Part shown: in pieces, positions 1-58,178 of the stretch
Layout of the letters: each line of letters begins with the position of its first letter
How positions within the stretch are numbered: position 1 is the first letter of the stretch
DNA from: Pirellulales bacterium
Lineage (GTDB): Bacteria > Planctomycetota > Planctomycetia > Pirellulales > Thermoguttaceae
Length of the DNA stretch: 58,178 bases
Assembly (NCBI GenBank): GCA_016931995.1
Contig: JAFGDS010000084.1
Coordinates: forward strand, 1-58,178
Direction: 5' to 3'
The notes under the pieces: model-generated
What the model saw: the letters and a program-made list of their open reading frames with translations, nothing else
Database searches by the model: none
Told to the model about the DNA's origin: nothing
Translations under genes and position numbers: made by a program

Positions 1-1
1 G

Positions 2-670
2 GACGCCCAATGGCGGCTCCTGTTCGCGCTATCGCGATTCGGTGGTCTGCGGTGTCCATCCGAGCACCTTGGCTTGCGGTGGCGGGACGTGGATTGGGCC
101 GGCGGTCGAATCACGGTCCACAGTCCCAAGACGGAACACCATGAAGGCGGCGCTTCCCGCCAGATCCCCATTTTCCCCGAGCTTCGCCCGTACCTGGAGG
201 AAGTGTGGGACCAGGCCGAGCCGGGCGACGAGTACGTTATCACCCGGTATCGAAACGACAATGCCAACCTGCGGACCCAGTTGGAGCGGATCCTCTACAA
301 GGCGGGCCTGAAGCCGTGGCCGAAGCTATTCCAGAATCTTCGTTCTACCCGCCAGACGGAACTGGCGGAGACCTACCCGATGCACGTCGTTTGCGAGTGG
401 ATTGGCAACAGCCAAGCGGTGGCCGCGAAGCATTACCTTCAAGTGACCGATGAACACTTCGCGCACGCAACGCGGAATCCCACCCCGAACAGGGCGCGCA
501 AGGCGGTGCGGAATCCGGTGCAGCAAGCGCACGAAACCTCTTGCAGGGCGAAGAAGCCCGAGACAAGAAACCCTTGTTTTTCCGAGGTTTTCGATGGGGT
601 GCAGCCGCTTGCTACCCCCCAAGTGGGCGATACGGGACTCGAACCTGTGACCCCTAGCTTGTCGAGCTAG
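2..670 (+). CDS. Tyrosine recombinase/integrase, C-terminal part (5' end off window)
   Basis: The reading frame is open from the first bases, so only the catalytic domain (222 residues) is seen. It carries the first catalytic Arg in GGLRCPSE (about residue 17), a beta-hairpin Lys in SPKTEHH, a box-II-like LRSTRQTEL, and the nucleophile Tyr in AAKHYLQ. The usual His of LGH before the Tyr is Asn (WIGNSQ), a common substitution. The family cuts and rejoins DNA through a Tyr-DNA link. The last 15 or so residues ([14 protein letters not shown]) are antisense translation of the neighbouring tRNA gene, so the gene ends inside its probable attachment site. The family is certain; whether the enzyme is active is not. 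Confidence 0.85.
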
Positions 671-698
671 TGCTCTAACCAAACTGAGCTAATCGCCC
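624..698 (-). tRNA. tRNA-Val (GAC)
   Basis: A full cloverleaf folds on the minus strand: acceptor GGGCGAT/ATCGCCC and D stem GCTC/GAGC are perfect, and anticodon stem CTAGC/GCTAG closes the seven-base loop TCGACAA, giving anticodon GAC. No CCA is encoded. Two oddities are visible: position 33 is C instead of the near-universal U, and the T stem ACAGG/CCCGT has one A-C mismatch. The integrase gene on the other strand ends within it. It could be a working gene or a copy slightly altered by integration. Confidence 0.8.
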
Positions 699-800
699 GG
701 GCGCGGCCGCGTCCAACTGCGGCGCGGCGGAAACGTTATGATAGCCGCGCTCCCGTCGCCCTGCAATCCTGCCCCGGGGCGTTCGATCGGTCCGCCACGA

Positions 801-845
801 CGCAAAACGAACAAGCCCCCGGACCGGATGTGGATCCGAGGGCTT
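801..845 (-). terminator. Probable terminator after the cold-shock gene
   Basis: On the minus strand an 11-bp stem, AAGCCCTCGGA with TCCGGGGGCTT (one G-T pair), closes an 11-base loop and is followed by GTTCGTTTT. It lies about 105 bases downstream of the cold-shock gene. The T tract is short, so termination may be partial. Confidence 0.5.
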
Positions 846-950
846 CGCAGGCAAACCGTTCAAAACGCGGCAGAGCCCTAAAACACGTCCGCCAACTCGG
901 TCCAACCTGCTCGGGTCGAGCGGGCTGGCGCCGCGTTGAGCGACCGGCGT

Positions 951-1148
951 TCAGACAATTTTGACGTTTTCGGCTCGCGGGCCCTTGGGGCTGGTTCCCT
1001 CCTCGAACTGGACGGCCTGGCCCTCGCGAAGTTCTTCGAAGCTCGTTCCTTCAACGGACGAGTGATGGAAGAAGAGATCGCCTTTGTCCCCCTTGATAAA
1101 ACCGAATCCCTTCTCCGTGACGAGCTTCCTGATGGTACCCTGCGGCAT
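951..1148 (-). CDS. Cold-shock domain protein (CspA family)
   Basis: This 65-residue protein is the usual CspA length. It has the RNP1-type motif KGFGFIKG (residues 13-20) and the RNP2-like motif DLFFHHS (24-30) on a five-strand OB fold that binds single-stranded RNA/DNA and melts RNA structure in the cytoplasm. The ATG at 1148 follows GGAGT at good spacing and the protein begins MPQGTIRK, as in the family. It appears to be monocistronic, with a terminator-like hairpin downstream and a TATAAT box far upstream that implies a long leader. Confidence 0.95.
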   Translation of the reverse strand: MPQGTIRKLVTEKGFGFIKGDKGDLFFHHSSVEGTSFEELREGQAVQFEEGTSPKGPRAENVKIV

Positions 1149-1379
1149 GTGTGCCACTCCTACGAAACGGAACGTGAAACGAACGGTGGCCGATCGCCCT
1201 CCTCCCCGCCTCTCCCCGGTCAAGGATGACGCCAGCCGAACGATACAAGGGGCCAAACTAACCGCATTTGGAGCCAGGTGCCTTCCAGGAAGGTCGTCGC
1301 TGCGCAAACCGTAGTGACGGGCACAAGCACTCTGACCGACGTGGGGACCCGCGCCCGAGCACCCCTTACACATTCGGGT

Positions 1380-1385
1380 ATTATA
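1380..1385 (-). promoter_or_regulatory. Possible -10 box (TATAAT) for the cold-shock gene
   Basis: A perfect TATAAT lies on the minus strand about 230 bases upstream of the csp start codon. No convincing -35 box is seen 16-18 bases further up. If used, it would give a leader of roughly 225 nt. Confidence 0.35.
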
Positions 1386-1461
1386 CTAACTAATTTGGGC
1401 CTGGGAAGATGTTCCTTCGGCGGCAGGGTCGCCTTTCTTGGGGGGGAGGGGTGTCCGGCCG

Positions 1462-1743
1462 CTAGGCCGTCCGGCTGAGAATCTCCAGAAGATGGTAGCC
1501 AAACTGGGTCCGGATCGGGCCGTGGACCTTTCCCAGTTCGTCGCAAAATACCACGCGGTCAAACTCCGGAACCATCTGGCCTTGACTGAACTCGCCCAAA
1601 TCCCCACCCTCCCTGGAAGACGGGCACTGGGAATGGCGTCGGGCCATCTCGGCAAAATCAGCTCCGTTCTCGATTTGGGCCTTCAACTCCTCACAGGCCT
1701 CCTTCGTTTCAACCAAAATGTGACGTGCGCGAGCGCGAGCCAT
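1462..1743 (-). CDS. ppiC: Peptidyl-prolyl cis-trans isomerase, parvulin type
   Basis: This is a 93-residue single-domain parvulin, the same length as E. coli PpiC and close to it across the sequence (for example NGADFAEMARRHS, GGDLGEFSQGQMVPEF and TQFGYHLLEIL). It catalyses cis-trans isomerisation of prolyl bonds in protein folding. There is no signal peptide, so it is cytoplasmic. The start codon is preceded by AGGAAAAGG. A TATAAT lies on the minus strand at 1885-1890, which could serve as its promoter, although no -35 box is clear. The 5' neighbour is a small membrane protein of unknown function. Confidence 0.93.
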   Translation of the reverse strand: MARARARHILVETKEACEELKAQIENGADFAEMARRHSQCPSSREGGDLGEFSQGQMVPEFDRVVFCDELGKVHGPIRTQFGYHLLEILSRTA

Positions 1744-1905
1744 GAACGGGGACCTTTTCCTGCTTGAATGGGGGACAAGGAGACACAACCCGCCTGTCAG
1801 ATGCATCCACGAACTCCACATTCTAACGATCAGAAGACGAGCGACAAGGCTTTTCCGTTCCCCCAACGCGCCTTTTGAGCGTCTATTATAGCTATCCGAT
1901 CACCC

Positions 1906-2205
1906 CTAGTACGGGTGGCTCACCCCATCTGAACACGGTGGACGTCGTCGATGTCTCGCGGTACGGCCCAGACAAGCGCTCGGCGCGGCAATAGCCTCTC
2001 GGACGCGGGCGAGACAAAGGCGCTTCACCGCGCCGTCGGCGGCATCAACAGTTGCTCGATTGCGGCGTGAAACTCCCGTTCGCGACCCGGTCGATAGCCA
2101 GTAATTCACCAGCACCACCAACGCGCCGAGGCCCAGGACCAGCAGCCATCCCACGGGCAGACGCGAAGCGGGGGAAGACGATTCCGAAGGAGGATTCCCG
2201 TCCAT
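1906..2205 (-). CDS. Small single-pass membrane protein, unknown
   Basis: This 99-residue protein has one clear transmembrane segment (about residues 18-37, VGWLLVLGLGALVVLVNYWL), a Ser/Pro-rich N-terminus and a basic C-terminal half. The ATG at 2205 has AGGAG seven bases upstream, which supports translation. I do not recognise a family. The C-terminal half has a composition like random GC-rich sequence, so the true stop could have been lost. It sits between ppiC and uvrC, all on the minus strand. Confidence 0.5.
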   Translation of the reverse strand: MDGNPPSESSSPASRLPVGWLLVLGLGALVVLVNYWLSTGSRTGVSRRNRATVDAADGAVKRLCLARVREAIAAPSACLGRTARHRRRPPCSDGVSHPY

Positions 2206-2236
2206 GGCATATCTCCTAGTTACATTGCGATTGACT

Positions 2237-2298
2237 GCCACTGGTTTCACCAGTGCGATGGGAGGCCGAGGTTCATGCACTGGCGGAGCCAGTGGCAC
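2237..2298. repeat. Two palindromic repeats (CCACTGG...CCAGTG family)
   Basis: Two copies of the dispersed palindrome seen elsewhere in the window: GCCACTGGTTTCACCAGTGC (2237-2256) and, reversed, GCACTGGCGGAGCCAGTGGC (2277-2296). They fill the gap between uvrC and the small membrane protein. Confidence 0.75.
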
Positions 2299-2306
2299 GC
2301 GCGAAT

Positions 2307-3635
2307 CTATTCTTCCAGCGTGGACTTGCGGCGGAGGATGTGGTGGTAGTGTTGGGCGAAGCGGTGGGCTTCGTCGCGGACGTATTGCAGCAGCCGCAGG
2401 GCGAAGCCGTGCCGACCCAACCGCAGCGGTTCGTCGGCGCCGGGCGTGTAGACTTCTTCCTCGCGTTTGGCCAAGGAGATGACCGTTGGCGGCGCGAGGG
2501 GAAGCGCCGCCAGGGCCGCCAGGGCGGCATGGAGCTGGCCGCGCCCGCCGTCGACCAGGAGCAGATCCGGCAGAACGTCGTTTTCGGCCTCGAGGCGATG
2601 GAATCGCCTGGCGACGACCTCGTGTATGGCCGCGAAGTCGTCCACGCCCTCGACCAGGCGGAGTTTGAACCGCCGGTATCCGGGGCGGAAGGGCAGCCCG
2701 TCGAGGAAACGCACGACGCTGGCCACGGTGTCGCGCCCACCCAGATGCGCCACGTCCACGCCCTCGATCACCCGCGGCGGCGCGGCCAGATGGAGCACCT
2801 TTTGCAAGCCGACGAGCCCTTTGCGGGGATCGACGGGGAAGACCTCGGGCTGAACGTGGGTGTCCAACTCGCCTCGCTGGTCGAGGGTTTCGAGCGAGGT
2901 AATCTGATCGCGCAGCTCGGCGGCTTCCTCAAAACGAAGGGCCTCGGACGCGGCGGCCATGTCGCGGCGCATTTGGGCCAGAAGCGAGTCCTTCTTGCCT
3001 TCGAGAAACCGCTGTAGCCGATGGATGCCCTTGCGGTAGTCGTCCTTGGCGATTCGGAGATTGCACGGCGCCGTACACTGATTGATCGACGCCAGGAGGC
3101 AGGGCCGGAACCATCGCCAACGGTCGTTCCGCTCGTCGATATCCAGCGAACACGTGCGGAACCTGAAGATTTTCTGCAACACCTGGACCGCGCCGCGCAG
3201 CCCGGCGGAATTGGCGAACGGCCCAAAGAGCTTCGTCCCGCGCGGTTTCGGCGCCCGCGTCACGCGGACCCGGGGATAGTCCTCGCGCGTGGTGATCTCG
3301 AGGTAGGGGAACGTCTTGTCGTCGCGGAGTTCCTTGTTGAATTTCGGAAGAATGTCCTTGACGAGCCGGGCCTCGATCAGCAGGGCATCGACCTCGCTGG
3401 CCGCTTCGAGGTAGTCGATGTCGCGGATCTCGCGGACCAGGCCGGCGGTGCGGGCATCCTCGGCGGCGGCCTTGAGGAAGTAGCTTCCGGCGCGGCTGCG
3501 GAGGTCCTTCGCCTTGCCCACGTAGAGGACGCGGCCCGCCGCGTCCTTCATCAAATACACGCCCGGCGCGCGCGGAAACGAGCGGACCTTTTGGGCCGCC
3601 AGGGAGTTGTCGTCGGGTTTGGGGGAAGAGGGCAT
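2307..3635 (-). CDS. uvrC: UvrABC excinuclease subunit C, short form
   Basis: The protein (442 residues) has an N-terminal GIY-YIG nuclease domain (PGVYLMKD...LYVGKAK, residues 24-43), a UVR motif (LRFEEAAELRDQ, about 220) that contacts UvrB, and the UvrC RNase-H-like nuclease domain with Asp in GVDVAH and LLVDGGRGQL and His in RDEAHRFA. With UvrB it makes the 3' and 5' incisions in nucleotide-excision repair. It ends just after RDEAHRFAQHYHH. The C-terminal tandem helix-hairpin-helix domain of typical UvrC (about 600 residues) is missing. The ATG at 3635 was chosen because upstream sequence runs into a palindromic repeat. Confidence 0.95.
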   Translation of the reverse strand: MPSSPKPDDNSLAAQKVRSFPRAPGVYLMKDAAGRVLYVGKAKDLRSRAGSYFLKAAAEDARTAGLVREIRDIDYLEAASEVDALLIEARLVKDILPKFNKELRDDKTFPYLEITTREDYPRVRVTRAPKPRGTKLFGPFANSAGLRGAVQVLQKIFRFRTCSLDIDERNDRWRWFRPCLLASINQCTAPCNLRIAKDDYRKGIHRLQRFLEGKKDSLLAQMRRDMAAASEALRFEEAAELRDQITSLETLDQRGELDTHVQPEVFPVDPRKGLVGLQKVLHLAAPPRVIEGVDVAHLGGRDTVASVVRFLDGLPFRPGYRRFKLRLVEGVDDFAAIHEVVARRFHRLEAENDVLPDLLLVDGGRGQLHAALAALAALPLAPPTVISLAKREEEVYTPGADEPLRLGRHGFALRLLQYVRDEAHRFAQHYHHILRRKSTLEE

Positions 3636-3713
3636 GGCGATGATGGGGGCAACCCGGTGCTCGCTCCCCGTGGTATCTCGTGGCCGAGAGACCGTACGGG
3701 AAGCTGATTGTGA

Positions 3714-3777
3714 GTGCCACTGGCTCCGCCAGTGCGCGACGGCCGGCAGCCCACGGCACTGGCGAAGCCAGTGGCAC
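3714..3777. repeat. Inverted pair of CCACTGGCTCCGCCAGTG palindromes
   Basis: One copy reads GTGCCACTGGCTCCGCCAGT (3714-3733, continuing GC) and a second, inverted copy reads CACTGGCGAAGCCAGTG with flanking GGCAC (3757-3777). Each can fold as a hairpin, and the two can pair with each other. They lie in the uvrC-MMPL intergenic space. Confidence 0.8.
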
Positions 3778-3947
3778 ACCGCGTCTTCACGGGACGGTCC
3801 CCGTTGGAGCCGCCGGTACGTTATCCTACGCGAAAACGACGCCCTGGGGCCATGCCTACGCGGGGGGTACGGGGGGAAGGGCCTTTGGCGAGCATTGCCG
3901 GGCAAGCCGAGGGTGTCCGGGAATTGGGAGGGCGAGGCTCCCGGTCG

Positions 3948-6371
3948 TCAGGGAGCATTCCGAGCGGGCGCCTCGGGCGGAACGGTTTGCGGCTGGCGTC
4001 GGGCTAGGATGGCGAGGAAGGCGGGCACGAGGATGGTGCGGATAACGAAGGTGTCCAGCAGCACGCCCAACGACAGGGCGAAGCCCAGCTCTTGCATGGT
4101 GCCCAGCGTGCCGGAAATCATGGCGGCGAAGGTCCCGGCCATAATGACGCCGCAGCTTGTGATGATCCCGCCGGTCCGCGCCACGGCGACGCGGAGGCCT
4201 TCGAGCGGCCCGAGCCGCCGCTGCTCCTCGAACACGCGCGTGGCCAGGTAGATATTGTAGTCCTCGCCCACCGCGATGAGGATGACGAACAGGAAGAGAG
4301 GCACCTTCCAGTCGAGACCTCCGTAGGCCGGGCCGGCAAGCCAACCGAAGACGAGTTCGGTGGTCCCGATGGTGACGAAATAGCCCAACAGCACGGAGAG
4401 GATCAGATAAACGCAGATGACCGGCCGGCGGAGGATGAACACGAGCACGGCCAGCACGCTCATCACCACGAGGATCTGGATCCGAAACCGGTCGCTGGTG
4501 GTGACCGCCTCCAGGTCGCGCAGGCCCGAGGCGGTGCCGACCATGTCGAACTCCGTCCCGTGCCAGGGCGAGGCGGGATCGGCGGCCTTGGCCAGCAGGT
4601 GCTCCTCAACGGCGACTAGCAGCCGAACGCTCTCCTTGGAAAAGGGAGCGTATTGCGTCACCAAATCGAACCGCGTGATCTGCCCCGCCCGTGGCGGCGC
4701 CTGGCTCACGAAGGCAGCCTTGGTCTTGGGATGCGAGAGCGCCGCGAGCTTGTGCCGGCCGGCTTCGCTCAAGGGATTGAAGCTGCCGGGCGTGTCGCCC
4801 AGCGGCTCGGTCAGACTGCGGACGCTCTCGATCGGCCGGACCGTGCGGCCCTGACTATCGGTGTAGACCAGGTCGAACAGCTCGCTGGTGAGTCGGGCGA
4901 TTCGCGCCCGGCCTTCCTTACTGTCGAAGTTCGTGCCCTCTTGCCGCGCGAGGACGGTGAGCGGACCGGTCTGGTCGGCGGGAAAGTAGCGCCACAAGAG
5001 GCGCGTGCCCTGCACGCTGGGCCGGTCCGCCCGCAGTTCGTGCAAGAGGTCGTAGTTCACCGGCACGGCGAACCGCCAGGCGGCGTTGGGCTCGACCGAG
5101 CCGAAGAGGTTCTCCCACGCCACGCGCACCGGCCGCATGAGCGGAGCCAAAACGAGCAGGCTCACGACGAGGATGGTCCCCGGACGAGCTAGAATTCCGC
5201 GGGCGAGCCGCTCCCACAAGTTGGCCGTCCACACCCGCCCCCCCGCGCCCGAGGCCGACGACGCCGCGGCAAATGGCCAGAAGACCCCGCGACCGAAGCC
5301 CCGCAACAAAGCAGGGGCCACCGTGACGCAGGCGACCAACGTCACGGCCAGACACATGGCGATGGCCGGGCCGCTGTTGCTGAATTTGCCGAAGTCGGCG
5401 AAGAACATCATGCCCAGGCCGACAATCGTCGTCAGCGCGCTGGCCGCCAGGGCGCTGCCCACGTGTTTGACGGCCTCGGCCACGGCCTGGGGTGGGTCCA
5501 GCCCTCGGGCGAGCTCCTCCTTGTATCGCGAGATGAGAAACAAGCAAAAATCGGTGCCCGACCCGTAGAGAATCACGACGACGAAGATCCGCGTCGTCTT
5601 GAAAATCTTGAAATCGAACCAATCGAACACGCCGCTAAGCTGCGTGGCCATGGCCACGAGATCCATGGCCACGAGCGTCGAGGCGCCGATCGTCACCAAC
5701 GGCACGACGACCAAGCCAGGGGCGCGGTATACGATCAGTAGTATCACGACGACGAGGAAGATCGTCATCCGCTCGGTGTTGAGGATGCTCTCCTCGGCGG
5801 CGAAAAGCATGTCGGCCCCGATGGCCGCGGAGCCGCTGATGCCCAGCGTGAGCCCCGGCGGAAAGTCCGGCGCGTCGGCGGTTTCCTTCAGCGTGGCGTG
5901 GATCCGCCGAAGGAGATCCATATTGTCGATGGCCATGAACTCGCCGCGCAGGTGCAGCACGATCAAGGCGGCCTGGCCCTCGTTGGTCACGGGGCTCAGG
6001 AGCTTCTTGCCGATCACCGGCGTGTCGTAGCTCCACACGTCGGCCACCAGGTCGTCGGTCGACTTGCCCGGCGGGAAGGCCGCAAGCAGTTTCTGGCCGA
6101 CCTCGAAGTCCTCGCCGGATAGCGGCCCGTCCTTGCGGGCCAGCACCAGCGCCACCTGGCTCTTCGAAAAGAAACCCGGGAAGTTGTCCTCCAGGATCCG
6201 CTGTCCCCGAACGCTGGTCATGACGTCGGGCAGATAGGCGAAGTCGCCGTCGTGGGTGACGTCGTCCCAACGCGGCGCGACGGCGTGGATGCCCACGCAC
6301 AGCATGAGCCAGGCAAACAAAATGAACGACCACCGGCGCGAGACCAGGCGGCCGAGTCGTTCGGAAAACAC
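3948..6371 (-). CDS. RND/MMPL-family exporter
   Basis: This is an inner-membrane protein of about 807 residues with the two-half MMPL/RND plan: one N-terminal helix (WSFILFAWLMLCVGI), a large external loop, then a block of helices, and the same plan again. Each half has the typical acidic-aromatic motif in the membrane, GTDFCLF (about residue 274) and GEDYNIYL (near 700), followed by a basic/acidic helix end (SRYKEEL and ATRVFEEQ). These Asp residues carry protons in relatives. The substrate is unknown; members export lipids, hopanoids or siderophore-like molecules. GTG at 6371 has GGGAG about 10 bases upstream; a TTG at 6407 is the alternative start. Confidence 0.85.
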   Translation of the reverse strand: MFSERLGRLVSRRWSFILFAWLMLCVGIHAVAPRWDDVTHDGDFAYLPDVMTSVRGQRILEDNFPGFFSKSQVALVLARKDGPLSGEDFEVGQKLLAAFPPGKSTDDLVADVWSYDTPVIGKKLLSPVTNEGQAALIVLHLRGEFMAIDNMDLLRRIHATLKETADAPDFPPGLTLGISGSAAIGADMLFAAEESILNTERMTIFLVVVILLIVYRAPGLVVVPLVTIGASTLVAMDLVAMATQLSGVFDWFDFKIFKTTRIFVVVILYGSGTDFCLFLISRYKEELARGLDPPQAVAEAVKHVGSALAASALTTIVGLGMMFFADFGKFSNSGPAIAMCLAVTLVACVTVAPALLRGFGRGVFWPFAAASSASGAGGRVWTANLWERLARGILARPGTILVVSLLVLAPLMRPVRVAWENLFGSVEPNAAWRFAVPVNYDLLHELRADRPSVQGTRLLWRYFPADQTGPLTVLARQEGTNFDSKEGRARIARLTSELFDLVYTDSQGRTVRPIESVRSLTEPLGDTPGSFNPLSEAGRHKLAALSHPKTKAAFVSQAPPRAGQITRFDLVTQYAPFSKESVRLLVAVEEHLLAKAADPASPWHGTEFDMVGTASGLRDLEAVTTSDRFRIQILVVMSVLAVLVFILRRPVICVYLILSVLLGYFVTIGTTELVFGWLAGPAYGGLDWKVPLFLFVILIAVGEDYNIYLATRVFEEQRRLGPLEGLRVAVARTGGIITSCGVIMAGTFAAMISGTLGTMQELGFALSLGVLLDTFVIRTILVPAFLAILARRQPQTVPPEAPARNAP

Positions 6372-6416
6372 TGCGCGCGGACTCCCTCGGGGCCATCCAC
6401 GGGACAACCTTTTGAT

Positions 6417-6570
6417 CCTACCAGATCAGGCGCCCTTGCCAAGAGACGGGCGTCGTGCGCCGGCGCGAGCCTGACCGCAAAGTCGGGCCAAAACCCGCAG
6501 ATTGCGCCAGCGATACTGCGTCACGAACGATCGCGCAAATTGACGAGGCGGGGAGGTTTTGGTGGGGTGG
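6417..6570. repeat. MITE-like dispersed repeat, copy A (degenerate)
   Basis: About 154 bp that aligns imperfectly with the 160-bp element at 9717-9876. Shared blocks are CTACCA at the start, CTTGCCAAGA-ACGGGC, AAGTCGGG, and a right end of the form AATTGACGAGG-GGG-GGTTT. The terminal inverted repeats are less well kept than in the other copy. Confidence 0.6.
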
Positions 6571-6589
6571 CGTGCGGGTGTCGAGCTGC

Positions 6590-8908
6590 CTAGGGGACTC
6601 GCGACAAGGTCAATGTCGTCTGAGAGCCCGTCGTGAGCGACAGCGCGAGCGACGTTCCGCCCCGATCGTCGCGCTGGCCGACGACGTCCTCCGGAAGCGA
6701 AGCGAGGTCGTAACGACCGGGCAGCCAGATCGTCCGCGTCACGCGCGTCTCGAAACCGTCGGCCGGCGGGACCATGACGGCCATCTGGACGCGGTCCCGA
6801 GTCTCCTTCAACAGCAAATACGCCGGCCCATCCGATCCGGCCGCGTCCTCGATCCGATCGGCGTCGAAGAAGCTCACCGCCGTGATGCCTTCGTCGGCGC
6901 GGATGGCGTGGGTCTTGGCGGTGTTGGCCAGCAGGTGGATTTTGGGCGCGGCGGCCATCGCGGCGACCTCTTCCGGCGAAGCGCCCGGCAATATCGCCGC
7001 GGCGTACGTACCGTTGGAGGGATTATCTCCATGTTCGGCGCGGACGCCGCCAAACTGGTTTCGGTAGGTCTCGCCGGTCCCGTAGGTCTGGTTGATCCGC
7101 CGCGAAGTGGCCTCGATGGTTCGGATGGCAACGCACAGGTCCATCGGCGCCAAGGCCACCACGCCCACGTCGCCCAGGCGGAACCAGTGGCGTCCGGACA
7201 ACCTCGATTGTTGATCGTCCCACGCCCGGGCATCGCCATCGACGAGCCAGGACGAATCGTCCTGGCGGCGAGGAACCAGGCAAATCGTCGTGCTGACGTC
7301 GCCTGGAGCGCGACTTGTGATGCCGCTGCCGACAAGCACGATCGCATTGGGCAGAAGAAGGTAGCTCTTGTTGGCCCGCAGGCTCTTCTCGGCGTTGGAC
7401 AGCTTGTAGTCGAACCCAGCCAGAGCGACGTCGTCCAGCGCGACCCCGCCGGTTTGCGTGGCCTCGCCTTTCGCGTCGTGCGGTCGCGCAAGCCCCTGCT
7501 GGCGCGTCACGCCGGGCAGGTCGTCGTAGGGCATGCACACGATCCGGTCGTACGCGAAGTCGTCGGGACGCGTCATAAGAGCCAGACTCCCCTCGGCCTG
7601 CTCATGCCCCAGGAGATTCTCATTGTGCAGCGTGAACCATGTCTTCGTTCGGGTCGAGTTCAGCCGAACGGCGGCGTACCAACCCGGCCGGCGCGCCGCG
7701 AGATAATCGGCCCGCGGGAAGTACTTTGTCCCGTACGCCGGCGGCGCGGGCTCGACTCCGGCCGTTTTCCACAAGTAATAAGCGGAAGGGTCTTCACCCG
7801 TCGCCACGGCGCCGGCGCCGTGCTCGGCCGCCATGGCCAGAAAGGCCCCGCGCCGATCGCGCGGCCAGGAGCCCACGTTGGCCAAATCGAGCGGCGGCCG
7901 ACCGGCGTTTGGAGCGTTGCGCGCCGCGCTTGCGCCAGTCGGGCGGTGTTCGCCGGAGACGTAGTAGGGGCGCGAACAGGCGCGGCCCAGCGTCCACGGG
8001 CTCCACGTGCCGCGCCACGCGTTCCAACGGAAGAACTCGTTTGTCCAGTTGCGAAGCTCCCGCGAGGCCGCCGGGGTCAGACTCCATCGCGTGCCGTCGG
8101 TGACGCGGGCGAACTCGCTGGTCGCCTCCCAATGGGCGAACCCGTAGCCGACGTTCAACCCCGGTCCGTGGAAGAAGTAGCTGTAATCCGGCCCGATGGC
8201 GTCTCGCCCCGTCAGCAGCCCGCTCATCGTGGCCGACGCCCGCTGCAGGAGGGCCGGATCATCGGCAAGCAGGGCCGTTCGCATCCGCACGATCGCGCAC
8301 CAGGCCGTATTGGCTCCGCCGCGAGGTCTCAGTTGGTTCTTTTTTGTCAAATGAACCTGCTCGCGCACGGCCCTCCGGCGGATCGCCGGCGCCAGGGCAT
8401 CGCCGGCGCAAAGCAGCGCGTCGCCGAGCCGATTGGGGATGCCGATGTCCCACGCCCACCAGTTGTTCGGCCGCTTGTGCGCCTCGAGGATCGGCATCGC
8501 GCGCTCGATGGCGCGATTCAATGCCGTGGCCACGGCCTGGCTACGGTAATACTTGCTGGCCGGGCACGCCCACGCGCGCGCCAGACGCGCGGTTCGCTGG
8601 AAATACCTTCCATTGAAGCTGATTTCCTTGCTTGTGATGTCCATTTGAGGATCCCAGCCGCCGAATCCGTCCGCCTGGGGATCCGTGATTTGCGAGGCCA
8701 AGAGATCCGCCACGGCGCGGTCCAGCGCCGCGGCCGCGGCCCGCGCCTCGGGCGCGGTCGGGTCCAATCCTTCCATCACGACCGGCGCGAGGTATCGCCG
8801 TCGGACCTCCTCCAGCCCGGCGTCGCTATCCGCCGCGAGTCCGGGCCGCGCGAAGCTCAAGACGACCACCGCGACCAAAGCCAAGGCATCCCAACGCTTG
8901 ATCCTCAT
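6590..8908 (-). CDS. Secreted polysaccharide lyase, family PL8-like
   Basis: The protein (772 residues) has a signal peptide (basic start, ALALVAVVVLSFARPGLA) followed by an (alpha/alpha) toroid and beta domains, as in hyaluronate/chondroitin/xanthan lyases. Family marks are NWWAWDIGIPNRL (typical NWW-W-IG-P motif), a catalytic-region FFHGPGLNVGYG with His and Tyr, and later NENLLGHEQAEG. It would cleave uronic-acid polysaccharides by beta-elimination outside the cytoplasm. AAGGAGG directly abuts an ATG at 8914, so I chose the second ATG at 8908, six bases from it. The exact substrate cannot be read. GH43 and another lyase-like protein lie within 11 kb. Confidence 0.8.
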   Translation of the reverse strand: MRIKRWDALALVAVVVLSFARPGLAADSDAGLEEVRRRYLAPVVMEGLDPTAPEARAAAAALDRAVADLLASQITDPQADGFGGWDPQMDITSKEISFNGRYFQRTARLARAWACPASKYYRSQAVATALNRAIERAMPILEAHKRPNNWWAWDIGIPNRLGDALLCAGDALAPAIRRRAVREQVHLTKKNQLRPRGGANTAWCAIVRMRTALLADDPALLQRASATMSGLLTGRDAIGPDYSYFFHGPGLNVGYGFAHWEATSEFARVTDGTRWSLTPAASRELRNWTNEFFRWNAWRGTWSPWTLGRACSRPYYVSGEHRPTGASAARNAPNAGRPPLDLANVGSWPRDRRGAFLAMAAEHGAGAVATGEDPSAYYLWKTAGVEPAPPAYGTKYFPRADYLAARRPGWYAAVRLNSTRTKTWFTLHNENLLGHEQAEGSLALMTRPDDFAYDRIVCMPYDDLPGVTRQQGLARPHDAKGEATQTGGVALDDVALAGFDYKLSNAEKSLRANKSYLLLPNAIVLVGSGITSRAPGDVSTTICLVPRRQDDSSWLVDGDARAWDDQQSRLSGRHWFRLGDVGVVALAPMDLCVAIRTIEATSRRINQTYGTGETYRNQFGGVRAEHGDNPSNGTYAAAILPGASPEEVAAMAAAPKIHLLANTAKTHAIRADEGITAVSFFDADRIEDAAGSDGPAYLLLKETRDRVQMAVMVPPADGFETRVTRTIWLPGRYDLASLPEDVVGQRDDRGGTSLALSLTTGSQTTLTLSRVP

Positions 8909-9054
8909 CGACATCCTCCTTCGCGAGCGACCCCTCCGTCACCAGCCGGAGCCTCGAAGCTCTCCGAGGTCTCGATACGGCCTCTCAATCAGTGTACAAT
9001 GCATCATCTTGCGCTCCAAGTCAGGGCGTCACCACGAACTCGGGGAACACGACC

Positions 9055-9549
9055 GTGAACGAAGAGATCGTCTACCGACCAATCGGTGTGGTCCGAAGCG
9101 AGCACACCCGGCCCGAGGAAACGCCCATCCAGCCCGTCTTTTCCGAGGGATGCCAAGGGCGCGTGGAGGTCTTGCCCGAGTTCGCCGCCGGCCTGCGCGA
9201 CCTGGACGGATTCTCGCACGTCTATCTTGTTTACCATTTTCACAAGGCAAGCGCGCCGCGGCTGACGGTGAAACCGTTTCTTCAGGACGTGGAACGGGGC
9301 ATCTTCGCCACCCGCGCGCCGTGCCGGCCGAACCCCATCGGTTTGAGCATCGTGCGGCTTCTGCGTCGCGAGGGTCGCGTCCTTTTTCTTGACGGCGTGG
9401 ACGTGCTCGACGGCACGCCGCTGTTGGACATCAAGCCGTACACGGCGCGATTCGACCGCATCGAGGGCACGCGCAACGGTTGGCAGGATGAAGTGGATGA
9501 AGAAACCGCCCATCGGCGCGGCCGTCGCGGATACCCCACGGAACAATAA
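9055..9549 (+). CDS. trmO: tRNA (t6A37) N6-methyltransferase TrmO-like
   Basis: The 164-residue protein matches the TrmO/YaeB (TsaA-like) family over its whole length: it starts YRPIGVVRSEH, continues with LDGFSHVYLVYHFHKA, and has the hallmark ATRAPCRPNPIGLS and DGTPLLDIKPY. Family members use SAM to methylate N6-threonylcarbamoyl-adenosine 37 of tRNA-Thr. GTG at 9055 (GGGGA nine bases upstream) fits the family start; an ATG at 8992 would add 21 residues that look non-coding. It is a single + gene between two minus genes. Confidence 0.9.
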   Translation: MNEEIVYRPIGVVRSEHTRPEETPIQPVFSEGCQGRVEVLPEFAAGLRDLDGFSHVYLVYHFHKASAPRLTVKPFLQDVERGIFATRAPCRPNPIGLSIVRLLRREGRVLFLDGVDVLDGTPLLDIKPYTARFDRIEGTRNGWQDEVDEETAHRRGRRGYPTEQ

Positions 9550-9580
9550 GAACCCATCCCCGAATCCCCGCCCGGACCGC

Positions 9581-9646
9581 GCGTCGTCCCGGGCGTAGCG
9601 AAAGATCTCGGTGGCGAGAGAGAGTCTTCGCTTCGCTCGGAATGAC
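9581..9646. repeat. Inverted pair of GAGCGAAGCGAAGGATCTC-type repeats
   Basis: The left arm reads GTCCCGGGCGTAGCGAAAGA then TCTC. The right arm reads GAGTCTTCGCTTCGCTCGGA then ATGACG, which is its approximate reverse complement. Related single copies occur near 28112 and 55653. Confidence 0.55.
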
Positions 9647-9716
9647 GGTATCGACTGCCTCCGAAATCTTGAGCTACTGAGACCCCCACGTGGCCGGCAA
9701 GGAACGACGAACTCCT

Positions 9717-9876
9717 CTACCCTACCAAGCCAGGCACCCCTTGCCAAGAAACGGGCATCGCGGTGCGACGCGAGGGCGCCGACAAGGTCGGGCGGAAGCC
9801 AGCAGGATTGTGCTCATGTCACCGTGGCGTCGATAGTCCCGCGAATTGACGAGGGCGGGCGGGTTTGGTAGGGTGG
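9717..9876. repeat. MITE-like dispersed repeat, copy B (with terminal inverted repeats)
   Basis: A 160-bp non-coding element starts CTACCCTACCAA and ends TTGGTAGGGTGG, giving terminal inverted repeats of about 12 bases with one mismatch. Internal blocks are shared with the copy at 6417-6570. No transposase is present, so any movement would need one in trans. Confidence 0.65.
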
Positions 9877-10075
9877 TGGACGAGCGTCCAATCACAGCCT
9901 TCTCTCCACGTCTCCGCGCGAGAAAAGGGCGCCAAAAAGCCCTCACGCGGAGGCGCGGAGTTGGGATTCTCAGTCGAGCCGTGCCCGAAAATGCCACGAC
10001 GGGTAAGGCAAGACCACAACCATCGCGATTGCCCTTCCCAATTGAAGTCGGCCGGCTTTGAATCTCAACCACGCA

Positions 10076-11311
10076 TTACCGGCCCGCTTGCAGGAGTCGC
10101 GACGGCTGCCGCTGGTTGCTGGGCGTCACGGAAGCCCTGCGGTACGGGAGGGCGACGGTCGCGTCGCATGCGGAAACAACCTGGGTGAAGGACTCCAAGT
10201 ATTTCCGGCCCACATTTCGCCAGAACATCGGCTTTGCGTACTGGTACGCCCTGCGCCGGGTATCGGCCTGGAATGCGGCGTCCGTGAGGAATCGTAACGT
10301 CGCTTCCGCCATGGCATTGCTCTGGCCAAAGGACACGAGCAAACCGCGCCCGTCGGCCAGGACTTCTTCGGCGTACAGGTAAGGGGTGCTGACGACCGCC
10401 CCGCCCGCTGCCAGGGCGTAGGCCAAGGCGCCGCTGGAAATCTGGTCCTTTCCCGGATACGGGGTGACATACACGTCACATGCCTGCAAGTACTCCAGGA
10501 GGTCGGCAAGGCTGAGATACCGGTTGACAAAACGCACGTGGGCGCCGACGCCCAGCGATTCGGCCATCTCGATCAGACTCTCCCGGTAGACCTCTCCCTC
10601 GTGGAGCTTCACCTGCGGATGCGTGGCGCCCACGATCAGGTAAATGGCCTCGGGACAAGCGGCGACGATCCGCGGCATGGCTTGAATCATGTGTTCCAGC
10701 CCCTTGCCTCGATTGATGAGTCCGAAGGTGCAAATGACTTGCCGGCCCGCGAATCCCAGCCGCGTCTTGTGCGTGCCGTCGCGCTCGTAAGGGACCTCCG
10801 GCACTCCATGAGGAATAACCCGCACCTTCGCCCCCGACACGTGGTAGACCCTCTCCAACAGCCTCGCCGCGACTCTTGTCATCACGATGACGCCTTGGCT
10901 GCAAGTCGCCAGGTTATGGATGATGAAGTGTGGCAGCGGGGTGGGCTCGGTCAAGAGCGTGTGGAACGTGGTAACGATGGGCTTGCGGCATCCACGCACG
11001 AAGTTCAACACCTCGGAGCCCCACTGGCCCGGGTAGAGGCCAAATTCGTGCTGCAAGCTGACCACGTCGCACGGGCCGTCGTTGGCCACCTCCGCGGCCA
11101 GGCGGTAGGCGCCGGGGCGGCTGTTGTCGATGACGTGGACCACGCGCGGGTCGTCGTAGCGCAGCTCGCGCGTCTTCTGAATGGCTGCGATCGAGGACAA
11201 CGGCTCCGGCGCGGCGATGTCCACGGCGTCGGCCGAGTCACGGGTGAAGGTTGCCAGTCCGCACGCCTCCGGCGGATAGGTCGATACGAAAAGCGGTCGA
11301 ACGGCATGCAC
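10076..11311 (-). CDS. Glycosyltransferase family 4
   Basis: A 411-residue GT-B enzyme: the N-terminal Rossmann half begins [17 protein letters not shown] and contains [11 protein letters not shown], and the nucleotide-sugar half has [15 protein letters not shown] and [20 protein letters not shown]. Such enzymes move a sugar from an activated donor with retention of configuration. The GTG at 11311 follows a perfect AGGAGGT at five-base spacing, which sets the start over an in-frame upstream codon. There are no membrane segments. It is the last gene of the stress-type minus-strand cluster, so trehalose-like or envelope sugar chemistry is possible, but the product is unknown. Confidence 0.85.
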
Positions 11312-11394
11312 GGGGCACCTCCTGTCGTTGTATCCTGGCCAAGGCAGGGCAGACGTGCTCTCGCGTGCCTGTCCAGCACTTCGCGGAGCGGGTG

Positions 11395-11571
11395 TCACTC
11401 GATCACCGTGTCCACTGCTTTTTTGACTCCGTCGACGACCTTCTGGGCGGCCTGCTTGGCTTTGCCGACCGCCTGATCGGCCTTCCCTTCCTCGCGAAGC
11501 TTGTCGTTGCCAGTCAGCGCGCCGGCAGCTTCCTTGATTCGACCTTTCACCACGTCTGTTTTACCACCCAT
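11395..11571 (-). CDS. CsbD-like stress protein
   Basis: This 58-residue protein begins [20 protein letters not shown] and continues with [20 protein letters not shown], the pattern of the CsbD family (small, hydrophilic, Lys/Ala-rich helices). In Bacillus CsbD belongs to the general stress regulon; its molecular role is not known. The ATG has AAGGAG upstream at nine-base spacing. It lies between the glycosyltransferase and a gene of unknown function, all co-directional. Confidence 0.88.
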
Positions 11572-11707
11572 GATGGAGACTCCTTATTCGAGAGGTTATT
11601 GAGGGCAAATACGTCCAAGCGCAAAATGACCGTTCCAACTAGACTCGGCGATAGCCCTAACACAATAGATGGTTGTCCGCGGGGTCCCATTCCCCGGATA
11701 CGTACAA

Positions 11708-12019
11708 TCACGTGGGCGGTGTCTCGGTCACCCCAGATTCATTGTTGACCCAAATCCGCGGTTCCTGGATCTCCGCGTTGTGTTGGGCATCCAGGCCCGC
11801 CTCCTTCAATGCGGCTGCCACGTCCACGTCCGTCAGGGGCTGGCCGTCCATGTACACGAGGCCCCAAATGAACGTGTAGCCGCCGTCGACGTGTACCCCT
11901 GTCGCTACTTGAGCGACCAATAGCCTTGGATTCAGCCGTGCCATCAGATCCTGAATGAGCGGAAGCTCACAATCATCGTGTACGGAGAATGCTTTCGGCA
12001 GCTTTACGACGGCTTCCAT
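11708..12019 (-). CDS. Hypothetical protein, 103 residues
   Basis: I do not recognise this protein. It is soluble, mildly acidic, and looks globular (mixed hydrophobic pattern, one WGLVYMDG stretch), with no signal peptide or membrane segment. AAAGG lies a few bases ahead of the ATG. Its place among CsbD, DUF3309 and BON-type genes suggests a stress-related role, which is inference from context only. Confidence 0.6.
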   Translation of the reverse strand: MEAVVKLPKAFSVHDDCELPLIQDLMARLNPRLLVAQVATGVHVDGGYTFIWGLVYMDGQPLTDVDVAAALKEAGLDAQHNAEIQEPRIWVNNESGVTETPPT

Positions 12020-12146
12020 CGCGCGAATCCTTTATCACTCGGACATCGTCGCCACGCTCGTTGCCTGAACAAATGAATCAGAGCGCCCTCTGTTTCAGTG
12101 CTGCCAGCGCCCTGTTTATGCCTCGGCAGTCTCGCCTTATTCCGAT

Positions 12147-12584
12147 TCAGAACTCTTGCGACGCGTCGCGGAAGGCATTGTCCAATTCGTCCCAGGCCGA
12201 TTGGGCTCCCTTCCGGACGTCCTTCCATGCCTCCGCGCTCGCTTGACCAACCTCGGCCAGCTTGTCGCGGACCGCATCCCGTTTCTTTTCGAGATCGGCC
12301 ATCTTCTGATCCCATTTGACCTTGGCGTCATCCTTCAGGTCGCCACCCTTCTCGCGGAGCGTGGCGATTTTGGCATCCAGCTCGTTGAGCTGCGTTTCGA
12401 GTTTCTTTTGGAACTCGTCCTTGGCTTGCTGGGAATACTCGGCCGCCGTGTCGGCGGCCTGGCCGGCATCGCGGCGCACGTCTTCGGGCGTGACCTTTCC
12501 AGGCGTCTGATCGGCGCGCTTTTGCTCGCAGCCGATGGCCGCAAACAAGCCGGCCAGCGTTAATATCCAAACATATCGAAACAT
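12147..12584 (-). CDS. Coiled-coil lipoprotein
   Basis: A 145-residue protein with a short lipoprotein signal (hydrophobic core LTLAGLFAAIG, then Cys19) followed by nearly continuous charged heptad helix from about residue 30 to the end (EFQKKLETQLNELDAKI, KWDQKMADLEKKRDAVRD). This resembles apolipoprotein-like or YtxH/stress coiled-coil proteins. It should sit at the outer membrane or periplasmic face. The ATG is preceded by AAGGAGA. No enzyme motif is seen. It is part of the minus-strand stress-type cluster. Confidence 0.75.
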   Translation of the reverse strand: MFRYVWILTLAGLFAAIGCEQKRADQTPGKVTPEDVRRDAGQAADTAAEYSQQAKDEFQKKLETQLNELDAKIATLREKGGDLKDDAKVKWDQKMADLEKKRDAVRDKLAEVGQASAEAWKDVRKGAQSAWDELDNAFRDASQEF

Positions 12585-12614
12585 GGCTTAAGTCTCCTTC
12601 TTCGGTATTGGTGA

Positions 12615-12782
12615 TTAGAAATGGAGGCGTCCCATGAGCAGCAGGATCACCAGGATTAGTACGACCAATCCCAGCCCGCCGCTCGGGCCATAACCCCAGC
12701 TTCTGCTGTGTGGCCAGGTTGGCAACGCACCCAGAAGCAGCAAAATCAAGATCACGATCAAGATGGTGGAAATGGAGATCAT
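12615..12782 (-). CDS. DUF3309 small hydrophobic protein
   Basis: A 55-residue protein with two hydrophobic helices around the conserved middle LGALPTWPHSRSWGYGPSGG, which is the DUF3309 signature. It is very probably an inner-membrane peptide. The function is unknown; relatives occur beside stress and CsbD/BON genes in proteobacteria and planctomycetes. A GAGGG lies about 11 bases ahead of the ATG. Confidence 0.85.
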   Translation of the reverse strand: MISISTILIVILILLLLGALPTWPHSRSWGYGPSGGLGLVVLILVILLLMGRLHF

Positions 12783-12819
12783 GTTGGTTTAACCCTCAAG
12801 AGAACATGTGTTGGAACGC

Positions 12820-14283
12820 TCACGGTGTGTCTTTGCCCTTGTCCTTCTCCTGGCGTCCTTTCTGCTTCGATCCCGCCGATCGAGTCGCTCTCGGCTTGGG
12901 CTGGACATTAGCATCCGGCTTCGGAGCCGCGTATGTCTTCGGCGGAACCTGGTCCTTATCCAGTTCCGCGACGGGCTTCGCCACAATCGGAGATCGGGGA
13001 AGTCTCACTCTGACCGGGACGACTTCCTTTGCGCGCACTTCGGCGGGGGCGCCTGCCGCGTTGACTTCCAACTTGTGCCGCTCGTCGCGGAGCCGCTGAA
13101 CCTCTTGGGCATGCTGACGGAACCGCTGTCTCTCGGACGGGTCGACTGGTTGGAATCGCTGTGGGTAGTCTTTGCTCCTTCTCAAGTCGTCAAGCAACAA
13201 GGCGACCCCCGGAAGTCCCGCTCTTGAAGTTGCGCCACTCCCGTTTAGCAATCCCTGGGCCGCCCACGTGCGCGGCGGTCGAAGATCCTCGTGATCGCGT
13301 CGGTTTTGGAAGTCCGCTTGTTGGCGTTGTTCCCATTCGCGGTCCTGTCGATGCCGCCAGCGGTCGTGCGCGTAGATCGGATCGTAGCCAAAACGCCCGG
13401 TGTTGACCGAGTAACGCGGATAGAACCCCGCGCCGCGGTAGTTGGCGGCGTAGTAGTCGCCGAAATAGTAGTGTTGGTAGCGCGGGCGCACGAAGAGATG
13501 GTTCGTCAGCGCGCCCAGATCGATCACCGTCGAGGGCGAATAGGAGAAACCGGGCCGCGCGTAGGCGCCGCGATTGAAATAGACCGGCGCGAACAGCACG
13601 CCGCGTCGGGGAAGGGCGTGGTCCCAGTAGCCGTCAACGTAAACGTAGCCGCGCGGGGCCCAAACGTAATGGGCGGGAACCCAAACCCAGTTCGGCTCGG
13701 CGGTTGCCCAAAAACCGGGCCGCCAGGCGTAGCGACGATTCTGCCACACCCAACAGCCGGGCAGCCAGGTTTGATCGGCCGAAGACGCGGCAATGTTGGG
13801 GCCGGCTTCGACCGTCGCAGGCGGCTCAGGCAAGTATTCCACCTCGTCTGCCTGGGCATCGGCCCAGTAGCCGGAGGTCCATTGAAAACCTTCTGGCGAC
13901 TGGCCCCAATAGCCGGGCACCCATTGGCGCCCCGGCGGCAGGGCGCGCCAAACGCCGCTGACCCAGAGGAAATCGGTCCGCTCGTCGTCCCATGCCCAGT
14001 AGCCAGGAATCCACGCGACGTTGGCCCCCTCGAGTCGCTGTTCGGGCGGCACTTCTTCGATGGCCGCCGGCGGCGCCTTCGGCGTCACGACGCCCGGCTC
14101 CGGATCGAAAGTCACTGTCTCCGCGAAGGCTTCGTGCACCGGTCCCCGCGTGAGCACCTGCACCCCTTGCTCGGCGTCCGCCGGGCCGGCCTGTGCGAAT
14201 AAGGTCCCGTTCAAGCCGAAGCTCAAACCCAAGGCCAGCAGCGCGCCGGCCACGCACCCTTTACAGACGTGGCGCACGTTCAT
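12820..14283 (-). CDS. Secreted WxPGxW (YXWGXW)-repeat protein
   Basis: A 487-residue exported protein. A signal peptide (about residues 1-33, GALLALGLSFGLNGTLFAQA) is followed by at least four Trp-rich double repeats (WIPGYWAW, WVPGYWGQ, WLPGCWVWQ, WVWVPAHYVW, YVDGYW), then a Tyr/Arg-rich region, a basic helix region and a Lys-rich tail. YXWGXW proteins are envelope-associated with unknown function. AGGAG upstream fixes the ATG at 14283. That site lies inside the end of the response-regulator gene, one base away, so the two are translationally linked. Confidence 0.8.
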   Translation of the reverse strand: MNVRHVCKGCVAGALLALGLSFGLNGTLFAQAGPADAEQGVQVLTRGPVHEAFAETVTFDPEPGVVTPKAPPAAIEEVPPEQRLEGANVAWIPGYWAWDDERTDFLWVSGVWRALPPGRQWVPGYWGQSPEGFQWTSGYWADAQADEVEYLPEPPATVEAGPNIAASSADQTWLPGCWVWQNRRYAWRPGFWATAEPNWVWVPAHYVWAPRGYVYVDGYWDHALPRRGVLFAPVYFNRGAYARPGFSYSPSTVIDLGALTNHLFVRPRYQHYYFGDYYAANYRGAGFYPRYSVNTGRFGYDPIYAHDRWRHRQDREWEQRQQADFQNRRDHEDLRPPRTWAAQGLLNGSGATSRAGLPGVALLLDDLRRSKDYPQRFQPVDPSERQRFRQHAQEVQRLRDERHKLEVNAAGAPAEVRAKEVVPVRVRLPRSPIVAKPVAELDKDQVPPKTYAAPKPDANVQPKPRATRSAGSKQKGRQEKDKGKDTP

Positions 14284-14284
14284 A

Positions 14285-15043
14285 CTAGTTCTCCTTCGTG
14301 AGATCGCATTCATTGGTGAGAGCGAGTTCATTCGAGCCGTTTTCATTCCCTGTTTCCGATGACGATGATGCGGATCGTCGGGACTGCCATCCGTCGCTCG
14401 ATGCCACCTCGATGTCCAATTCAACTCTTTCGGACTGGAATTCCGACGCTTCAAATGCTTTCCGCACGGCGGCCAGCGCCAACTGCTTGACGTGGTGCGA
14501 GTCGGAGCGGCCGCGCACAACGACTCGTCCGTCCACGGTCTCGACGCGCAGATCTTGGAGTCGCCCGCCGGTTCGCCGCGCGATGGAACACGCCAGGCGT
14601 CCGGTTTGTTCGGCCAAGGTGAAACGCAGTTGCGGATGAGCCAGCAAGGCACGGAGCCTCCCCGTCAACCGATCGGGCGAGAGCGGTTTGAGCTGATAGT
14701 CGCTCACCGGAAAGCGCGACACACGGTCCAAGACATGCGGATCGCGGCACGACGTAAGGACCATCACGGGAATGGTCGCGAATTGAGGAAACTCGCCCAT
14801 CATCGCGAGAACGCCGTCGCCTCCGCCCCACGGCAACTGCGGCTCCAACACGAGCACGTCCGGCACGCACTCGCGCAGCCAAGCGAGGCACTGCAACCCG
14901 CTCGCTGCCGTGACCAGTTCAAAGCCCTCCCGCATGAGCGGCGCCCGATACATCGAATGAAGAAATTCGTCGGGATCGGCCATCAAGACTCGAACGGGCT
15001 TTGAACCACTCGATCGTTGTTGAACGACAGTTTCATTGTTCAC
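14285..15043 (-). CDS. Response-regulator receiver domain with C-terminal BON domain; Glu at phosphoacceptor
   Basis: A 252-residue cytoplasmic protein. The receiver domain (about residues 16-135) keeps the acidic pair (MADPDEF, Asp23/Asp25), the switch Thr/Ser (VMVLTS, 97/98) and Lys119-Pro120. At the phosphorylation position after VLVL it has Glu67 instead of Asp, so it cannot be phosphorylated in the normal way and may be locked active. A BON-like domain (about 145-205, LRVETVDGRVVVRGRSDSHH) replaces a DNA-binding domain; BON domains bind lipids or membranes. The start is GTG, with GGAGGG upstream. It leads a tightly packed unit with the YXWGXW protein. Confidence 0.8.
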   Translation of the reverse strand: MNNETVVQQRSSGSKPVRVLMADPDEFLHSMYRAPLMREGFELVTAASGLQCLAWLRECVPDVLVLEPQLPWGGGDGVLAMMGEFPQFATIPVMVLTSCRDPHVLDRVSRFPVSDYQLKPLSPDRLTGRLRALLAHPQLRFTLAEQTGRLACSIARRTGGRLQDLRVETVDGRVVVRGRSDSHHVKQLALAAVRKAFEASEFQSERVELDIEVASSDGWQSRRSASSSSETGNENGSNELALTNECDLTKEN

Positions 15044-15668
15044 GATAGGGACCCTCCATGAGATAGTGTGTTCCGATGCAATGCGAGAGAGCTTCTGACG
15101 ATAGACGCTCTCGTGTTACGCCCAGAAAAACCTTCTTCTGAACCCAATAAAAAAACCGACGTGGCGGAACACCCGAAGGCGTTCGACCACGTCGGCTTAC
15201 TCGTTAACGAGCCCCCCGGCACGGCCGGGTTGCTCCTCATCTAGTCATCCGACGACGCTATTGGGACAAGCCACGGGCAAGTGGGCCGCGACCTCCCCAA
15301 TGTTAAAATTCTACCGCGACGGCCGGAGAGCACAATAGGGCCTCTGCCTTTTTTCCACATGTATTTTGTGGTCTGGATCACCGTGGAGAACCGGAGGGGC
15401 TCATATTCAGTTGAACAAAGAGGACTTTCTTGCGAATACCTCCCCGGTCGAGGGGGGGCGGATGGGCGACGTGGCGGATGGCGACGGCCAGTGTCCGCGA
15501 ATTCCAGGCGTTCGACTCGGCGGCGGTCCAGGATTGACGGACTCCTGGTGGGAGCGGGATAATGTTCCCCCGTACAGGGGTGACCATGAAGGAGTTGAAG
15601 CGTTTCCTGGGCCGACGCAAACACGGACACGGAGACGGTGGCCGGACGCATTGCAATAGGGAGCCGGA
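15044..15668. other. Gene-free gap with orphan terminator and a gene fragment
   Basis: No full gene is seen. The gap contains a strong minus-strand terminator (15149-15195) with no recognisable gene ahead of it, a GC hairpin near 15210-15235, and at about 15480-15520 a short stretch nearly identical to part of the lyase-like gene at 17803-19839. Confidence 0.55.
15149..15195 (-). terminator. Strong intrinsic terminator (orphan)
   Basis: On the minus strand CCGACGTGG pairs perfectly with CCACGTCGG around a 22-base loop and is followed by seven T. The transcript it ends would come from 15196 upwards, where no protein gene is visible. A small RNA is possible. Confidence 0.75.
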
Positions 15669-16709
15669 ATGACCAGCCGCGACGTGATACGCCTCGTTCT
15701 CGAGGGGAAACGGCCTCCCTACGTCCCCTGGTCGATGGGTTTCACGCAAGAAGCCCGAGCGAGGCTGTGCGCCCATTACGGTTGTTCGGACGTCGAGATC
15801 CCACTCGACAATCACCTGCTGAAGCTGGGCAGCGACATCGGTTTCTTCACGGACTTGGGCAACCATCGGGTCCGCGACGTGTTCGGAGTGGTTTGGGATC
15901 GGTCGATCGACCGGGACATCGGCAACGTGGAAGGCGCGACACTGCCGGAGCCTACCCTGGCGGGCTTTCGCTTCCCCGACCCGCTCGATCCGCGTTTCTT
16001 TGACGGTATCCCCGAGGAGATCGACCGGTTTCCCGAGCGGTTTCGCGTGTTTCAGATCGGCTTCTCGCTCTACGAGCGGGCGTGGACGCTGCGGGGCATG
16101 GCCAACCTCATGATGGACTTCCACGATCGCCCGGCGTTTGTCCACGAGCTGCTCGGCGTCATCGCCGACTACAACGTTGCCCAGGCTCGCGAGGCGATGA
16201 AGCACGATATCGACGCGGTGTATTTTGGCGACGACTGGGGCCAGCAGCGCGGCCTGCAAATGGGCCCTCGCACGTGGCGGGAGTTTGTTCTTCCGCCGCT
16301 TCGGCGGATGTACGGCGCGGTTCGGGCGGGGGGCAAGTTCGTGATGATTCACTCCTGCGGCGACGTCGACGAGGTGTTCGAGGACTTGATCGATGCGGGC
16401 GTGAACTGCTTCAACCCGTTCCAACCCGAGGTGATGGACGTATACTCGCTTCTGCCGCGATACCGCGGGCGGCTGGCGTTTCATGGAGGGCTTTCCACGC
16501 AGAAGACGCTGCCGTTTGGCGCGCCGGGCGACGTGAGAGCGGAAACGCGGCGGCTTCTGGCGCTGGGTAGCGAAGGCGGTTTCATTTTCGCCCCCGCCCA
16601 CGACGTGGAAGGAGACGTCCCGCTGGAGAACATCCTGGCCGCCGTCGAGACCGTGCAACGGCAGCCGGAGTATCGGAGAGCCCAAGGGCCGCGGGTCCCA
16701 TCGACATAG
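15669..16709 (+). CDS. Uroporphyrinogen decarboxylase (URO-D)-family protein
   Basis: A 346-residue (beta/alpha)8-barrel protein of the URO-D superfamily, with RPPYVPWSMGF near the start, DAVYFGDDWGQQ, KFVMIHSCGDV and FAPAHDVEGDVP near the end. It lacks the N-terminal catalytic pattern of HemE, so a true haem role is unlikely. In planctomycetes such paralogues lie among sugar-degradation genes and resemble methyltransferase-type (MtaA-like) members. GGGAG precedes the ATG. It is followed 50 bases later by the GH43 gene on the same strand, probably as one operon. Confidence 0.85.
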   Translation: MTSRDVIRLVLEGKRPPYVPWSMGFTQEARARLCAHYGCSDVEIPLDNHLLKLGSDIGFFTDLGNHRVRDVFGVVWDRSIDRDIGNVEGATLPEPTLAGFRFPDPLDPRFFDGIPEEIDRFPERFRVFQIGFSLYERAWTLRGMANLMMDFHDRPAFVHELLGVIADYNVAQAREAMKHDIDAVYFGDDWGQQRGLQMGPRTWREFVLPPLRRMYGAVRAGGKFVMIHSCGDVDEVFEDLIDAGVNCFNPFQPEVMDVYSLLPRYRGRLAFHGGLSTQKTLPFGAPGDVRAETRRLLALGSEGGFIFAPAHDVEGDVPLENILAAVETVQRQPEYRRAQGPRVPST

Positions 16710-16759
16710 GACGACGTCAACCGACAGGAAGTCATGATCCAACTTCGAGGAGAAACGAC

Positions 16760-17686
16760 ATGAGAACCGCCAAGCTGATCCACCGCACGTGGGCGGCCGT
16801 GAGTTTTTGCGTAATCGGGGCATGTGCGGCGTTGGCCGACGAGACGAAGCTGCCGCCGATTGCGCCGCTGTTCGACTATCCGGTCCGCGACACGTCGATC
16901 TGCATCGGCGGCGACGGGATGTATTATCTCACCGGCACGACGGGCTATCCCACATGGTGGAAGACGAACGAAGGGATCCGCGTCTGGAAGTCGGCCGACC
17001 TGAAGACGTGGGCGCCGTTGGGCCTGGTCTGGAAGATCGACGAGGGCACGTGGCAAAAAGTCAAACACGGCGACAACCGCGCGTTGTGGGCGCCCGAGAT
17101 CCACTACCTCCGAGGAACCTTTTGGCTCACGTTCTGCATGAACTTCGGCGGGACGGGCCTGCTGAAAAGCGAAAGCGGCAAACCGGAAGGGCCGTATGTC
17201 GACGTGCATCCCCAAGGACCACTGACGGGCGAAATCGACGCCGCGCTCTTTGCCGACGACGACGGCAAGGTCTATTTCGTCCACCAAAACGGCAAGATCG
17301 CCCGGATGAACGACGACATGACCGAGTTGGCCGAAAAGCCGCGACTTCTGAAGCCGTCCAACGCCGATCACGTGGGTTTTGAAGGCGCGTTTCTGTGCAA
17401 GATCGACGGCCGGTACGCGCTCCTTTGCGCTGAGTTCAACGATCGGTTGGGCACGAAAACGTACGATTGCATGATCGCGACGGCCGAGAACGTCTACGGC
17501 CCCTACGGACCCCGTTATCTCGCCATTCCCCACGGCGGGCACAACATGCTCTTCCGCGACAAGGCGGGTCAGTGGTGGTCCACCTTCTTCGGAAACGATC
17601 CAAAGGCCCCCTTCCGCGAGCGCCCGGCGATTCTCCGGATCGCCCTCGACAAGGACGGCCGCGTCCACGGCGAGGGGAACCCTTGA
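16760..17686 (+). CDS. Secreted glycoside hydrolase, GH43-like
   Basis: A 308-residue protein with a signal peptide (about 1-26, ending CAALADE) and a five-bladed beta-propeller typical of GH43/GH117-type enzymes: DTSICIGGDGMYYLTGTT (first Asp), RALWAPEIHYLRG (W-APE-H motif), GEIDAALFADDDGKVYFV, and FEGAFLCKIDGRYAL with the late Glu. Such enzymes hydrolyse arabinan, xylan or galactan side chains. It probably works outside the cytoplasm with the lyases nearby. The start is preceded by GAGGAGA. The substrate is not decidable from sequence. Confidence 0.82.
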   Translation: MRTAKLIHRTWAAVSFCVIGACAALADETKLPPIAPLFDYPVRDTSICIGGDGMYYLTGTTGYPTWWKTNEGIRVWKSADLKTWAPLGLVWKIDEGTWQKVKHGDNRALWAPEIHYLRGTFWLTFCMNFGGTGLLKSESGKPEGPYVDVHPQGPLTGEIDAALFADDDGKVYFVHQNGKIARMNDDMTELAEKPRLLKPSNADHVGFEGAFLCKIDGRYALLCAEFNDRLGTKTYDCMIATAENVYGPYGPRYLAIPHGGHNMLFRDKAGQWWSTFFGNDPKAPFRERPAILRIALDKDGRVHGEGNP

Positions 17687-17802
17687 CGCGCCCCGCGGCG
17701 AACTGATGGACGACACCTCCCACCGCGAGGCCGTCCGCGATCCCGCCGGACGATTTTTGGCGACGTGACGAAGGTGACGGGGACGGTCTGGCAAGCCCGT
17801 CG

Positions 17803-19839
17803 TCAGTCGGCGACCATCCGCAACCGAAGCTCGCCTTCGGCGATCGTCTCGCCCGGGGCGAAGGAAGTGCGCCGGGCGACGTGGCGGATCGCCAGGCGGT
17901 CTTCGACGCGGCCGTAGCCGCCGGGGGCGCCATGTACCCGGGCGGGTTGGCCGCGATGGATGTACGAGACCTCGCCGGTTCCGCGCCAGGCGTAGGCGAA
18001 CCGATCGCCCACGGTGAGCTTTCCGTCGGGGAACGCGTACGTTTGGTCGGTCGCGCCGGCCGGGCCGCCGATCGTCCGAACGCCGTCCGCCGATCGCAAC
18101 GTGATTGCGTCCGAGCCCAACTCACGGCCGATCCCCATGACGCCCGTCTCCACTTCGGCCAAGACCACCGGCTTCACGGCGACCATTTTTTCGGTGAAGA
18201 CGACCTCGGGACCGGAGAGCGAGGCGAACGTCCACCGGTGCTCGACCTTGCCGCCGCATCGCAGCGCGGCCATCGACACCGAAAACGAGTCCTTCTGGAC
18301 GGTTTTCTGGAGATCCTGGATTGCGATGCGCTGGTCGGGCCGTTTGCCGTCCTCGCGGACCGCGCCGACGAAGCCGTGGACGTGGGGCGTGACGAGCCAA
18401 CTGCCGTCGCGCGGGATGGCCAGCCCCATCACCCGGTGCGGCTTCGCCCAGGCCAGCGAAACCAGCTTCTCCGGCGTGCGGTGCAGGAGAAATTTGCCGT
18501 GGGGGAAGTAGCTCGCGCCGCCGATCCGTCGGTCGAACTCGTCGGGCGTGACGGGCGAGACGTCGGCCCGGCAAACGTAGTGCAGCAAGTAGCTTCCGCC
18601 CAGCGACACGCTGAGATTGCCCACCCGGCTCCATTCGCCGACCTCTTCGACCGGATACAACCGCCCGTCGGCAAACCGGGCCTGCATCCGTTCGAGTATG
18701 TTCAACTCGACCTGCTCCAGATGGGCCGCTTCGCGGTCGCCCAACATTTGGGCGAAGAACGAGTGGACGACGATATCGGCGACCTGAAGGTGCAGGAATT
18801 TGTCCGAGCCGTTGACGTAGGCCGGCAGCCCCTCCCACGTTTGCAGACGCTTGTACGCCTCGTAGACGTCCTTCATGTGATGGAAGCTCGTCTCGGGCGG
18901 CGCGAGCCCCGCGATCCGGTGGTAGAGCGCGCTCTGGCACAGCCCGTCCATGCTCGCCCACATGTACACCGGGTAGACGATCCCGTGGTTCTCGATGGTG
19001 AAATCGGGATGGACGTTTTCGGTCGTGACCCATTGACGGACGGGCTTGCCATCGACCAGCGTGTCATTTGTCTTGTCGGCGGCGACGCTCAGCGTGTTCA
19101 TCGACCACCGTTGGTAGGCGTCGCGCCATTGCGACGCGTGGGGATGCATGGGAAACATGACCGCGGCGATGGCCAGCGTCCGCGAGTTCCAGGCGTTCGA
19201 CTCCGCCTGTGTGTTGTCGATCTTGCCCGAGAGCGGGGCCGCGTCGAGAAACCGGTCGGCTTCGGCCGCGATGACCCGGGCGGCCATTTCGCGGGTGTCG
19301 TCGTCCAGCTCCGGCCAAGCAAGCCAGACCGCGTGGGCCAGGACGGTGGACCACGAGGCGTCGTGCCAGCCGCCACCCCAATGTTTGCCCGAGGTGCACG
19401 CGTGCGGCCCCGTGACGTGCGTGAAACAGCAATACCGGATTACGCCGCGGACCCGCCGCATCGCCTCCTCGCGCGAGACGCCCGCCACGCGCTCGTCGTA
19501 TTGACCAAAATGGGCGAGAATCGCGTACAGATGGGCCATCTGGATGTTGGCATTGATGTCCTTCTCGCCGTGCCCTCCCCAGCCGATGTAGCCGCACTCC
19601 GGCTCGGTGGGCCACTCGCGATAGAGATCCTTGCAGAAGGCCGCGCCCTGGAGCATGACCTTGTACGCCCGGCGGCAGAAAGCGTCCTCCTTGCCCACGA
19701 TCGCAGGCGCGCCGAAGAGCTGCCGTTGGTTGGCGACGGGGCCGGGCGCGGCGGCCGCGCAGGGCACGGCGGCAACGGCGGCGGCAAGGAAGAAAACGGC
19801 GCGAAGCGTGGTTCCGCGGCGTGGAGGGCGTTTCGACAT
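17803..19839 (-). CDS. Large secreted protein resembling heparinase II/III-type lyases
   Basis: A 678-residue protein with a signal peptide (LRAVFFLAAAVAAVPCAAAA) and a likely (alpha/alpha) toroid in the first 400 residues (WGGGWHDASWSTVLAHAVWLA, AESNAWNSRTLAIAA, NVHPDFTIENHGIVYP), followed by a beta-sandwich region with DGSWLVTPHVHGFVGA and RWTFASL. The ENHG stretch with nearby Asn, His and Tyr suits a polysaccharide lyase active site, but I cannot name a PL family with certainty. It ends 116 bases from the convergent GH43 gene. The ATG at 19839 starts a proper signal peptide, although no strong ribosome site is seen. Confidence 0.6.
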   Translation of the reverse strand: MSKRPPRRGTTLRAVFFLAAAVAAVPCAAAAPGPVANQRQLFGAPAIVGKEDAFCRRAYKVMLQGAAFCKDLYREWPTEPECGYIGWGGHGEKDINANIQMAHLYAILAHFGQYDERVAGVSREEAMRRVRGVIRYCCFTHVTGPHACTSGKHWGGGWHDASWSTVLAHAVWLAWPELDDDTREMAARVIAAEADRFLDAAPLSGKIDNTQAESNAWNSRTLAIAAVMFPMHPHASQWRDAYQRWSMNTLSVAADKTNDTLVDGKPVRQWVTTENVHPDFTIENHGIVYPVYMWASMDGLCQSALYHRIAGLAPPETSFHHMKDVYEAYKRLQTWEGLPAYVNGSDKFLHLQVADIVVHSFFAQMLGDREAAHLEQVELNILERMQARFADGRLYPVEEVGEWSRVGNLSVSLGGSYLLHYVCRADVSPVTPDEFDRRIGGASYFPHGKFLLHRTPEKLVSLAWAKPHRVMGLAIPRDGSWLVTPHVHGFVGAVREDGKRPDQRIAIQDLQKTVQKDSFSVSMAALRCGGKVEHRWTFASLSGPEVVFTEKMVAVKPVVLAEVETGVMGIGRELGSDAITLRSADGVRTIGGPAGATDQTYAFPDGKLTVGDRFAYAWRGTGEVSYIHRGQPARVHGAPGGYGRVEDRLAIRHVARRTSFAPGETIAEGELRLRMVAD

Positions 19840-19988
19840 GGCAGGCGGTCGGGGAGAGAGGACGCGGGAGCCGGACCGATGGCTTCCCGCCACCCGCTAT
19901 TTTACATGTCCCGCGCCCCGAAAACAACGAAATGCGCCTGCATGCGGAAGACGGGGCCGCCGTGCCCTGATTCCGCGACGGCTTCCGC

Positions 19989-20414
19989 CTACGAATAGAA
20001 CTCCCACCGTCCCACGGCGTCAAAGGCGTTGGGAATGTGCTCGATTTCGGGGGCGCCGCCCTCGGGCCACGTGACGGCGACCACGTCAAACCGGGCGTGG
20101 GCCTCCAGCAGGCCGTGGCGCTTCAGATACGTGACCGCCAGCCGCGTGAGCCGGCGCTGCTTGTCCGGGGTCACCGCGTCAGAGGGATGGGCGCGCTCGG
20201 CGCTGCGGCGGGTCTTCACCTCGACAAACACCACCGTCCGCCCGTCCAGCGCGACCAGGTCCAACTCGCCCGGCCCGCCGCAGTCGCCCCGGGCGACGAT
20301 CCGATAGCCGCGCCGGCGAAGATACCTCGCCGCGGCCGCCTCGCCCCGTTGGCCGAGCGTCTTGACGGGAAACCACCGGCGCAGACGAGCCATAAGCGAG
20401 CCGCGCCAAGACAT
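19989..20414 (-). CDS. YraN-family (UPF0102) nuclease-like protein
   Basis: A 141-residue protein of the YraN family, which has a restriction-endonuclease-like fold: LGQRGEAAAARYLRRRGYRI, GELDLVALDGRTVVFVEVKTR (the E-D-EVK nuclease core) and the C-terminal RFDVVAV. Role in the cell is not settled; relatives are linked with DNA uptake or recombination. The chosen ATG has GGAAGGGAA upstream; a second ATG lies seven codons in. It stands 34 bases downstream of the potassium channel gene on the same strand. Confidence 0.9.
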   Translation of the reverse strand: MSWRGSLMARLRRWFPVKTLGQRGEAAAARYLRRRGYRIVARGDCGGPGELDLVALDGRTVVFVEVKTRRSAERAHPSDAVTPDKQRRLTRLAVTYLKRHGLLEAHARFDVVAVTWPEGGAPEIEHIPNAFDAVGRWEFYS

Positions 20415-20448
20415 GATGTTCCCTTCCCGACAACAACAACCCCGCGAC

Positions 20449-21810
20449 TCAAACCGCCAGATCGTTGTCCGGCTCGCCGTTTATGGGGGCCCGAAAGAAG
20501 AGCGCTATTCCGAACGTGAGCGGACCGAGGCGACCGCAGAACATGAGGAAGATGACGATCAGCTTGCCCATGTTGCTCAGGGTCGCCGTGATTCCCATGC
20601 TCAACCCAACCGTACCCAACGCGGAGGCTGCCTCGAAGAGATTCTGCTCGAACACGCCGCTTTCCGTGAGTTCCAGCAGGTACGTTCCGATCATAAGCAT
20701 GACGAGGTAGAAGCCAAGCCCGGCCACCGCGGTCCACACTCGCTCCAAGGGCACCGTTTGTCCCCAGAATCGCACCTCGTTTTCTCCGCGGATGGCACTT
20801 CGCATCACGCCCAGAATGGCGGAGAACGTCGTGGACTTCAACCCGCCACCCGTCCCCGATGGAGACGCCCCGATCACCATGAGGATGACCAATACGAGAA
20901 TCGACGCCTTGGAGAGTTGACTGATGCTCACGGTGTTGAAGCCCACCGTGGTCATCGATGTCATGGTCTGGAAAAACGCTGCCAGAAGCCGCTCATCCGC
21001 TGGTTTTGACTGAATAGACGGTTCGCCCACGAAAAGGAGCAGCGTTCCCAGCGCCGTCATCCACACGGTGCTCCAGAGAATGATCTTGCTGGTGAGCGTG
21101 ATCCGCTCGATCTTGCCGGTGAACATCCGCCAGCAGTCCACGCAGACGATGAACCCGATTGCGCCGAGGTAGCTGAGGACCGACACGATGACATTCAGCC
21201 AGAAGTCCCCTTGAAAGCCTTCGAAACTCGTGTTGTACAAACTGAAACCCGCGGTGCAGAACGAGGACACGCTATGGAAGATCGCGCTCCAAAGAGGGGC
21301 CGACACGCCAGCTCGCTGAAACACGGCGTACAACGCCGCCACCCCCGCCGCCTCGATAATCAATGTGAAAACGACTACGCTCCGGATGAACTTGTCTATG
21401 CGGAACGACTTCGGAAGGCTGAAAACCGTTTGGCTCACCTCCCTTCGGGTCTCCGATAACGGCGACTTCCGCGAGAGGACCACAAACGATCCAAACGTCA
21501 TGTATCCGATACCGCCAAGCTGGATCAGGGCGAGAATAATGACCTGACCGGTGGCGCTATAGCAATCCGACGTGCTGACCGTCCCTAGCCCGGTCGTGGA
21601 GACAGCCGATGTGGCCGTGAAGAGATGGTCCAAACAGGGCGCTCCCTCGCCTCGTTGGGAGAAGGGAAGGCACAAGAGGAGCCACCCCATCATGATGTAA
21701 GAGAGGTAGCCCAACAGCGCCAACTTTGCCGGATGCAATCGCACCAGGAAGCGAAGCACCTCCGCAAGCGCGTCGCGCCATTTGCCGCGCACGGGGATCC
21801 CCTTACACAC
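20449..21810 (-). CDS. K+ uptake channel subunit, KtrB/TrkH family
   Basis: A 453-residue inner-membrane protein with the four pore repeats of the SKT superfamily: filter stretches TTGLGTV, CTAGFSLY, TTVGFNTV and GTVGLSMG, and the KtrB-like end GRLGPLTFGIALFF. Four M1-P-M2 units carry K+ with Na+ or H+ coupling. It needs a cytoplasmic KtrA/TrkA ring, but no such gene is present in the window. The start codon is GTG and no strong ribosome site is seen, so the N-terminus is uncertain by a few residues. The region GASPSGTGGGLKSTTF is the flexible gate loop. Confidence 0.92.
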   Translation of the reverse strand: MCKGIPVRGKWRDALAEVLRFLVRLHPAKLALLGYLSYIMMGWLLLCLPFSQRGEGAPCLDHLFTATSAVSTTGLGTVSTSDCYSATGQVIILALIQLGGIGYMTFGSFVVLSRKSPLSETRREVSQTVFSLPKSFRIDKFIRSVVVFTLIIEAAGVAALYAVFQRAGVSAPLWSAIFHSVSSFCTAGFSLYNTSFEGFQGDFWLNVIVSVLSYLGAIGFIVCVDCWRMFTGKIERITLTSKIILWSTVWMTALGTLLLFVGEPSIQSKPADERLLAAFFQTMTSMTTVGFNTVSISQLSKASILVLVILMVIGASPSGTGGGLKSTTFSAILGVMRSAIRGENEVRFWGQTVPLERVWTAVAGLGFYLVMLMIGTYLLELTESGVFEQNLFEAASALGTVGLSMGITATLSNMGKLIVIFLMFCGRLGPLTFGIALFFRAPINGEPDNDLAV

Positions 21811-21836
21811 GTGTGCCTTGTTGACGCACCGTCGCG

Positions 21837-22211
21837 TCAGTTCGCGCTCTTCTTGCTGCGATCGACGCGACGTTCCTTCAGGCGGGTGGCCTTGCCCGTG
21901 CGGTCGCGAAGGTAGTAGAGCTTCGCCCGGCGGACCACGCCGCTGCGCTTCACCTCGATCTTGGCGATTCGCGGCGAATGCAGCGGGAACTTCCGCTCGA
22001 CGCCCTCGCCCTGAACGATCCGGCGTACCGTGAACATCTCCCGCGTGCCGGACCCGCTCCGCGCGATCACCACGCCGGTGAAGATTTGAATCCGCTCCTT
22101 CTCGCCTTCCAAAATCCGCGTGTGGACGTCCACCGTATCCCCAATCTCAAACGGGGGGACGTCGTCCTTCATGCAGGTCTTCTCGACCATGGACATCAAC
22201 TCTTGACTCAT
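21837..22211 (-). CDS. rplS: 50S ribosomal protein L19
   Basis: A 124-residue protein that is L19 across its length ([60 protein letters not shown]). It sits at the subunit interface of the ribosome. GGGAGA precedes the ATG. It lies at the 3' end of the conserved ffh-rpsP-trmD-rplS run. Confidence 0.97.
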
Positions 22212-22326
22212 CGGTATCTCCCTTTCGTCGCAAGGGCGAGCTGCACGCCCGCCGTGAATGTTTTCAAAGGTTCGCCGTCACCCCCGCCCCCTCTTCCAAA
22301 GGGAGAGGGGAGACGCGGTCCATCCG

Positions 22327-23010
22327 TCAGCCCAAAAGGTCAGGTCGCCGGGCGCGGGTGCGCGCTTCGCTGTTCTCCTCTCTCCACCGGGCAATCTCCT
22401 CGTGGTTGCCGCTCAGGAGCACCCCCGGCACCTCCAGGCCGCGATACTCCCGAGGCCGCGTATACTGGGCGAACTCCAACCGCCGGTCCGGACCAGAGAA
22501 GGAATCCGCGCCGCTGCTGTCTTCATCTCCCAACACGTCCGGCACGAGCCGGATCACGGCGTCGATCACCACCATCGCGGCCACTTCGCCCCCGTTCAGG
22601 ACGAAGTCGCCGATCGAAATCTCGTCCGGCTCCAGGATCGTCCGGATCCGCTCGTCAAAACCCTCGTACCGCCCGCACAAAAAGACGATCCGTTTGCACC
22701 CGCTCAACTCCTCGACAACCGACTGATTGAGCCGGCGTCCCTGGGGCGTGAGCATCACAAGCCGGCCCGGCTCGGCGCCCGTCTTTTGGACCGCCTCGAC
22801 CGCCTTGACGACCGGCTCGACCTTGAGGATCATGCCGGGCCCGCCGCCAAAGGGCCGATCGTCGACCGTATTGTGTTTGTCGTCGCTCCAATCGCGGATG
22901 TTGTGCAACCGCACGTCCACCAGCCCGCGCTGGATCGCCCGGCTCAGGACGCTCTGCCCCAGGTAGCCCGGAAACATATCCGGAAAGAGCGTCAAAACGT
23001 CCAGGCGCAT
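22327..23010 (-). CDS. trmD: tRNA (guanine37-N1)-methyltransferase
   Basis: A 227-residue SPOUT enzyme with the N-terminal LDVLTLFPDMF, the RPFGGGPGM loop, and the SAM trefoil knot (FLCGRYEGFDERI, SIGDFVLNGGE). It methylates G37 of tRNAs and prevents +1 frameshifting. Its start lies six bases after the rpsP stop, so the two are co-transcribed. RimM, usually encoded between them, is absent. Confidence 0.97.
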   Translation of the reverse strand: MRLDVLTLFPDMFPGYLGQSVLSRAIQRGLVDVRLHNIRDWSDDKHNTVDDRPFGGGPGMILKVEPVVKAVEAVQKTGAEPGRLVMLTPQGRRLNQSVVEELSGCKRIVFLCGRYEGFDERIRTILEPDEISIGDFVLNGGEVAAMVVIDAVIRLVPDVLGDEDSSGADSFSGPDRRLEFAQYTRPREYRGLEVPGVLLSGNHEEIARWREENSEARTRARRPDLLG

Positions 23011-23016
23011 CGGGGC

Positions 23017-23418
23017 TCACTCGCTGGGGGATTCCTCGGCGGCAGGCTCTTCCGCGGCCTCCTCGGCCGCGGCCGCCTTTGTGCGCTTCGGCGCCACGGT
23101 CATCGGCTCGGGCCGACGCCGCGCCTGGGCCAGCCGGGCCAACGCCGCCTGCTGCTTCTCCAGGTGCGTCCCGCCCTCCCCGTACTTCTTGATGAGCGTG
23201 CTCACCTTGTCCGACGGCTGCGCCCCGACGCTAAGCCAATACCGCACCCGCTCGCCGTTCAGGACCGCCCGGGCGTCCACGTCCGGCACCATCGGGTCGT
23301 ACGTGCCCAACTCCTCGATCACTTTGCCGTCGCGCTGGGTCCGCTGGTCGATGGCACAAATCCGATAGAACGGACGGTGCAACCGGCCGAACTTCTTCAT
23401 CCGAATACGTACTGCCAC
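23017..23418 (-). CDS. rpsP: 30S ribosomal protein S16 with acidic/Ala tail
   Basis: A 133-residue protein: the first 85 or so residues are S16 (VRIRMKKFGRLHRPFYRI, YDP in the middle, RVRYWLSVGAQPSDKV). A long C-terminal extension then runs from basic (LARLAQARRRPE) to Ala/Glu-rich (AAAAEEAAEEPAAEE). Standard S16 is 80-90 residues. The start codon is GTG, with GAGGAG seven bases upstream. It heads the rpsP-trmD-rplS unit and lies 35 bases after ffh. Confidence 0.96.
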   Translation of the reverse strand: MAVRIRMKKFGRLHRPFYRICAIDQRTQRDGKVIEELGTYDPMVPDVDARAVLNGERVRYWLSVGAQPSDKVSTLIKKYGEGGTHLEKQQAALARLAQARRRPEPMTVAPKRTKAAAAEEAAEEPAAEESPSE

Positions 23419-23453
23419 GTGCTACTCCTCGTGAACGTGATGGGATAGAGAGT

Positions 23454-24938
23454 CTATGTCTTTCCGTCCTTCGACTGCCGCCGTTTGCGGCGTTGTTCTT
23501 TCTCGCGCTGTCTCTTGATCTTGGCCCGCTCCTGGGGCGTCAGGCGCTTGCCGGTGCCCTTCTTCTGTTTGGCCAGCCGGCCGCCGGGATCCAACATGCC
23601 CCCTTTGGCCAACTGCTGCATGGTCCGCATCCGGTCGCGAAGGCCCATGCCCGAAACCCGCTTCATCAGGTCGGCCATGCCGTCGAACTGCTTGACCAGC
23701 TCGTTCACCTCGTGCGGCTCGACGCCCGCGCCCGCGGCAATCCGCCGCCGCCGGCTCTGGTCGATCGTCTTCGAGGGGTTGCGGCGCTCCTCGGGCGTCA
23801 TCGAGTCGATGATGCCTCCCAGGCGGTTCATGTCCTTTTCGGCGTCCACCTCGCCGAGCATTTCCGACATGCCGCCCAGGCCGGGAATCATGCCCAACAG
23901 CTTGTTCACGGGACCAAGCTTGCGCGTCTGGCCGAGCATCTTCTTGAAGTCGTCCAGGGTGAACTCGCCCTTGCGGAGCCGGGCCTCCTGCTGGGCCATC
24001 TCCTCCTGGTCGAACTTCTGCTGCGCCTGCTCCACCAGCGACAGCACGTCGCCCATGCCCAGGATCCGCCCGGCCATGCGGTCCGGATGGAATTCCTCCA
24101 GGGCGTCCAGATGCTCGCCCGTGCCGATGTACTTGATCGGCACGTCGGCCACCGCCTTGACCGACAGCGCGGCCCCGCCCCGGGCGTCGCCGTCCAGCTT
24201 GGTCATGATCACGCCGTCCAACTCCAAGGCGTCGTTGAACGCCTTCGCGCTGGTCACGGCGTCCTGGCCGGTCATCGCGTCCACGACCAGGTAAATCTGC
24301 TCCGGGTTGCACCGCCGGTCGATCCGCTCGAGCTGCGCCATCAACTCCTGGTCGATGTGCAGCCGACCCGCCGTGTCCAGCAGGATCACCTCCGCGCCGA
24401 TCTCCCGGGCGTGCTTCACCGCGTTCTGACACACGGACACCGGGTCCGTGGCGTCCTTCTCCGTGTAGACGGGCAACCCAAGCTGCTCGCCGAGCACCAC
24501 AAGCTGGTGGATGGCCGCGGGCCGCTGCAAGTCGGCCGCCACCAGGAGCGGCTTGCGCCCCCGCTGGTGGATCAACCGCCCGAGCTTGCCGCACGTGGTC
24601 GTCTTGCCCGAGCCCTGAAGCCCGCAAAGCATCAACACGGTCACGTCGCCGCGCAGGTGCAGCGAGTGGTCCACCGGGCCCATCAGGTTGACCAGCTCCT
24701 GATAGACGATGCCCACGAGCTGCTGGTCCGGCTTGAGCGAGCGGAGCACGGTTTCGCCCACGGCCTGCTCGGTCACCCGGCCCATGAAGTCCTTGACGGC
24801 CGAGTAGCTCACGTCGGCTTCGAGCAGGGCCTGCTCGACCAGGCGCAGCCCGTCGCGCATGTTCGAGTCGGTCAGCTTCGCGTGACCGCGAATCGTCTTC
24901 AGCGCGGCGCCCAGACCTTGTTGGAGCGACTCAAACAT
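23454..24938 (-). CDS. ffh: Signal recognition particle GTPase Ffh (SRP54)
   Basis: A 494-residue protein: N domain, GTPase G domain with G1 [20 protein letters not shown] (G3) and [10 protein letters not shown] (G4), then the Met-rich M domain ([18 protein letters not shown]) that binds signal sequences and 4.5S RNA. It targets nascent membrane proteins to the translocon. ATG at 24938 ([10 protein letters not shown]) matches family starts; a TTG six codons upstream is possible. The basic [14 protein letters not shown] tail is usual for the family. Confidence 0.97.
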
Positions 24939-25548
24939 CGACGCAAGCCCGCCCAATGGGCGCGGAGAGCCAAACGTCCGCCCCCAGACCTCCCGGGAGC
25001 GGAAAAGGGTAATCCCCTATGTTAACGAAAAACGCCGCCCCTTGGCAATCCGCACTCCGCCCGGAATCGACTGGGGCATACGCCCAGAACGAAACAACAG
25101 GATGACGGAAATACCCACTTAGGGCTATTCATCACCACCGAACAGAACTTGTTTGTCGGGTGCCGCCGCCTTTGGCGCGCGGCGACTCGTCGCCGCTTTC
25201 GGCGGCCGAGACGTTTGACGGCCGGATTCGTCGCATGGACACCCTTGGGACGCCGCGTGGCACGGCGGGACCCGCGACTTGTCGCCGCACTCCACGCGTC
25301 GTCGCGCCATCCGGGCGTTTCCGACAAACAAGACGACAAGAATTTTTGACTCCCCCCCAATTACGTCGTATTGTTTCCCGTGCTCCTCCGTGATTCGGGC
25401 AGGACACGAGGGCGCCGCGGCTTGATTTCGGGAAGAATGCAGGGCCCTATTTCGGGAAATTCCCCCGCGTTCCCACTGCCTTGCATCGCCTGCCCAGCAA
25501 GCTCCCCACCAACGAACTTCACCACCGTCGACACGGGAGACCGACTCG
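24939..25548. other. Gap between ffh and the DUF1573 gene
   Basis: This stretch of 610 bases between divergent genes should carry the promoters of both. I see no convincing gene on either strand, no clear -10/-35 pair and no copy of the window's repeat families. Confidence 0.5.
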
Positions 25549-26541
25549 ATGCGCCGCTCGTCCACGATCGCCGCCGTAGTTTTTTCCGGCTTGTTCGCCG
25601 TCTCCGCCTCCGCCCAACAATGGGCGATGGATATGTTCAAGGTGACCAACCACGATTTCGGCAGCGTTGCCCGCGGGGCCAAGGCCGAATTCGCGTTCCC
25701 CGTGACCAACCCCTATCTCGAGGACGTCCACGTCGCCGGCGTCCGCTCCAGCTGCAATTGCACAACCCCCCGGATCGTCAAGCCCGACTTGAAGACCTAC
25801 GAGACGGGCGCGATTGTTGCCCACATCAATACCGACCGATTCCTCGGCGGCAAGGGGGCGACGATCACCGTCACGTTCGACAAGCCCTACCACGCCGAAG
25901 TGCGGCTCCACGTGAACGCCTACATACGCTCCGACGTGGTCTTCGAGCCTGGCAGCGTCAACCTCGGCGAGGTGGACCAGGGCAAGCCTTCCGAGCAGAA
26001 GGTCCGCGTGCAATATGCCGGTCGCAACGATTGGAGGATCCAGGAAGTCCGAAGCGACAATCCGCACCTGGCCGGCCAGATCGTCGAGGTCAGCCGCGGC
26101 GGCGGACAGGTCTCCTATGAATTGGCCGTGCACCTGGACGACGACGCCCCGGCCGGCTACGTCAACGACCACCTGATCCTGGTAACCAACGACAACCGGA
26201 TGACGCAGGTGCCCGTGGCCGTCGAGGGCCGGGTCGTCTCCGGCGTCACGGTCAGCCCGGCGCGGCTCTTCATGGGCGTCGTCAAACCCGGCGAAGAGGT
26301 CAAAAAGCAGTTGGTCGTCCGCGGCAAAAAGCCCTTCCGGATCGTCTCGATCACGTGCGACGACGGCAGCTTCAAGGTCGATCCGTCGGTGGGCCAGGAG
26401 CCCAAGGAACTGCACGTGGTGCCGATCACGTTCGTGGCGGGCAAGGACCCCGGCAAGGTCGCCCGCACGCTCCAGATCGAAACCGATCTGGGCGCGCCCG
26501 CCGCCGAACTGCCCGCCTTCGTCGTGATCTCGGCGGAGTAG
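25549..26541 (+). CDS. Secreted DUF1573-domain protein
   Basis: A 330-residue protein with a signal peptide (IAAVVFSGLFAVSASAQ) and repeated immunoglobulin-like beta-sandwiches. The first is a DUF1573 domain (NHDFGSVARGAKAEFAFPVTN ... RSSCNCTTP), with the conserved Cys-Asn-Cys seen in the family; later modules repeat the pattern (NLGEVDQGKPSEQKVRV, VSPARLFMGVVKPGEEVKK). DUF1573 proteins are abundant in planctomycetes and Bacteroidetes, are exported, and have no known reaction. It stands alone on the + strand and is followed by two palindromic repeats. Confidence 0.85.
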   Translation: MRRSSTIAAVVFSGLFAVSASAQQWAMDMFKVTNHDFGSVARGAKAEFAFPVTNPYLEDVHVAGVRSSCNCTTPRIVKPDLKTYETGAIVAHINTDRFLGGKGATITVTFDKPYHAEVRLHVNAYIRSDVVFEPGSVNLGEVDQGKPSEQKVRVQYAGRNDWRIQEVRSDNPHLAGQIVEVSRGGGQVSYELAVHLDDDAPAGYVNDHLILVTNDNRMTQVPVAVEGRVVSGVTVSPARLFMGVVKPGEEVKKQLVVRGKKPFRIVSITCDDGSFKVDPSVGQEPKELHVVPITFVAGKDPGKVARTLQIETDLGAPAAELPAFVVISAE

Positions 26542-26549
26542 CGCGGCGC

Positions 26550-26571
26550 GTGCCACTGGCTCCGCCAGTGC
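26550..26571. repeat. CCACTGGCTCCGCCAGTG palindrome
   Basis: A 22-base copy whose core is CCACTGGCTCCGCCAGTG, nine bases after the DUF1573 stop codon. Confidence 0.8.
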
Positions 26572-26582
26572 TGAGCCTTCCG

Positions 26583-26627
26583 GGGGACTGTCCCAATTTT
26601 CGTCTCGGCGAAAATGGGACTGTCCCC
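26583..26627. repeat. GGGACTGTCCC palindromic repeat
   Basis: The left arm GGGGACTGTCCCAATTTTCG and the right arm CGAAAATGGGACTGTCCCC form a long hairpin around TCTCGG. A second copy lies at 32918-32958. Confidence 0.8.
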
Positions 26628-26639
26628 TTCGGCCGCGCG

Positions 26640-28076
26640 CTACGGCTCCGCGCCGGACGAATCCGGCTCGACGTGGATCACGACCCGACCCAGATTCGGC
26701 ACGCGGCGGCGCAAGTGTTTCTCCAACTGCTCCGTACAGGCGTGCGCGTCGGTGATCGGCGTGGCGGGATCCAGCGTGCAGTGGAAGGAAACGGTCCATT
26801 CCCCGCCGGCCATGTGGATCATCACGTTGTGCGGGCGCTTGGCCAGCGGATTGGTGTCCACAAGCTCGTCGATGGCCGCGAGGATCCGGGCCTGATCGAC
26901 CGGCTCCGCGCGGCGCGTGGCCGCCGCCTCGCCCATCGGCTCGATGTGCGTCACGATCCGCTCCACGTCCGGAAGGCTCTCGCGCACGGCGCTCTCAAAC
27001 CGGCTCGCCTGTCCGTGAGCCTCGTCGAGCGAAAGCGACTGGTCCACCTCGACGTGCAATTCCAGAGACCGCCGCCCCCGCTCCTGGTAGACGCGGATGC
27101 CGTGGGCGCCCAGGCCCTCGCGCGCGGCCAAAAGCCGGACGGTCGTCGTGAGATCCTCCTGGCCTCCTGGCGCCGGCTCGACGTGGACCACGACGTCGGC
27201 CGCGGGAGCGACCTCGCGAACCGCCGCCTCGACCCGATCGGCCACGTCGTGCGCGCCCTCCAGCGCCGCCGAGCGGTCCACGGCCACCGTCACGTCGGCA
27301 AACACCTCCGGGCCGCTTCGTCGGACGCGAACCTGCTTCACCTCGACCACGCCCGCCACGGCGCCGGCCGCCTGCCCAACGCGGTCCCGCAAGTCGCGCG
27401 GGATCCGATCCAAGAGATCGTTGACCGACTTCCGACCCAATTGCACGCTCACCCAGATCACGATTGCCGCCACGCCCAACGCGGCCGCCGCGTCGGCCTT
27501 CTCCAGCCAGGGCGCGTCGAGCCGCTCGGCCAGGACCACGCCCGCCAGCCCCACGAGCACCACGCTCGACGACCAGATGTCGGTCGAGAAATGCAGGGCA
27601 TCGGCTTCGAGCGCTTGGCTGTTGTACTTCCGCGCCACGCGCGCCAGCGCTCGCGAACGCGAATAGTCCACCATGATCGAGACGACCATCACGGCGAACG
27701 CCCAAACCGTAACCTCGACGACGACGTCCTCGCGGAAGAACAGCCGCGCGACGGCCTCGTGGACGATCCAGACGCACGTCAGCAGTAATAACAACGTCTC
27801 GAATAGCGCCGAGAGGTTTTCGAACTTGCCGTGGCCGTAGGTATGTTCCCGGTCGGCCGGCTTCCCCGCCGCTCGAACCGCCCAGAGCGTCACCCCCGCG
27901 GCCGCCAGGTCCAGCCCGGAATGCGCCGCCTCGGACAAGATGCCCAGGCTGTTGGTCGCCATGCCCACCACGATCTTCATCGCCGTCAAGAGCACGGCGG
28001 CCAACACCGACGAGAGCGCGACCCGCCGTTTCTCGCGATCCATCGCCGCGGCGTTCGGGGGCGTAGAGGTGCTCAT
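26640..28076 (-). CDS. Cation diffusion facilitator (CDF) transporter with three C-terminal domains
   Basis: A 478-residue protein. Residues about 15-215 are a six-helix CDF channel with the metal-site motifs AAHSGLDLA (helix 2) and ALHFSTDIWSS (helix 5), which point to Zn/Cd/Fe/Co-type divalent export by proton exchange. After it come three cytoplasmic domains in tandem, each ending in a VxHxEP-type strand (VVVHVEPA, IVTHIEPM, VVIHVEPD), where the family normally has one. GGAGGAGA upstream of the ATG at 28076 sets the start. It converges with the DUF1573 gene. Confidence 0.9.
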   Translation of the reverse strand: MSTSTPPNAAAMDREKRRVALSSVLAAVLLTAMKIVVGMATNSLGILSEAAHSGLDLAAAGVTLWAVRAAGKPADREHTYGHGKFENLSALFETLLLLLTCVWIVHEAVARLFFREDVVVEVTVWAFAVMVVSIMVDYSRSRALARVARKYNSQALEADALHFSTDIWSSSVVLVGLAGVVLAERLDAPWLEKADAAAALGVAAIVIWVSVQLGRKSVNDLLDRIPRDLRDRVGQAAGAVAGVVEVKQVRVRRSGPEVFADVTVAVDRSAALEGAHDVADRVEAAVREVAPAADVVVHVEPAPGGQEDLTTTVRLLAAREGLGAHGIRVYQERGRRSLELHVEVDQSLSLDEAHGQASRFESAVRESLPDVERIVTHIEPMGEAAATRRAEPVDQARILAAIDELVDTNPLAKRPHNVMIHMAGGEWTVSFHCTLDPATPITDAHACTEQLEKHLRRRVPNLGRVVIHVEPDSSGAEP

Positions 28077-28815
28077 GGACGGTTCTCCTCCAGGCCCTGC
28101 GTCATCGAGACGCGTCATCCCGAGCGCGGCAAAGGATCCCGTTTGCGACGGATCGCCCAATAAGGCGGGTTGGGCGGTCGCGATTCTCCGGCCAAGGCTA
28201 TCACGACCCGACCCTGCGGTGAAGTGCCGGACGGCCGGCGAGGCAACGGCACTCCCACCCCAAGAAATGGCACAGTCCGGGCGGCCCCGCGGCTTGCGGG
28301 GCCGACGCCGGACTGTCTCCCCCCCTGGGAATCTGCACCAGCCAACCTCGGCGCGTTGCACGGAGTGTCTCATCGGTCAGCCCGGGGTCGCCGCTTTGGC
28401 AATCTTTGCCGGTTATTTCATCCGTTCCAGTCAGGTCGGTTGTTTCGGCTGGTTAAACAGTGTCGGTTGCGCCGATCTTAGTGCCGACTCGAGGGCGACA
28501 TGAAACGGGACCATCGCCCACGCATGCCACGGTTGGCTCGAAAAAAGGGCGGACAAAGCCCCCGCCGCGCCGGAACGTGTCCAGCAGCCGCACGACGCCG
28601 CGGAAGCCTCGCCCCTTCCGGCAACCGGGCTTCCCAACACCCTGATTCCGCAATGCCATCGGCCAAACCAGGGGGGATTCACCGCTCCTGGGTATGAATA
28701 GAACCAACCGTTCGCGGGAGGTCCCCGACACGTTTTCGCCCTACAATCTCCGCCCCTTGCGTGCCGCCGCGTACGCCCACTCCACCCACAAGAACCTATT
28801 CGAGGATTCCCGCTC
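28077..28815. other. Long gene-free gap with hairpins
   Basis: No gene is supported in these 740 bases. It holds a degenerate copy of the GAGCGAAGCGAAGGATC repeat (about 28112-28140) and a strong GC hairpin (28271-28315, ACAGTCCGG and CCGGACTGT as outer arms, GGCCCCGC/GCGGGGCC as inner arms). Promoters of the flanking divergent genes are expected, but no clear -10/-35 pair is seen. Confidence 0.5.
28271..28315. repeat. Large GC hairpin related to the GGGACTGTCCC family
   Basis: Outer arms ACAGTCCGG/CCGGACTGT and inner arms CGGCCCCGC/GCGGGGCCG enclose a short GGCTT loop, giving a long, almost perfect stem. Confidence 0.6.
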
Positions 28816-30132
28816 GTGAACGACTCAGCCCGAATCACAAGCCACATCGGCAAATCCCCCATTTTGTGGGGATGTCTCGTATCCGCCGGGTTCTACGGCC
28901 TGGTGCATCTCGGCGTGATCGCGCATCCGTTGATCGCGGAGTACCTCACCGGCCACCCGATCGAGTACGCCACGACGGTGATGTTCTTCGTCGGCCTGGC
29001 CGTCCTCGTCCTTCGGCTGGTGGATCTGGCCTCGCCGTGGCCCCGCGCCGAACGGGACGGGCTGCTCTTGGGCCCCATCCCGCCTGGTGGGCAGCCGGTC
29101 CCGACCAGCGCTGCCCTGTTGGCCCGGCTCGATCAGGTGGCCCGCCACGCGGCAAGCCATCCCCTGACCACGCGCCTCCGCGAGGCCCTGGAATGGATCC
29201 GCCGGCAGGATTCGGCCGAAGGGCTTGACGGCGAACTGAAATACCTCGCCGAACGCGACGCCGAACGCCTCCACGAAAGCTACGACTTGTTCCGCGTCGT
29301 CACCTGGGCCATCCCCATCCTCGGCTTCCTCGGCACGGTCATCGGCATCACGCTAGCCATCGGCAAACTGGCAAGCGGGGCCATCGAGGAAATGATCGAG
29401 CCCACCATGATCGCCTTGGGCGTCGCCTTCGCCACAACCGCCCAAGCATTGACGCTCGTGATCATCCTGATGTTTGCCAAATACCTTGTCTCCCGCGCCG
29501 AGAGCCGCCGGGCGTCCGAGGTCGATCGCCGCGCGGATGAGGAGCTTCTAGGTCGGTTCGAGTTCTCCTCGGCCGCGCCCGACGCCCAGTTGGCCGCCAT
29601 ACGCCGCCTGGGCGAAACCGTGCTCCGCGCGACCGAAGATCTGGTACGCCGCCAGGCCGAGCTGTGGCAGGAATCGCTCCGCGCCGGAGCGCAACGCTGG
29701 AATCAATCCATCGAGGCCGCCGGCCGCCACGTGGAAGAAGGTCTGGCCAAGGCGCTGGCCCAAAACCTCAAGACGCACGCCGCCACGCTCGTCGAATACG
29801 AACAGGCCGTCGCCCGCCGCAACCAGGAACATTGGGACCGCGTCCAAAAATCGCTGGTCGAATCGGCCCAGGCGGCTCTCGCGCTCCAGAAGGGCGTCAA
29901 CCAGCAAACGAGCATCCTCCAGCAGACGGTCGAGGCCACCGGCCAGGTCGCTCGGCTCGAGGAAACGCTCAACCGCAATCTTGCCGCATTGGCCGGGGCC
30001 AAACACTTCGAGCAAACGGTCATGAGCCTCGCGGCCGCCATCCCGCTTCTGAGCGCGCGGCTGGGTGAATTGCCCGCGGCGCCGGGCCGCGTCCATCTCG
30101 ATAGGGTCCGAGAGAAACCCCACGCGGCATGA
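28816..30132 (+). CDS. MotA/TolQ/ExbB-family proton-channel protein with long cytoplasmic coiled coil
   Basis: A 438-residue protein with four membrane helices (about residues 17-37, 50-68, 155-180 and 195-225). The last two hold the family core (AIPILGFLGTVIGITLAI and ALGVAFATTAQALTLVIILM), where small residues line the channel. The rest (about 235-430) is a long charged helical tail, as in ZorA-like motors and other planctomycete TolQ proteins. Relatives form pentamers around a pair of ExbD/TolR helices and turn proton flow into work. The start codon is GTG with no strong ribosome site. Its stop overlaps the next start (ATGA), so the operon is tight. Confidence 0.85.
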   Translation: MNDSARITSHIGKSPILWGCLVSAGFYGLVHLGVIAHPLIAEYLTGHPIEYATTVMFFVGLAVLVLRLVDLASPWPRAERDGLLLGPIPPGGQPVPTSAALLARLDQVARHAASHPLTTRLREALEWIRRQDSAEGLDGELKYLAERDAERLHESYDLFRVVTWAIPILGFLGTVIGITLAIGKLASGAIEEMIEPTMIALGVAFATTAQALTLVIILMFAKYLVSRAESRRASEVDRRADEELLGRFEFSSAAPDAQLAAIRRLGETVLRATEDLVRRQAELWQESLRAGAQRWNQSIEAAGRHVEEGLAKALAQNLKTHAATLVEYEQAVARRNQEHWDRVQKSLVESAQAALALQKGVNQQTSILQQTVEATGQVARLEETLNRNLAALAGAKHFEQTVMSLAAAIPLLSARLGELPAAPGRVHLDRVREKPHAA

Positions 30133-31841
30133 GACGCACCGTTCCAGTCCGACGCGCCCGGCGACGCCGCGACACCACCGGCGTATCGCTCTTTCCCTTT
30201 CTTGCCGTGCTGATTTGCACGATGGGGGCGTTGATCCTGCTGTTGGTGGTCATGGCTCGCCGCGCGCAGGTCCAGGCCGCCCAGGAGGCCCAGGCCGAGC
30301 AGGCGCAGGCGGGAAAGCGGCTCGCCGAGAACCGCGAGGACGCCACGTGGCGGATCGACCATCTCCGCCGGTCGCTCTCGGCCACCGAGGCGCAACTGGC
30401 CGATGCCCGGTTCGAGCTGGGCCACCTCGAGGATCATGCCCGGCAGCTTCGCGACAAGCTCGCCGCCCTGCGCCGCGCGTGGGAACAACTCTCGCGGACG
30501 GACGCCGTGCAAGACAACGCCCAGGCCCGAGACGCCCAACTCGCCGAGCTCTCCGCCCGGATCGCCCAGGCCGAAACGGACCTGGCCGCGGCCCGGCAGG
30601 CGGCCGCCACGCGACGGCAATCGTACGCCGTGGTTCCCTACCAGGGGCCCCACGGAACCCAGCGGCGGCCAATCTACTTGGAATGCACGCCCCGCGGCAT
30701 CGTCTTCCAGCCCGAAGGCGTCGTCGTGGGACCGAACGATCTCGAAGGCCCTCTCGGGCCGGACAATCCGCTGGCTTCGGCCCTGCGGGCCGCGCGCGAA
30801 CACCTGATGCGACGCGGCGCGTTCGACCCCAACAAGCTCGAGGACGAGCCGTACCCGCTTCTTCTGGTCCGTCCCTCGGGCGTCGTCGCCTACTACGTGG
30901 CCCGCGACGCGCTGGAGTCGTGGGAATCGGAATTCGGCTACGAACTGATTGGCGACGACTGGACGCTGGAATTCCCGCCGGCCGACCCGGCGCTGGCCGA
31001 TGTCCTGCGCCAGGCGATCGACGCCGGGCGACTCCGCCAACGGATGCTGGCCGAGGCGGCCCCGCGCCACTTCAACCGTTATCGCGGCGCCCAGGCCGCC
31101 GCGCCGCAAGAGTACACCGTTTCCTCCGGTCGCGGCGGCGTCGAGCCCTACCGCGGTGGCGAGGCCGGTTTCGATGCTCCGCCGCGAGGCGCTGGCCGAT
31201 CGTCCCGCTGGCCCGACGCGGGCCGTGGCAGCGATGGTCCGTCCGGATCCGGCTCGCCAAACGGTCTGGCCAACGGCGACGGGGCCGGCCCGTCCGGCGG
31301 GCAAGGCCAACCAGGCACGGCCGGTCCGTCCGGCGGGCAAGGCACGGCGGATGCGGCAGGCGGCGAGCATGCGCCGGGCGCGGAACGTCGGCCGGGCCTG
31401 TACACGCCCTCGGCGTCCACCCCGCAAGGCGCCGTGCCATCCGGCGATCCCTCGGCGGCCCACGCCGCGCCGCCGGCCCGCCGCGCCCCGAGCCTGGCCA
31501 AAACCCGCGGCGAAAACTGGGCCCTGCCCGACGCCTCGCGCCGCGCCACGCCCCTCACGCGACCCATCCGGATCGAGTGCCACCCCGACCGGCTCGTGCT
31601 GGTCGCGCAGGCGGGACAGTTTGGCGGGCGGACCATTCCGTTGGGCGAGCAAACCGAGCAGGCGATCGACCGCTTCGTGTCGGCGGTTTGGGACTATACG
31701 GATACGTGGGGTATTGCCGGCGAGCGGATGTACTGGCGGCCCGTGCTGAACGTCTACGTCGCCCCCGGCGCCGCGGCGCGCTACGACGATCTAATCAACC
31801 TCCTGGACGGCAGCGGCCTCGTCGTCGAGCGGAAGCAGTAG
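30129..31841 (+). CDS. ExbD/TolR-like membrane protein lacking the membrane Asp
   Basis: A 570-residue protein. A basic N-terminus precedes one membrane helix (about 19-41, LFPFLAVLICTMGALILLLV), then a coiled coil (about 45-165), a periplasmic alpha/beta module (PIYLECTPRGIVFQPEG ... LLLVRPSGVVAYYVARDALE), a Gly/Pro/Ala/Ser-rich linker (about 330-465) and a second related module (PIRIECHPDRLVLVAQAG ... LNVYVAPGAAARYDDLI). The topology is that of ExbD/TolR/MotB stators, but its helix has no Asp for proton transfer. ATG overlaps the upstream stop. No published role is known to me. Confidence 0.75.
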   Translation: MRRTVPVRRARRRRDTTGVSLFPFLAVLICTMGALILLLVVMARRAQVQAAQEAQAEQAQAGKRLAENREDATWRIDHLRRSLSATEAQLADARFELGHLEDHARQLRDKLAALRRAWEQLSRTDAVQDNAQARDAQLAELSARIAQAETDLAAARQAAATRRQSYAVVPYQGPHGTQRRPIYLECTPRGIVFQPEGVVVGPNDLEGPLGPDNPLASALRAAREHLMRRGAFDPNKLEDEPYPLLLVRPSGVVAYYVARDALESWESEFGYELIGDDWTLEFPPADPALADVLRQAIDAGRLRQRMLAEAAPRHFNRYRGAQAAAPQEYTVSSGRGGVEPYRGGEAGFDAPPRGAGRSSRWPDAGRGSDGPSGSGSPNGLANGDGAGPSGGQGQPGTAGPSGGQGTADAAGGEHAPGAERRPGLYTPSASTPQGAVPSGDPSAAHAAPPARRAPSLAKTRGENWALPDASRRATPLTRPIRIECHPDRLVLVAQAGQFGGRTIPLGEQTEQAIDRFVSAVWDYTDTWGIAGERMYWRPVLNVYVAPGAAARYDDLINLLDGSGLVVERKQ

Positions 31842-31892
31842 CCGCTCGCGGCTTCGCACAAACGACCGAGAGACGAACAACCCGCCACGACC

Positions 31893-32909
31893 ATGAAAAA
31901 CCGCTTCCGCGAAGACGACAGCGGCGCCGGTCAGGATTCCTTCCTGGACATCCTGACCAACATCGTCGGCGTCATCATCATCTTGATGCTCGTGGTGGCC
32001 GTTCGCGCCAAGAACGCGCCCTTGACGCTTTCCGTTCCCAGTCCCAGTCAGCAAGCCGCGCGAAAGGATCTCGACGTCGATCTCGCCACCGAGCGATCGC
32101 TGCACAACAACGTCCTCGAGGTCGCCGCCCAAATCGAGACCGTCGCGCAAACCCGGCGCCTCCGCTGGGCCGAGCGGGCGCAATTGTCCCTGGCCGTCGC
32201 ACGAATCGAACAAGAGCTTCTGAATCGCCGCGACAAACTGGACGCCCAGGCCCAGGCCGATTTCGACCAACGCCGCGCGTTGGACGACGCCCAGGCCCGT
32301 CTGACCGAGTTGAATCGCCAACTCCAAAACGTCGCACGGACTCCGCCCACGTCCGTCCGCGTGGAAAGCTACCCCACGCCGCTGAGCAAGATCGTCAACG
32401 GCCAGGAGTTGCATCTCCAACTCCGCGGCGGCCGGCTGACCGTCGTCCCGCTGGATGCGTTGGTCGAGGAACTCAAGGCGGTTTTCCAGCAGAAGGCCCC
32501 GCGCATGGATCGCGACTCGGAGCTGAACGGCCAGCTCGGCCCGATCGGAGGGTTCCGCCTCCTGTATACCCTGCGTCGCTACGACGCCTCGATGCGCCAG
32601 TATGAACAAACCGGCCAAGGCGGCAGCATCGTGCGCGTCGAGGAGTTCGAGCTGCGGCCGATCAGCGAGGACCTCGGCGAGCCGCTTGAGGCGGCCCTGC
32701 GGGAAGGTTCCGCCCTGCGCCGCGAGCTGGCCAATCGCAATCCCGCCCGGACCACCGTCACCGTGTGGACCTACCCCGACGGCTTCGACGCCTTCCGCCA
32801 GTTGAAGAAAGACCTGTTCCACCGCGGCTTCGCCACCGCCGCCCGCCCCCTGCCCGAGGGCAAATTCATCGGTGGCTCGCCCGACGGCCGCCGCTCCGCC
32901 GCCCAATGA
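31893..32909 (+). CDS. ExbD/TolR-like membrane protein with the membrane Asp
   Basis: A 338-residue protein with one N-terminal membrane helix (about residues 16-37), DSFLDILTNIVGVIIILMLV, whose Asp in FLDIL matches the proton-carrying Asp of ExbD/TolR. A coiled coil (about 60-150) and a periplasmic module follow; its last part (TVTVWTYPDGFDAFRQLKKD, LFHRGFATAARPLPEG) is similar to modules in the gene before it. It starts 51 bases after the previous stop, on the same strand. Together the three genes look like one ExbB-type channel with two different stator partners. Confidence 0.8.
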   Translation: MKNRFREDDSGAGQDSFLDILTNIVGVIIILMLVVAVRAKNAPLTLSVPSPSQQAARKDLDVDLATERSLHNNVLEVAAQIETVAQTRRLRWAERAQLSLAVARIEQELLNRRDKLDAQAQADFDQRRALDDAQARLTELNRQLQNVARTPPTSVRVESYPTPLSKIVNGQELHLQLRGGRLTVVPLDALVEELKAVFQQKAPRMDRDSELNGQLGPIGGFRLLYTLRRYDASMRQYEQTGQGGSIVRVEEFELRPISEDLGEPLEAALREGSALRRELANRNPARTTVTVWTYPDGFDAFRQLKKDLFHRGFATAARPLPEGKFIGGSPDGRRSAAQ

Positions 32910-32917
32910 CGCCGGGC

Positions 32918-32958
32918 GACGGTCCCCATTTTCGCGCAGCGAAAATGGGACTGTCCCC
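32918..32958. repeat. GGGACTGTCCC palindromic repeat, second copy
   Basis: GACGGTCCCCATTTTCGCGC and its mate GCGAAAATGGGACTGTCCCC form a hairpin almost identical to the one at 26583-26627. It starts nine bases after the ExbD-like stop. Confidence 0.8.
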
Positions 32959-32981
32959 TTTGGACGCTCGTGGCGCGCCGC

Positions 32982-32997
32982 GGCTGGCTTGTCCAGC
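32982..32997. repeat. Degenerate GCTGGCTTGTCCAGC palindrome
   Basis: GCTGGCTTGTCCAGC with flanking AGTACC is a worn copy of the palindrome CACTGCTGG-N5-CCAGCAGTG at 53440-53468. Confidence 0.5.
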
Positions 32998-33011
32998 AGT
33001 ACCGTCTCCGA

Positions 33012-33179
33012 TCATTCCTTGGTCTTGGCCAACTCGGCCTCGACCTCGGCGATCTGGGCTTCCAGCGCGGCCACCTCCCGCGGGTCGTCCATCTGCCGCT
33101 TCGCCCCGGCCAACTGCTGCCGCAGCTTCTGCAACCGTTGGTTCAACGTGGCCGCCCGCTTCTTATCCTTCTTGTCCAC
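33012..33179 (-). CDS. Small coiled-coil protein, 55 residues
   Basis: GTG start with a strong GGGGAGG six bases upstream. The product begins VDKKDKKRAATLNQRLQKLR and continues with QQLAGAKRQMDDPREVAALE, then AQIAEVEAELAKTKE: one long charged helix. I do not recognise a family; XseB (exonuclease VII small subunit) is similar in size but its motif is missing. It lies between the ExbD operon and cca. Confidence 0.65.
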   Translation of the reverse strand: MDKKDKKRAATLNQRLQKLRQQLAGAKRQMDDPREVAALEAQIAEVEAELAKTKE

Positions 33180-33312
33180 GTCATGCCTCCCCTCGGAACT
33201 GCGTGATTCACGAAATCCGTGCCGGCGCTATCGTCGTTGCGAAGCCGCAAGCGGCTCTCCAGGTCGGAGGTCGGAACTGGGAGGTCGGAAAAGACTCCGT
33301 CCTCCTATTCCT

Positions 33313-34578
33313 CTAATCCCTAATCCCCAATCCCTTATCTTCCGTCAGCCGATCCACCAGCCCCAACGCCTCGTCGCGGCTTTGGACCTGCCCGTCGAGT
33401 TGGGCGGCGCGGACGCGCTCGAGCAACCGGGCATAGGCCGGCCCCGGCGGAATCCCGTGCCGCGCCAGATCGTCGCCGGAGACCAACGGCGGCGGGTCCA
33501 GCTCGTCCCGCGGCCGCGCGAGCACTTGCCGACAATAGGCCGCGTCCTCCGAAACGCCGCCATCGGCCGCGGCCCGGGCCTCGACCAGCCGCAAAAGCGC
33601 CTCGATGCCCGGCGACACGAGCACCCGTTGCAACACGGACCACGGCTGATCCACCGCGCCGGCCAGGGCGTCCTGCTGGGCCACCAACCAGGCCGTCCGG
33701 TCGGTGATGCGATTCGACAGCCGCCATCGCCGGCAGAGCCGCTCGGCCCCGGGCGCGTCCACCCCCCGACCCACCAGCGCCGCCAGCGCCAGCGGGAAGC
33801 TCGGCGCGTCAAGCCGTTCAAGCACGGCCAAAGCGCGTTCCAACCGTTCCGAGGAATCCTCGGCGACGATCTCCGGCAACACGGCTCGCGCCAACGAGGT
33901 ATCCACCAAGAGCCGCGCCGCGCGGACCCGGCCCGGCCCGACCAGCATCCGGCACATCTCGCCGGCAATCCGCTCCGCGCTGACCACGTCAATCTGCCGG
34001 GCCATCAATTGGATGGCGGCGCGGGTTTCGGGCTCGATCGCGAAATCAAACTCCGCCGCGAACCGCACCGCCCGCAAAAGGCGAAGCTTATCCTCGCCAA
34101 ACCGTTCCTTGGGCCGGCCAATGGCGCGGAGGAGCCGGGCGTCCAGATCCGCGCGGCCGCCGACGAAGTCGATCACCTCGCCGGCCACCGGGTCGAGGAA
34201 CAGCCCGTTGATCGTGAAATCGCGCCGCTGGGCATCCTCCTCGGCCGAACTGAACGTGACGCCCTCGGGATGGCGGCCGTCGCGATACGTGGCGTCCTTG
34301 CGGAACGTGGCCACCTCGATGGGCCCCGCGTCCCGCGGACCGAGCACGGTCACCACGCCGAACGCCGCGCCAATGGCCAGCGTCCTGCGCCGGCCGAACA
34401 GATCGCGGACCACCTCCGGCGTGGCCGCCGTGGCCACGTCGTAATCGTGCGGCGTCCGGCCCAACAGCTCGTCCCGCACGCAGCCCCCGGCCCAATACGA
34501 CTCGAACCCCTTCCGGCGGAGCGTCTCCACGACGGACAGGGCGAAGCGCCGTTGACTCTCGGGCAAGACCACGGACAT
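33313..34578 (-). CDS. cca: CCA tRNA nucleotidyltransferase / poly(A) polymerase family
   Basis: A 421-residue class II nucleotidyltransferase: GGCVRDELLGR and the metal-binding DYDVAT (Asp-x-Asp), GVVTVLGP, then EDAQRRDFTINGLFLD (template region), RFGEDKLRLLRAVRFAAEF and a helical C-terminus. It adds or repairs the CCA end of tRNAs. This matters here because the window's tRNA genes do not encode CCA. ATG at 34578 gives the usual N-terminus; a strong ribosome site is lacking. An HD domain is absent. It is downstream of hicA on the same strand. Confidence 0.92.
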   Translation of the reverse strand: MSVVLPESQRRFALSVVETLRRKGFESYWAGGCVRDELLGRTPHDYDVATAATPEVVRDLFGRRRTLAIGAAFGVVTVLGPRDAGPIEVATFRKDATYRDGRHPEGVTFSSAEEDAQRRDFTINGLFLDPVAGEVIDFVGGRADLDARLLRAIGRPKERFGEDKLRLLRAVRFAAEFDFAIEPETRAAIQLMARQIDVVSAERIAGEMCRMLVGPGRVRAARLLVDTSLARAVLPEIVAEDSSERLERALAVLERLDAPSFPLALAALVGRGVDAPGAERLCRRWRLSNRITDRTAWLVAQQDALAGAVDQPWSVLQRVLVSPGIEALLRLVEARAAADGGVSEDAAYCRQVLARPRDELDPPPLVSGDDLARHGIPPGPAYARLLERVRAAQLDGQVQSRDEALGLVDRLTEDKGLGIRD

Positions 34579-34615
34579 CGTCAAGACCAGCCCCCGATGA
34601 GAACCCATCCCCGCG

Positions 34616-34846
34616 TTAGTCAACCAGTTTGGCAAACTCCTCCGGCGCGATGCTGGCCGCCCTGATAAGACCGCGAAGCGTGCCGTTTGGAAGAACTCGG
34701 CCTGAATGAACTGGGACCGTCAGAACGTAACAATGCCCAGGCTTCTTCATAATATGATGGCTTCCGTCGATCCGGACCACGGAGAAGCCCAGCCGCTCAA
34801 AAGCCCGGATGGCCTGTTTTCCATTCACGGCCGGCAGGTTAGGCAT
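34616..34846 (-). CDS. hicA: HicA-family mRNA interferase toxin
   Basis: A 76-residue protein with the double-stranded-RNA-binding-like HicA fold: GKQAIRAFERLGFSVVRIDG, catalytic His in GSHHIMKKPGH, and PNGTLRGLIRAASI. HicA cleaves mRNA until bound by HicB. ATG at 34846 (a TTG lies just ahead) overlaps the end of the HicB gene by eight bases, which gives coupled translation. The order antitoxin-then-toxin is reversed from E. coli hicAB. Confidence 0.92.
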   Translation of the reverse strand: MPNLPAVNGKQAIRAFERLGFSVVRIDGSHHIMKKPGHCYVLTVPVHSGRVLPNGTLRGLIRAASIAPEEFAKLVD

Positions 34847-35192
34847 CAATCAAAATCCATCGCTCCACCACATCAGCCGCCTTCTCTTCGATCTCAGTCG
34901 TCCAGGGAATCGAGTCGCCCGATTCGCGGTACACGGATATGGCGCCGCGAAAAGCCTCTTTGAGATTCCCGATAGCCTCTTCCATTGTGTCGCCCTGGCT
35001 CGCGACTCCCGGAAGGTCGGGGATCCACACGGAGTATCCATCCTCTTCTGGCATTATGAAGACGCGACACTCATACGGCGGCGGCTGAAAGCGGGTCCAC
35101 TCGGTCTCCAATAAAAGGCCTTCCGCACCGGACCGATAGTCCTCCGGTCCTTCCATCTGGACCCATAGCCCCCCATCATCAATCGTTGCCAT
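34839..35192 (-). CDS. hicB: HicB-family antitoxin
   Basis: A 117-residue protein whose middle has the HicB partial RNase-H-like domain (FIMPEEDGYSVWIPDLPGVA, SQGDTMEEAIGNLKEAFRGA). It carries an N-terminal extension of about 40 residues and lacks an obvious DNA-binding helix-turn-helix at the C-terminus, so it may not autoregulate in the usual way. The ATG has GAGG upstream. It neutralises the HicA toxin encoded next to it. Confidence 0.88.
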   Translation of the reverse strand: MATIDDGGLWVQMEGPEDYRSGAEGLLLETEWTRFQPPPYECRVFIMPEEDGYSVWIPDLPGVASQGDTMEEAIGNLKEAFRGAISVYRESGDSIPWTTEIEEKAADVVERWILIDA

Positions 35193-35205
35193 AGCGTAAC
35201 CTCGC

Positions 35206-35664
35206 TCAGTCGACGTGTCCCACCGTAACCCGGCACGCTCCTAGGATCTCGTCGTCACAATGCAGTTCCACCGCAAAGTCGCCGGGCACCGAGGGGAGCT
35301 TCGGAAATGGCAGAGCACGTTCCAACGTCACCAGTGGCGTCGTTGCGTTGACAGAAAATGGGTTCGACTCGAAAAGGACCTTGTGGTCTTCCAGCGACAC
35401 ATAGCGAAGTCGCAGTTCGCATTGGCCGTGAACATTCGTAAGATTGATGTAAACCCAAGTTGATCCAGCACTCTCGACCGGCGACATTCTAAGGTTCTTG
35501 AAGTGGCTCTCTGACTCCGGTTTTGTCTCTTGGGGAGCCCCCGGCAGCGGATCGCGTTTCGTCGCGACGGCATTGAAGATGCCGGCCACGATCATCTTCC
35601 CCGTGCGCCGATCCTGGTAGACTTGATCGGCAAGTAACAACGCTTGAAGAATGGGTCTCACCAC
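35206..35664 (-). CDS. DUF6941-like protein
   Basis: A 152-residue protein beginning VVRPILQALLLADQVYQDRR and then TGKMIVAGIFNAV, a pattern I associate with the DUF6941 family of small beta-rich proteins of unknown role. The recognition is from memory and moderate. GTG at 35664 has GGGA six bases upstream; TTG at 35670 is the alternative. It stands 13 bases before hicB on the same strand, so it may be co-transcribed with the toxin-antitoxin pair. No membrane segment is seen. Confidence 0.65.
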   Translation of the reverse strand: MVRPILQALLLADQVYQDRRTGKMIVAGIFNAVATKRDPLPGAPQETKPESESHFKNLRMSPVESAGSTWVYINLTNVHGQCELRLRYVSLEDHKVLFESNPFSVNATTPLVTLERALPFPKLPSVPGDFAVELHCDDEILGACRVTVGHVD

Positions 35665-35827
35665 GAACAATCCCGTCTAGGAGCCTCCCGGAGTGGCCTC
35701 CACCTGAGCCCATTTTACCTCACGGTCACCCCCCGTCAAGGTGGAATCCTGCCACTGCCACGAAAATCCGGACGATAGTGCACAATCCGAGCACAACGCT
35801 GGCGTGACGCGGCGAGCGGCCTCTGTC

Positions 35828-35869
35828 CAAAAAGCAATAAGCCTTTCGTAACCCATTGCTACGAAAGGC
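35828..35869 (-). terminator. Intrinsic terminator after tRNA-Lys
   Basis: On the minus strand GCCTTTCGTA pairs perfectly with TACGAAAGGC, followed by TTATTGCTTTTT. It lies 9-50 bases past the tRNA 3' end. Confidence 0.85.
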
Positions 35870-35877
35870 CTTCCAAG

Positions 35878-35950
35878 TGCCCCCTGCAGGACTCGAACCT
35901 GCAACCCTCTGATTAAGAGTCAGATGCTCTGCCAGTTGAGCTAAGAGGGC
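35878..35950 (-). tRNA. tRNA-Lys (CTT)
   Basis: A complete cloverleaf on the minus strand: acceptor GCCCTCT/AGGGGGC (one G-U pair), D stem GCTC/GAGC, anticodon stem TCTGA/TCAGA around CTCTTAA (anticodon CTT, with U33), and T stem GCAGG/CCTGC with TTCGAGT loop. CCA is not encoded. A terminator follows directly. Confidence 0.95.
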
Positions 35951-36175
35951 GGCATTCCAGAGGAGGCTCTATCTTAGCTCCCTTTGACAAGGACACAAGA
36001 GGGTTGGCCGGGTTCCCGCGGGCACACCCACGCGCCGAGCATCCTGCGCGGCATCACCCTCCCACGCAGAGCCCGGCCGCCCCAGATTGCGTAGCACCCG
36101 CCAGAATCGGTAGAATCGGGCTGCGTCGGCAAAAGGAAGTCGCTCCGCGTTGCACCTGGTCGCGTTGGATTCCTC

Positions 36176-37288
36176 ATGGCATCGGACAACTCCGGCCTGG
36201 CGGCCTCGCTGCGGTTTTGGCTCATCTCCGGCGTCGGCCCGCGGACCGGCAGGGCCCTGCTCGATTGCTTCGGCTCGCCCGAGGCCGTCCTGGCCGCCGC
36301 CCCCAGCGAGCTGCGCCGCGTGCCCGGTGTCGGACCCAAGCTCGTCGAGAAGATCGTCGCGGCCGGCGACGCGATCGACGCCGACGCGGAAATCGCGCTG
36401 TACCACGAGCACAACGTCACCATTCTCACCGAGTCGGATGACGACTATCCCTCGCTTTTACGCGAAATCCACGATCCCCCCGGCGTGCTCTTCGTGCGGG
36501 GGCGGATTTTGCCCCGCGACGGCCTGGCCGTGGCCATTGTGGGCACGCGCCACGCGACGCCCTATGGGCTGCGCCAGGCCGAACATCTAGCGGGCGGTCT
36601 AGCCCGAGCGGGACTGACCATCGTTAGCGGGCTTGCCCGAGGTATCGACGCCGCGGCGCATCGCGGCGCGCTGGCGGCCGGCGGCCGGACCATCGCCGTG
36701 CTGGGCAGCGGTGTCCTGAACGTGTATCCCCCGGAGCACGAGGGTCTGGCCAACGACGTGATTGCCTCCGGCGCGCTGGTGAGCGAATCCCCGCCCCGCG
36801 CCGCGGCGCTGGGTGGCGCGTTTCCCCAGCGCAACCGGCTCATCAGCGGTCTGGCGTTGGGCGCGATCATCGTCGAAGCCGCCGAGCGCAGCGGGGCCCT
36901 CATTACCGCGAGGCTCGCCATGGAACAGGGCCGCGAGGTTTTCGCCGTGCCCGGCCGCGTCGATTCCCGCACGGCCCGCGGCTGCCACCGGCTCATCCGC
37001 GACGGCGCCACGCTGGTCGAGACGGCCGACGACGTCCTGGAACAGCTTGGGCCGTTGGTCGAATCGACACCCGGCGACGACGGCCGCATCGTCCGCCATC
37101 CGGCCGAGCTGCTGCTGAACGAACTCGAGCAACAGGTGCTCGACGCCATCGACACGGACGCCACGCCCATCGACCAGATCGTCACCCAATCGGGCTTGCC
37201 CGTGCCCCAGGTGCTCTCGGCCCTGAGCGTGCTGGAGATGCGCCGCCTGGTCCGCCGGCTCAGCGGCTCGACCGTGGTCCGCGCGTGA
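36176..37288 (+). CDS. dprA: DNA-processing protein DprA/Smf
   Basis: A 370-residue protein with an N-terminal SAM-like helical domain (about 1-70, helix-hairpin-helix VPGVGPKLVEKI), the Rossmann core (AIVGTRHATPYGLRQAEHLA, TIVSGLARGIDAAAHRGAL, FPQRNRLISGL, VPGRVD), and a C-terminal winged helix (about 310-370, IDQIVTQSGLPVPQVLSALS). DprA binds incoming single-stranded DNA and loads RecA during natural transformation. No competence genes lie near it. There is no clear ribosome site; the ATG fits family starts. Confidence 0.95.
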   Translation: MASDNSGLAASLRFWLISGVGPRTGRALLDCFGSPEAVLAAAPSELRRVPGVGPKLVEKIVAAGDAIDADAEIALYHEHNVTILTESDDDYPSLLREIHDPPGVLFVRGRILPRDGLAVAIVGTRHATPYGLRQAEHLAGGLARAGLTIVSGLARGIDAAAHRGALAAGGRTIAVLGSGVLNVYPPEHEGLANDVIASGALVSESPPRAAALGGAFPQRNRLISGLALGAIIVEAAERSGALITARLAMEQGREVFAVPGRVDSRTARGCHRLIRDGATLVETADDVLEQLGPLVESTPGDDGRIVRHPAELLLNELEQQVLDAIDTDATPIDQIVTQSGLPVPQVLSALSVLEMRRLVRRLSGSTVVRA

Positions 37289-37314
37289 ATACCTCTCGGC
37301 GGCCAGGCAAACGC

Positions 37315-37404
37315 CTCCCACTGGCTCCGCCAGGCGAACGCGTGCCACTGGCTCCGCCAGTGCGTGAATCCGCGAGTCCCGGAGCACTGGCAAAGCCCGT
37401 GGCA
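37315..37404. repeat. Three CCACTGGCTCCGCCAGTG-family palindromes in a row
   Basis: Copies read CCACTGGCTCCGCCAGGCG (from 37317), GTGCCACTGGCTCCGCCAGT (from 37342) and, inverted, GCACTGGCAAAGCCCGTGGC (from 37384). They fill the gap between the convergent dprA and PEP-CTERM genes and could act as a two-way terminator. Confidence 0.8.
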
Positions 37405-37427
37405 CTCTCTGGCGACCTCGACCCAGC

Positions 37428-38894
37428 CTACCGCGCGGCGTCAGCGCCACGTCGTCGCCAGACAACCGCGGCGGCAAAGAGGAGAATCGCCAGCCCCAGC
37501 GCGCCGGGCTCTGGCACGGCCGCGGCGGGCGGCGCCGGCCGCCAGTTGGCGGCCAGAATGGCCAGGTCCAGGTCGTCCACCGTCTCGTCGCCGTTGAAAT
37601 CGCCGTCGTCCCAGGTCATCCCGCCGCCCGAAAGCCAATGCGCCGCGAGAATGGCCGCGTCGGCGCCGTCCACAAAGCCGTCTCGGTTCGCGTCACCCGG
37701 CAGGGACTCCAACGGCAGGTAATCCGTCACGTAGGCGGCGCCGACGTTGGGGGTCGTGCCGTCCGAGCCGTCGAACTTCCACGCGCCGATGACGCCGACC
37801 TCCGTTCCCGCGGCCACGGCCTGGCCAAACTGGTCGCCGTCGCGGGACTCGTCGACCACCACTTTCTTGACGAACGTCCAGACGCTCTCCTCGTAGTGGA
37901 AGATGTACGCGGCCCCGGTCTCCTCGCCCGAGGGGCTCGCGTAACAAGCGCCGACCACCGCATAGTCGCCGCAGATGGCCACCGCCGAGCCGAACTCCTC
38001 CTGGGCGGCGCCGTCGGGCGCGGTCAGAAGGGCCTCGACGGTCCAGGTCGACGAGCCGGCCTGCCGGGCGTAGATGGTCGCCGAGCCCGCGTCCACCACC
38101 CCGCCCACGTCCATCCCCTTGGCGCCCACGATGGCCCTTTGGCCGTCAATATCCACCCGAAACCCAAATTCGTCCGTTCCGGCGCCTTGCAGAACCGTGC
38201 CGTCGGAAACCCAGTTTCCCCCGTCCAATCGGAAAAAGTAGGCCGCGTTGACGGTCGCGTTGCCGACGACGGCCAGATCGCCCGACAACGCGACGCTTTG
38301 GCCAAAAAACACCGTGCCCGGCGACGGCAGCGCGACGCCCGCGTCCCAGACGCCGCTGCTTCGCGAAAACACGTACGCCTTGTTCGCCCAAGGCGATCCG
38401 ACCAGAACGCGGTCTCCGGAGATGTCCACGTCGTAGCCGAAGCCGTTGGAACCGGTCGCCTCGAGCCAGTCCGGAGCGTCACTGGGCTGCCAGACGTCGC
38501 CGTAGCGGTTAAAGACGTAGGCCTTGCCTTTGTTCGTCGCGCCGCTCTTGTGGGCCCCGACAACGGCGGAATTGCCGTCAATGGCAACGCTCCAGCCAAA
38601 CTGGTCGCCGTCGGCCAGCGCGGCGTCGTTCACCGTGAGCGTGGCCTGCCAACGCCATCCGGTGACGTCGTGAACGAAGACCTGTGCCCAGCCCTTGGTG
38701 TTGCCGTTGCCGCCGCCGGTTCCGCCGACGATGACCGTGTTGCCCGAGATGTCCACGGAGATCCCGTTCAGGTCGCCCGATCCCGCGCCATCCAACGGCA
38801 GCGACGTGACCACGGCCTGGACCGTGCCCCCGCAAACCCAAGCCGCGGCCGCCAGCGCGGCGCATAGGAACCAACGACGGCGAGTGCCCATCAT
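37428..38894 (-). CDS. Exported FG-GAP-like protein with dockerin-type repeats and PEP-CTERM tail
   Basis: A 488-residue protein: signal peptide (RRWFLCAALAAAAWVCGGTVQA), a beta-propeller of about seven FG-GAP-like repeats (patterns such as GWSVAIDGNSAVVGAHKSG and FGYDVDISGDRVLVGSPWA), two dockerin-type Ca-binding repeats (GDANRDGFVDGADAAILAAH and GDFNGDETVDDLDLAILAAN), and a PEP-CTERM sorting end (VPEPGALGLAILLFAAAVVW then RRRGADAAR). The tail marks it for an exosortase system and envelope anchoring. Two adjacent ATGs (38894, 38891) are possible starts. It converges with dprA. Confidence 0.88.
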   Translation of the reverse strand: MMGTRRRWFLCAALAAAAWVCGGTVQAVVTSLPLDGAGSGDLNGISVDISGNTVIVGGTGGGNGNTKGWAQVFVHDVTGWRWQATLTVNDAALADGDQFGWSVAIDGNSAVVGAHKSGATNKGKAYVFNRYGDVWQPSDAPDWLEATGSNGFGYDVDISGDRVLVGSPWANKAYVFSRSSGVWDAGVALPSPGTVFFGQSVALSGDLAVVGNATVNAAYFFRLDGGNWVSDGTVLQGAGTDEFGFRVDIDGQRAIVGAKGMDVGGVVDAGSATIYARQAGSSTWTVEALLTAPDGAAQEEFGSAVAICGDYAVVGACYASPSGEETGAAYIFHYEESVWTFVKKVVVDESRDGDQFGQAVAAGTEVGVIGAWKFDGSDGTTPNVGAAYVTDYLPLESLPGDANRDGFVDGADAAILAAHWLSGGGMTWDDGDFNGDETVDDLDLAILAANWRPAPPAAAVPEPGALGLAILLFAAAVVWRRRGADAAR

Positions 38895-39391
38895 GCGTAT
38901 CCCGCCCGCCGCCGAACGATCGACGATCGGCCGCGGACGTCTTCCCAACGAGGCTACCCAGAACCGCGCCCGCCAATGAGAACCACCCGACAGAGTGGCT
39001 TGATGAAACGGGCGCACAACAAAGCGTATCGGTTCAGTATGACCAATATGGGGGTTCAGTCAAGAAAAATGCGACCGTCTACGCGGATTGAAGGGGCAAT
39101 AGCCGTCGTCTAGGGGTATTACATATAACCCAACGGTGATATTTTGGACACATGAAAAAATGGGGCAACCACGAAAGACACGAAATACGCAAAAAGACGG
39201 ATAGGAGCTGGGTGATATCGCGTCGGACAACTGGGGTGGGAGGACGTTTCAAATCCGCGTCTTTCGTGGTTGCCCTCCCTTGCTTCGCGTCGTTTGCGGT
39301 TGAACCCCTTCTCCCGGTCGCCTACTGGGCCGCGCCCAGTCTGCCCGCTACACTGGCCACGACCGCCTTCTTTTTCCCCGGGAGACCGCCC
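38895..39391. other. Gap with a wide inverted repeat
   Basis: I see no gene. GGGCAACCACGAAAGACACG (39163-39182) is matched by the inverted arm GCGTCTTTCGTGGTTGCCC (39257-39275), about 75 bases apart. The rest may carry the promoters of the flanking divergent genes. Confidence 0.5.
39163..39275. repeat. Inverted repeat with CACGAAAGAC arms
   Basis: Arms of about 19 bases, nearly perfect (one extra base), flank a 74-base spacer. This looks like a small non-autonomous element. Confidence 0.6.
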
Positions 39392-40228
39392 GTGAGTTCC
39401 GGCGACGTCCAATTCCTGGTGTTCGACGTGGAAAGCGCGGCCGACGGTCCGCTCGTCGAGCGGTTGCGGTATCCGAAGGAGTCGATCGGACCGACCGAAG
39501 CGGTTCGGCGCTATCGCGAGGAGCTGCTGGCGAAGTACGACAGCGACTTCATCCCCTACACGTTCCAGGTGCCCGTCTCGGTGGCCGTGGCCAAGGTGGC
39601 GGCCGACTTCCGTCTGCTCGACCTGGTGGCGCTCGACGAGCCGGAGTTCCGGCCGCACGTCATTGCCGAGAACTTCTGGCGCGGCTGGGAGCGTTACGGC
39701 CGGCCCACCCTGGTGAGCTTCAACGGCCGAGGGTTCGACGTGCCCCTGCTGGAGTTGGCCGCGTTCCGCTACGGCCTGAACGTGTCCGGCTGGTTTGGCA
39801 CGGCCGGCAAGAGCTACGACCAGCCGCGAAACCGCTACAACGCCCGGGCGCACATCGACCTGTGCGAGATGCTCACCAACTTTGGCGCGACCCGCTTCAC
39901 CGGCGGGCTGAACCTGGCGGCGAACCTGTTGGGCAAGCCCGGCAAGATCGACGTCCAAGGCGACATGGTCCAGGACATGCACGACGCCGGCCGGCTGGTC
40001 GAAATCAACGATTACTGCCGCCGCGACGTGCTGGACACGTACTTCGTCTTCCTCCGCACCCGCGTCCTCGTCGGCCAAATCCCGCTAGATGTCGAACACC
40101 AGCTCATTGCCCAAACAAAGAAATGGATCGAGGATCGCGCCGACCAGGTCCAGGCCTATCGCCACTATCTTGACCACTGGGGCGATTGGCCCAACCCCTG
40201 GCAGACAGAATCCGAGGGCGCCGCGTAG
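39392..40228 (+). CDS. Predicted 3'-5' exonuclease, PolB-like (DEDD)
   Basis: A 278-residue protein with the three exonuclease motifs of the DnaQ-like fold: FLVFDVESAADG (ExoI Asp-x-Glu), LVSFNGRGFDVPLLE (ExoII Asn...Asp) and YCRRDVLDTYFVF (ExoIII). The family is related to the proofreading domain of family-B polymerases and degrades DNA from the 3' end; the cell role is unknown. GTG at 39392 follows GGGAGA at eight-base spacing and begins the conserved VSSGDVQFLVFD. The upstream in-frame stretch is repeat sequence and is not counted. Confidence 0.85.
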   Translation: MSSGDVQFLVFDVESAADGPLVERLRYPKESIGPTEAVRRYREELLAKYDSDFIPYTFQVPVSVAVAKVAADFRLLDLVALDEPEFRPHVIAENFWRGWERYGRPTLVSFNGRGFDVPLLELAAFRYGLNVSGWFGTAGKSYDQPRNRYNARAHIDLCEMLTNFGATRFTGGLNLAANLLGKPGKIDVQGDMVQDMHDAGRLVEINDYCRRDVLDTYFVFLRTRVLVGQIPLDVEHQLIAQTKKWIEDRADQVQAYRHYLDHWGDWPNPWQTESEGAA

Positions 40229-40364
40229 TACCGCAGGGCGGGTCGAGGTCGCGCGAGGCTTCGTCGAGGTAACACAACCAACTCGGTCAGATGGCATGTC
40301 TTGACTTGAGCACACCCAGTTGTCGCGACCGAAGCCCCACCAGGACACCGCGGGGGCCCCAACG

Positions 40365-40748
40365 ATGACCGAGCAGTTCATCGGCGAGCCGATCCAGCCG
40401 GTCGGCGCGACGCTGGACGCCGCGCGGATGAGCCGGGGCGAGCCGGGTCTGCCGCGACAGTTCCGGTGGAAATCCGAAACGATCGAGATCGCCCGCGTGC
40501 TGCGCGTCTGGCGCGAGACCGGCCCTTGCCGCCACGGCAGCGGCGAAGCCTACGTCCGCAAACACTGGTTCGAAGTCCTCACCGCCGCCGGCGCGAGGAT
40601 GACCCTCTACTTCGAACGCCAACCCCGCGGCGGCAAAACCCGCCAACGCTGGTGGCTTTTCACCGTCGAGGAACCGTCGCCGGGCGAGACTGGAACGACA
40701 GCCCACGAGTCAACCGCGGCAGACAATAACAGCACAAAACAACAATGA
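40365..40748 (+). CDS. DUF6504-like small protein
   Basis: A 127-residue protein starting MTEQFIGEPIQPVG, with FRWKSETIEIARVLRVWRET and YVRKHWFEVLTAAGARMTL. This pattern matches, from memory, DUF6504, a small beta-rich family sometimes found near DNA polymerase IV/ImuB genes. The role is unknown. The last 25 residues (Glu/Thr/Asn-rich) look unstructured. It is separated from the exonuclease gene by 136 bases and is followed by the convergent SIR2 gene. Confidence 0.65.
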   Translation: MTEQFIGEPIQPVGATLDAARMSRGEPGLPRQFRWKSETIEIARVLRVWRETGPCRHGSGEAYVRKHWFEVLTAAGARMTLYFERQPRGGKTRQRWWLFTVEEPSPGETGTTAHESTAADNNSTKQQ

Positions 40749-40922
40749 CCGCTTCCCCGGCCACCAGCATTACCACCTCGCCCCCGACGGAACGTTCGAG
40801 ACCTGGACGCCCCCGACTGACCAGCCGCGTCCATCGATCGCGAATCCACGCCGGAATAGCCGTCTCGGCTCGCACGTAAAAGAAACGACTACACGAGGAA
40901 ACACTGCCGATCGTCGATGGCC

Positions 40923-43900
40923 TCAGGCCGTGTCGTCTTTTTTGTTGGAAAGGTCTTTTTGCACGTGCTCGATGTATTCTCGAATCCGGTCGTCCAGCGA
41001 GTAACGACCGAAGCCTTCCTCTCCGCGCGCCTCCATGATTCGTTTGAGGTTTGTGGCGGCTCGGTTCAGTTCCTCATCCACGGCGTCCTGCGACGCGCCA
41101 CCCGATGGCAGTTGGCAATCGCGAAACATCTTTGTCAACCTAGCCATCCGGAAAGGATCCGCCACAATCAACTGGGCGGCGTCCCGCAACGTCTGTGTGC
41201 AACGACCTTGTTGCTCGCAACGCGGCTCGTGGCAGAACCGCGCCGCTAAAACCAGATTCTTGTGTGTGCATACTCCCGGGCTCATCCGGACAAGGCACAA
41301 GCAGATTCTCATCTGGAGTTCGTACATGAGGGTCCACCACCACACGTCTTTGCGCTGACCTTCGTCGAGGCTCACCCGAGCCCGGTCCAGACAGCACACG
41401 GCGTCTTCCAGAAACGCCAGCGACGTCTCTTCCTTTCCATCCACTATGGCCACTTTCTCGCCGTGGAGAAGGTACGTCTCCGCGCGACGAAGATCGGCAA
41501 CGGCGCGGGCAACGCTGTCGTTGCGCCTGGGACTATGCGCGAGATATCCAGATGCCTCGTTGAGGCGTCTGTGGGCCTCGTAGAAGCGGTCGAGTGTGGC
41601 CATCAGAACGCCGTACAGCGTTCGAAGGTATGCGTTTTCGACCTGAAGGAAATCATGATCGTCGACGTACCGCATAATCTCGGTGCCGAGCACGTACATG
41701 ACCTCGCTATACTGTCGACGCTTGACGCATTCCTTGTTGTGAGTCGTTCCCACGGCCGCGCCGGCGCTCGCTTGAGTAGCCGTCGGGCACTCGTTCGCCT
41801 GCGCAATGAGCATCTCCAGAAACATGTAACGTCTGACGGCGCGAATGGCAAGTTTCAGCAGATCGGCGTCCTCCTTTCGCGATCTGGCCCAGGCGCGTCC
41901 CATCCTGCGCATGTCGTGCACGCTGTAGCCTTGCCACAAATGGGTGCCCGGCGCAATCTCGGGAAACCCAAGCTGCCTGAAGAGGTCGTGCAATTCGTCT
42001 TCCGCCCGACCATAGGAGCGAAGTCCCGTCAGGATGACCGCCTTGTAGTACTTGGCCTCCAACGACAAGTAGTCGCGTCGGGCCAATCGCCGTTCTCCGT
42101 CTTGCCCGGAGTCCTGCGGTGAAGCGAGAATGACGTCGTGCAACTGCTCGTTGATGCGGAAGGCCATCCGGAAGTCGGCCGCTTCCCTCGCAAAATCCCT
42201 AAGCGCGTCCGCGCACATGCGGGCCAGCTCGGCCGCCCTGCGCAGCTTCACGCGCGCGATGGCCTGGGCGATCTGCCGGACTAGGTTGCACGAGGCCGTG
42301 AAATACCCGCAGGACACGATCCGCTCCTTGGCCAGCTTCAGCGTCGTGATCGCCTCGATGAACGCCGTCTCCTTGATGTGCTCCGGGTCGCCACACTCGT
42401 CGCCGGTGGTCGATCGGTCGGCGAATTCGATGCAGCACAACCTGTGGTAGAGCGATTCCAGCGCCGCCAAAGGATCGTTGGAGGAACGGAACAGCTTCAC
42501 GTACCAGTCCGCAATGCCTTGGTGGCATTCCGCCCGGAGCCCCTTCAATCGCGGTTCTCTCTCTTCCAGCCGTTTGCGGAGGCCGTCTCGGACGTTGCGA
42601 TGCATCCACGAGAAACCACCCGGCTTGTCGCGAAGGGCGCGACGTTCTCGAAGCTCACTTATCCAACGCGTCCCATCTTCGGCCCTGGTCTCGTCGTTAT
42701 CCTTACCCTGCGATAAACGGTTCGGAGCCTTGATGAGCCCCCACGAGCACAGTGCTGCCCAGTGCCGGGAATGACGAAACAGGGTGAAGCCGTAAAGGAA
42801 CCGCTCCCTGGCAGCTACCCGCTCGCCTCTGTCCCACCGTGCGGCTTCACTCTCGCAAGGGTCCGATGTGTCGAGCCATTCGCATACGTTGGACTGGATC
42901 GTGGCGGTGTCATCAAAGGGTAGTTTCCGAAATCCAATCCGGTCTTTGTTCGCCATCTTCATGCGTGCAGGAATCCGCAAGGCGCCCTCCCCGTCGACCG
43001 ACCGTGCCATGACGACAACAACGACGTCTGCAAGCCACTCAGCGTTCTCTTTCTTCAGGGTAGCAAGGAACGACCAGAACGTCGCAATCTGACTGGCGCT
43101 CCATCGTGAAGACGGTTCATGACCCTCCGCAACGCCGGGTATCTCAGGCGATTCCCAACCCGCAGATTGCCCCGGCCCATCCCGTCCATTCAAAAAGACC
43201 ACAAGCTTGCGGTGAGACCCCCCCACCAATTCGGCGAGCCGGCCGCGCCACTGTTCGGGCGTGATCTCGGGATGAAACGGGCCGGGAGGAGACACGCTGA
43301 CATTCCTGGCAATCTCTGCTAGAACGGCAACAAATAGGTCCCCCGGACCGAGGAAATCGTCCAGCTCCAACCAAACGCAGTGATACCGCCGGGCCAGGCG
43401 GTCCCAGGCCGCCGAACAAATCGAGGACACACCGTTCTTGCCATCGACGACAATCACCCGAGAGGCGTTCGAAGAAGGCGCGTCCAATTTGGCTGCGACT
43501 CGCTTTTCGAGTTTCCTTGTGAGTTTCTTAGCGGCGTCGTTGTCGCGCCCCGTGTTGGGTGGATATGGATCCGCTGGAACACGGCAGAAGGCGGGATAAT
43601 CCGCTCCCGCTGGCGGAAGGGAGTTATGAAGGCGCTGATACAACTGAAACAACAGGAGACCGATATCGGGACAGACCACCACATGCAAGCGGCCGCCCAA
43701 GTTCTTAACTTCCTTGAACTCGCTTGTGACTTTCTTCTCCTCGTTTGGCCCGAAACACACCCAAAAGACGTGGACTTCCTTGAAGCTCTCTAGTGAAAAC
43801 CTCAGGAATCCCATGGTCCGCTTCTCGCCGCACGAGGCGCCAAGCACAAGCAGGTGCTTCCTCGCCCGCGGCTTGTCGTCCGGTGCCGTCTTGGGAAACG

Positions 43901-44735
43901 AGCCAAAATACTCGAGAAACGTCTCCTTCTCACGGAGCTCTGGATCATCAAACAGAGTCTTATCCGCACGCAGGCCAAACCGACCGCCGTGGAGCTTCAC
44001 GATCGCCGGACGCCTCAAAACCAATCTCGGATCGGGCAATCCAGCGCTTCGATGCACGTCAAACGGGGCAAGCGGCATACCCTGTCCGAGAAAAGCGTCT
44101 TCCGCGAGAGTGTCGAAGTTCGTCGTGAGGATCGTGCGGATTCGCAACGTGTCGGCCAGATGGGCCAGCATAACGTGCCCAAAACTGGGTCTCCGCGCCG
44201 ATGATATCAGATGGGCGAAGAAGGAGTCGATCACGCGCTCGTCGCGGTGGCCCACCATCGAGCCCGAATTGAACAGGCGCGAAAGACCCTCCATCCCAAG
44301 CCGCCAGTCCGAAAGCCCGTTATCCGCGTCTACAGGTTGATCTATCTCCGCCTCTAGCTTCTTGAGAACGTCTATTCCCTCCTTTGCCGCCGGGCTCTTT
44401 GAATCGCCGTTATTAAGATGGGAAATCACTCCCTGGCATTTCTGCTTCAGCCTTGTAAGATCACCGTCCCCTGCGATCGGTCTTTTCACCACCGCGAAGG
44501 GCGGCCAGTCCCAGGAATGAGGATCGGCATTCTTATTTAGGGCTTCTTTCAAACAGAAGAGAAAGTATCTCGCGAACTTGTCCGCCGTGGGTATTCCCGA
44601 CGGCACGGAGATCCCGCTTCCAAGCATGGGCATGAATCCCCAGCCTTTCGCCAGCTCCCCCTTGATGGCATCGAGGAAATCTTCGACGCGTTTCCAGTCG
44701 CTTGAGACTCTGTCGATTGAACTTGAGTTGTCCAT
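40923..44735 (-). CDS. SIR2-domain / degenerate STAND-like / helical-repeat protein (candidate antiphage)
   Basis: A 1270-residue protein with no signal peptide. Residues 1-320 form a SIR2_2-type NAD-binding domain: PMLGSGISVPSG (34-47), TTNFDTLAED with the catalytic-type Asn206, VKLHGG with His249, and LLVLGASCGEKRTMGF. A central NTPase-like domain (about 400-650) has a Walker-A-like VVDGKNGVSS without the Lys and a Walker-B-like KLVVFLNGRDG. The remaining 600 residues are helical, TPR-like repeats, probably a sensor. The order effector-NTPase-sensor is that of Avs/STAND defence proteins, where SIR2 destroys NAD+ to stop phage. Codon use is visibly less GC-rich than in neighbouring genes. 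ATG was chosen over GTG nine bases earlier. Confidence 0.75.
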   Translation of the reverse strand: MDNSSSIDRVSSDWKRVEDFLDAIKGELAKGWGFMPMLGSGISVPSGIPTADKFARYFLFCLKEALNKNADPHSWDWPPFAVVKRPIAGDGDLTRLKQKCQGVISHLNNGDSKSPAAKEGIDVLKKLEAEIDQPVDADNGLSDWRLGMEGLSRLFNSGSMVGHRDERVIDSFFAHLISSARRPSFGHVMLAHLADTLRIRTILTTNFDTLAEDAFLGQGMPLAPFDVHRSAGLPDPRLVLRRPAIVKLHGGRFGLRADKTLFDDPELREKETFLEYFGSFPKTAPDDKPRARKHLLVLGASCGEKRTMGFLRFSLESFKEVHVFWVCFGPNEEKKVTSEFKEVKNLGGRLHVVVCPDIGLLLFQLYQRLHNSLPPAGADYPAFCRVPADPYPPNTGRDNDAAKKLTRKLEKRVAAKLDAPSSNASRVIVVDGKNGVSSICSAAWDRLARRYHCVWLELDDFLGPGDLFVAVLAEIARNVSVSPPGPFHPEITPEQWRGRLAELVGGSHRKLVVFLNGRDGPGQSAGWESPEIPGVAEGHEPSSRWSASQIATFWSFLATLKKENAEWLADVVVVVMARSVDGEGALRIPARMKMANKDRIGFRKLPFDDTATIQSNVCEWLDTSDPCESEAARWDRGERVAARERFLYGFTLFRHSRHWAALCSWGLIKAPNRLSQGKDNDETRAEDGTRWISELRERRALRDKPGGFSWMHRNVRDGLRKRLEEREPRLKGLRAECHQGIADWYVKLFRSSNDPLAALESLYHRLCCIEFADRSTTGDECGDPEHIKETAFIEAITTLKLAKERIVSCGYFTASCNLVRQIAQAIARVKLRRAAELARMCADALRDFAREAADFRMAFRINEQLHDVILASPQDSGQDGERRLARRDYLSLEAKYYKAVILTGLRSYGRAEDELHDLFRQLGFPEIAPGTHLWQGYSVHDMRRMGRAWARSRKEDADLLKLAIRAVRRYMFLEMLIAQANECPTATQASAGAAVGTTHNKECVKRRQYSEVMYVLGTEIMRYVDDHDFLQVENAYLRTLYGVLMATLDRFYEAHRRLNEASGYLAHSPRRNDSVARAVADLRRAETYLLHGEKVAIVDGKEETSLAFLEDAVCCLDRARVSLDEGQRKDVWWWTLMYELQMRICLCLVRMSPGVCTHKNLVLAARFCHEPRCEQQGRCTQTLRDAAQLIVADPFRMARLTKMFRDCQLPSGGASQDAVDEELNRAATNLKRIMEARGEEGFGRYSLDDRIREYIEHVQKDLSNKKDDTA

Positions 44736-45055
44736 CTGCCGCACGCCCCCGTATTCAATTGCTCAACCACGTTTTGCCTTTCCGCGTTCGCGACCGCTCC
44801 GTGCCCGTCACAAGCACTAAAGCGGACAGCATGACGGCAGGATATGCCCACCGCTATCGTCACGTCAACTACTCTATGGCATGCGATTCCCCACACTGGC
44901 GGGGTATTCCAGCCGGTTTTCGGAAAGAGGTGTTCCGATGAGAACGAGTACACCCGGCGTGAATTATTATGATGACGGATCGGACGGGCGAAGATAGTAT
45001 GTCCTGATGGCACAAACGGCGGACTATCACGAGGCCAGACGAGGCAACGCAGGTT
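44736..45055. other. Divergent intergenic region, AT-richer
   Basis: The region holds the upstream regions of the SIR2 gene (minus) and the FAD oxidoreductase (plus). I see no gene, no repeat copy and no clear promoter pair; TTGAGCAATTGAATACG ahead of the SIR2 gene is only weakly promoter-like. Confidence 0.4.
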
Positions 45056-48013
45056 ATGAAGCGCGCAACCCGATGGATGTGGCTGTTTGTATACCTGGCG
45101 GCCTGCCCAACGATGGCGGCGGACGCGGGGAGCCGGCCCGCGCCGAGTGTGAACGAGTCGGCCCGGACCATCCCCATCGTTCACGACGTGGACGTCGTGG
45201 TCGTCGGCGGCTCGACCGGCGCCGTGGCGGCTGCGGTCGCGGCGGCCCGCGACGGGGCGATGGTGTTTCTGGCCGCGCCGCGACCTTATCTGGGCGAGGA
45301 CGTTTGCGCGACGATGCGACTTTGGGGCCCCGCCGGCGAGGATCCCGGCACGATGGCAAAAGCCTTGCTCGGCGAGGATGCGCCCGCGCGGCCCATGGAC
45401 GTCAAACGCCGCCTCGACGACGCCCTGTTGGCCGCGGGCGTGCAATTCCTCTACGGCTGCCAGCCGACCGACGTCTTGCGCGACCCGGAGGGGAATCTGG
45501 CGGGCATCGTCATGGCCAACCGCTGCGGACGGCAAGCCGTCCGGGCGAAGGTCGTCATCGACGCCACCGCCAGGGCCACCGTCGCGCGCCTGGCCGGCGC
45601 GCGGTTTCGGCCTTATCCGGCCGGGCCGCAAGTCTTTCAGTGGATCGTCCTTGGTGGCCAACCCCGGCCGGGCGACGACGGCGCCGTCGCGCCGCTTGAC
45701 GAACCGCCGGCCGAACACACGGCCTTCCGATACACGCTTGCCATGCTCTCGATCCCCATGCCCGACGGCAGCTTCGCCGCCTTCGCCGAAGCCGACCAGG
45801 TCGCCCGCGATAAAACGTTTAACCCCGGCCAGACCGACTCCTCGGAAACCGTGTTCCAAGTGCCTCCCGATGCCATGCGCGGGCAGGCGACGTCCCACGG
45901 CGCATGGCCCGGCGCGAGGCAAATCGATCTGGGCGCGTTCCGGCCGGCCGGCGTGGACCGCGTCTGGGTGCTCGGCGGATGCGCCGACGTGGACCGCGCG
46001 TCGGCCGAAATACTACTCCGACCAGCCACGTTGATCGCCATGGGCCAGCGCGTGGGCAAGGCCGCCGCGGAGGAATCCAAGAGGCTGGCCAAGCCCGAGG
46101 CGGTGGTCGTCGCCGGCGATCCGCCCAGCGCCCAGGCCGCGCCGGGCGACGTGGGCGAGTTGCTCGGTGGCGTGCGCGCGACCCAACGGGAACTGCCCCT
46201 GGCCCAGTCGCCGGCCAGGGCCCTGCCCGTCTGGGGCGAGTACGACGTGGTGGTCGCCGGCGGCGGCACGTCCGGCGCGCCGGCCGCCATCGCCGCGGCC
46301 CGCCGGGGCGCCAAAACGCTCGTCGTCGAGTATCTGCCGGCCCTGGGCGGCACGGGTACCCTCGGCGGCATCAACCGTTATTGGCACGGCAACCGCGTCG
46401 GCTTCTTCGACGAAGTCGAGCGGGGCGTCGCCGCCATCGATGCCGTTATCCCCGCGCTGGGCAAGGCCGAATTCTGGCGGCGCGAGTGCCGGAAGGCCGG
46501 AGTGGACGTGTGGCTGGGCGTCCTGGCCTGCGGCGCCGTCGTCGATCGCGGGACCGTCAGGGGCGTCGTCGTCGCCACGCCGCAGGGCCGCGCGGCCATC
46601 CTGGCCAAGGTCGTCATCGACGCCACGGCCAACGCCGACGTGGCCGCCGCCGCCGGCGCCGACTGCCGCGCGCCCGATGGCGGCGAGCTGGCCATGCAAA
46701 TGGCCGGCGTCGCCTTCCGGCGGCCCGCCGAGATGCGCTGCAACACGGCCTTCACCTTCGCCGACGACACCGATCTGGTCGATCTCTGGCAATCCGTCGT
46801 CATCGCGCGTCGGCGCTGGGCCTCGGCGTACGACCTGGTGCAGCTCGTGCAAACCCGCTCTCGGCGGTCCATCGTGGGCGACCTGACGCTCACGCCGGTC
46901 GATCAGCACGCCGGCCGCACGTTCCCCGATAGCGTCGTCCTCTGTTACAGCAACTACGACAAATACAACTTCGCCGTCCACCCGCTCTACCTGATCCGCT
47001 CGCCCGACAAGGGTCTCCTGATCTGGTCGTACGTGCCGTATCGCTGCCTGCTGCCGAAGGGCCTCGACGGCATCCTCGTCATCGGGCTGGGCAAGAGCGC
47101 CGACTGCGACACGATGCCGATCGTCCGCATGCAAGCGGACATGCAAAACGAAGGCTATGCCGCCGGACTGGCCGCCGCGATGGCCGCCGGCGAGGACAAG
47201 CCACCCCGCTCCATCGACGTCCGCGCGCTGCAACGGCAATTGGTCGACCTCGGCAACCTGCCCGGCATCGTGCTCGAGGAGAACGACTCGTTCCCGCCAA
47301 GCCGCCAGCGCCTGGCGGAGGCCATCGACCGGGCCGGCGTGCTCGGCTACGACGACCTGGCCATCATTTTGGCCGCCGATCGCGCTGAAGCGCTACCGCT
47401 TCTGGGGGCGGCGCACGAGCGTTCGACCGGCGAGGCGAAGCTCGCCTACGCCAAGATCCTCGGCGTGTTGGGCGATCGCGCGGCCGCGCCGACGCTCGCC
47501 GAGGCCGTCCGCGCGGCCGCCTGGGACGAGGGCCAAAACGTCGAGCCCTTGGGCAACGTCGGCGGCGCCTACAGCGAGATGGACCTGCTGGTGATCGCGC
47601 TGGGGCTCACCCGCGACCCGGCGGCCGCGGCGCCCTTGATCGAGAAGCTCGGCCAGCTCGACCCCCATTCGCCCTATTCGCACTGCCGCGCGATTGCCGC
47701 GGCGTTGGAGACCCTCGGCGACCCGGGCGCGGCCGAGCCCTTGGCCGAGCTGCTCCGCCGCCCCGGCATGACGGGCCACGCGATCACCACGATCGACCAG
47801 GCCGAGGCCGCCTTCGGCGCCGGCGAGCCGCGCTCCAACGCCCACCTGAACGAGCGTCTCCGCGAACTCGTCCTCGCCCGCGCGCTGGTCCGCTGCGGCG
47901 ACTGGCAGGACCTCGGCGCCCGTATCCTCGACGATTACCGCGCCGACCTTTGCGGCCATTTCGCCCGCTACGCGGAGGCGGCGCTTCGCGAGCCGAAGCG
48001 GGGAGGCGAGTGA
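45056..48013 (+). CDS. Exported double FAD-dependent oxidoreductase with HEAT-like tail
   Basis: A 985-residue protein. A signal peptide (WMWLFVYLAACPTMA) is followed by an FAD-binding Rossmann domain of the FAD_oxidored type (DVDVVVVGGSTGAVAAAVAA), a second complete FAD domain (about 395-700, DVVVAGGGTSGAPAAIAAAR and PALGGTGTLGGINRYW), and HEAT-like helical repeats (about 780-985). This family is strongly expanded in planctomycetes and its substrates are unknown; oxidation of sugars or cell-wall-related compounds is a guess. The cofactor would be exported folded (Tat) or bound outside, but no twin-Arg motif is seen. Confidence 0.85.
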   Translation: MKRATRWMWLFVYLAACPTMAADAGSRPAPSVNESARTIPIVHDVDVVVVGGSTGAVAAAVAAARDGAMVFLAAPRPYLGEDVCATMRLWGPAGEDPGTMAKALLGEDAPARPMDVKRRLDDALLAAGVQFLYGCQPTDVLRDPEGNLAGIVMANRCGRQAVRAKVVIDATARATVARLAGARFRPYPAGPQVFQWIVLGGQPRPGDDGAVAPLDEPPAEHTAFRYTLAMLSIPMPDGSFAAFAEADQVARDKTFNPGQTDSSETVFQVPPDAMRGQATSHGAWPGARQIDLGAFRPAGVDRVWVLGGCADVDRASAEILLRPATLIAMGQRVGKAAAEESKRLAKPEAVVVAGDPPSAQAAPGDVGELLGGVRATQRELPLAQSPARALPVWGEYDVVVAGGGTSGAPAAIAAARRGAKTLVVEYLPALGGTGTLGGINRYWHGNRVGFFDEVERGVAAIDAVIPALGKAEFWRRECRKAGVDVWLGVLACGAVVDRGTVRGVVVATPQGRAAILAKVVIDATANADVAAAAGADCRAPDGGELAMQMAGVAFRRPAEMRCNTAFTFADDTDLVDLWQSVVIARRRWASAYDLVQLVQTRSRRSIVGDLTLTPVDQHAGRTFPDSVVLCYSNYDKYNFAVHPLYLIRSPDKGLLIWSYVPYRCLLPKGLDGILVIGLGKSADCDTMPIVRMQADMQNEGYAAGLAAAMAAGEDKPPRSIDVRALQRQLVDLGNLPGIVLEENDSFPPSRQRLAEAIDRAGVLGYDDLAIILAADRAEALPLLGAAHERSTGEAKLAYAKILGVLGDRAAAPTLAEAVRAAAWDEGQNVEPLGNVGGAYSEMDLLVIALGLTRDPAAAAPLIEKLGQLDPHSPYSHCRAIAAALETLGDPGAAEPLAELLRRPGMTGHAITTIDQAEAAFGAGEPRSNAHLNERLRELVLARALVRCGDWQDLGARILDDYRADLCGHFARYAEAALREPKRGGE

Positions 48014-48123
48014 TATTTCGCGGAAACGAACGACGGCGACCGAAAGGGCCCAAAGCTGAAAACGTCGAGCCGGTTTGACGGCATTGAGAGGAACATGCGT
48101 TTTTAATCAAGGAGAAACCAGAC

Positions 48124-48261
48124 ATGGGCGACAAGGGAAGCAAAGACAAGGGCAAAAGAGAACATCAGAAAAAGGCCCAGCGTACTCCAGCGGAAAAACG
48201 AAAGCTGAAAAGAGAAAACAAGCAGAACAAGAAAACGGGCGGAACGAGCTTCGGCCAATAA
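48124..48261 (+). CDS. Small basic protein, 45 residues
   Basis: A short gene with a strong AAGGAG eight bases before its ATG. The product starts MGDKGSKDKGKREHQKKAQR, continues TPAEKRKLKRENKQNKKTGG and ends TSFGQ. It is highly Lys/Arg-rich, disordered and cytoplasmic. I recognise no family; similar short KGK-type proteins turn up in planctomycete and proteobacterial genomes without known function. Nucleic-acid binding is possible by charge alone. Confidence 0.7.
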   Translation: MGDKGSKDKGKREHQKKAQRTPAEKRKLKRENKQNKKTGGTSFGQ

Positions 48262-48345
48262 TAGTTATGATATCGTTTATCCGCGCGACAGCGCGCTCTA
48301 CCACCGTGGCCATTTGCAAGGACTGACCGAGAGCGTCCTCGCGCC

Positions 48346-49959
48346 TCACATCTGCCTATATCGCGGGCCTTCACCGCCCTCGGGCACGTTCCAAGAGATA
48401 TTCTGATGGGGGCATTTGACCGCGCACGACCCGTCGTGCATGCAGTTGGAGGGACTTAGGAGGATCTCCCCGTCCTTGAGGCGGTAGACCTGCCCTGGGC
48501 ATAGGTGCACGCAGGGGGGCACGCCGAATTGGTCGATGCATTTTCTGCAGAGCCCGGGCTCCTTGATGCGAATGTGGGAAGGCTCGTCTTCTCGATGGAT
48601 CGTTCCGGAAAGACTCGTGAAGGTCGCCTTATCCATCATCCCCGCATCATAACTTCTGTTGAGCTCGAAGTCGCGTCTCGTGCATGCGAAGTCTTTCTCG
48701 ATCTTCATCTTGAACGGAATAGAACGCTGAACTCTGGACAGCGGCGCTCCCAGATAGACGCCCCACCTGAACACCTGCCGGAAATTCCTCGCGCGGCGCA
48801 TTTCTTTCAACACGTGATTGGCGGCGAGATTCCGCGAGTACTGTTGCAGCGTTCGTTTCGAGAAGTCGTCGCCGAGAACCGCCTCGAATACCGCGTCGGC
48901 GGCGGCGATTCCCGAACGGACCGCGTTGTGGAGCCCTTTGATTTTCTCCATGTTCACGAAACCCGCCGCGTCGCCGATCAGCACCGCGCCGTTGTGAAAG
49001 AGCTGGGGCAGGGAATACAACCCTCCCTCCGGGATTGTTTTGACGCCGGTCGAGAGGACGCGTCCACCGTCCAGGAGCGACGCGATGAAGGGATGCGACT
49101 TGAGGATTTCCAACTCGCCCTGGGGATTCAAGTCCTTGTATTTCCAATCCAGCCCGAGGATCAAACCCACCGCGACAAGATCATTGCCCATGCTGTAGAG
49201 AAACCCGCCGCCGAACACGTCGGATTTAAGGGGGAACCCCAGTGTGTGAACGGCGCGGTCGTCGCCGAAGGCATTGCCGTGTGGTAGCTGCACGACCTGC
49301 TTCACGCCGATGGAATAAACCTGCGGATTGCCCGCGTTCGAAAACGTTTCCGTGAATTGTCGGGACAACACGCCACGCGATCCGTCGCTCAAAACGGTGA
49401 CTGGGGCAAAGATGGTTTCGCCCGCGGAAAAATTGGTTTTGGGTTTTCCGTCAGGTTTTAGCCCCAAGTCGGCGAGCTTCACGCCGCGCACTTGCCCCGA
49501 ATCCATCAGAAGGCTGCTTGCGGCGAAACCCGGATAAACCTCAACGCCTTCCTTTTCGGCAATCGCGCCAAGCCATGCCACGAGCCTCGACACGGAGACG
49601 GAATAGTCCCCCTTGTGGCGCATCGGCTCGGGAACGAGAAAAGACGGGAACCGGATCGCGCGTCTTGTGGTAAGGTAATAGAGTTCGTCCCGCTCGATCC
49701 TTGTCATTTGTTTCAAGATCGAGCTCTCTTCCTCTCGCCAGCCGGGAACGAGTTCGTCGAGACAGGCCGTTTCAAATACGGCGCCTGACAGATTGTGATA
49801 GCCAAGCTTGGCGGCCTTGTCGATCACGACGACGGGATCGTCGCGCGACGCGGCGTTCAGTTTGCGTTTCAGACGGATCGCGCACGCCAAACCCGCCGGG
49901 CCAGCGCCCACGATCAGGACTTTGATGTCGCGAGCATCGCGCGCGGTTGTTTTTTGCAT
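48346..49959 (-). CDS. Electron-transfer flavoprotein:quinone oxidoreductase (ETF-QO)
   Basis: A 537-residue membrane-associated flavoprotein: N-terminal FAD site KVLIVGAGPAGLACAIRL, GYHNLSGAVFE, the FAD-binding GAVLIGDAAGFVNMEKIKG, then a C-terminal ferredoxin domain with Cys in CRKCIDQFG, PPCVHLCPGQVY and NCMHDGSCAVKCPHQN for a [4Fe-4S] cluster. It passes electrons from ETF to quinone. GGAGG is five bases before the ATG. Its 5' end overlaps the fused ETF gene by 46 bases, so the two are made together. Confidence 0.93.
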   Translation of the reverse strand: MQKTTARDARDIKVLIVGAGPAGLACAIRLKRKLNAASRDDPVVVIDKAAKLGYHNLSGAVFETACLDELVPGWREEESSILKQMTRIERDELYYLTTRRAIRFPSFLVPEPMRHKGDYSVSVSRLVAWLGAIAEKEGVEVYPGFAASSLLMDSGQVRGVKLADLGLKPDGKPKTNFSAGETIFAPVTVLSDGSRGVLSRQFTETFSNAGNPQVYSIGVKQVVQLPHGNAFGDDRAVHTLGFPLKSDVFGGGFLYSMGNDLVAVGLILGLDWKYKDLNPQGELEILKSHPFIASLLDGGRVLSTGVKTIPEGGLYSLPQLFHNGAVLIGDAAGFVNMEKIKGLHNAVRSGIAAADAVFEAVLGDDFSKRTLQQYSRNLAANHVLKEMRRARNFRQVFRWGVYLGAPLSRVQRSIPFKMKIEKDFACTRRDFELNRSYDAGMMDKATFTSLSGTIHREDEPSHIRIKEPGLCRKCIDQFGVPPCVHLCPGQVYRLKDGEILLSPSNCMHDGSCAVKCPHQNISWNVPEGGEGPRYRQM

Positions 49960-51857
49960 GCGATCCTCCTTTCAACAGCCTCGATCAAGGCGGGCACGGC
50001 CGCCTGAAAGTCTTGAGAAACGCCGAAATGGGCATAACTGAAGATCCGGGCGTTGGGATCCTTATTGATCGCCACGATCGTATCCGAATGCTGCATGCCC
50101 GATATGTGCTGGACGGCGCCCGAGATGCCCACGGCCACGTACAATTTTGGTTGAACCGTTTGTCCCGTCTGTCCGACTTGGTGGCCGTGATCCCGGAAAC
50201 CATCCTCGACCGCCAGTCTTGAGGCGCCCACCTCCGCGCGGGCGTTCAGCAACCTCCGAAGCGCCGCGGCCAGCGGTTCGACGTAGTCGTCGAAATTCGC
50301 CCGCGACCCTAGTCCCTTTCCACCGGAAACAATGATCTCGGCGTCGGCCAGGGACTTTCTCGAAGCCAAGGGCTTCATGGACGCGATTTTCAGATGCAGA
50401 TCTTCCTCGCGAAGATCCGGCTTCACCCAGACGATTTCACCTTGCCGCGCGGGATCGGCCCTCCTCGGCCTCATCACTCCGGGGCGCACCGTGGCCATCT
50501 GGCATTTGGATCCCCTAGTCATGATGGTGGCCATGATGTTGCCCCCCAGCGCGGGGCGCGTTTGCTTCAAAATGCCCACTAGGCGCGTTTCGCCCTTCAG
50601 ATAATCCCCGATCTCCAGCTTCGTGCAATCAGCGGTGAGACCCGAGTTCGTGCGATACGCGACGCGGGGCGCAAGCTCGCGTCCAACGGGGGTCGCCCCG
50701 AACAACAAAACCTGCGGCCCATGCCGCAAGACCAATTCCGTTACAACTTTTTTGTGGGGGGATACCAGAAAATCCTCGAGCAACGGATGGTCCGCCCAAT
50801 ACACCTTGTCCGCCCCACGCGCGATCAATTCGTCGCAAAGATGCTCCTCGCCGTGACCCAGAAGAACCGCGCCAACTTTCTGATTCAACGACTCCGCAAG
50901 CTTCGATGCCTCGCCAAGGAGTTCTAGCGACACGGCTTGAATGACGCCTTCTTCCTGCTCGATGTACACCCACACCTCGCCGCGGCGCGTCGGAGTTTTC
51001 CCGTCGAGGCAATATGCCTCCTCCGCCGCGGATGCCGCAATCGCCCCTTGTGACCGAAATTTCTTTTCAACAAGCTCGACAAGCTCGTCCATGTCCTTGG
51101 GAAACACGCATTCGTGATCCCGCATCTCCGAGGGAGAAAAAATCCTGTAAACCTGGGTCCTCGAACCCTCGAGCCCGATTCGATCCGCGGCGACTTGCAG
51201 GGATTTGGCGTCCCACTCGTGAAGAACCGTGGAACGTGCCCGTCGCGCCCGATGAAACGATCCGTAAATGGGTTCCGACCAGACGGGCGTCGTGATCAAG
51301 ATGGGAAACCTGTCGGGCACGAGCGTTTCCATCCCCCGGGGACCAATGCGCGTCACGCGAAGCAAGCCGTGGTTGAATTCAAAGGACTGGGCGTAGGCCA
51401 CCTGCTCGATCCCCAATTCCTCCGCGATCTGCGGCGGCACCTGGGCGGTATCACCGTCGGTCGATTGCATCCCGGTCACGATGATGTAGTCGCGGCTGCC
51501 CTGAAAAACATCGCGTTCTATCTTCCGGATGCCCTGCGCGAGGGTGTACGACGTCGCTATCGTATCCGCCCCGGCGAAGGCGCGGTCCGTAAGAAGAACC
51601 CCTTCGTCCGCCCCGCGCGCCAGCGAGTCCCAGAGGACTTCCTTGGCTTGAGGAGGCCCCATCGTCAGGCATGCGATCCGCGACCGCTCATCCGTTTCCG
51701 CCATCCGGCAGGCAAATGTCAATGCCTGCACATCCAAGGGGTTGAGGACGTTGTCGAGGACCCCGCGCCTCAGCGTCCCTTTTTCCCTGTCCCAAGCGTC
51801 GGGAGGAATCAGTTTGGAAACATCCGGCACCTGCTTGACCAAAACGATGTAATTCAT
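49914..51857 (-). CDS. Electron transfer flavoprotein, beta and alpha subunits fused
   Basis: A 647-residue fusion. Residues about 1-260 are ETF beta (MNYIVLVKQVPDVSKL, VTGMQSTDGDTAQVPPQIAE). Residues about 290-647 are ETF alpha (GEVWVYIEQEEGVIQAVSLE), ending in the FAD domain (ADAEIIVSGGKGLGSR, VGQTGQTVQPKLYVAVGISG, AVQHISGMQHSDTIVAINKD). Usually these are separate genes. ETF takes electrons from acyl-CoA or other dehydrogenases to ETF-QO; no dehydrogenase is nearby. GAGG lies seven bases upstream, and a good promoter is 60 bases away. Confidence 0.93.
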   Translation of the reverse strand: MNYIVLVKQVPDVSKLIPPDAWDREKGTLRRGVLDNVLNPLDVQALTFACRMAETDERSRIACLTMGPPQAKEVLWDSLARGADEGVLLTDRAFAGADTIATSYTLAQGIRKIERDVFQGSRDYIIVTGMQSTDGDTAQVPPQIAEELGIEQVAYAQSFEFNHGLLRVTRIGPRGMETLVPDRFPILITTPVWSEPIYGSFHRARRARSTVLHEWDAKSLQVAADRIGLEGSRTQVYRIFSPSEMRDHECVFPKDMDELVELVEKKFRSQGAIAASAAEEAYCLDGKTPTRRGEVWVYIEQEEGVIQAVSLELLGEASKLAESLNQKVGAVLLGHGEEHLCDELIARGADKVYWADHPLLEDFLVSPHKKVVTELVLRHGPQVLLFGATPVGRELAPRVAYRTNSGLTADCTKLEIGDYLKGETRLVGILKQTRPALGGNIMATIMTRGSKCQMATVRPGVMRPRRADPARQGEIVWVKPDLREEDLHLKIASMKPLASRKSLADAEIIVSGGKGLGSRANFDDYVEPLAAALRRLLNARAEVGASRLAVEDGFRDHGHQVGQTGQTVQPKLYVAVGISGAVQHISGMQHSDTIVAINKDPNARIFSYAHFGVSQDFQAAVPALIEAVERRIACKKQPRAMLATSKS

Positions 51858-51917
51858 GCCTTGACCTCGTTTTCATATGCCCTACCACGAAGACCAAAAA
51901 CATATATCGTCAATGGA

Positions 51918-51946
51918 ATATAACCTCTGCACAATATATGTGTCAA
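51918..51946 (-). promoter_or_regulatory. Sigma-70-type promoter for the ETF genes
   Basis: TTGACA, a 17-base spacer and TTATAT on the minus strand, ending about 60 bases upstream of the ETF start codon. The spacer carries CACA-N5-TGTG-like symmetry (CATATATTGTG) that could be an operator. Confidence 0.7.
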
Positions 51947-52086
51947 GGCTGCTTGAGAAGAACCCGAGACACCCGTATATATGGTGGTATGTTATACACC
52001 TACAGGAGGCATGAAGCCCGATCCTGTTTTTCGGAAGGGAGGGTGGCAACACCGGAACCGAACGCGGCCAGTGAGCCCACCGACAG

Positions 52087-53241
52087 TCACGCGGCCCGCC
52101 GTCGCCGGCCGGCGATCTCGCGGTAGACCTCGACGATCCGGTCGCAATTGCGAGCGATCGTGTTGCGCAACGCCAGCCGCCGTGCGGCGTCGCCCATCGC
52201 CGCGCAGGCGTCCCGCCGGGTCAAGAGGGCCAAGTAGTGGGCCAATTGCTCGTCGTCGGCCGGGTCGTCGATCAAGAAGCCGTCTTGCCCGTGCGTCAAC
52301 AGCTCGCCCGCCCCGTTGCTCGTCGTCGTCACGCTCGCCAATCCGCTGGCGGCCGCCTCGAGCACGCCCAGGCTGCACGGGTCGTAAAAAGTCGGAAGGA
52401 CGTACGCGTCGGCCGCGGCGTAGTAGGGCACGGGATCGCGGATCGACCCGACAAACGCGATCCGATCGGCCGCCCCGCACCGCCGGGCTAACCGCGTCTG
52501 CCGCGCCCCCGGCCGGCCGCCGACCACCACGAGCCGCGCCGGCTCGCCCGCCGCCGCCAGCCGACCCGTCGCCCGAATGGCCGTTGCCAGCCCCTTGCGC
52601 TGAAAATCGTGCCCCACGAAAAGAAGCAGCGTCTCTTGTTCCGAAACACCCAGCTCCTTGCGCAGCGGATCGCGGAATGCCGCCCGATGGACCGGCGAGA
52701 ACCGCTCGGTGTCCACGCCGTTGTGGATCAGCCGGATCCGCTCCGGCCGCACGCCGTGGTAGCGGATGTAATCGTCGGCCACCATTTGCGACAGCGCCAG
52801 AATGAGCCGGCCCGGATCGGCGAACTGCCGGGCCATGAGCCGGCGGAACTGCCGATAGCGCGGCAGCACGGAGATAAGCGCCCGCTTGGCCGGCCTGGCC
52901 CACGGCGGCAAGAGCCGCAGCTTCTGCTCCCACTGTGCGACGCGCGACCCGTCGTGCGACTCGAACAGGTCGCAATACCAGCCGCTGCCCATGTCGTGGA
53001 TCACGTCCAGCGCCAGCCCGCGGAGCGCGCGCTCCGCCGCGGCCGCGAACCCCAGCCGCGTCGTCCGCGGGCCGACCGCGTGCCGCACGATCCGCATCGC
53101 CCGGGTGGACTCGGCGAACCGGCCGGCCACGACATGCACTTCATGCCCTCCGGCCAAGAGCCGCTCGGTGAACTGATACGTCCACTGTTCGGCCCCGCCC
53201 CGGTGCGGGTTGAAATGCTCGATGACCAGCCCAATTCTCAT
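52087..53241 (-). CDS. Glycosyltransferase family 4, WaaG-like (copy 1)
   Basis: A 384-residue GT-B enzyme: N-half begins MRIGLVIEHFNPHRGGAEQW, contains IHDMGSGWYCDLFESHDGS, and the donor half has LLLFVGHDFQRKGLATAIRA, PVPYYAAADAYVLPTFYDPC and SLGVLEAAASGLASVTT (the Glu-x7-Glu region). It resembles LPS core glucosyltransferase WaaG. It would add a sugar to the lipid-A core at the inner-membrane face. It is a tandem paralogue of the next gene, from which it is separated by a palindrome-rich gap. Confidence 0.88.
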   Translation of the reverse strand: MRIGLVIEHFNPHRGGAEQWTYQFTERLLAGGHEVHVVAGRFAESTRAMRIVRHAVGPRTTRLGFAAAAERALRGLALDVIHDMGSGWYCDLFESHDGSRVAQWEQKLRLLPPWARPAKRALISVLPRYRQFRRLMARQFADPGRLILALSQMVADDYIRYHGVRPERIRLIHNGVDTERFSPVHRAAFRDPLRKELGVSEQETLLLFVGHDFQRKGLATAIRATGRLAAAGEPARLVVVGGRPGARQTRLARRCGAADRIAFVGSIRDPVPYYAAADAYVLPTFYDPCSLGVLEAAASGLASVTTTSNGAGELLTHGQDGFLIDDPADDEQLAHYLALLTRRDACAAMGDAARRLALRNTIARNCDRIVEVYREIAGRRRRAA

Positions 53242-53290
53242 GGTCCAGCCCCTAACGATGTGTGTCGCGCCGATGGGATGCTATGGGCGC

Positions 53291-53366
53291 CATGCTTGCC
53301 AAGCGAGCGCGGCGAGACAGCAAGCATGTCCGTGGCCGAGACATGCCCACGGCGAGCGTGGGCATG
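53291..53366. repeat. Palindromic repeats (CATGCTTG... and CATGCCCACG... types)
   Basis: CATGCTTG (53291) pairs with CAAGCATG (53331). Directly after, CATGCCCACG-GCGAG-CGTGGGCATG (53342-53366) forms a perfect 10-bp hairpin. Confidence 0.75.
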
Positions 53367-53417
53367 GCACCCAGCTTGTCTGTATTCCGTGGCATGAATT
53401 CAACCATCTCTGACCCA

Positions 53418-54674
53418 CTAACCTACGTTTTTCGCGAGCGTGCCACTGCTGGCTCGTCCAGCAGTGCCCGCCGCACCGCTGCGCCAGCACACAAACGGCC
53501 TGGCCAGCTCGTCGGCCAGCCGCGCCTCCGCCTCGCGCCGCCTGGCAACCACTTCCTCGTACACGGCAAGCATCTCGGCCACGTTGCGCGCGAACGAATG
53601 CCGCAGCGCCAGTGCCCGGGCCGCGCGGCCCATCCGCCGGCGGGTCGGCGCATCCAAGAGCCGCTCGATCCGATCCAAGCACGCCCGCGCGTCGCCCGGC
53701 TCGTCCAACAAAAATCCCTCGACGCCCTCCGCCATGAGCTCGCTGGCGCCGTTCCGACGACTCGTAATGACGGGAAGGCTGCTCGCCAGGGCCTCGAGCA
53801 CGACCAGGCTGCACGGGTCGTAGTGCGTCGGATGCACGTACGCGTCGGCCGCGGCGTAGTACGGCACCGTGTCGGCCACCACGCCGGTGAACGTCACCCG
53901 ATCGGCCGCGCCGAGCCGCCGCGCAAGCCGCTGGTACCGGGCCACCCGCTTGCCGCCAACCACCACCAGATGCGCCGGCCGCGGATCGCTCCACCGGGCC
54001 ATCGCCTCCAGCAGCGTCGGCACGCCCTTCAGGCGGAAGTTGTGCGCCACGATCAACAGGAGCGTCGTCTCCGCCGATACGCCAAGCCGCCGGCGGATCG
54101 CCTCGCGCCAGCGCGCGCGATGCTCCGGCGAAAACCGCGCGGTGTCCACGCCGTTGGAGACGAGCCGCAGCCGCTCGGGCGGCACGCCGTAGTGATTCAT
54201 CAGGTCGTCGGCCACCCGGCGCGACAGCGCCACGACCAGCCGCCCGTCATCCACGTATTGCCGGCGCGCCAAGGCGGCAAACTGCCGTTGCCGCGGCAAC
54301 AGCCGATCGACCGCCCGCTTGATGGGCCGAAGCCACGCCGGCGCCAACCGCAGCTTCCGCTCGGCCGCGGCAATCCGCGACCCGCCGTGCGGCTGAAACA
54401 CGTCGCACGCCCAGCCGCAGCCCATGTCGTGGACCACGTCCAAGCCCAGCGGCGCAAGCGTCCGCTGGGCCGCGGCGGCGAAATCGACCCGCGTGGGGGC
54501 GTCCTTCACCACGTGACGCACGATGGGAAGCCCCTCCGCGCGAGGCCCAAACCGCCGCGCGACCACGTGGACCTCGTGCCCCCGGCGCACTAGCGCCCGG
54601 GCGAACTGGTCGGTCCACTGCTCGACCCCGCCGCGGCAAGCGTCGAAATGCTCGACCACCAGGCCCACCCTCAT
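53418..54674 (-). CDS. Glycosyltransferase family 4, WaaG-like (copy 2)
   Basis: A 418-residue paralogue of the preceding enzyme with the same motifs (MRVGLVVEHFDACRGGVEQW, VHDMGCGWACDVFQPHGGS, LLLIVAHNFRLKGVPTLLEA, DPCSLVVLEALASSLPVITS). Its last 15 or so residues (AGTAGRASSGTLAKNVG) are translated from a palindromic repeat, so the gene has been extended by repeat insertion. ATGA joins its start to the stop of the kinase gene. Likely acts in the same core-sugar pathway. Confidence 0.88.
   Translation of the reverse strand: MRVGLVVEHFDACRGGVEQWTDQFARALVRRGHEVHVVARRFGPRAEGLPIVRHVVKDAPTRVDFAAAAQRTLAPLGLDVVHDMGCGWACDVFQPHGGSRIAAAERKLRLAPAWLRPIKRAVDRLLPRQRQFAALARRQYVDDGRLVVALSRRVADDLMNHYGVPPERLRLVSNGVDTARFSPEHRARWREAIRRRLGVSAETTLLLIVAHNFRLKGVPTLLEAMARWSDPRPAHLVVVGGKRVARYQRLARRLGAADRVTFTGVVADTVPYYAAADAYVHPTHYDPCSLVVLEALASSLPVITSRRNGASELMAEGVEGFLLDEPGDARACLDRIERLLDAPTRRRMGRAARALALRHSFARNVAEMLAVYEEVVARRREAEARLADELARPFVCWRSGAAGTAGRASSGTLAKNVG
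53440..53468. repeat. CACTGCTGG-N5-CCAGCAGTG palindrome inside the GT4 3' end
   Basis: GTGCCACTGCTGGCTCGTCC continues as AGCAGTGCC. Perfect 9-bp arms around CTCGT. It forms part of the coding end of the glycosyltransferase. Confidence 0.75.
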
Positions 54675-55564
54675 GGCAAAATCCCCTGCTTCTGTTCCAT
54701 GAGTTGCTGCTTGGCGAGCACCGCCCGAAGGAGCCGCTTATGCCGGGCCTCGAGCTTCGCCACGCCGAAGTAACGCCGGGCGAACGCCATCTTCTGCGAA
54801 CACGAAATCCGATCCCGCGGCGCGGAGTAGGCCAATTGGGCCAGGTCCTTGACAATCCACCGCCGCCGCAGCCGCCGGCGACGCTCGACCCGTTGCAGGT
54901 CGATCAGCTTCGCCTCAAACGTGCCCGGCGACGGCTCGCGAATGAAGAAATGGCAGCAGTACAGGTCGCGGTGGTTGTAGCCGGCCTCGTGGAATCGCCG
55001 CGCCACGTCGGCAACCTGGGCAATCAGCCGCGCGAGGTCCACCCGATCGGCTGCCGTACGCTCCGCGTCGAGCGGCCCGAATCGGCGGCGAAGAAAATGA
55101 TCCAGTTGCGTGTGGCCGACCAGCTCCTCGGTCAACACGAAGGATTCCAGTAGCCCGTCGGCCCGAAGGTGCTCGCCGTAGGCCACCAGCCGCATCACGT
55201 CGATGCCGTCGTCGGCCAGGGCCTGGACGCATTGGGCTTCCGCCCGCGCGGCCGTCTGGCCGGGGCCAAGGCCCAATCTGGCCCGCAGCCGCCCCAGCCA
55301 CGTGCGGACGTGGTGCTTCTTAAGAAACACGCCCTGCGGCCGGCCGTGCGGACCGTGGAGCTCCAGCCGCCAGTTCTCGCGGTCCGCCAAGGCCCTCATG
55401 CAGTGGCCGTCGCGGACGTCCATCACCGCGCGAAACCCGTCCAAGCCCGCCTGGCCGAGCGCCGCGTGGAACTCCCGGTCCACCCACATCCGCCCCCCGT
55501 CGGCCGCTTCCAGCCCCGTCCCCGCCGGATCGCGCGACGTTGTCTTTTCAGAAGAACGAATCAT
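54671..55564 (-). CDS. WaaP/RfaP-like LPS core kinase
   Basis: A 297-residue protein-kinase-like enzyme: LKKHHVRTWLGR (Lys region), ESFVLTEELVGHTQLDHF, catalytic loop YNHRDLYCCHFFI (His-Arg-Asp, the family's unusual Cys-Cys), and EAKLIDLQRV for the metal Asp. The basic RRRRLRRRW stretch is typical of RfaP/InaA kinases, which phosphorylate LPS core heptose. The ATG at 55564 has AAGGT upstream; an in-frame upstream codon is possible. Starts the GT4 pair (ATGA overlap). Confidence 0.88.
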   Translation of the reverse strand: MIRSSEKTTSRDPAGTGLEAADGGRMWVDREFHAALGQAGLDGFRAVMDVRDGHCMRALADRENWRLELHGPHGRPQGVFLKKHHVRTWLGRLRARLGLGPGQTAARAEAQCVQALADDGIDVMRLVAYGEHLRADGLLESFVLTEELVGHTQLDHFLRRRFGPLDAERTAADRVDLARLIAQVADVARRFHEAGYNHRDLYCCHFFIREPSPGTFEAKLIDLQRVERRRRLRRRWIVKDLAQLAYSAPRDRISCSQKMAFARRYFGVAKLEARHKRLLRAVLAKQQLMEQKQGILP

Positions 55565-55608
55565 CACGTTACCTTCGTCGTCCTGCCTTCGTCGCCATCC
55601 CGACGCCG

Positions 55609-55662
55609 TTGTCGTCATCCTGACTCTGCTGCCGTCATCCTGACCCTGCTGCCGTCATCCTG
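55609..55662. repeat. 20-bp tandem repeat
   Basis: Three tandem units of TGCTGCCGTCATCCTGACCC, the first and last imperfect. The last unit runs into a GAGCGAAGCGAAGGATCTC repeat (55663-55680). Confidence 0.7.
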
Positions 55663-55858
55663 AGCGAAGCGAAGGATCTCCGCTCCTTGCGCATCCTATC
55701 GCGTCTCCAAGGATGCCGGCGTCCGTGTTCCTCCTTGCGAAGCCGCGAGCGGCCGCGTGATCGTGTGGCAGTACCATTGAACGGATCATCAGCCGCATCC
55801 AATCAGAGCCCTATCCGCGTTCATCCGCGGTTTCTTTCCTTCGTCTTCTACGACACCC

Positions 55859-56914
55859 TTACGCCGCCGCGGCCGACGTTTCCTCGTCCATCAACCGTGC
55901 GACAGCCCCGAAGACCGCCTCCACCGACAAGTCGCGCATGCACCGGTGATGGCCCAGCGGGCAAACCCGCTTGTGGCAGCCGATGCAATCGAGATCCAGA
56001 ATCAGGTTCACCGCCCGCTGCGTCGGGTTCTCGCTCCACACCGGCAGCATCGGCCCAAACAGCGTGACCACCGGCCGCCCGAGCGCCGCGGCCACGTGCC
56101 GCGGTCCGCTGTCGGTCGAAACCACGAGCCGCGCCCGCCGCAAACACGCCTTGGCCGTGCCCATGCCCAAAGGCTGATCCGCCATCGACGCCACCCGATC
56201 CCGCCCGCTTCGGGCCACGATCTCCCGGGCGATCGGTCGCTCCTTCGGACCGCACATCACCAGGACGTCGTGATCCAATTCATCCACGATCCGCCGGGCA
56301 AGCGCGGCGAAATGTTCCACTGGCCACAGCTTCGACCCTCCGTAGGCCCCGCTCGAATTGAGCGCCACCACGCGGCCGTCCCGCCGCAACCCCAACGCGC
56401 TCCACACCGCCTCGGCCGATCGCTCGTCCGCCTCGGTCGTGGCCAGCTCGAGCCGGGGCGACTCGGGCGGACAGCCCGCCGCGCTGGCCAGACGCAGATA
56501 GTAATCCACCATCGGCTCGTCCACCCGCCGCCCGTCGCGCCGCGGCGGATACGCGCGGCCCGTCAAAAAAGGCCCCCGTGCGTAGCGCACGTAGCCAATC
56601 CGTTCCCGCGCCCCGCCACGCCACGCCGTCCACGCCGCGCTGAACGAATTCGGCATCAACACGGCCAAGTCGAACCGTTCACCGCGCATCCGGCGGATCA
56701 ACGCCCGGCGACGGAGCTTCGGATCGCCCGACCTTGGATCGAAATACCACTGCTCCGAAAGCCACGCCGTTCCGCCCAACACTTCGGCCAGGTAGGGGCG
56801 CATGATGCCCACGATCGCGGCCTCCGGTCCAAACCGCCGCCGCAGCGCGCGTAGCGCGGGCGTGCCCATCGCCACGTCGCCGAGCCAGTTGGGCAGAAAT
56901 ACCGCGATCTTCAT
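55859..56914 (-). CDS. Glycosyltransferase family 9 (heptosyltransferase-like)
   Basis: A 351-residue GT-B enzyme of the ADP-heptose:LPS heptosyltransferase family: start MKIAVFLPNWLGDVAMGTPA, core VVALNSSGAYGGSKLWPVEH, and donor-site end STDSGPRHVAAALGRPVVTL. A Cys-rich stretch near the end (DLDCIGCHKRVCPLGHHRCM) may bind a metal. It likely adds the inner-core heptose to lipid A. Its ATG overlaps the stop of the lipoprotein gene (ATGA). It is followed by the kinase and GT4 genes, all co-directional. Confidence 0.93.
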   Translation of the reverse strand: MKIAVFLPNWLGDVAMGTPALRALRRRFGPEAAIVGIMRPYLAEVLGGTAWLSEQWYFDPRSGDPKLRRRALIRRMRGERFDLAVLMPNSFSAAWTAWRGGARERIGYVRYARGPFLTGRAYPPRRDGRRVDEPMVDYYLRLASAAGCPPESPRLELATTEADERSAEAVWSALGLRRDGRVVALNSSGAYGGSKLWPVEHFAALARRIVDELDHDVLVMCGPKERPIAREIVARSGRDRVASMADQPLGMGTAKACLRRARLVVSTDSGPRHVAAALGRPVVTLFGPMLPVWSENPTQRAVNLILDLDCIGCHKRVCPLGHHRCMRDLSVEAVFGAVARLMDEETSAAAA

Positions 56915-57204
56915 GGGCCGGCCGTCCCACGCGCCGGCGACCCGCTGGGCGCAACCTCCGGGGCGACCGTGGCCTTCGGCTTCGGCTTCGACTTGGCCTG
57001 TTTGGCCGCTTCCTCCGCCCACATTTCGTCCGACTGCTTGCGCAGCGCCGCCAGCGCGTCGGCATACGTCATGTGGTGCTCTTCGGCATACGCCTGGACG
57101 TTCTCCGCGCTGCAAAAGGTGCCGTTGTGCAGGTCAACCCAGCGAGGGTTGGCGCAGCCCCCCAGCGCGATGGTCAGCACGACCGCCCCGAGCCATTTCC
57201 CCAT
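56911..57204 (-). CDS. Small lipoprotein
   Basis: A 97-residue protein with a signal peptide ending in a lipobox (VLTIALGGC, Cys17), a 50-residue folded part (WVDLHNGTFCSAENVQAYAE, YADALAALRKQSDEMW) and a Lys/Pro/Ala tail. AAGGAGG eight bases upstream fixes the ATG. No family recognised. It heads the envelope-glycan operon, so it may be an assembly or anchoring factor. Confidence 0.75.
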   Translation of the reverse strand: MGKWLGAVVLTIALGGCANPRWVDLHNGTFCSAENVQAYAEEHHMTYADALAALRKQSDEMWAEEAAKQAKSKPKPKATVAPEVAPSGSPARGTAGP

Positions 57205-57758
57205 GAGACTGCCCTCCTTGGCAACAGAAAGGGAGACGAGCGGGCAGAACCCGCCCGCACGAAGATACCCCCAAACCCCCGCCCCGACCAACCCCAGTTC
57301 GTTCCCTCACAACTGGGCAGCGTCCTAAATTGTGTCTTGGCACCATGGACTCGACAAGCTCCGAAATGCTCCGCGGATGGCTCGCCGGCACATGCACCAT
57401 ATCAGGGTATATGACATCCGCTGAAAGTGAGTACGCATGGAGGCACGGAACTCGGCGACGTATGGCGCTGGCTCTGATTTGCACTTGACTTATTTTCCCC
57501 AAAGGTGGCATAATCGGACTACACTGAGACTGTATTGACTCTGGCTTAATGACGTATTGTGAATTTCCGCTGATTCTTAGCTGCTGTGCTACCGAAGACT
57601 TGACAGCCGCGAGCCCGGGTGACTACAAACAAAGAATGGGGCTCGGGTATCCCTATATAATGGGGGATGCATTACCGAGGGTAACCGTTTGTGCGGTAGT
57701 GTGTAATTAGAAGGATTCGTCCTTTCTTGTTCCGAACACCGCGAGTGAAAGTAGCGAC
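57205..57758. other. AT-richer intergenic region with promoter-like sites
   Basis: Base composition falls from about 57300. A TTGACT-N18-CATAAT promoter (57485-57514, plus strand) is present, and a TATAAT at 57656-57661 lies after an inverted repeat (CGAGCCC/GGGCTCG, 57610-57644). I see no supported gene. Confidence 0.5.
57485..57514 (+). promoter_or_regulatory. Sigma-70-type promoter
   Basis: TTGACT, an 18-base spacer and CATAAT on the plus strand. What it drives is unclear; the only + candidate downstream is the small gene at 57759. Confidence 0.45.
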
Positions 57759-57947
57759 ATGCCTGACGCAATAGAGCCCAGATCGAGAGAGGGAGCAGTT
57801 GAAGATTTGGCAGAACGCATGTCCGACGCCAACACGGAGATCGTCGACATGGAAATCCCGTTCGTCAATGATGACGTTCCCACTTACCTGGCAAGACTTC
57901 GCAAGTTTGCCGAGGCATCTCGGAACACAGAGCTTTTGATAGGGTAA
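57759..57947 (+). CDS. Hypothetical small protein (doubtful)
   Basis: A 62-residue acidic protein beginning MPDAIEPRSREGAVEDLAER, ending ARLRKFAEASRNTELLIG. It is hydrophilic and could be a real short helix protein, but there is no ribosome site and no recognisable family. The frame reopens after its stop and stays open to the window edge, so it may be part of a larger or broken gene. Composition is less GC-rich than the genes to the left. Confidence 0.3.
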   Translation: MPDAIEPRSREGAVEDLAERMSDANTEIVDMEIPFVNDDVPTYLARLRKFAEASRNTELLIG

Positions 57948-58178
57948 GTCTGCGCGCCAGCTACTTTGCCGTGCTACTGCCTTGGGCGGCCATTGATGTG
58001 TCAGTTTGCCCGAGAGACGCTGGCCACCTCTATTGACTTCGTGTCACTTGACCGTCCCGCCTCCTGCTTCAGTATCATAGAATCTCGGTTCGGGGTGTCC
58101 TGGTTCAGCGTGAAATGGAATTCTTGTGTTGGCGAGTTAGTGAGTTGTAGGGCTGTCTGGTGGTGTTACGTTGATGGA
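57948..58178. other. Right-end region without a supported gene
   Basis: An open frame runs in phase with the small gene before it (from 57948, with an ATG at 57996) to the window edge, but it is Cys- and Trp-rich and has no ribosome site. I do not call it. Confidence 0.4.

Follow-up and report, generated by a model that had tools for sequence, protein, structure and literature searches.

A planctomycete gene trio with an ExbB-type ring protein and two unlike axle proteins suggests an ion-driven rotary motor with a single proton-carrying axle aspartate

The locus lies in a 58,178-nucleotide stretch of DNA (the window) and consists of three tightly linked open reading frames on the + strand between positions 28816 and 32909, here called A, B and C, of which A and B overlap by 4 bases. 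As the preliminary description had recognised, A is a TolQ/ExbB-like protein with a long coiled coil, which at 438 residues matches the Pfam family MotA_ExbB, and in their predicted models B and C each show a single N-terminal helix, followed by a long coiled coil and then alpha/beta modules. The models refine this view, in that the large periplasmic part of B is divided into two separate modules with a low-confidence linker of about 100 residues between them, and C has one. The features of the locus are:

28816..30132, + strand: gene A, MotA/TolQ/ExbB-type ring protein, 438 residues, GTG start, long C-terminal coiled coil
29335..29337, + strand: codon of A Thr174 in the second core helix, corresponding to the pore threonine of TolQ/ExbB in the alignment to TolQ GTVWG
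29431..29439, + strand: codons of A residues 206-208 (Ala206, Thr207, Thr208), third core helix
30129..31841, + strand: gene B, Asp-less axle protein, 570 residues
30186..30254, + strand: B membrane helix, residues 20-42, SLFPFLAVLICTMGALILLLVVM, a conservation peak and a helix in the predicted model
30204..30206, + strand: codon of B Ala26, in the column of the ExbD/MotB Asp
30255..30611, + strand: B coiled coil, residues 43-161 (model helices 22-123 and 128-161)
30621..31058, + strand: B first alpha/beta module, about residues 165-310 (predicted model)
31545..31838, + strand: B second alpha/beta module (residues 473-570), with a middling VIA-align resemblance to the periplasmic domain of ExbD
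31893..32909, + strand: gene C, Asp-bearing axle protein, 338 residues
31935..32006, + strand: C membrane helix, residues 15-38, DSFLDILTNIVGVIIILMLVVAVR, from conservation and the predicted model
31935..31937, + strand: codon of C Asp15, a second Asp one helix turn before Asp19
31947..31949, + strand: codon of C Asp19, the ExbD-type Asp
32043..32339, + strand: C coiled coil, residues 51-149 (predicted model)
32400..32882, + strand: C alpha/beta module, residues 170-330 (predicted model)

A matches PF01618 (MotA_ExbB) with an E-value of 8.3e-10 and 38.9 bits against a curated cut-off of 22.9, as do all 33 aligned A relatives at E ≤ 0.01, and alignment of A proteins to TolQ finds both pore threonines, Thr174 in 130/130 and Thr208 in 129/130, with Ser in the remaining one. 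Against the Pfam ExbD family PF02472 the window's C is sub-threshold (E 0.16, 12.5 bits against 25.4) and its B gives no match; ExbD is also absent among the best 25 of 46 and the best 25 of 77 families for the B and C alignments (E ≤ 0.1). Profile-profile comparison indicates that B and C are homologous to each other (probability 96.3%, E 1.6e-9), and it aligns B FLAV on C FLDI, so that B Ala26 stands opposite C Asp19. Neither profile hits any of this genome's eight ordinary ExbD proteins (E 0.17-0.18), all of which, two tandem pairs included, keep the Asp, and the b protein of a short paralogous trio likewise has no significant profile hit to them. Structurally, the first module of B is predicted with pLDDT 82-98 per ten-residue block from residue 181 onward, and the second resembles ExbD 8p9r_A in VIA-align (Z 6.8, rmsd 2.6, 71/74 residues, a range in which unrelated folds also score), with further rows for 8vgd_B (6.5), 8vgc_A (6.4) and TolR 5by4 (5.7). 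No ExbD row is among the matches listed for the C model, which excludes nothing, and Foldseek of the B and C models against the PDB gives no match at E ≤ 0.001.

The membrane Asp, as had been noticed, is retained in the third gene (FLD) and missing from the second, where the FPFLA of B puts Ala at this position. The asymmetry extends far beyond the window. C was found in 291/297 genomes of the order, which we take to be Pirellulales, and Asp19 is kept in 122/122 readable loci; B is neutral in 111/111 genomes with the common ring type (106 Ala, 2 Ser, 2 Gly, 1 Thr), and its helix is its most conserved 23-residue stretch, with a mean majority share of 0.83 compared with 0.46 elsewhere. Because the trio recurs across the order and the B helix is conserved, chance is excluded, and with it both a chance loss of the Asp and a degenerate B; judged from these sequences, the asymmetry is a maintained trait and not decay. 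The short paralogous trio repeats the pattern, with Ser in b at 20/20 distinct loci and Asp in c at the 14/14 read, and in the 6 genomes where no c was detected less than about 1.5 kb from b, it occurs elsewhere in the genome in 6/6, with Asp in all five that were read. The other Asp of the C helix, Asp15, could act as a second carboxylate, and is present in 41/41 sequences of one C alignment, yet is Asn in genome G364 and Glu in G403. Among the 130 loci with a known genome five have no readable B helix, the ring residues of G379 and G360 cannot be read, so that both are excluded from the 111 above and the 19 below, and the C of G032 is a mis-hit at a contig end. Of the six genomes lacking C, four have A and are fragmented assemblies, while in G036 and G398 A is missing as well. 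In the sister family, the one-contig genome G156 gives no B hit and only a weak A hit, possibly reflecting loss of the trio. A scan of genome contigs returned one related contig only.

A second ring type is present in 19 genomes, defined by a match to its profile at E ≤ 1e-105; at the B residue 17 of them have Asp, one has Glu and one (G359) has Ser. For seven of the 19 the acidic B was predicted beforehand and found in 7/7; members of one family, f7, that carry the common ring have Ala in B in 3/3, which was already known. On the A tree the second ring type arises by 1 change as a single clade with support 100, whose long stem of 1.16 makes long-branch effects possible. On the C tree, a single clade of its 18 readable bearers is rejected (log-likelihood 165 worse, p-AU 0.001). 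Ring type and B residue each change 6 times on the C tree and 7 times on the B tree. In a sign test on the C tree, B changes the same way in 4.6 of 5 supported pairs on average and never the opposite way (p 0.0625), and on the B tree there are only 3 supported pairs (p 0.25), so this test of independent lineages is underpowered and falls short of 0.05. Traces of the exchange are visible at 7/19 loci, where an old A lies beside the Asp-type B and has lost Thr174 and Thr208 in 7/7; six of the seven have the new ring gene immediately upstream on the same strand. The other 12 have no old A beside B in the stretch examined. One of the seven decayed ring copies has Thr at position 207.

Such dependence of the B residue on ring type is hard to explain unless the B helix contacts the ring at that point, and natural ring swapping is the best evidence, drawn from comparison of genes, that B would sit in the pore. 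In one alternative B would lie outside the pore as a separately anchored periplasmic transducer like TonB or TolA, bound to the ring exterior, and C2 would fill the pore. There is precedent for this, as the available text of PMC12204202 describes the N-terminal helices of TonB and TolA binding the side of such rings, but the B helix is homologous to that of C at the pore residue, that same residue covaries with ring type, and, unlike the SHLS motif of TonB/TolA-like transducers, the B helix has no His; we consider this arrangement quite improbable. If B and C instead each formed a homodimer on the same type of ring, A5C2 would be the working motor and A5B2 a silent form that conducts no ions or a competing regulator; as B alone is without the usual axle carboxylate, A5B2 might act as an intrinsic off state. 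A purely silent A5B2, however, leaves unexplained both the Asp or Glu in B of 18/19 second-ring genomes and the c gene elsewhere in the genome in all six genomes with an unlinked b, and this explanation too seems improbable.

We therefore favour the view that A, B and C probably make up a rotary motor that is driven by ions, belongs to the MotAB/ExbBD class and has a heteromeric axle (A5B1C1) with one proton-carrying Asp, that of C. Five A chains would form the ring, whose pore would hold one B helix and one C helix next to each other, and only C, through Asp19, would supply a proton-carrying Asp opposite the Ala of B. Beyond the membrane, B and C would extend, probably jointly, into a long coiled coil that leads to three alpha/beta modules (two from B, the last of them possibly ExbD-like, and one from C), and these would act on a load in the cell wall or the outer membrane. 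Having a single axle carboxylate where others have two, the motor would be expected to pass about 5 rather than 10 protons per turn, rotating in steps of 72 degrees or in limping pairs of 36 degrees. The preliminary description had suggested an asymmetric stator with a single active Asp, and this gains strong though indirect support from the recurrence of the pattern order-wide and in the paralogous trio, and from the acid in B with the second ring; the pairing of B and C within a single ring is inferred. A stronger form of the proposal, in which the axle is obligately heterodimeric and single-carboxylate throughout the order, turning on about 5 rather than 10 ions, with five ring Asps filling in in most lineages, and with ring swaps that happened several times, in some genomes left a dead ring behind, and nearly always re-acidified B, we hold tentatively, as a serious possibility short of probable.

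The ring Asps in question are at A position 206. The ExbB/TolQ Glu column, three residues away, holds V, T, I, L or S in these rings. Asp occurs at position 206 in 99/111 common-type rings and Asn in 19/19 second-type rings, 18 of which go with an acidic B; in five ordinary ExbBs of this genome the position is hydrophobic. These features are consistent with a sub-reading of the heteromeric motor in which the carboxylate has moved from axle to ring, five Asp206 residues in most lineages replacing the second axle Asp, so that the motor would be a two-site relay between ring and C and not a half-powered one. This relay we regard as rather unlikely; against it, 12/111 common-type rings have no Asp206 yet B is neutral; among them is the A of the window, which has Ala206 and so does not carry the extra third-helix Asp of most relatives. 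The same 12 rings contradict the idea that a ring Asp always compensates for B. Asn206 alone does not go with an acidic B, since seven rings of the common type carry it alongside a neutral B.

Eight window neighbours of the trio scanned with Pfam and PADLOC include no TonB, TolA, TolB, Pal, OmpA or Zorya partner, in agreement with the earlier reading of the locus, the only PADLOC models being ShosA/PsyrA on a DprA. That reading had also called for a survey of the trio and its neighbours in Planctomycetota; among 59 relatives' loci, a gene for a Pal-like OmpA lipoprotein lies a few kb upstream in 5. No neighbour occurs in more than 15/59 of the relatives' loci compared, many of which end at a contig end, and in 11 sister-family loci no neighbour besides A, B and C occurs in more than 4. 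No conserved gene for a load emerged beside the trio in the compared loci, and no TPR or vWA gene was noticed among the shared neighbours in the 59 relatives' and 11 sister-family loci. The compared loci include a queD-like gene near A in 15/59, scoring above 100 bits in 14, as well as a queC-like gene in 8/59; we take both as synteny. The main text of a study of essentiality in Planctopirus limnophila (PMC10632474) contains no mention of MotA, ExbB, proton channel or Tol. An anti-phage motor like Zorya is suggested by the nearest PADLOC models of A, which are ZorA2 (32/33 members at E ≤ 0.001, best E 2.4e-12), but C is present in nearly every genome of the order and has no widely conserved neighbours, unlike an accessory defence island, and there is no Zorya model among the eight window neighbours; we think this very improbable. 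On the strength of the neighbours scanned and the distribution we reject a Tol/Ton or simple Zorya annotation.

In one planctomycete order and the family sister to it, the trio belongs to the core genes and has no name; the envelope biology of these organisms is poorly understood. Coupling of ions to rotation in 5:2 motors has been argued from symmetry, and in its available text a review holds 10-fold rotational symmetry to be almost certainly universal and predicts 36-degree steps (PMC9389320). A natural axle with one carboxylate would break that rule, and the family offers a direct test, as its natural members have either one axle carboxylate or two, each with a ring type to match.

The motors of this kind known to us have two identical axle proteins, and no Asp-less axle partner was found in literature titles, abstract openings and passages, a body of text to which subscription papers mostly do not belong. 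With ExbB-ExbD and TolQ-TolR the trio shares the ring threonines, the axle Asp (in C) and possibly, in B, an ExbD-like last module, and differs in its two different axle proteins, one without Asp, its long coiled coils, and the replacement of the ring Glu, with an Asp three residues on in most common-type rings. Zorya has one axle gene, ZorB, and ZorC/ZorD or ZorE beside ZorAB. A shares with ZorA a ring with a long coiled-coil tail (aligned to PDB 8vvi_F), but the trio has two axle genes and is a core gene set, not a defence island. A long periplasmic shaft on a 5:2 motor is also seen in GldL-GldM, according to the available text of PMC9389320; GldM self-dimerises and has four periplasmic domains, and the shaft of the trio is a predicted coiled coil. 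The gliding motor AglR-AglQ-AglS of Myxococcus xanthus likewise has one TolQ/MotA-like ring gene and two different TolR/MotB-like genes. In the parts of these papers available, AglQ and AglS are both described with the conserved helix Asp (PMC9389320), both match Pfam ExbD (PMC3169522), and their pairing in one ring is left open (PMC9389320, PMC9120999). Unlike AglRQS, the trio has a B without Asp where the ring is of the common type, and B and C of the window lie below the ExbD cut-off. Another system described in Planctomycetes has, as here, one ring gene and two unlike axle-type genes, and the available part of its description does not mention an Asp-less member; it differs from the trio, among whose shared neighbours no TPR or vWA gene was noticed. 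Set beside these systems, a heteromeric axle with one carboxylate, which we think most likely here, would be new among 5:2 motors.

The three linked genes confirm the arrangement proposed in the preliminary description, lying together on the forward strand of the window, where A encodes the ring protein and B and C the two axle proteins:

28816-30132, + strand: gene A, MotA/TolQ/ExbB ring protein (PF01618, E 8.3e-10)
30129-31841, + strand: gene B, no useful Pfam match
31893-32909, + strand: gene C, ExbD match in Pfam below threshold only

Profile comparison supports homology of B and C (probability 96.3%, E 1.6e-9) and aligns B Ala26 on C Asp19, bearing out the claim that the third gene has the Asp and the second does not. 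The predicted models (mean pLDDT 76.3 for B, 84.4 for C) show a helix followed by a long coiled coil, of about 100-120 residues on the axle, and alpha/beta modules, two in B and one in C. The last module of B matches the periplasmic domain of ExbD over 71/74 residues (Z 6.8), a likeness that is suggestive only. C carries a second nearly invariant Asp, Asp15 (codon 31935-31937), preceding the ExbD-type Asp by one helix turn (motif DSFLD); it is present in 41/41 of alignment A2, the exceptions being Asn in genome G364 and Glu in genome G403.

The B helix was readable in 125/130 loci with a known genome, and its residue at the Asp column is Ala in 108, Asp in 10, Ser in 3, Gly in 2, Thr in 1 and Glu in 1. 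C Asp19 is present in 122/122 loci, a count that leaves out one mis-hit. The same division is seen in the sister family of the order (B Ala in 18/19 and Thr in 1/19 loci; C Asp in 18/18 read) and in a short paralogous trio, in which b has Ser in 20/20 distinct loci and c has Asp in 14/14 read. Six genomes have no c within about 1.5 kb of b; it is located elsewhere in the genome, and its motif, read in 5/6 of these, has the Asp. The eight ordinary ExbD proteins of the window's own genome all retain the Asp, including both members of two tandem pairs. Since it is conserved in the order, the sister family and b of the short trio, while ordinary ExbDs keep the Asp, the neutral B helix is, on these alignments, a trait of the B family, and one that predates the split of long and short trios if both are paralogues.

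Two types of ring protein accompany these axles. Thr174 is retained in all 130 aligned A proteins, and they differ at position 206, three residues past the conserved Glu column of TolQ (V/T/I/L/S in A proteins) and two before the pore Thr. Here the common type (n=111) has Asp in 99, Asn in 7, Ala in 3, Gly in 1 and Ser in 1, and the second type (motif GTVxHFG) has Asn in 19/19; the equivalent residues in five ordinary ExbBs of the same genome are F, L, V, V and I. The window's A has Ala206, so that its motor lacks a ring Asp as well as the Asp in B.

The residue in B follows the ring type. None of the 111 B proteins with a common ring is acidic, and the 19 with the second ring have Asp (17), Glu (1, genome G367, locus L240) or Ser (1, G359, L209), of which the last two may be intermediates or may simply depart from the Asp rule. 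Ring type, not Asn206 alone, is what acid B goes with, because B is neutral beside all seven common-type rings with Asn206. The second type forms a single clade in the tree of A (support 100), where it sits on a long branch; its 18 readable bearers are not a clade in the tree of C, and forcing one costs 165 log-likelihood units (p-AU 0.001). The C tree requires 6 changes each of ring type and B residue, the B tree 7 of each. Supported branches give only 5 independent pairs (C tree, p 0.0625) and 3 (B tree, p 0.25), so the formal test misses 0.05; the opposite direction was never seen. In seven swapped-ring genomes picked by ring alone, acid B was predicted before B was read, and B proved to be Asp in 7/7; family f7 members with the common ring, known beforehand, have Ala in 3/3. 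In all seven an old A that has lost Thr174 and Thr208 precedes B (G606 has Thr at 207), and the six belonging to f7 have the new ring gene upstream of this old copy, in the same orientation. The resulting order at loci L351-L356 (G441, G444, G615, G631, G437, G635), namely new-type ring, decayed old ring without pore threonines, Asp-type B and C, looks from its sequence like ring replacement with the dead copy still present. No old A stands beside B in the remaining 12 swapped-ring genomes within the sequence stretch examined. The ring distribution fits horizontal replacement and the repeated loss of either of two ancient ring copies equally well. Under either, B's residue responds to the ring, which on this covariation places the B helix in the pore. 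The earlier idea of an asymmetric stator with one active Asp is thereby supported in part, in that the residue at the Asp column tracks ring type (0/111 vs 18/19 acidic).

Relatives of A occur in 59/60 relatives searched, weak matches including ordinary ExbBs, and C is present in 291/297 genomes of the order (taken as Pirellulales). B matches were found in 37/294 genomes of a phylum sample at E<=0.001, among them 7/7 of the order (own genome counted) and 19/20 of the sister family, f21; those outside the class are weak or the short paralogue. A B-like frame from a genome outside the class (L129, genome G115, 59 bits) has FPFISVLLCTMG, again with no Asp at the column, and is possibly a distant third version. 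The trio keeps its gene order: with script-chosen gene starts, A and B overlap by 4 bases in 26/42 complete long trios, A is on the opposite strand in one, and in 11/11 sister-family loci the three genes run A, B, C on a single strand. The trio is flanked in the window by genes for SRP54, DUF1573, a cation efflux transporter (26640-28226, - strand, three matched ZT_dimer stretches behind the membrane domain), a CCA-adding-type enzyme, a protein with a HicB-like antitoxin domain (34839-35192, - strand), DUF6941, DprA and an FG-GAP/dockerin protein. No known motor partner is found among these eight scanned neighbours and PADLOC gives no Zorya models there, so the reported absence of an adjacent TonB, Pal, OmpA or Zorya partner holds for them. 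No gene beyond A, B and C was seen at more than 15/59 relatives' loci or 4/11 sister-family loci. A queD-like gene lies near A in 15/59 relatives' loci and a queC-like gene in 8/59 (e.g. L052, L064, L085), probably reflecting synteny, not function. A Pal-like lipoprotein gene (OmpA-type C-terminus) lies about 3-4.5 kb upstream of the trio on the opposite strand in 5/59 (L042, L049, L057, L058, L072). On contig C119 of the window's own genome a MotA-like frame adjoins a MotB-like frame (L095, about 6629-8354), a pair we take by motif to be flagellar, and a flagellar stator thus seems to be present besides the trio. Being nearly universal in the order, the trio would more likely serve a core function of the envelope than defence.

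With the common ring C is the sole source of axle carboxylate, and the simplest arrangement suggested by the sequences is therefore one complex containing both B and C. Genes, residues and covariation are direct results; the mode of working we infer from established 5:2 motors. C Asp19 would pick up a proton or ion from outside and release it inside, and the ring would step round the axle, a single carboxylate giving five equivalent states per turn. Passages of PMC9389320 discuss five 72-degree steps or limping pairs once symmetry is broken from outside, and regard 10-fold symmetry as all but certainly universal. The lopsided axle would bear the two modules of B and the one of C on its coiled coil, and force output could perhaps have a fixed polarity.

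Among PADLOC defence models, those of ZorA2 come closest to A. The TPR/vWA neighbours of the two-axle systems also known from Planctomycetes were not noticed beside the trio in the general neighbour comparison (59 + 11 loci). AglRQS likewise combines a single ring gene with two axle genes, but both its axle proteins are described as having the Asp (PMC9389320) and as matching Pfam ExbD (PMC3169522), whereas B lacks the Asp; the pairing of the two Agl axle proteins is open in print, according to passages of PMC9389320 and PMC9120999. No axle partner without Asp was reported in the literature searched (titles, abstract openings and passages, subscription papers lying mostly outside it), and we therefore take the trio as a novel form, its axle pair with one Asp-less partner being new within the known motor class.
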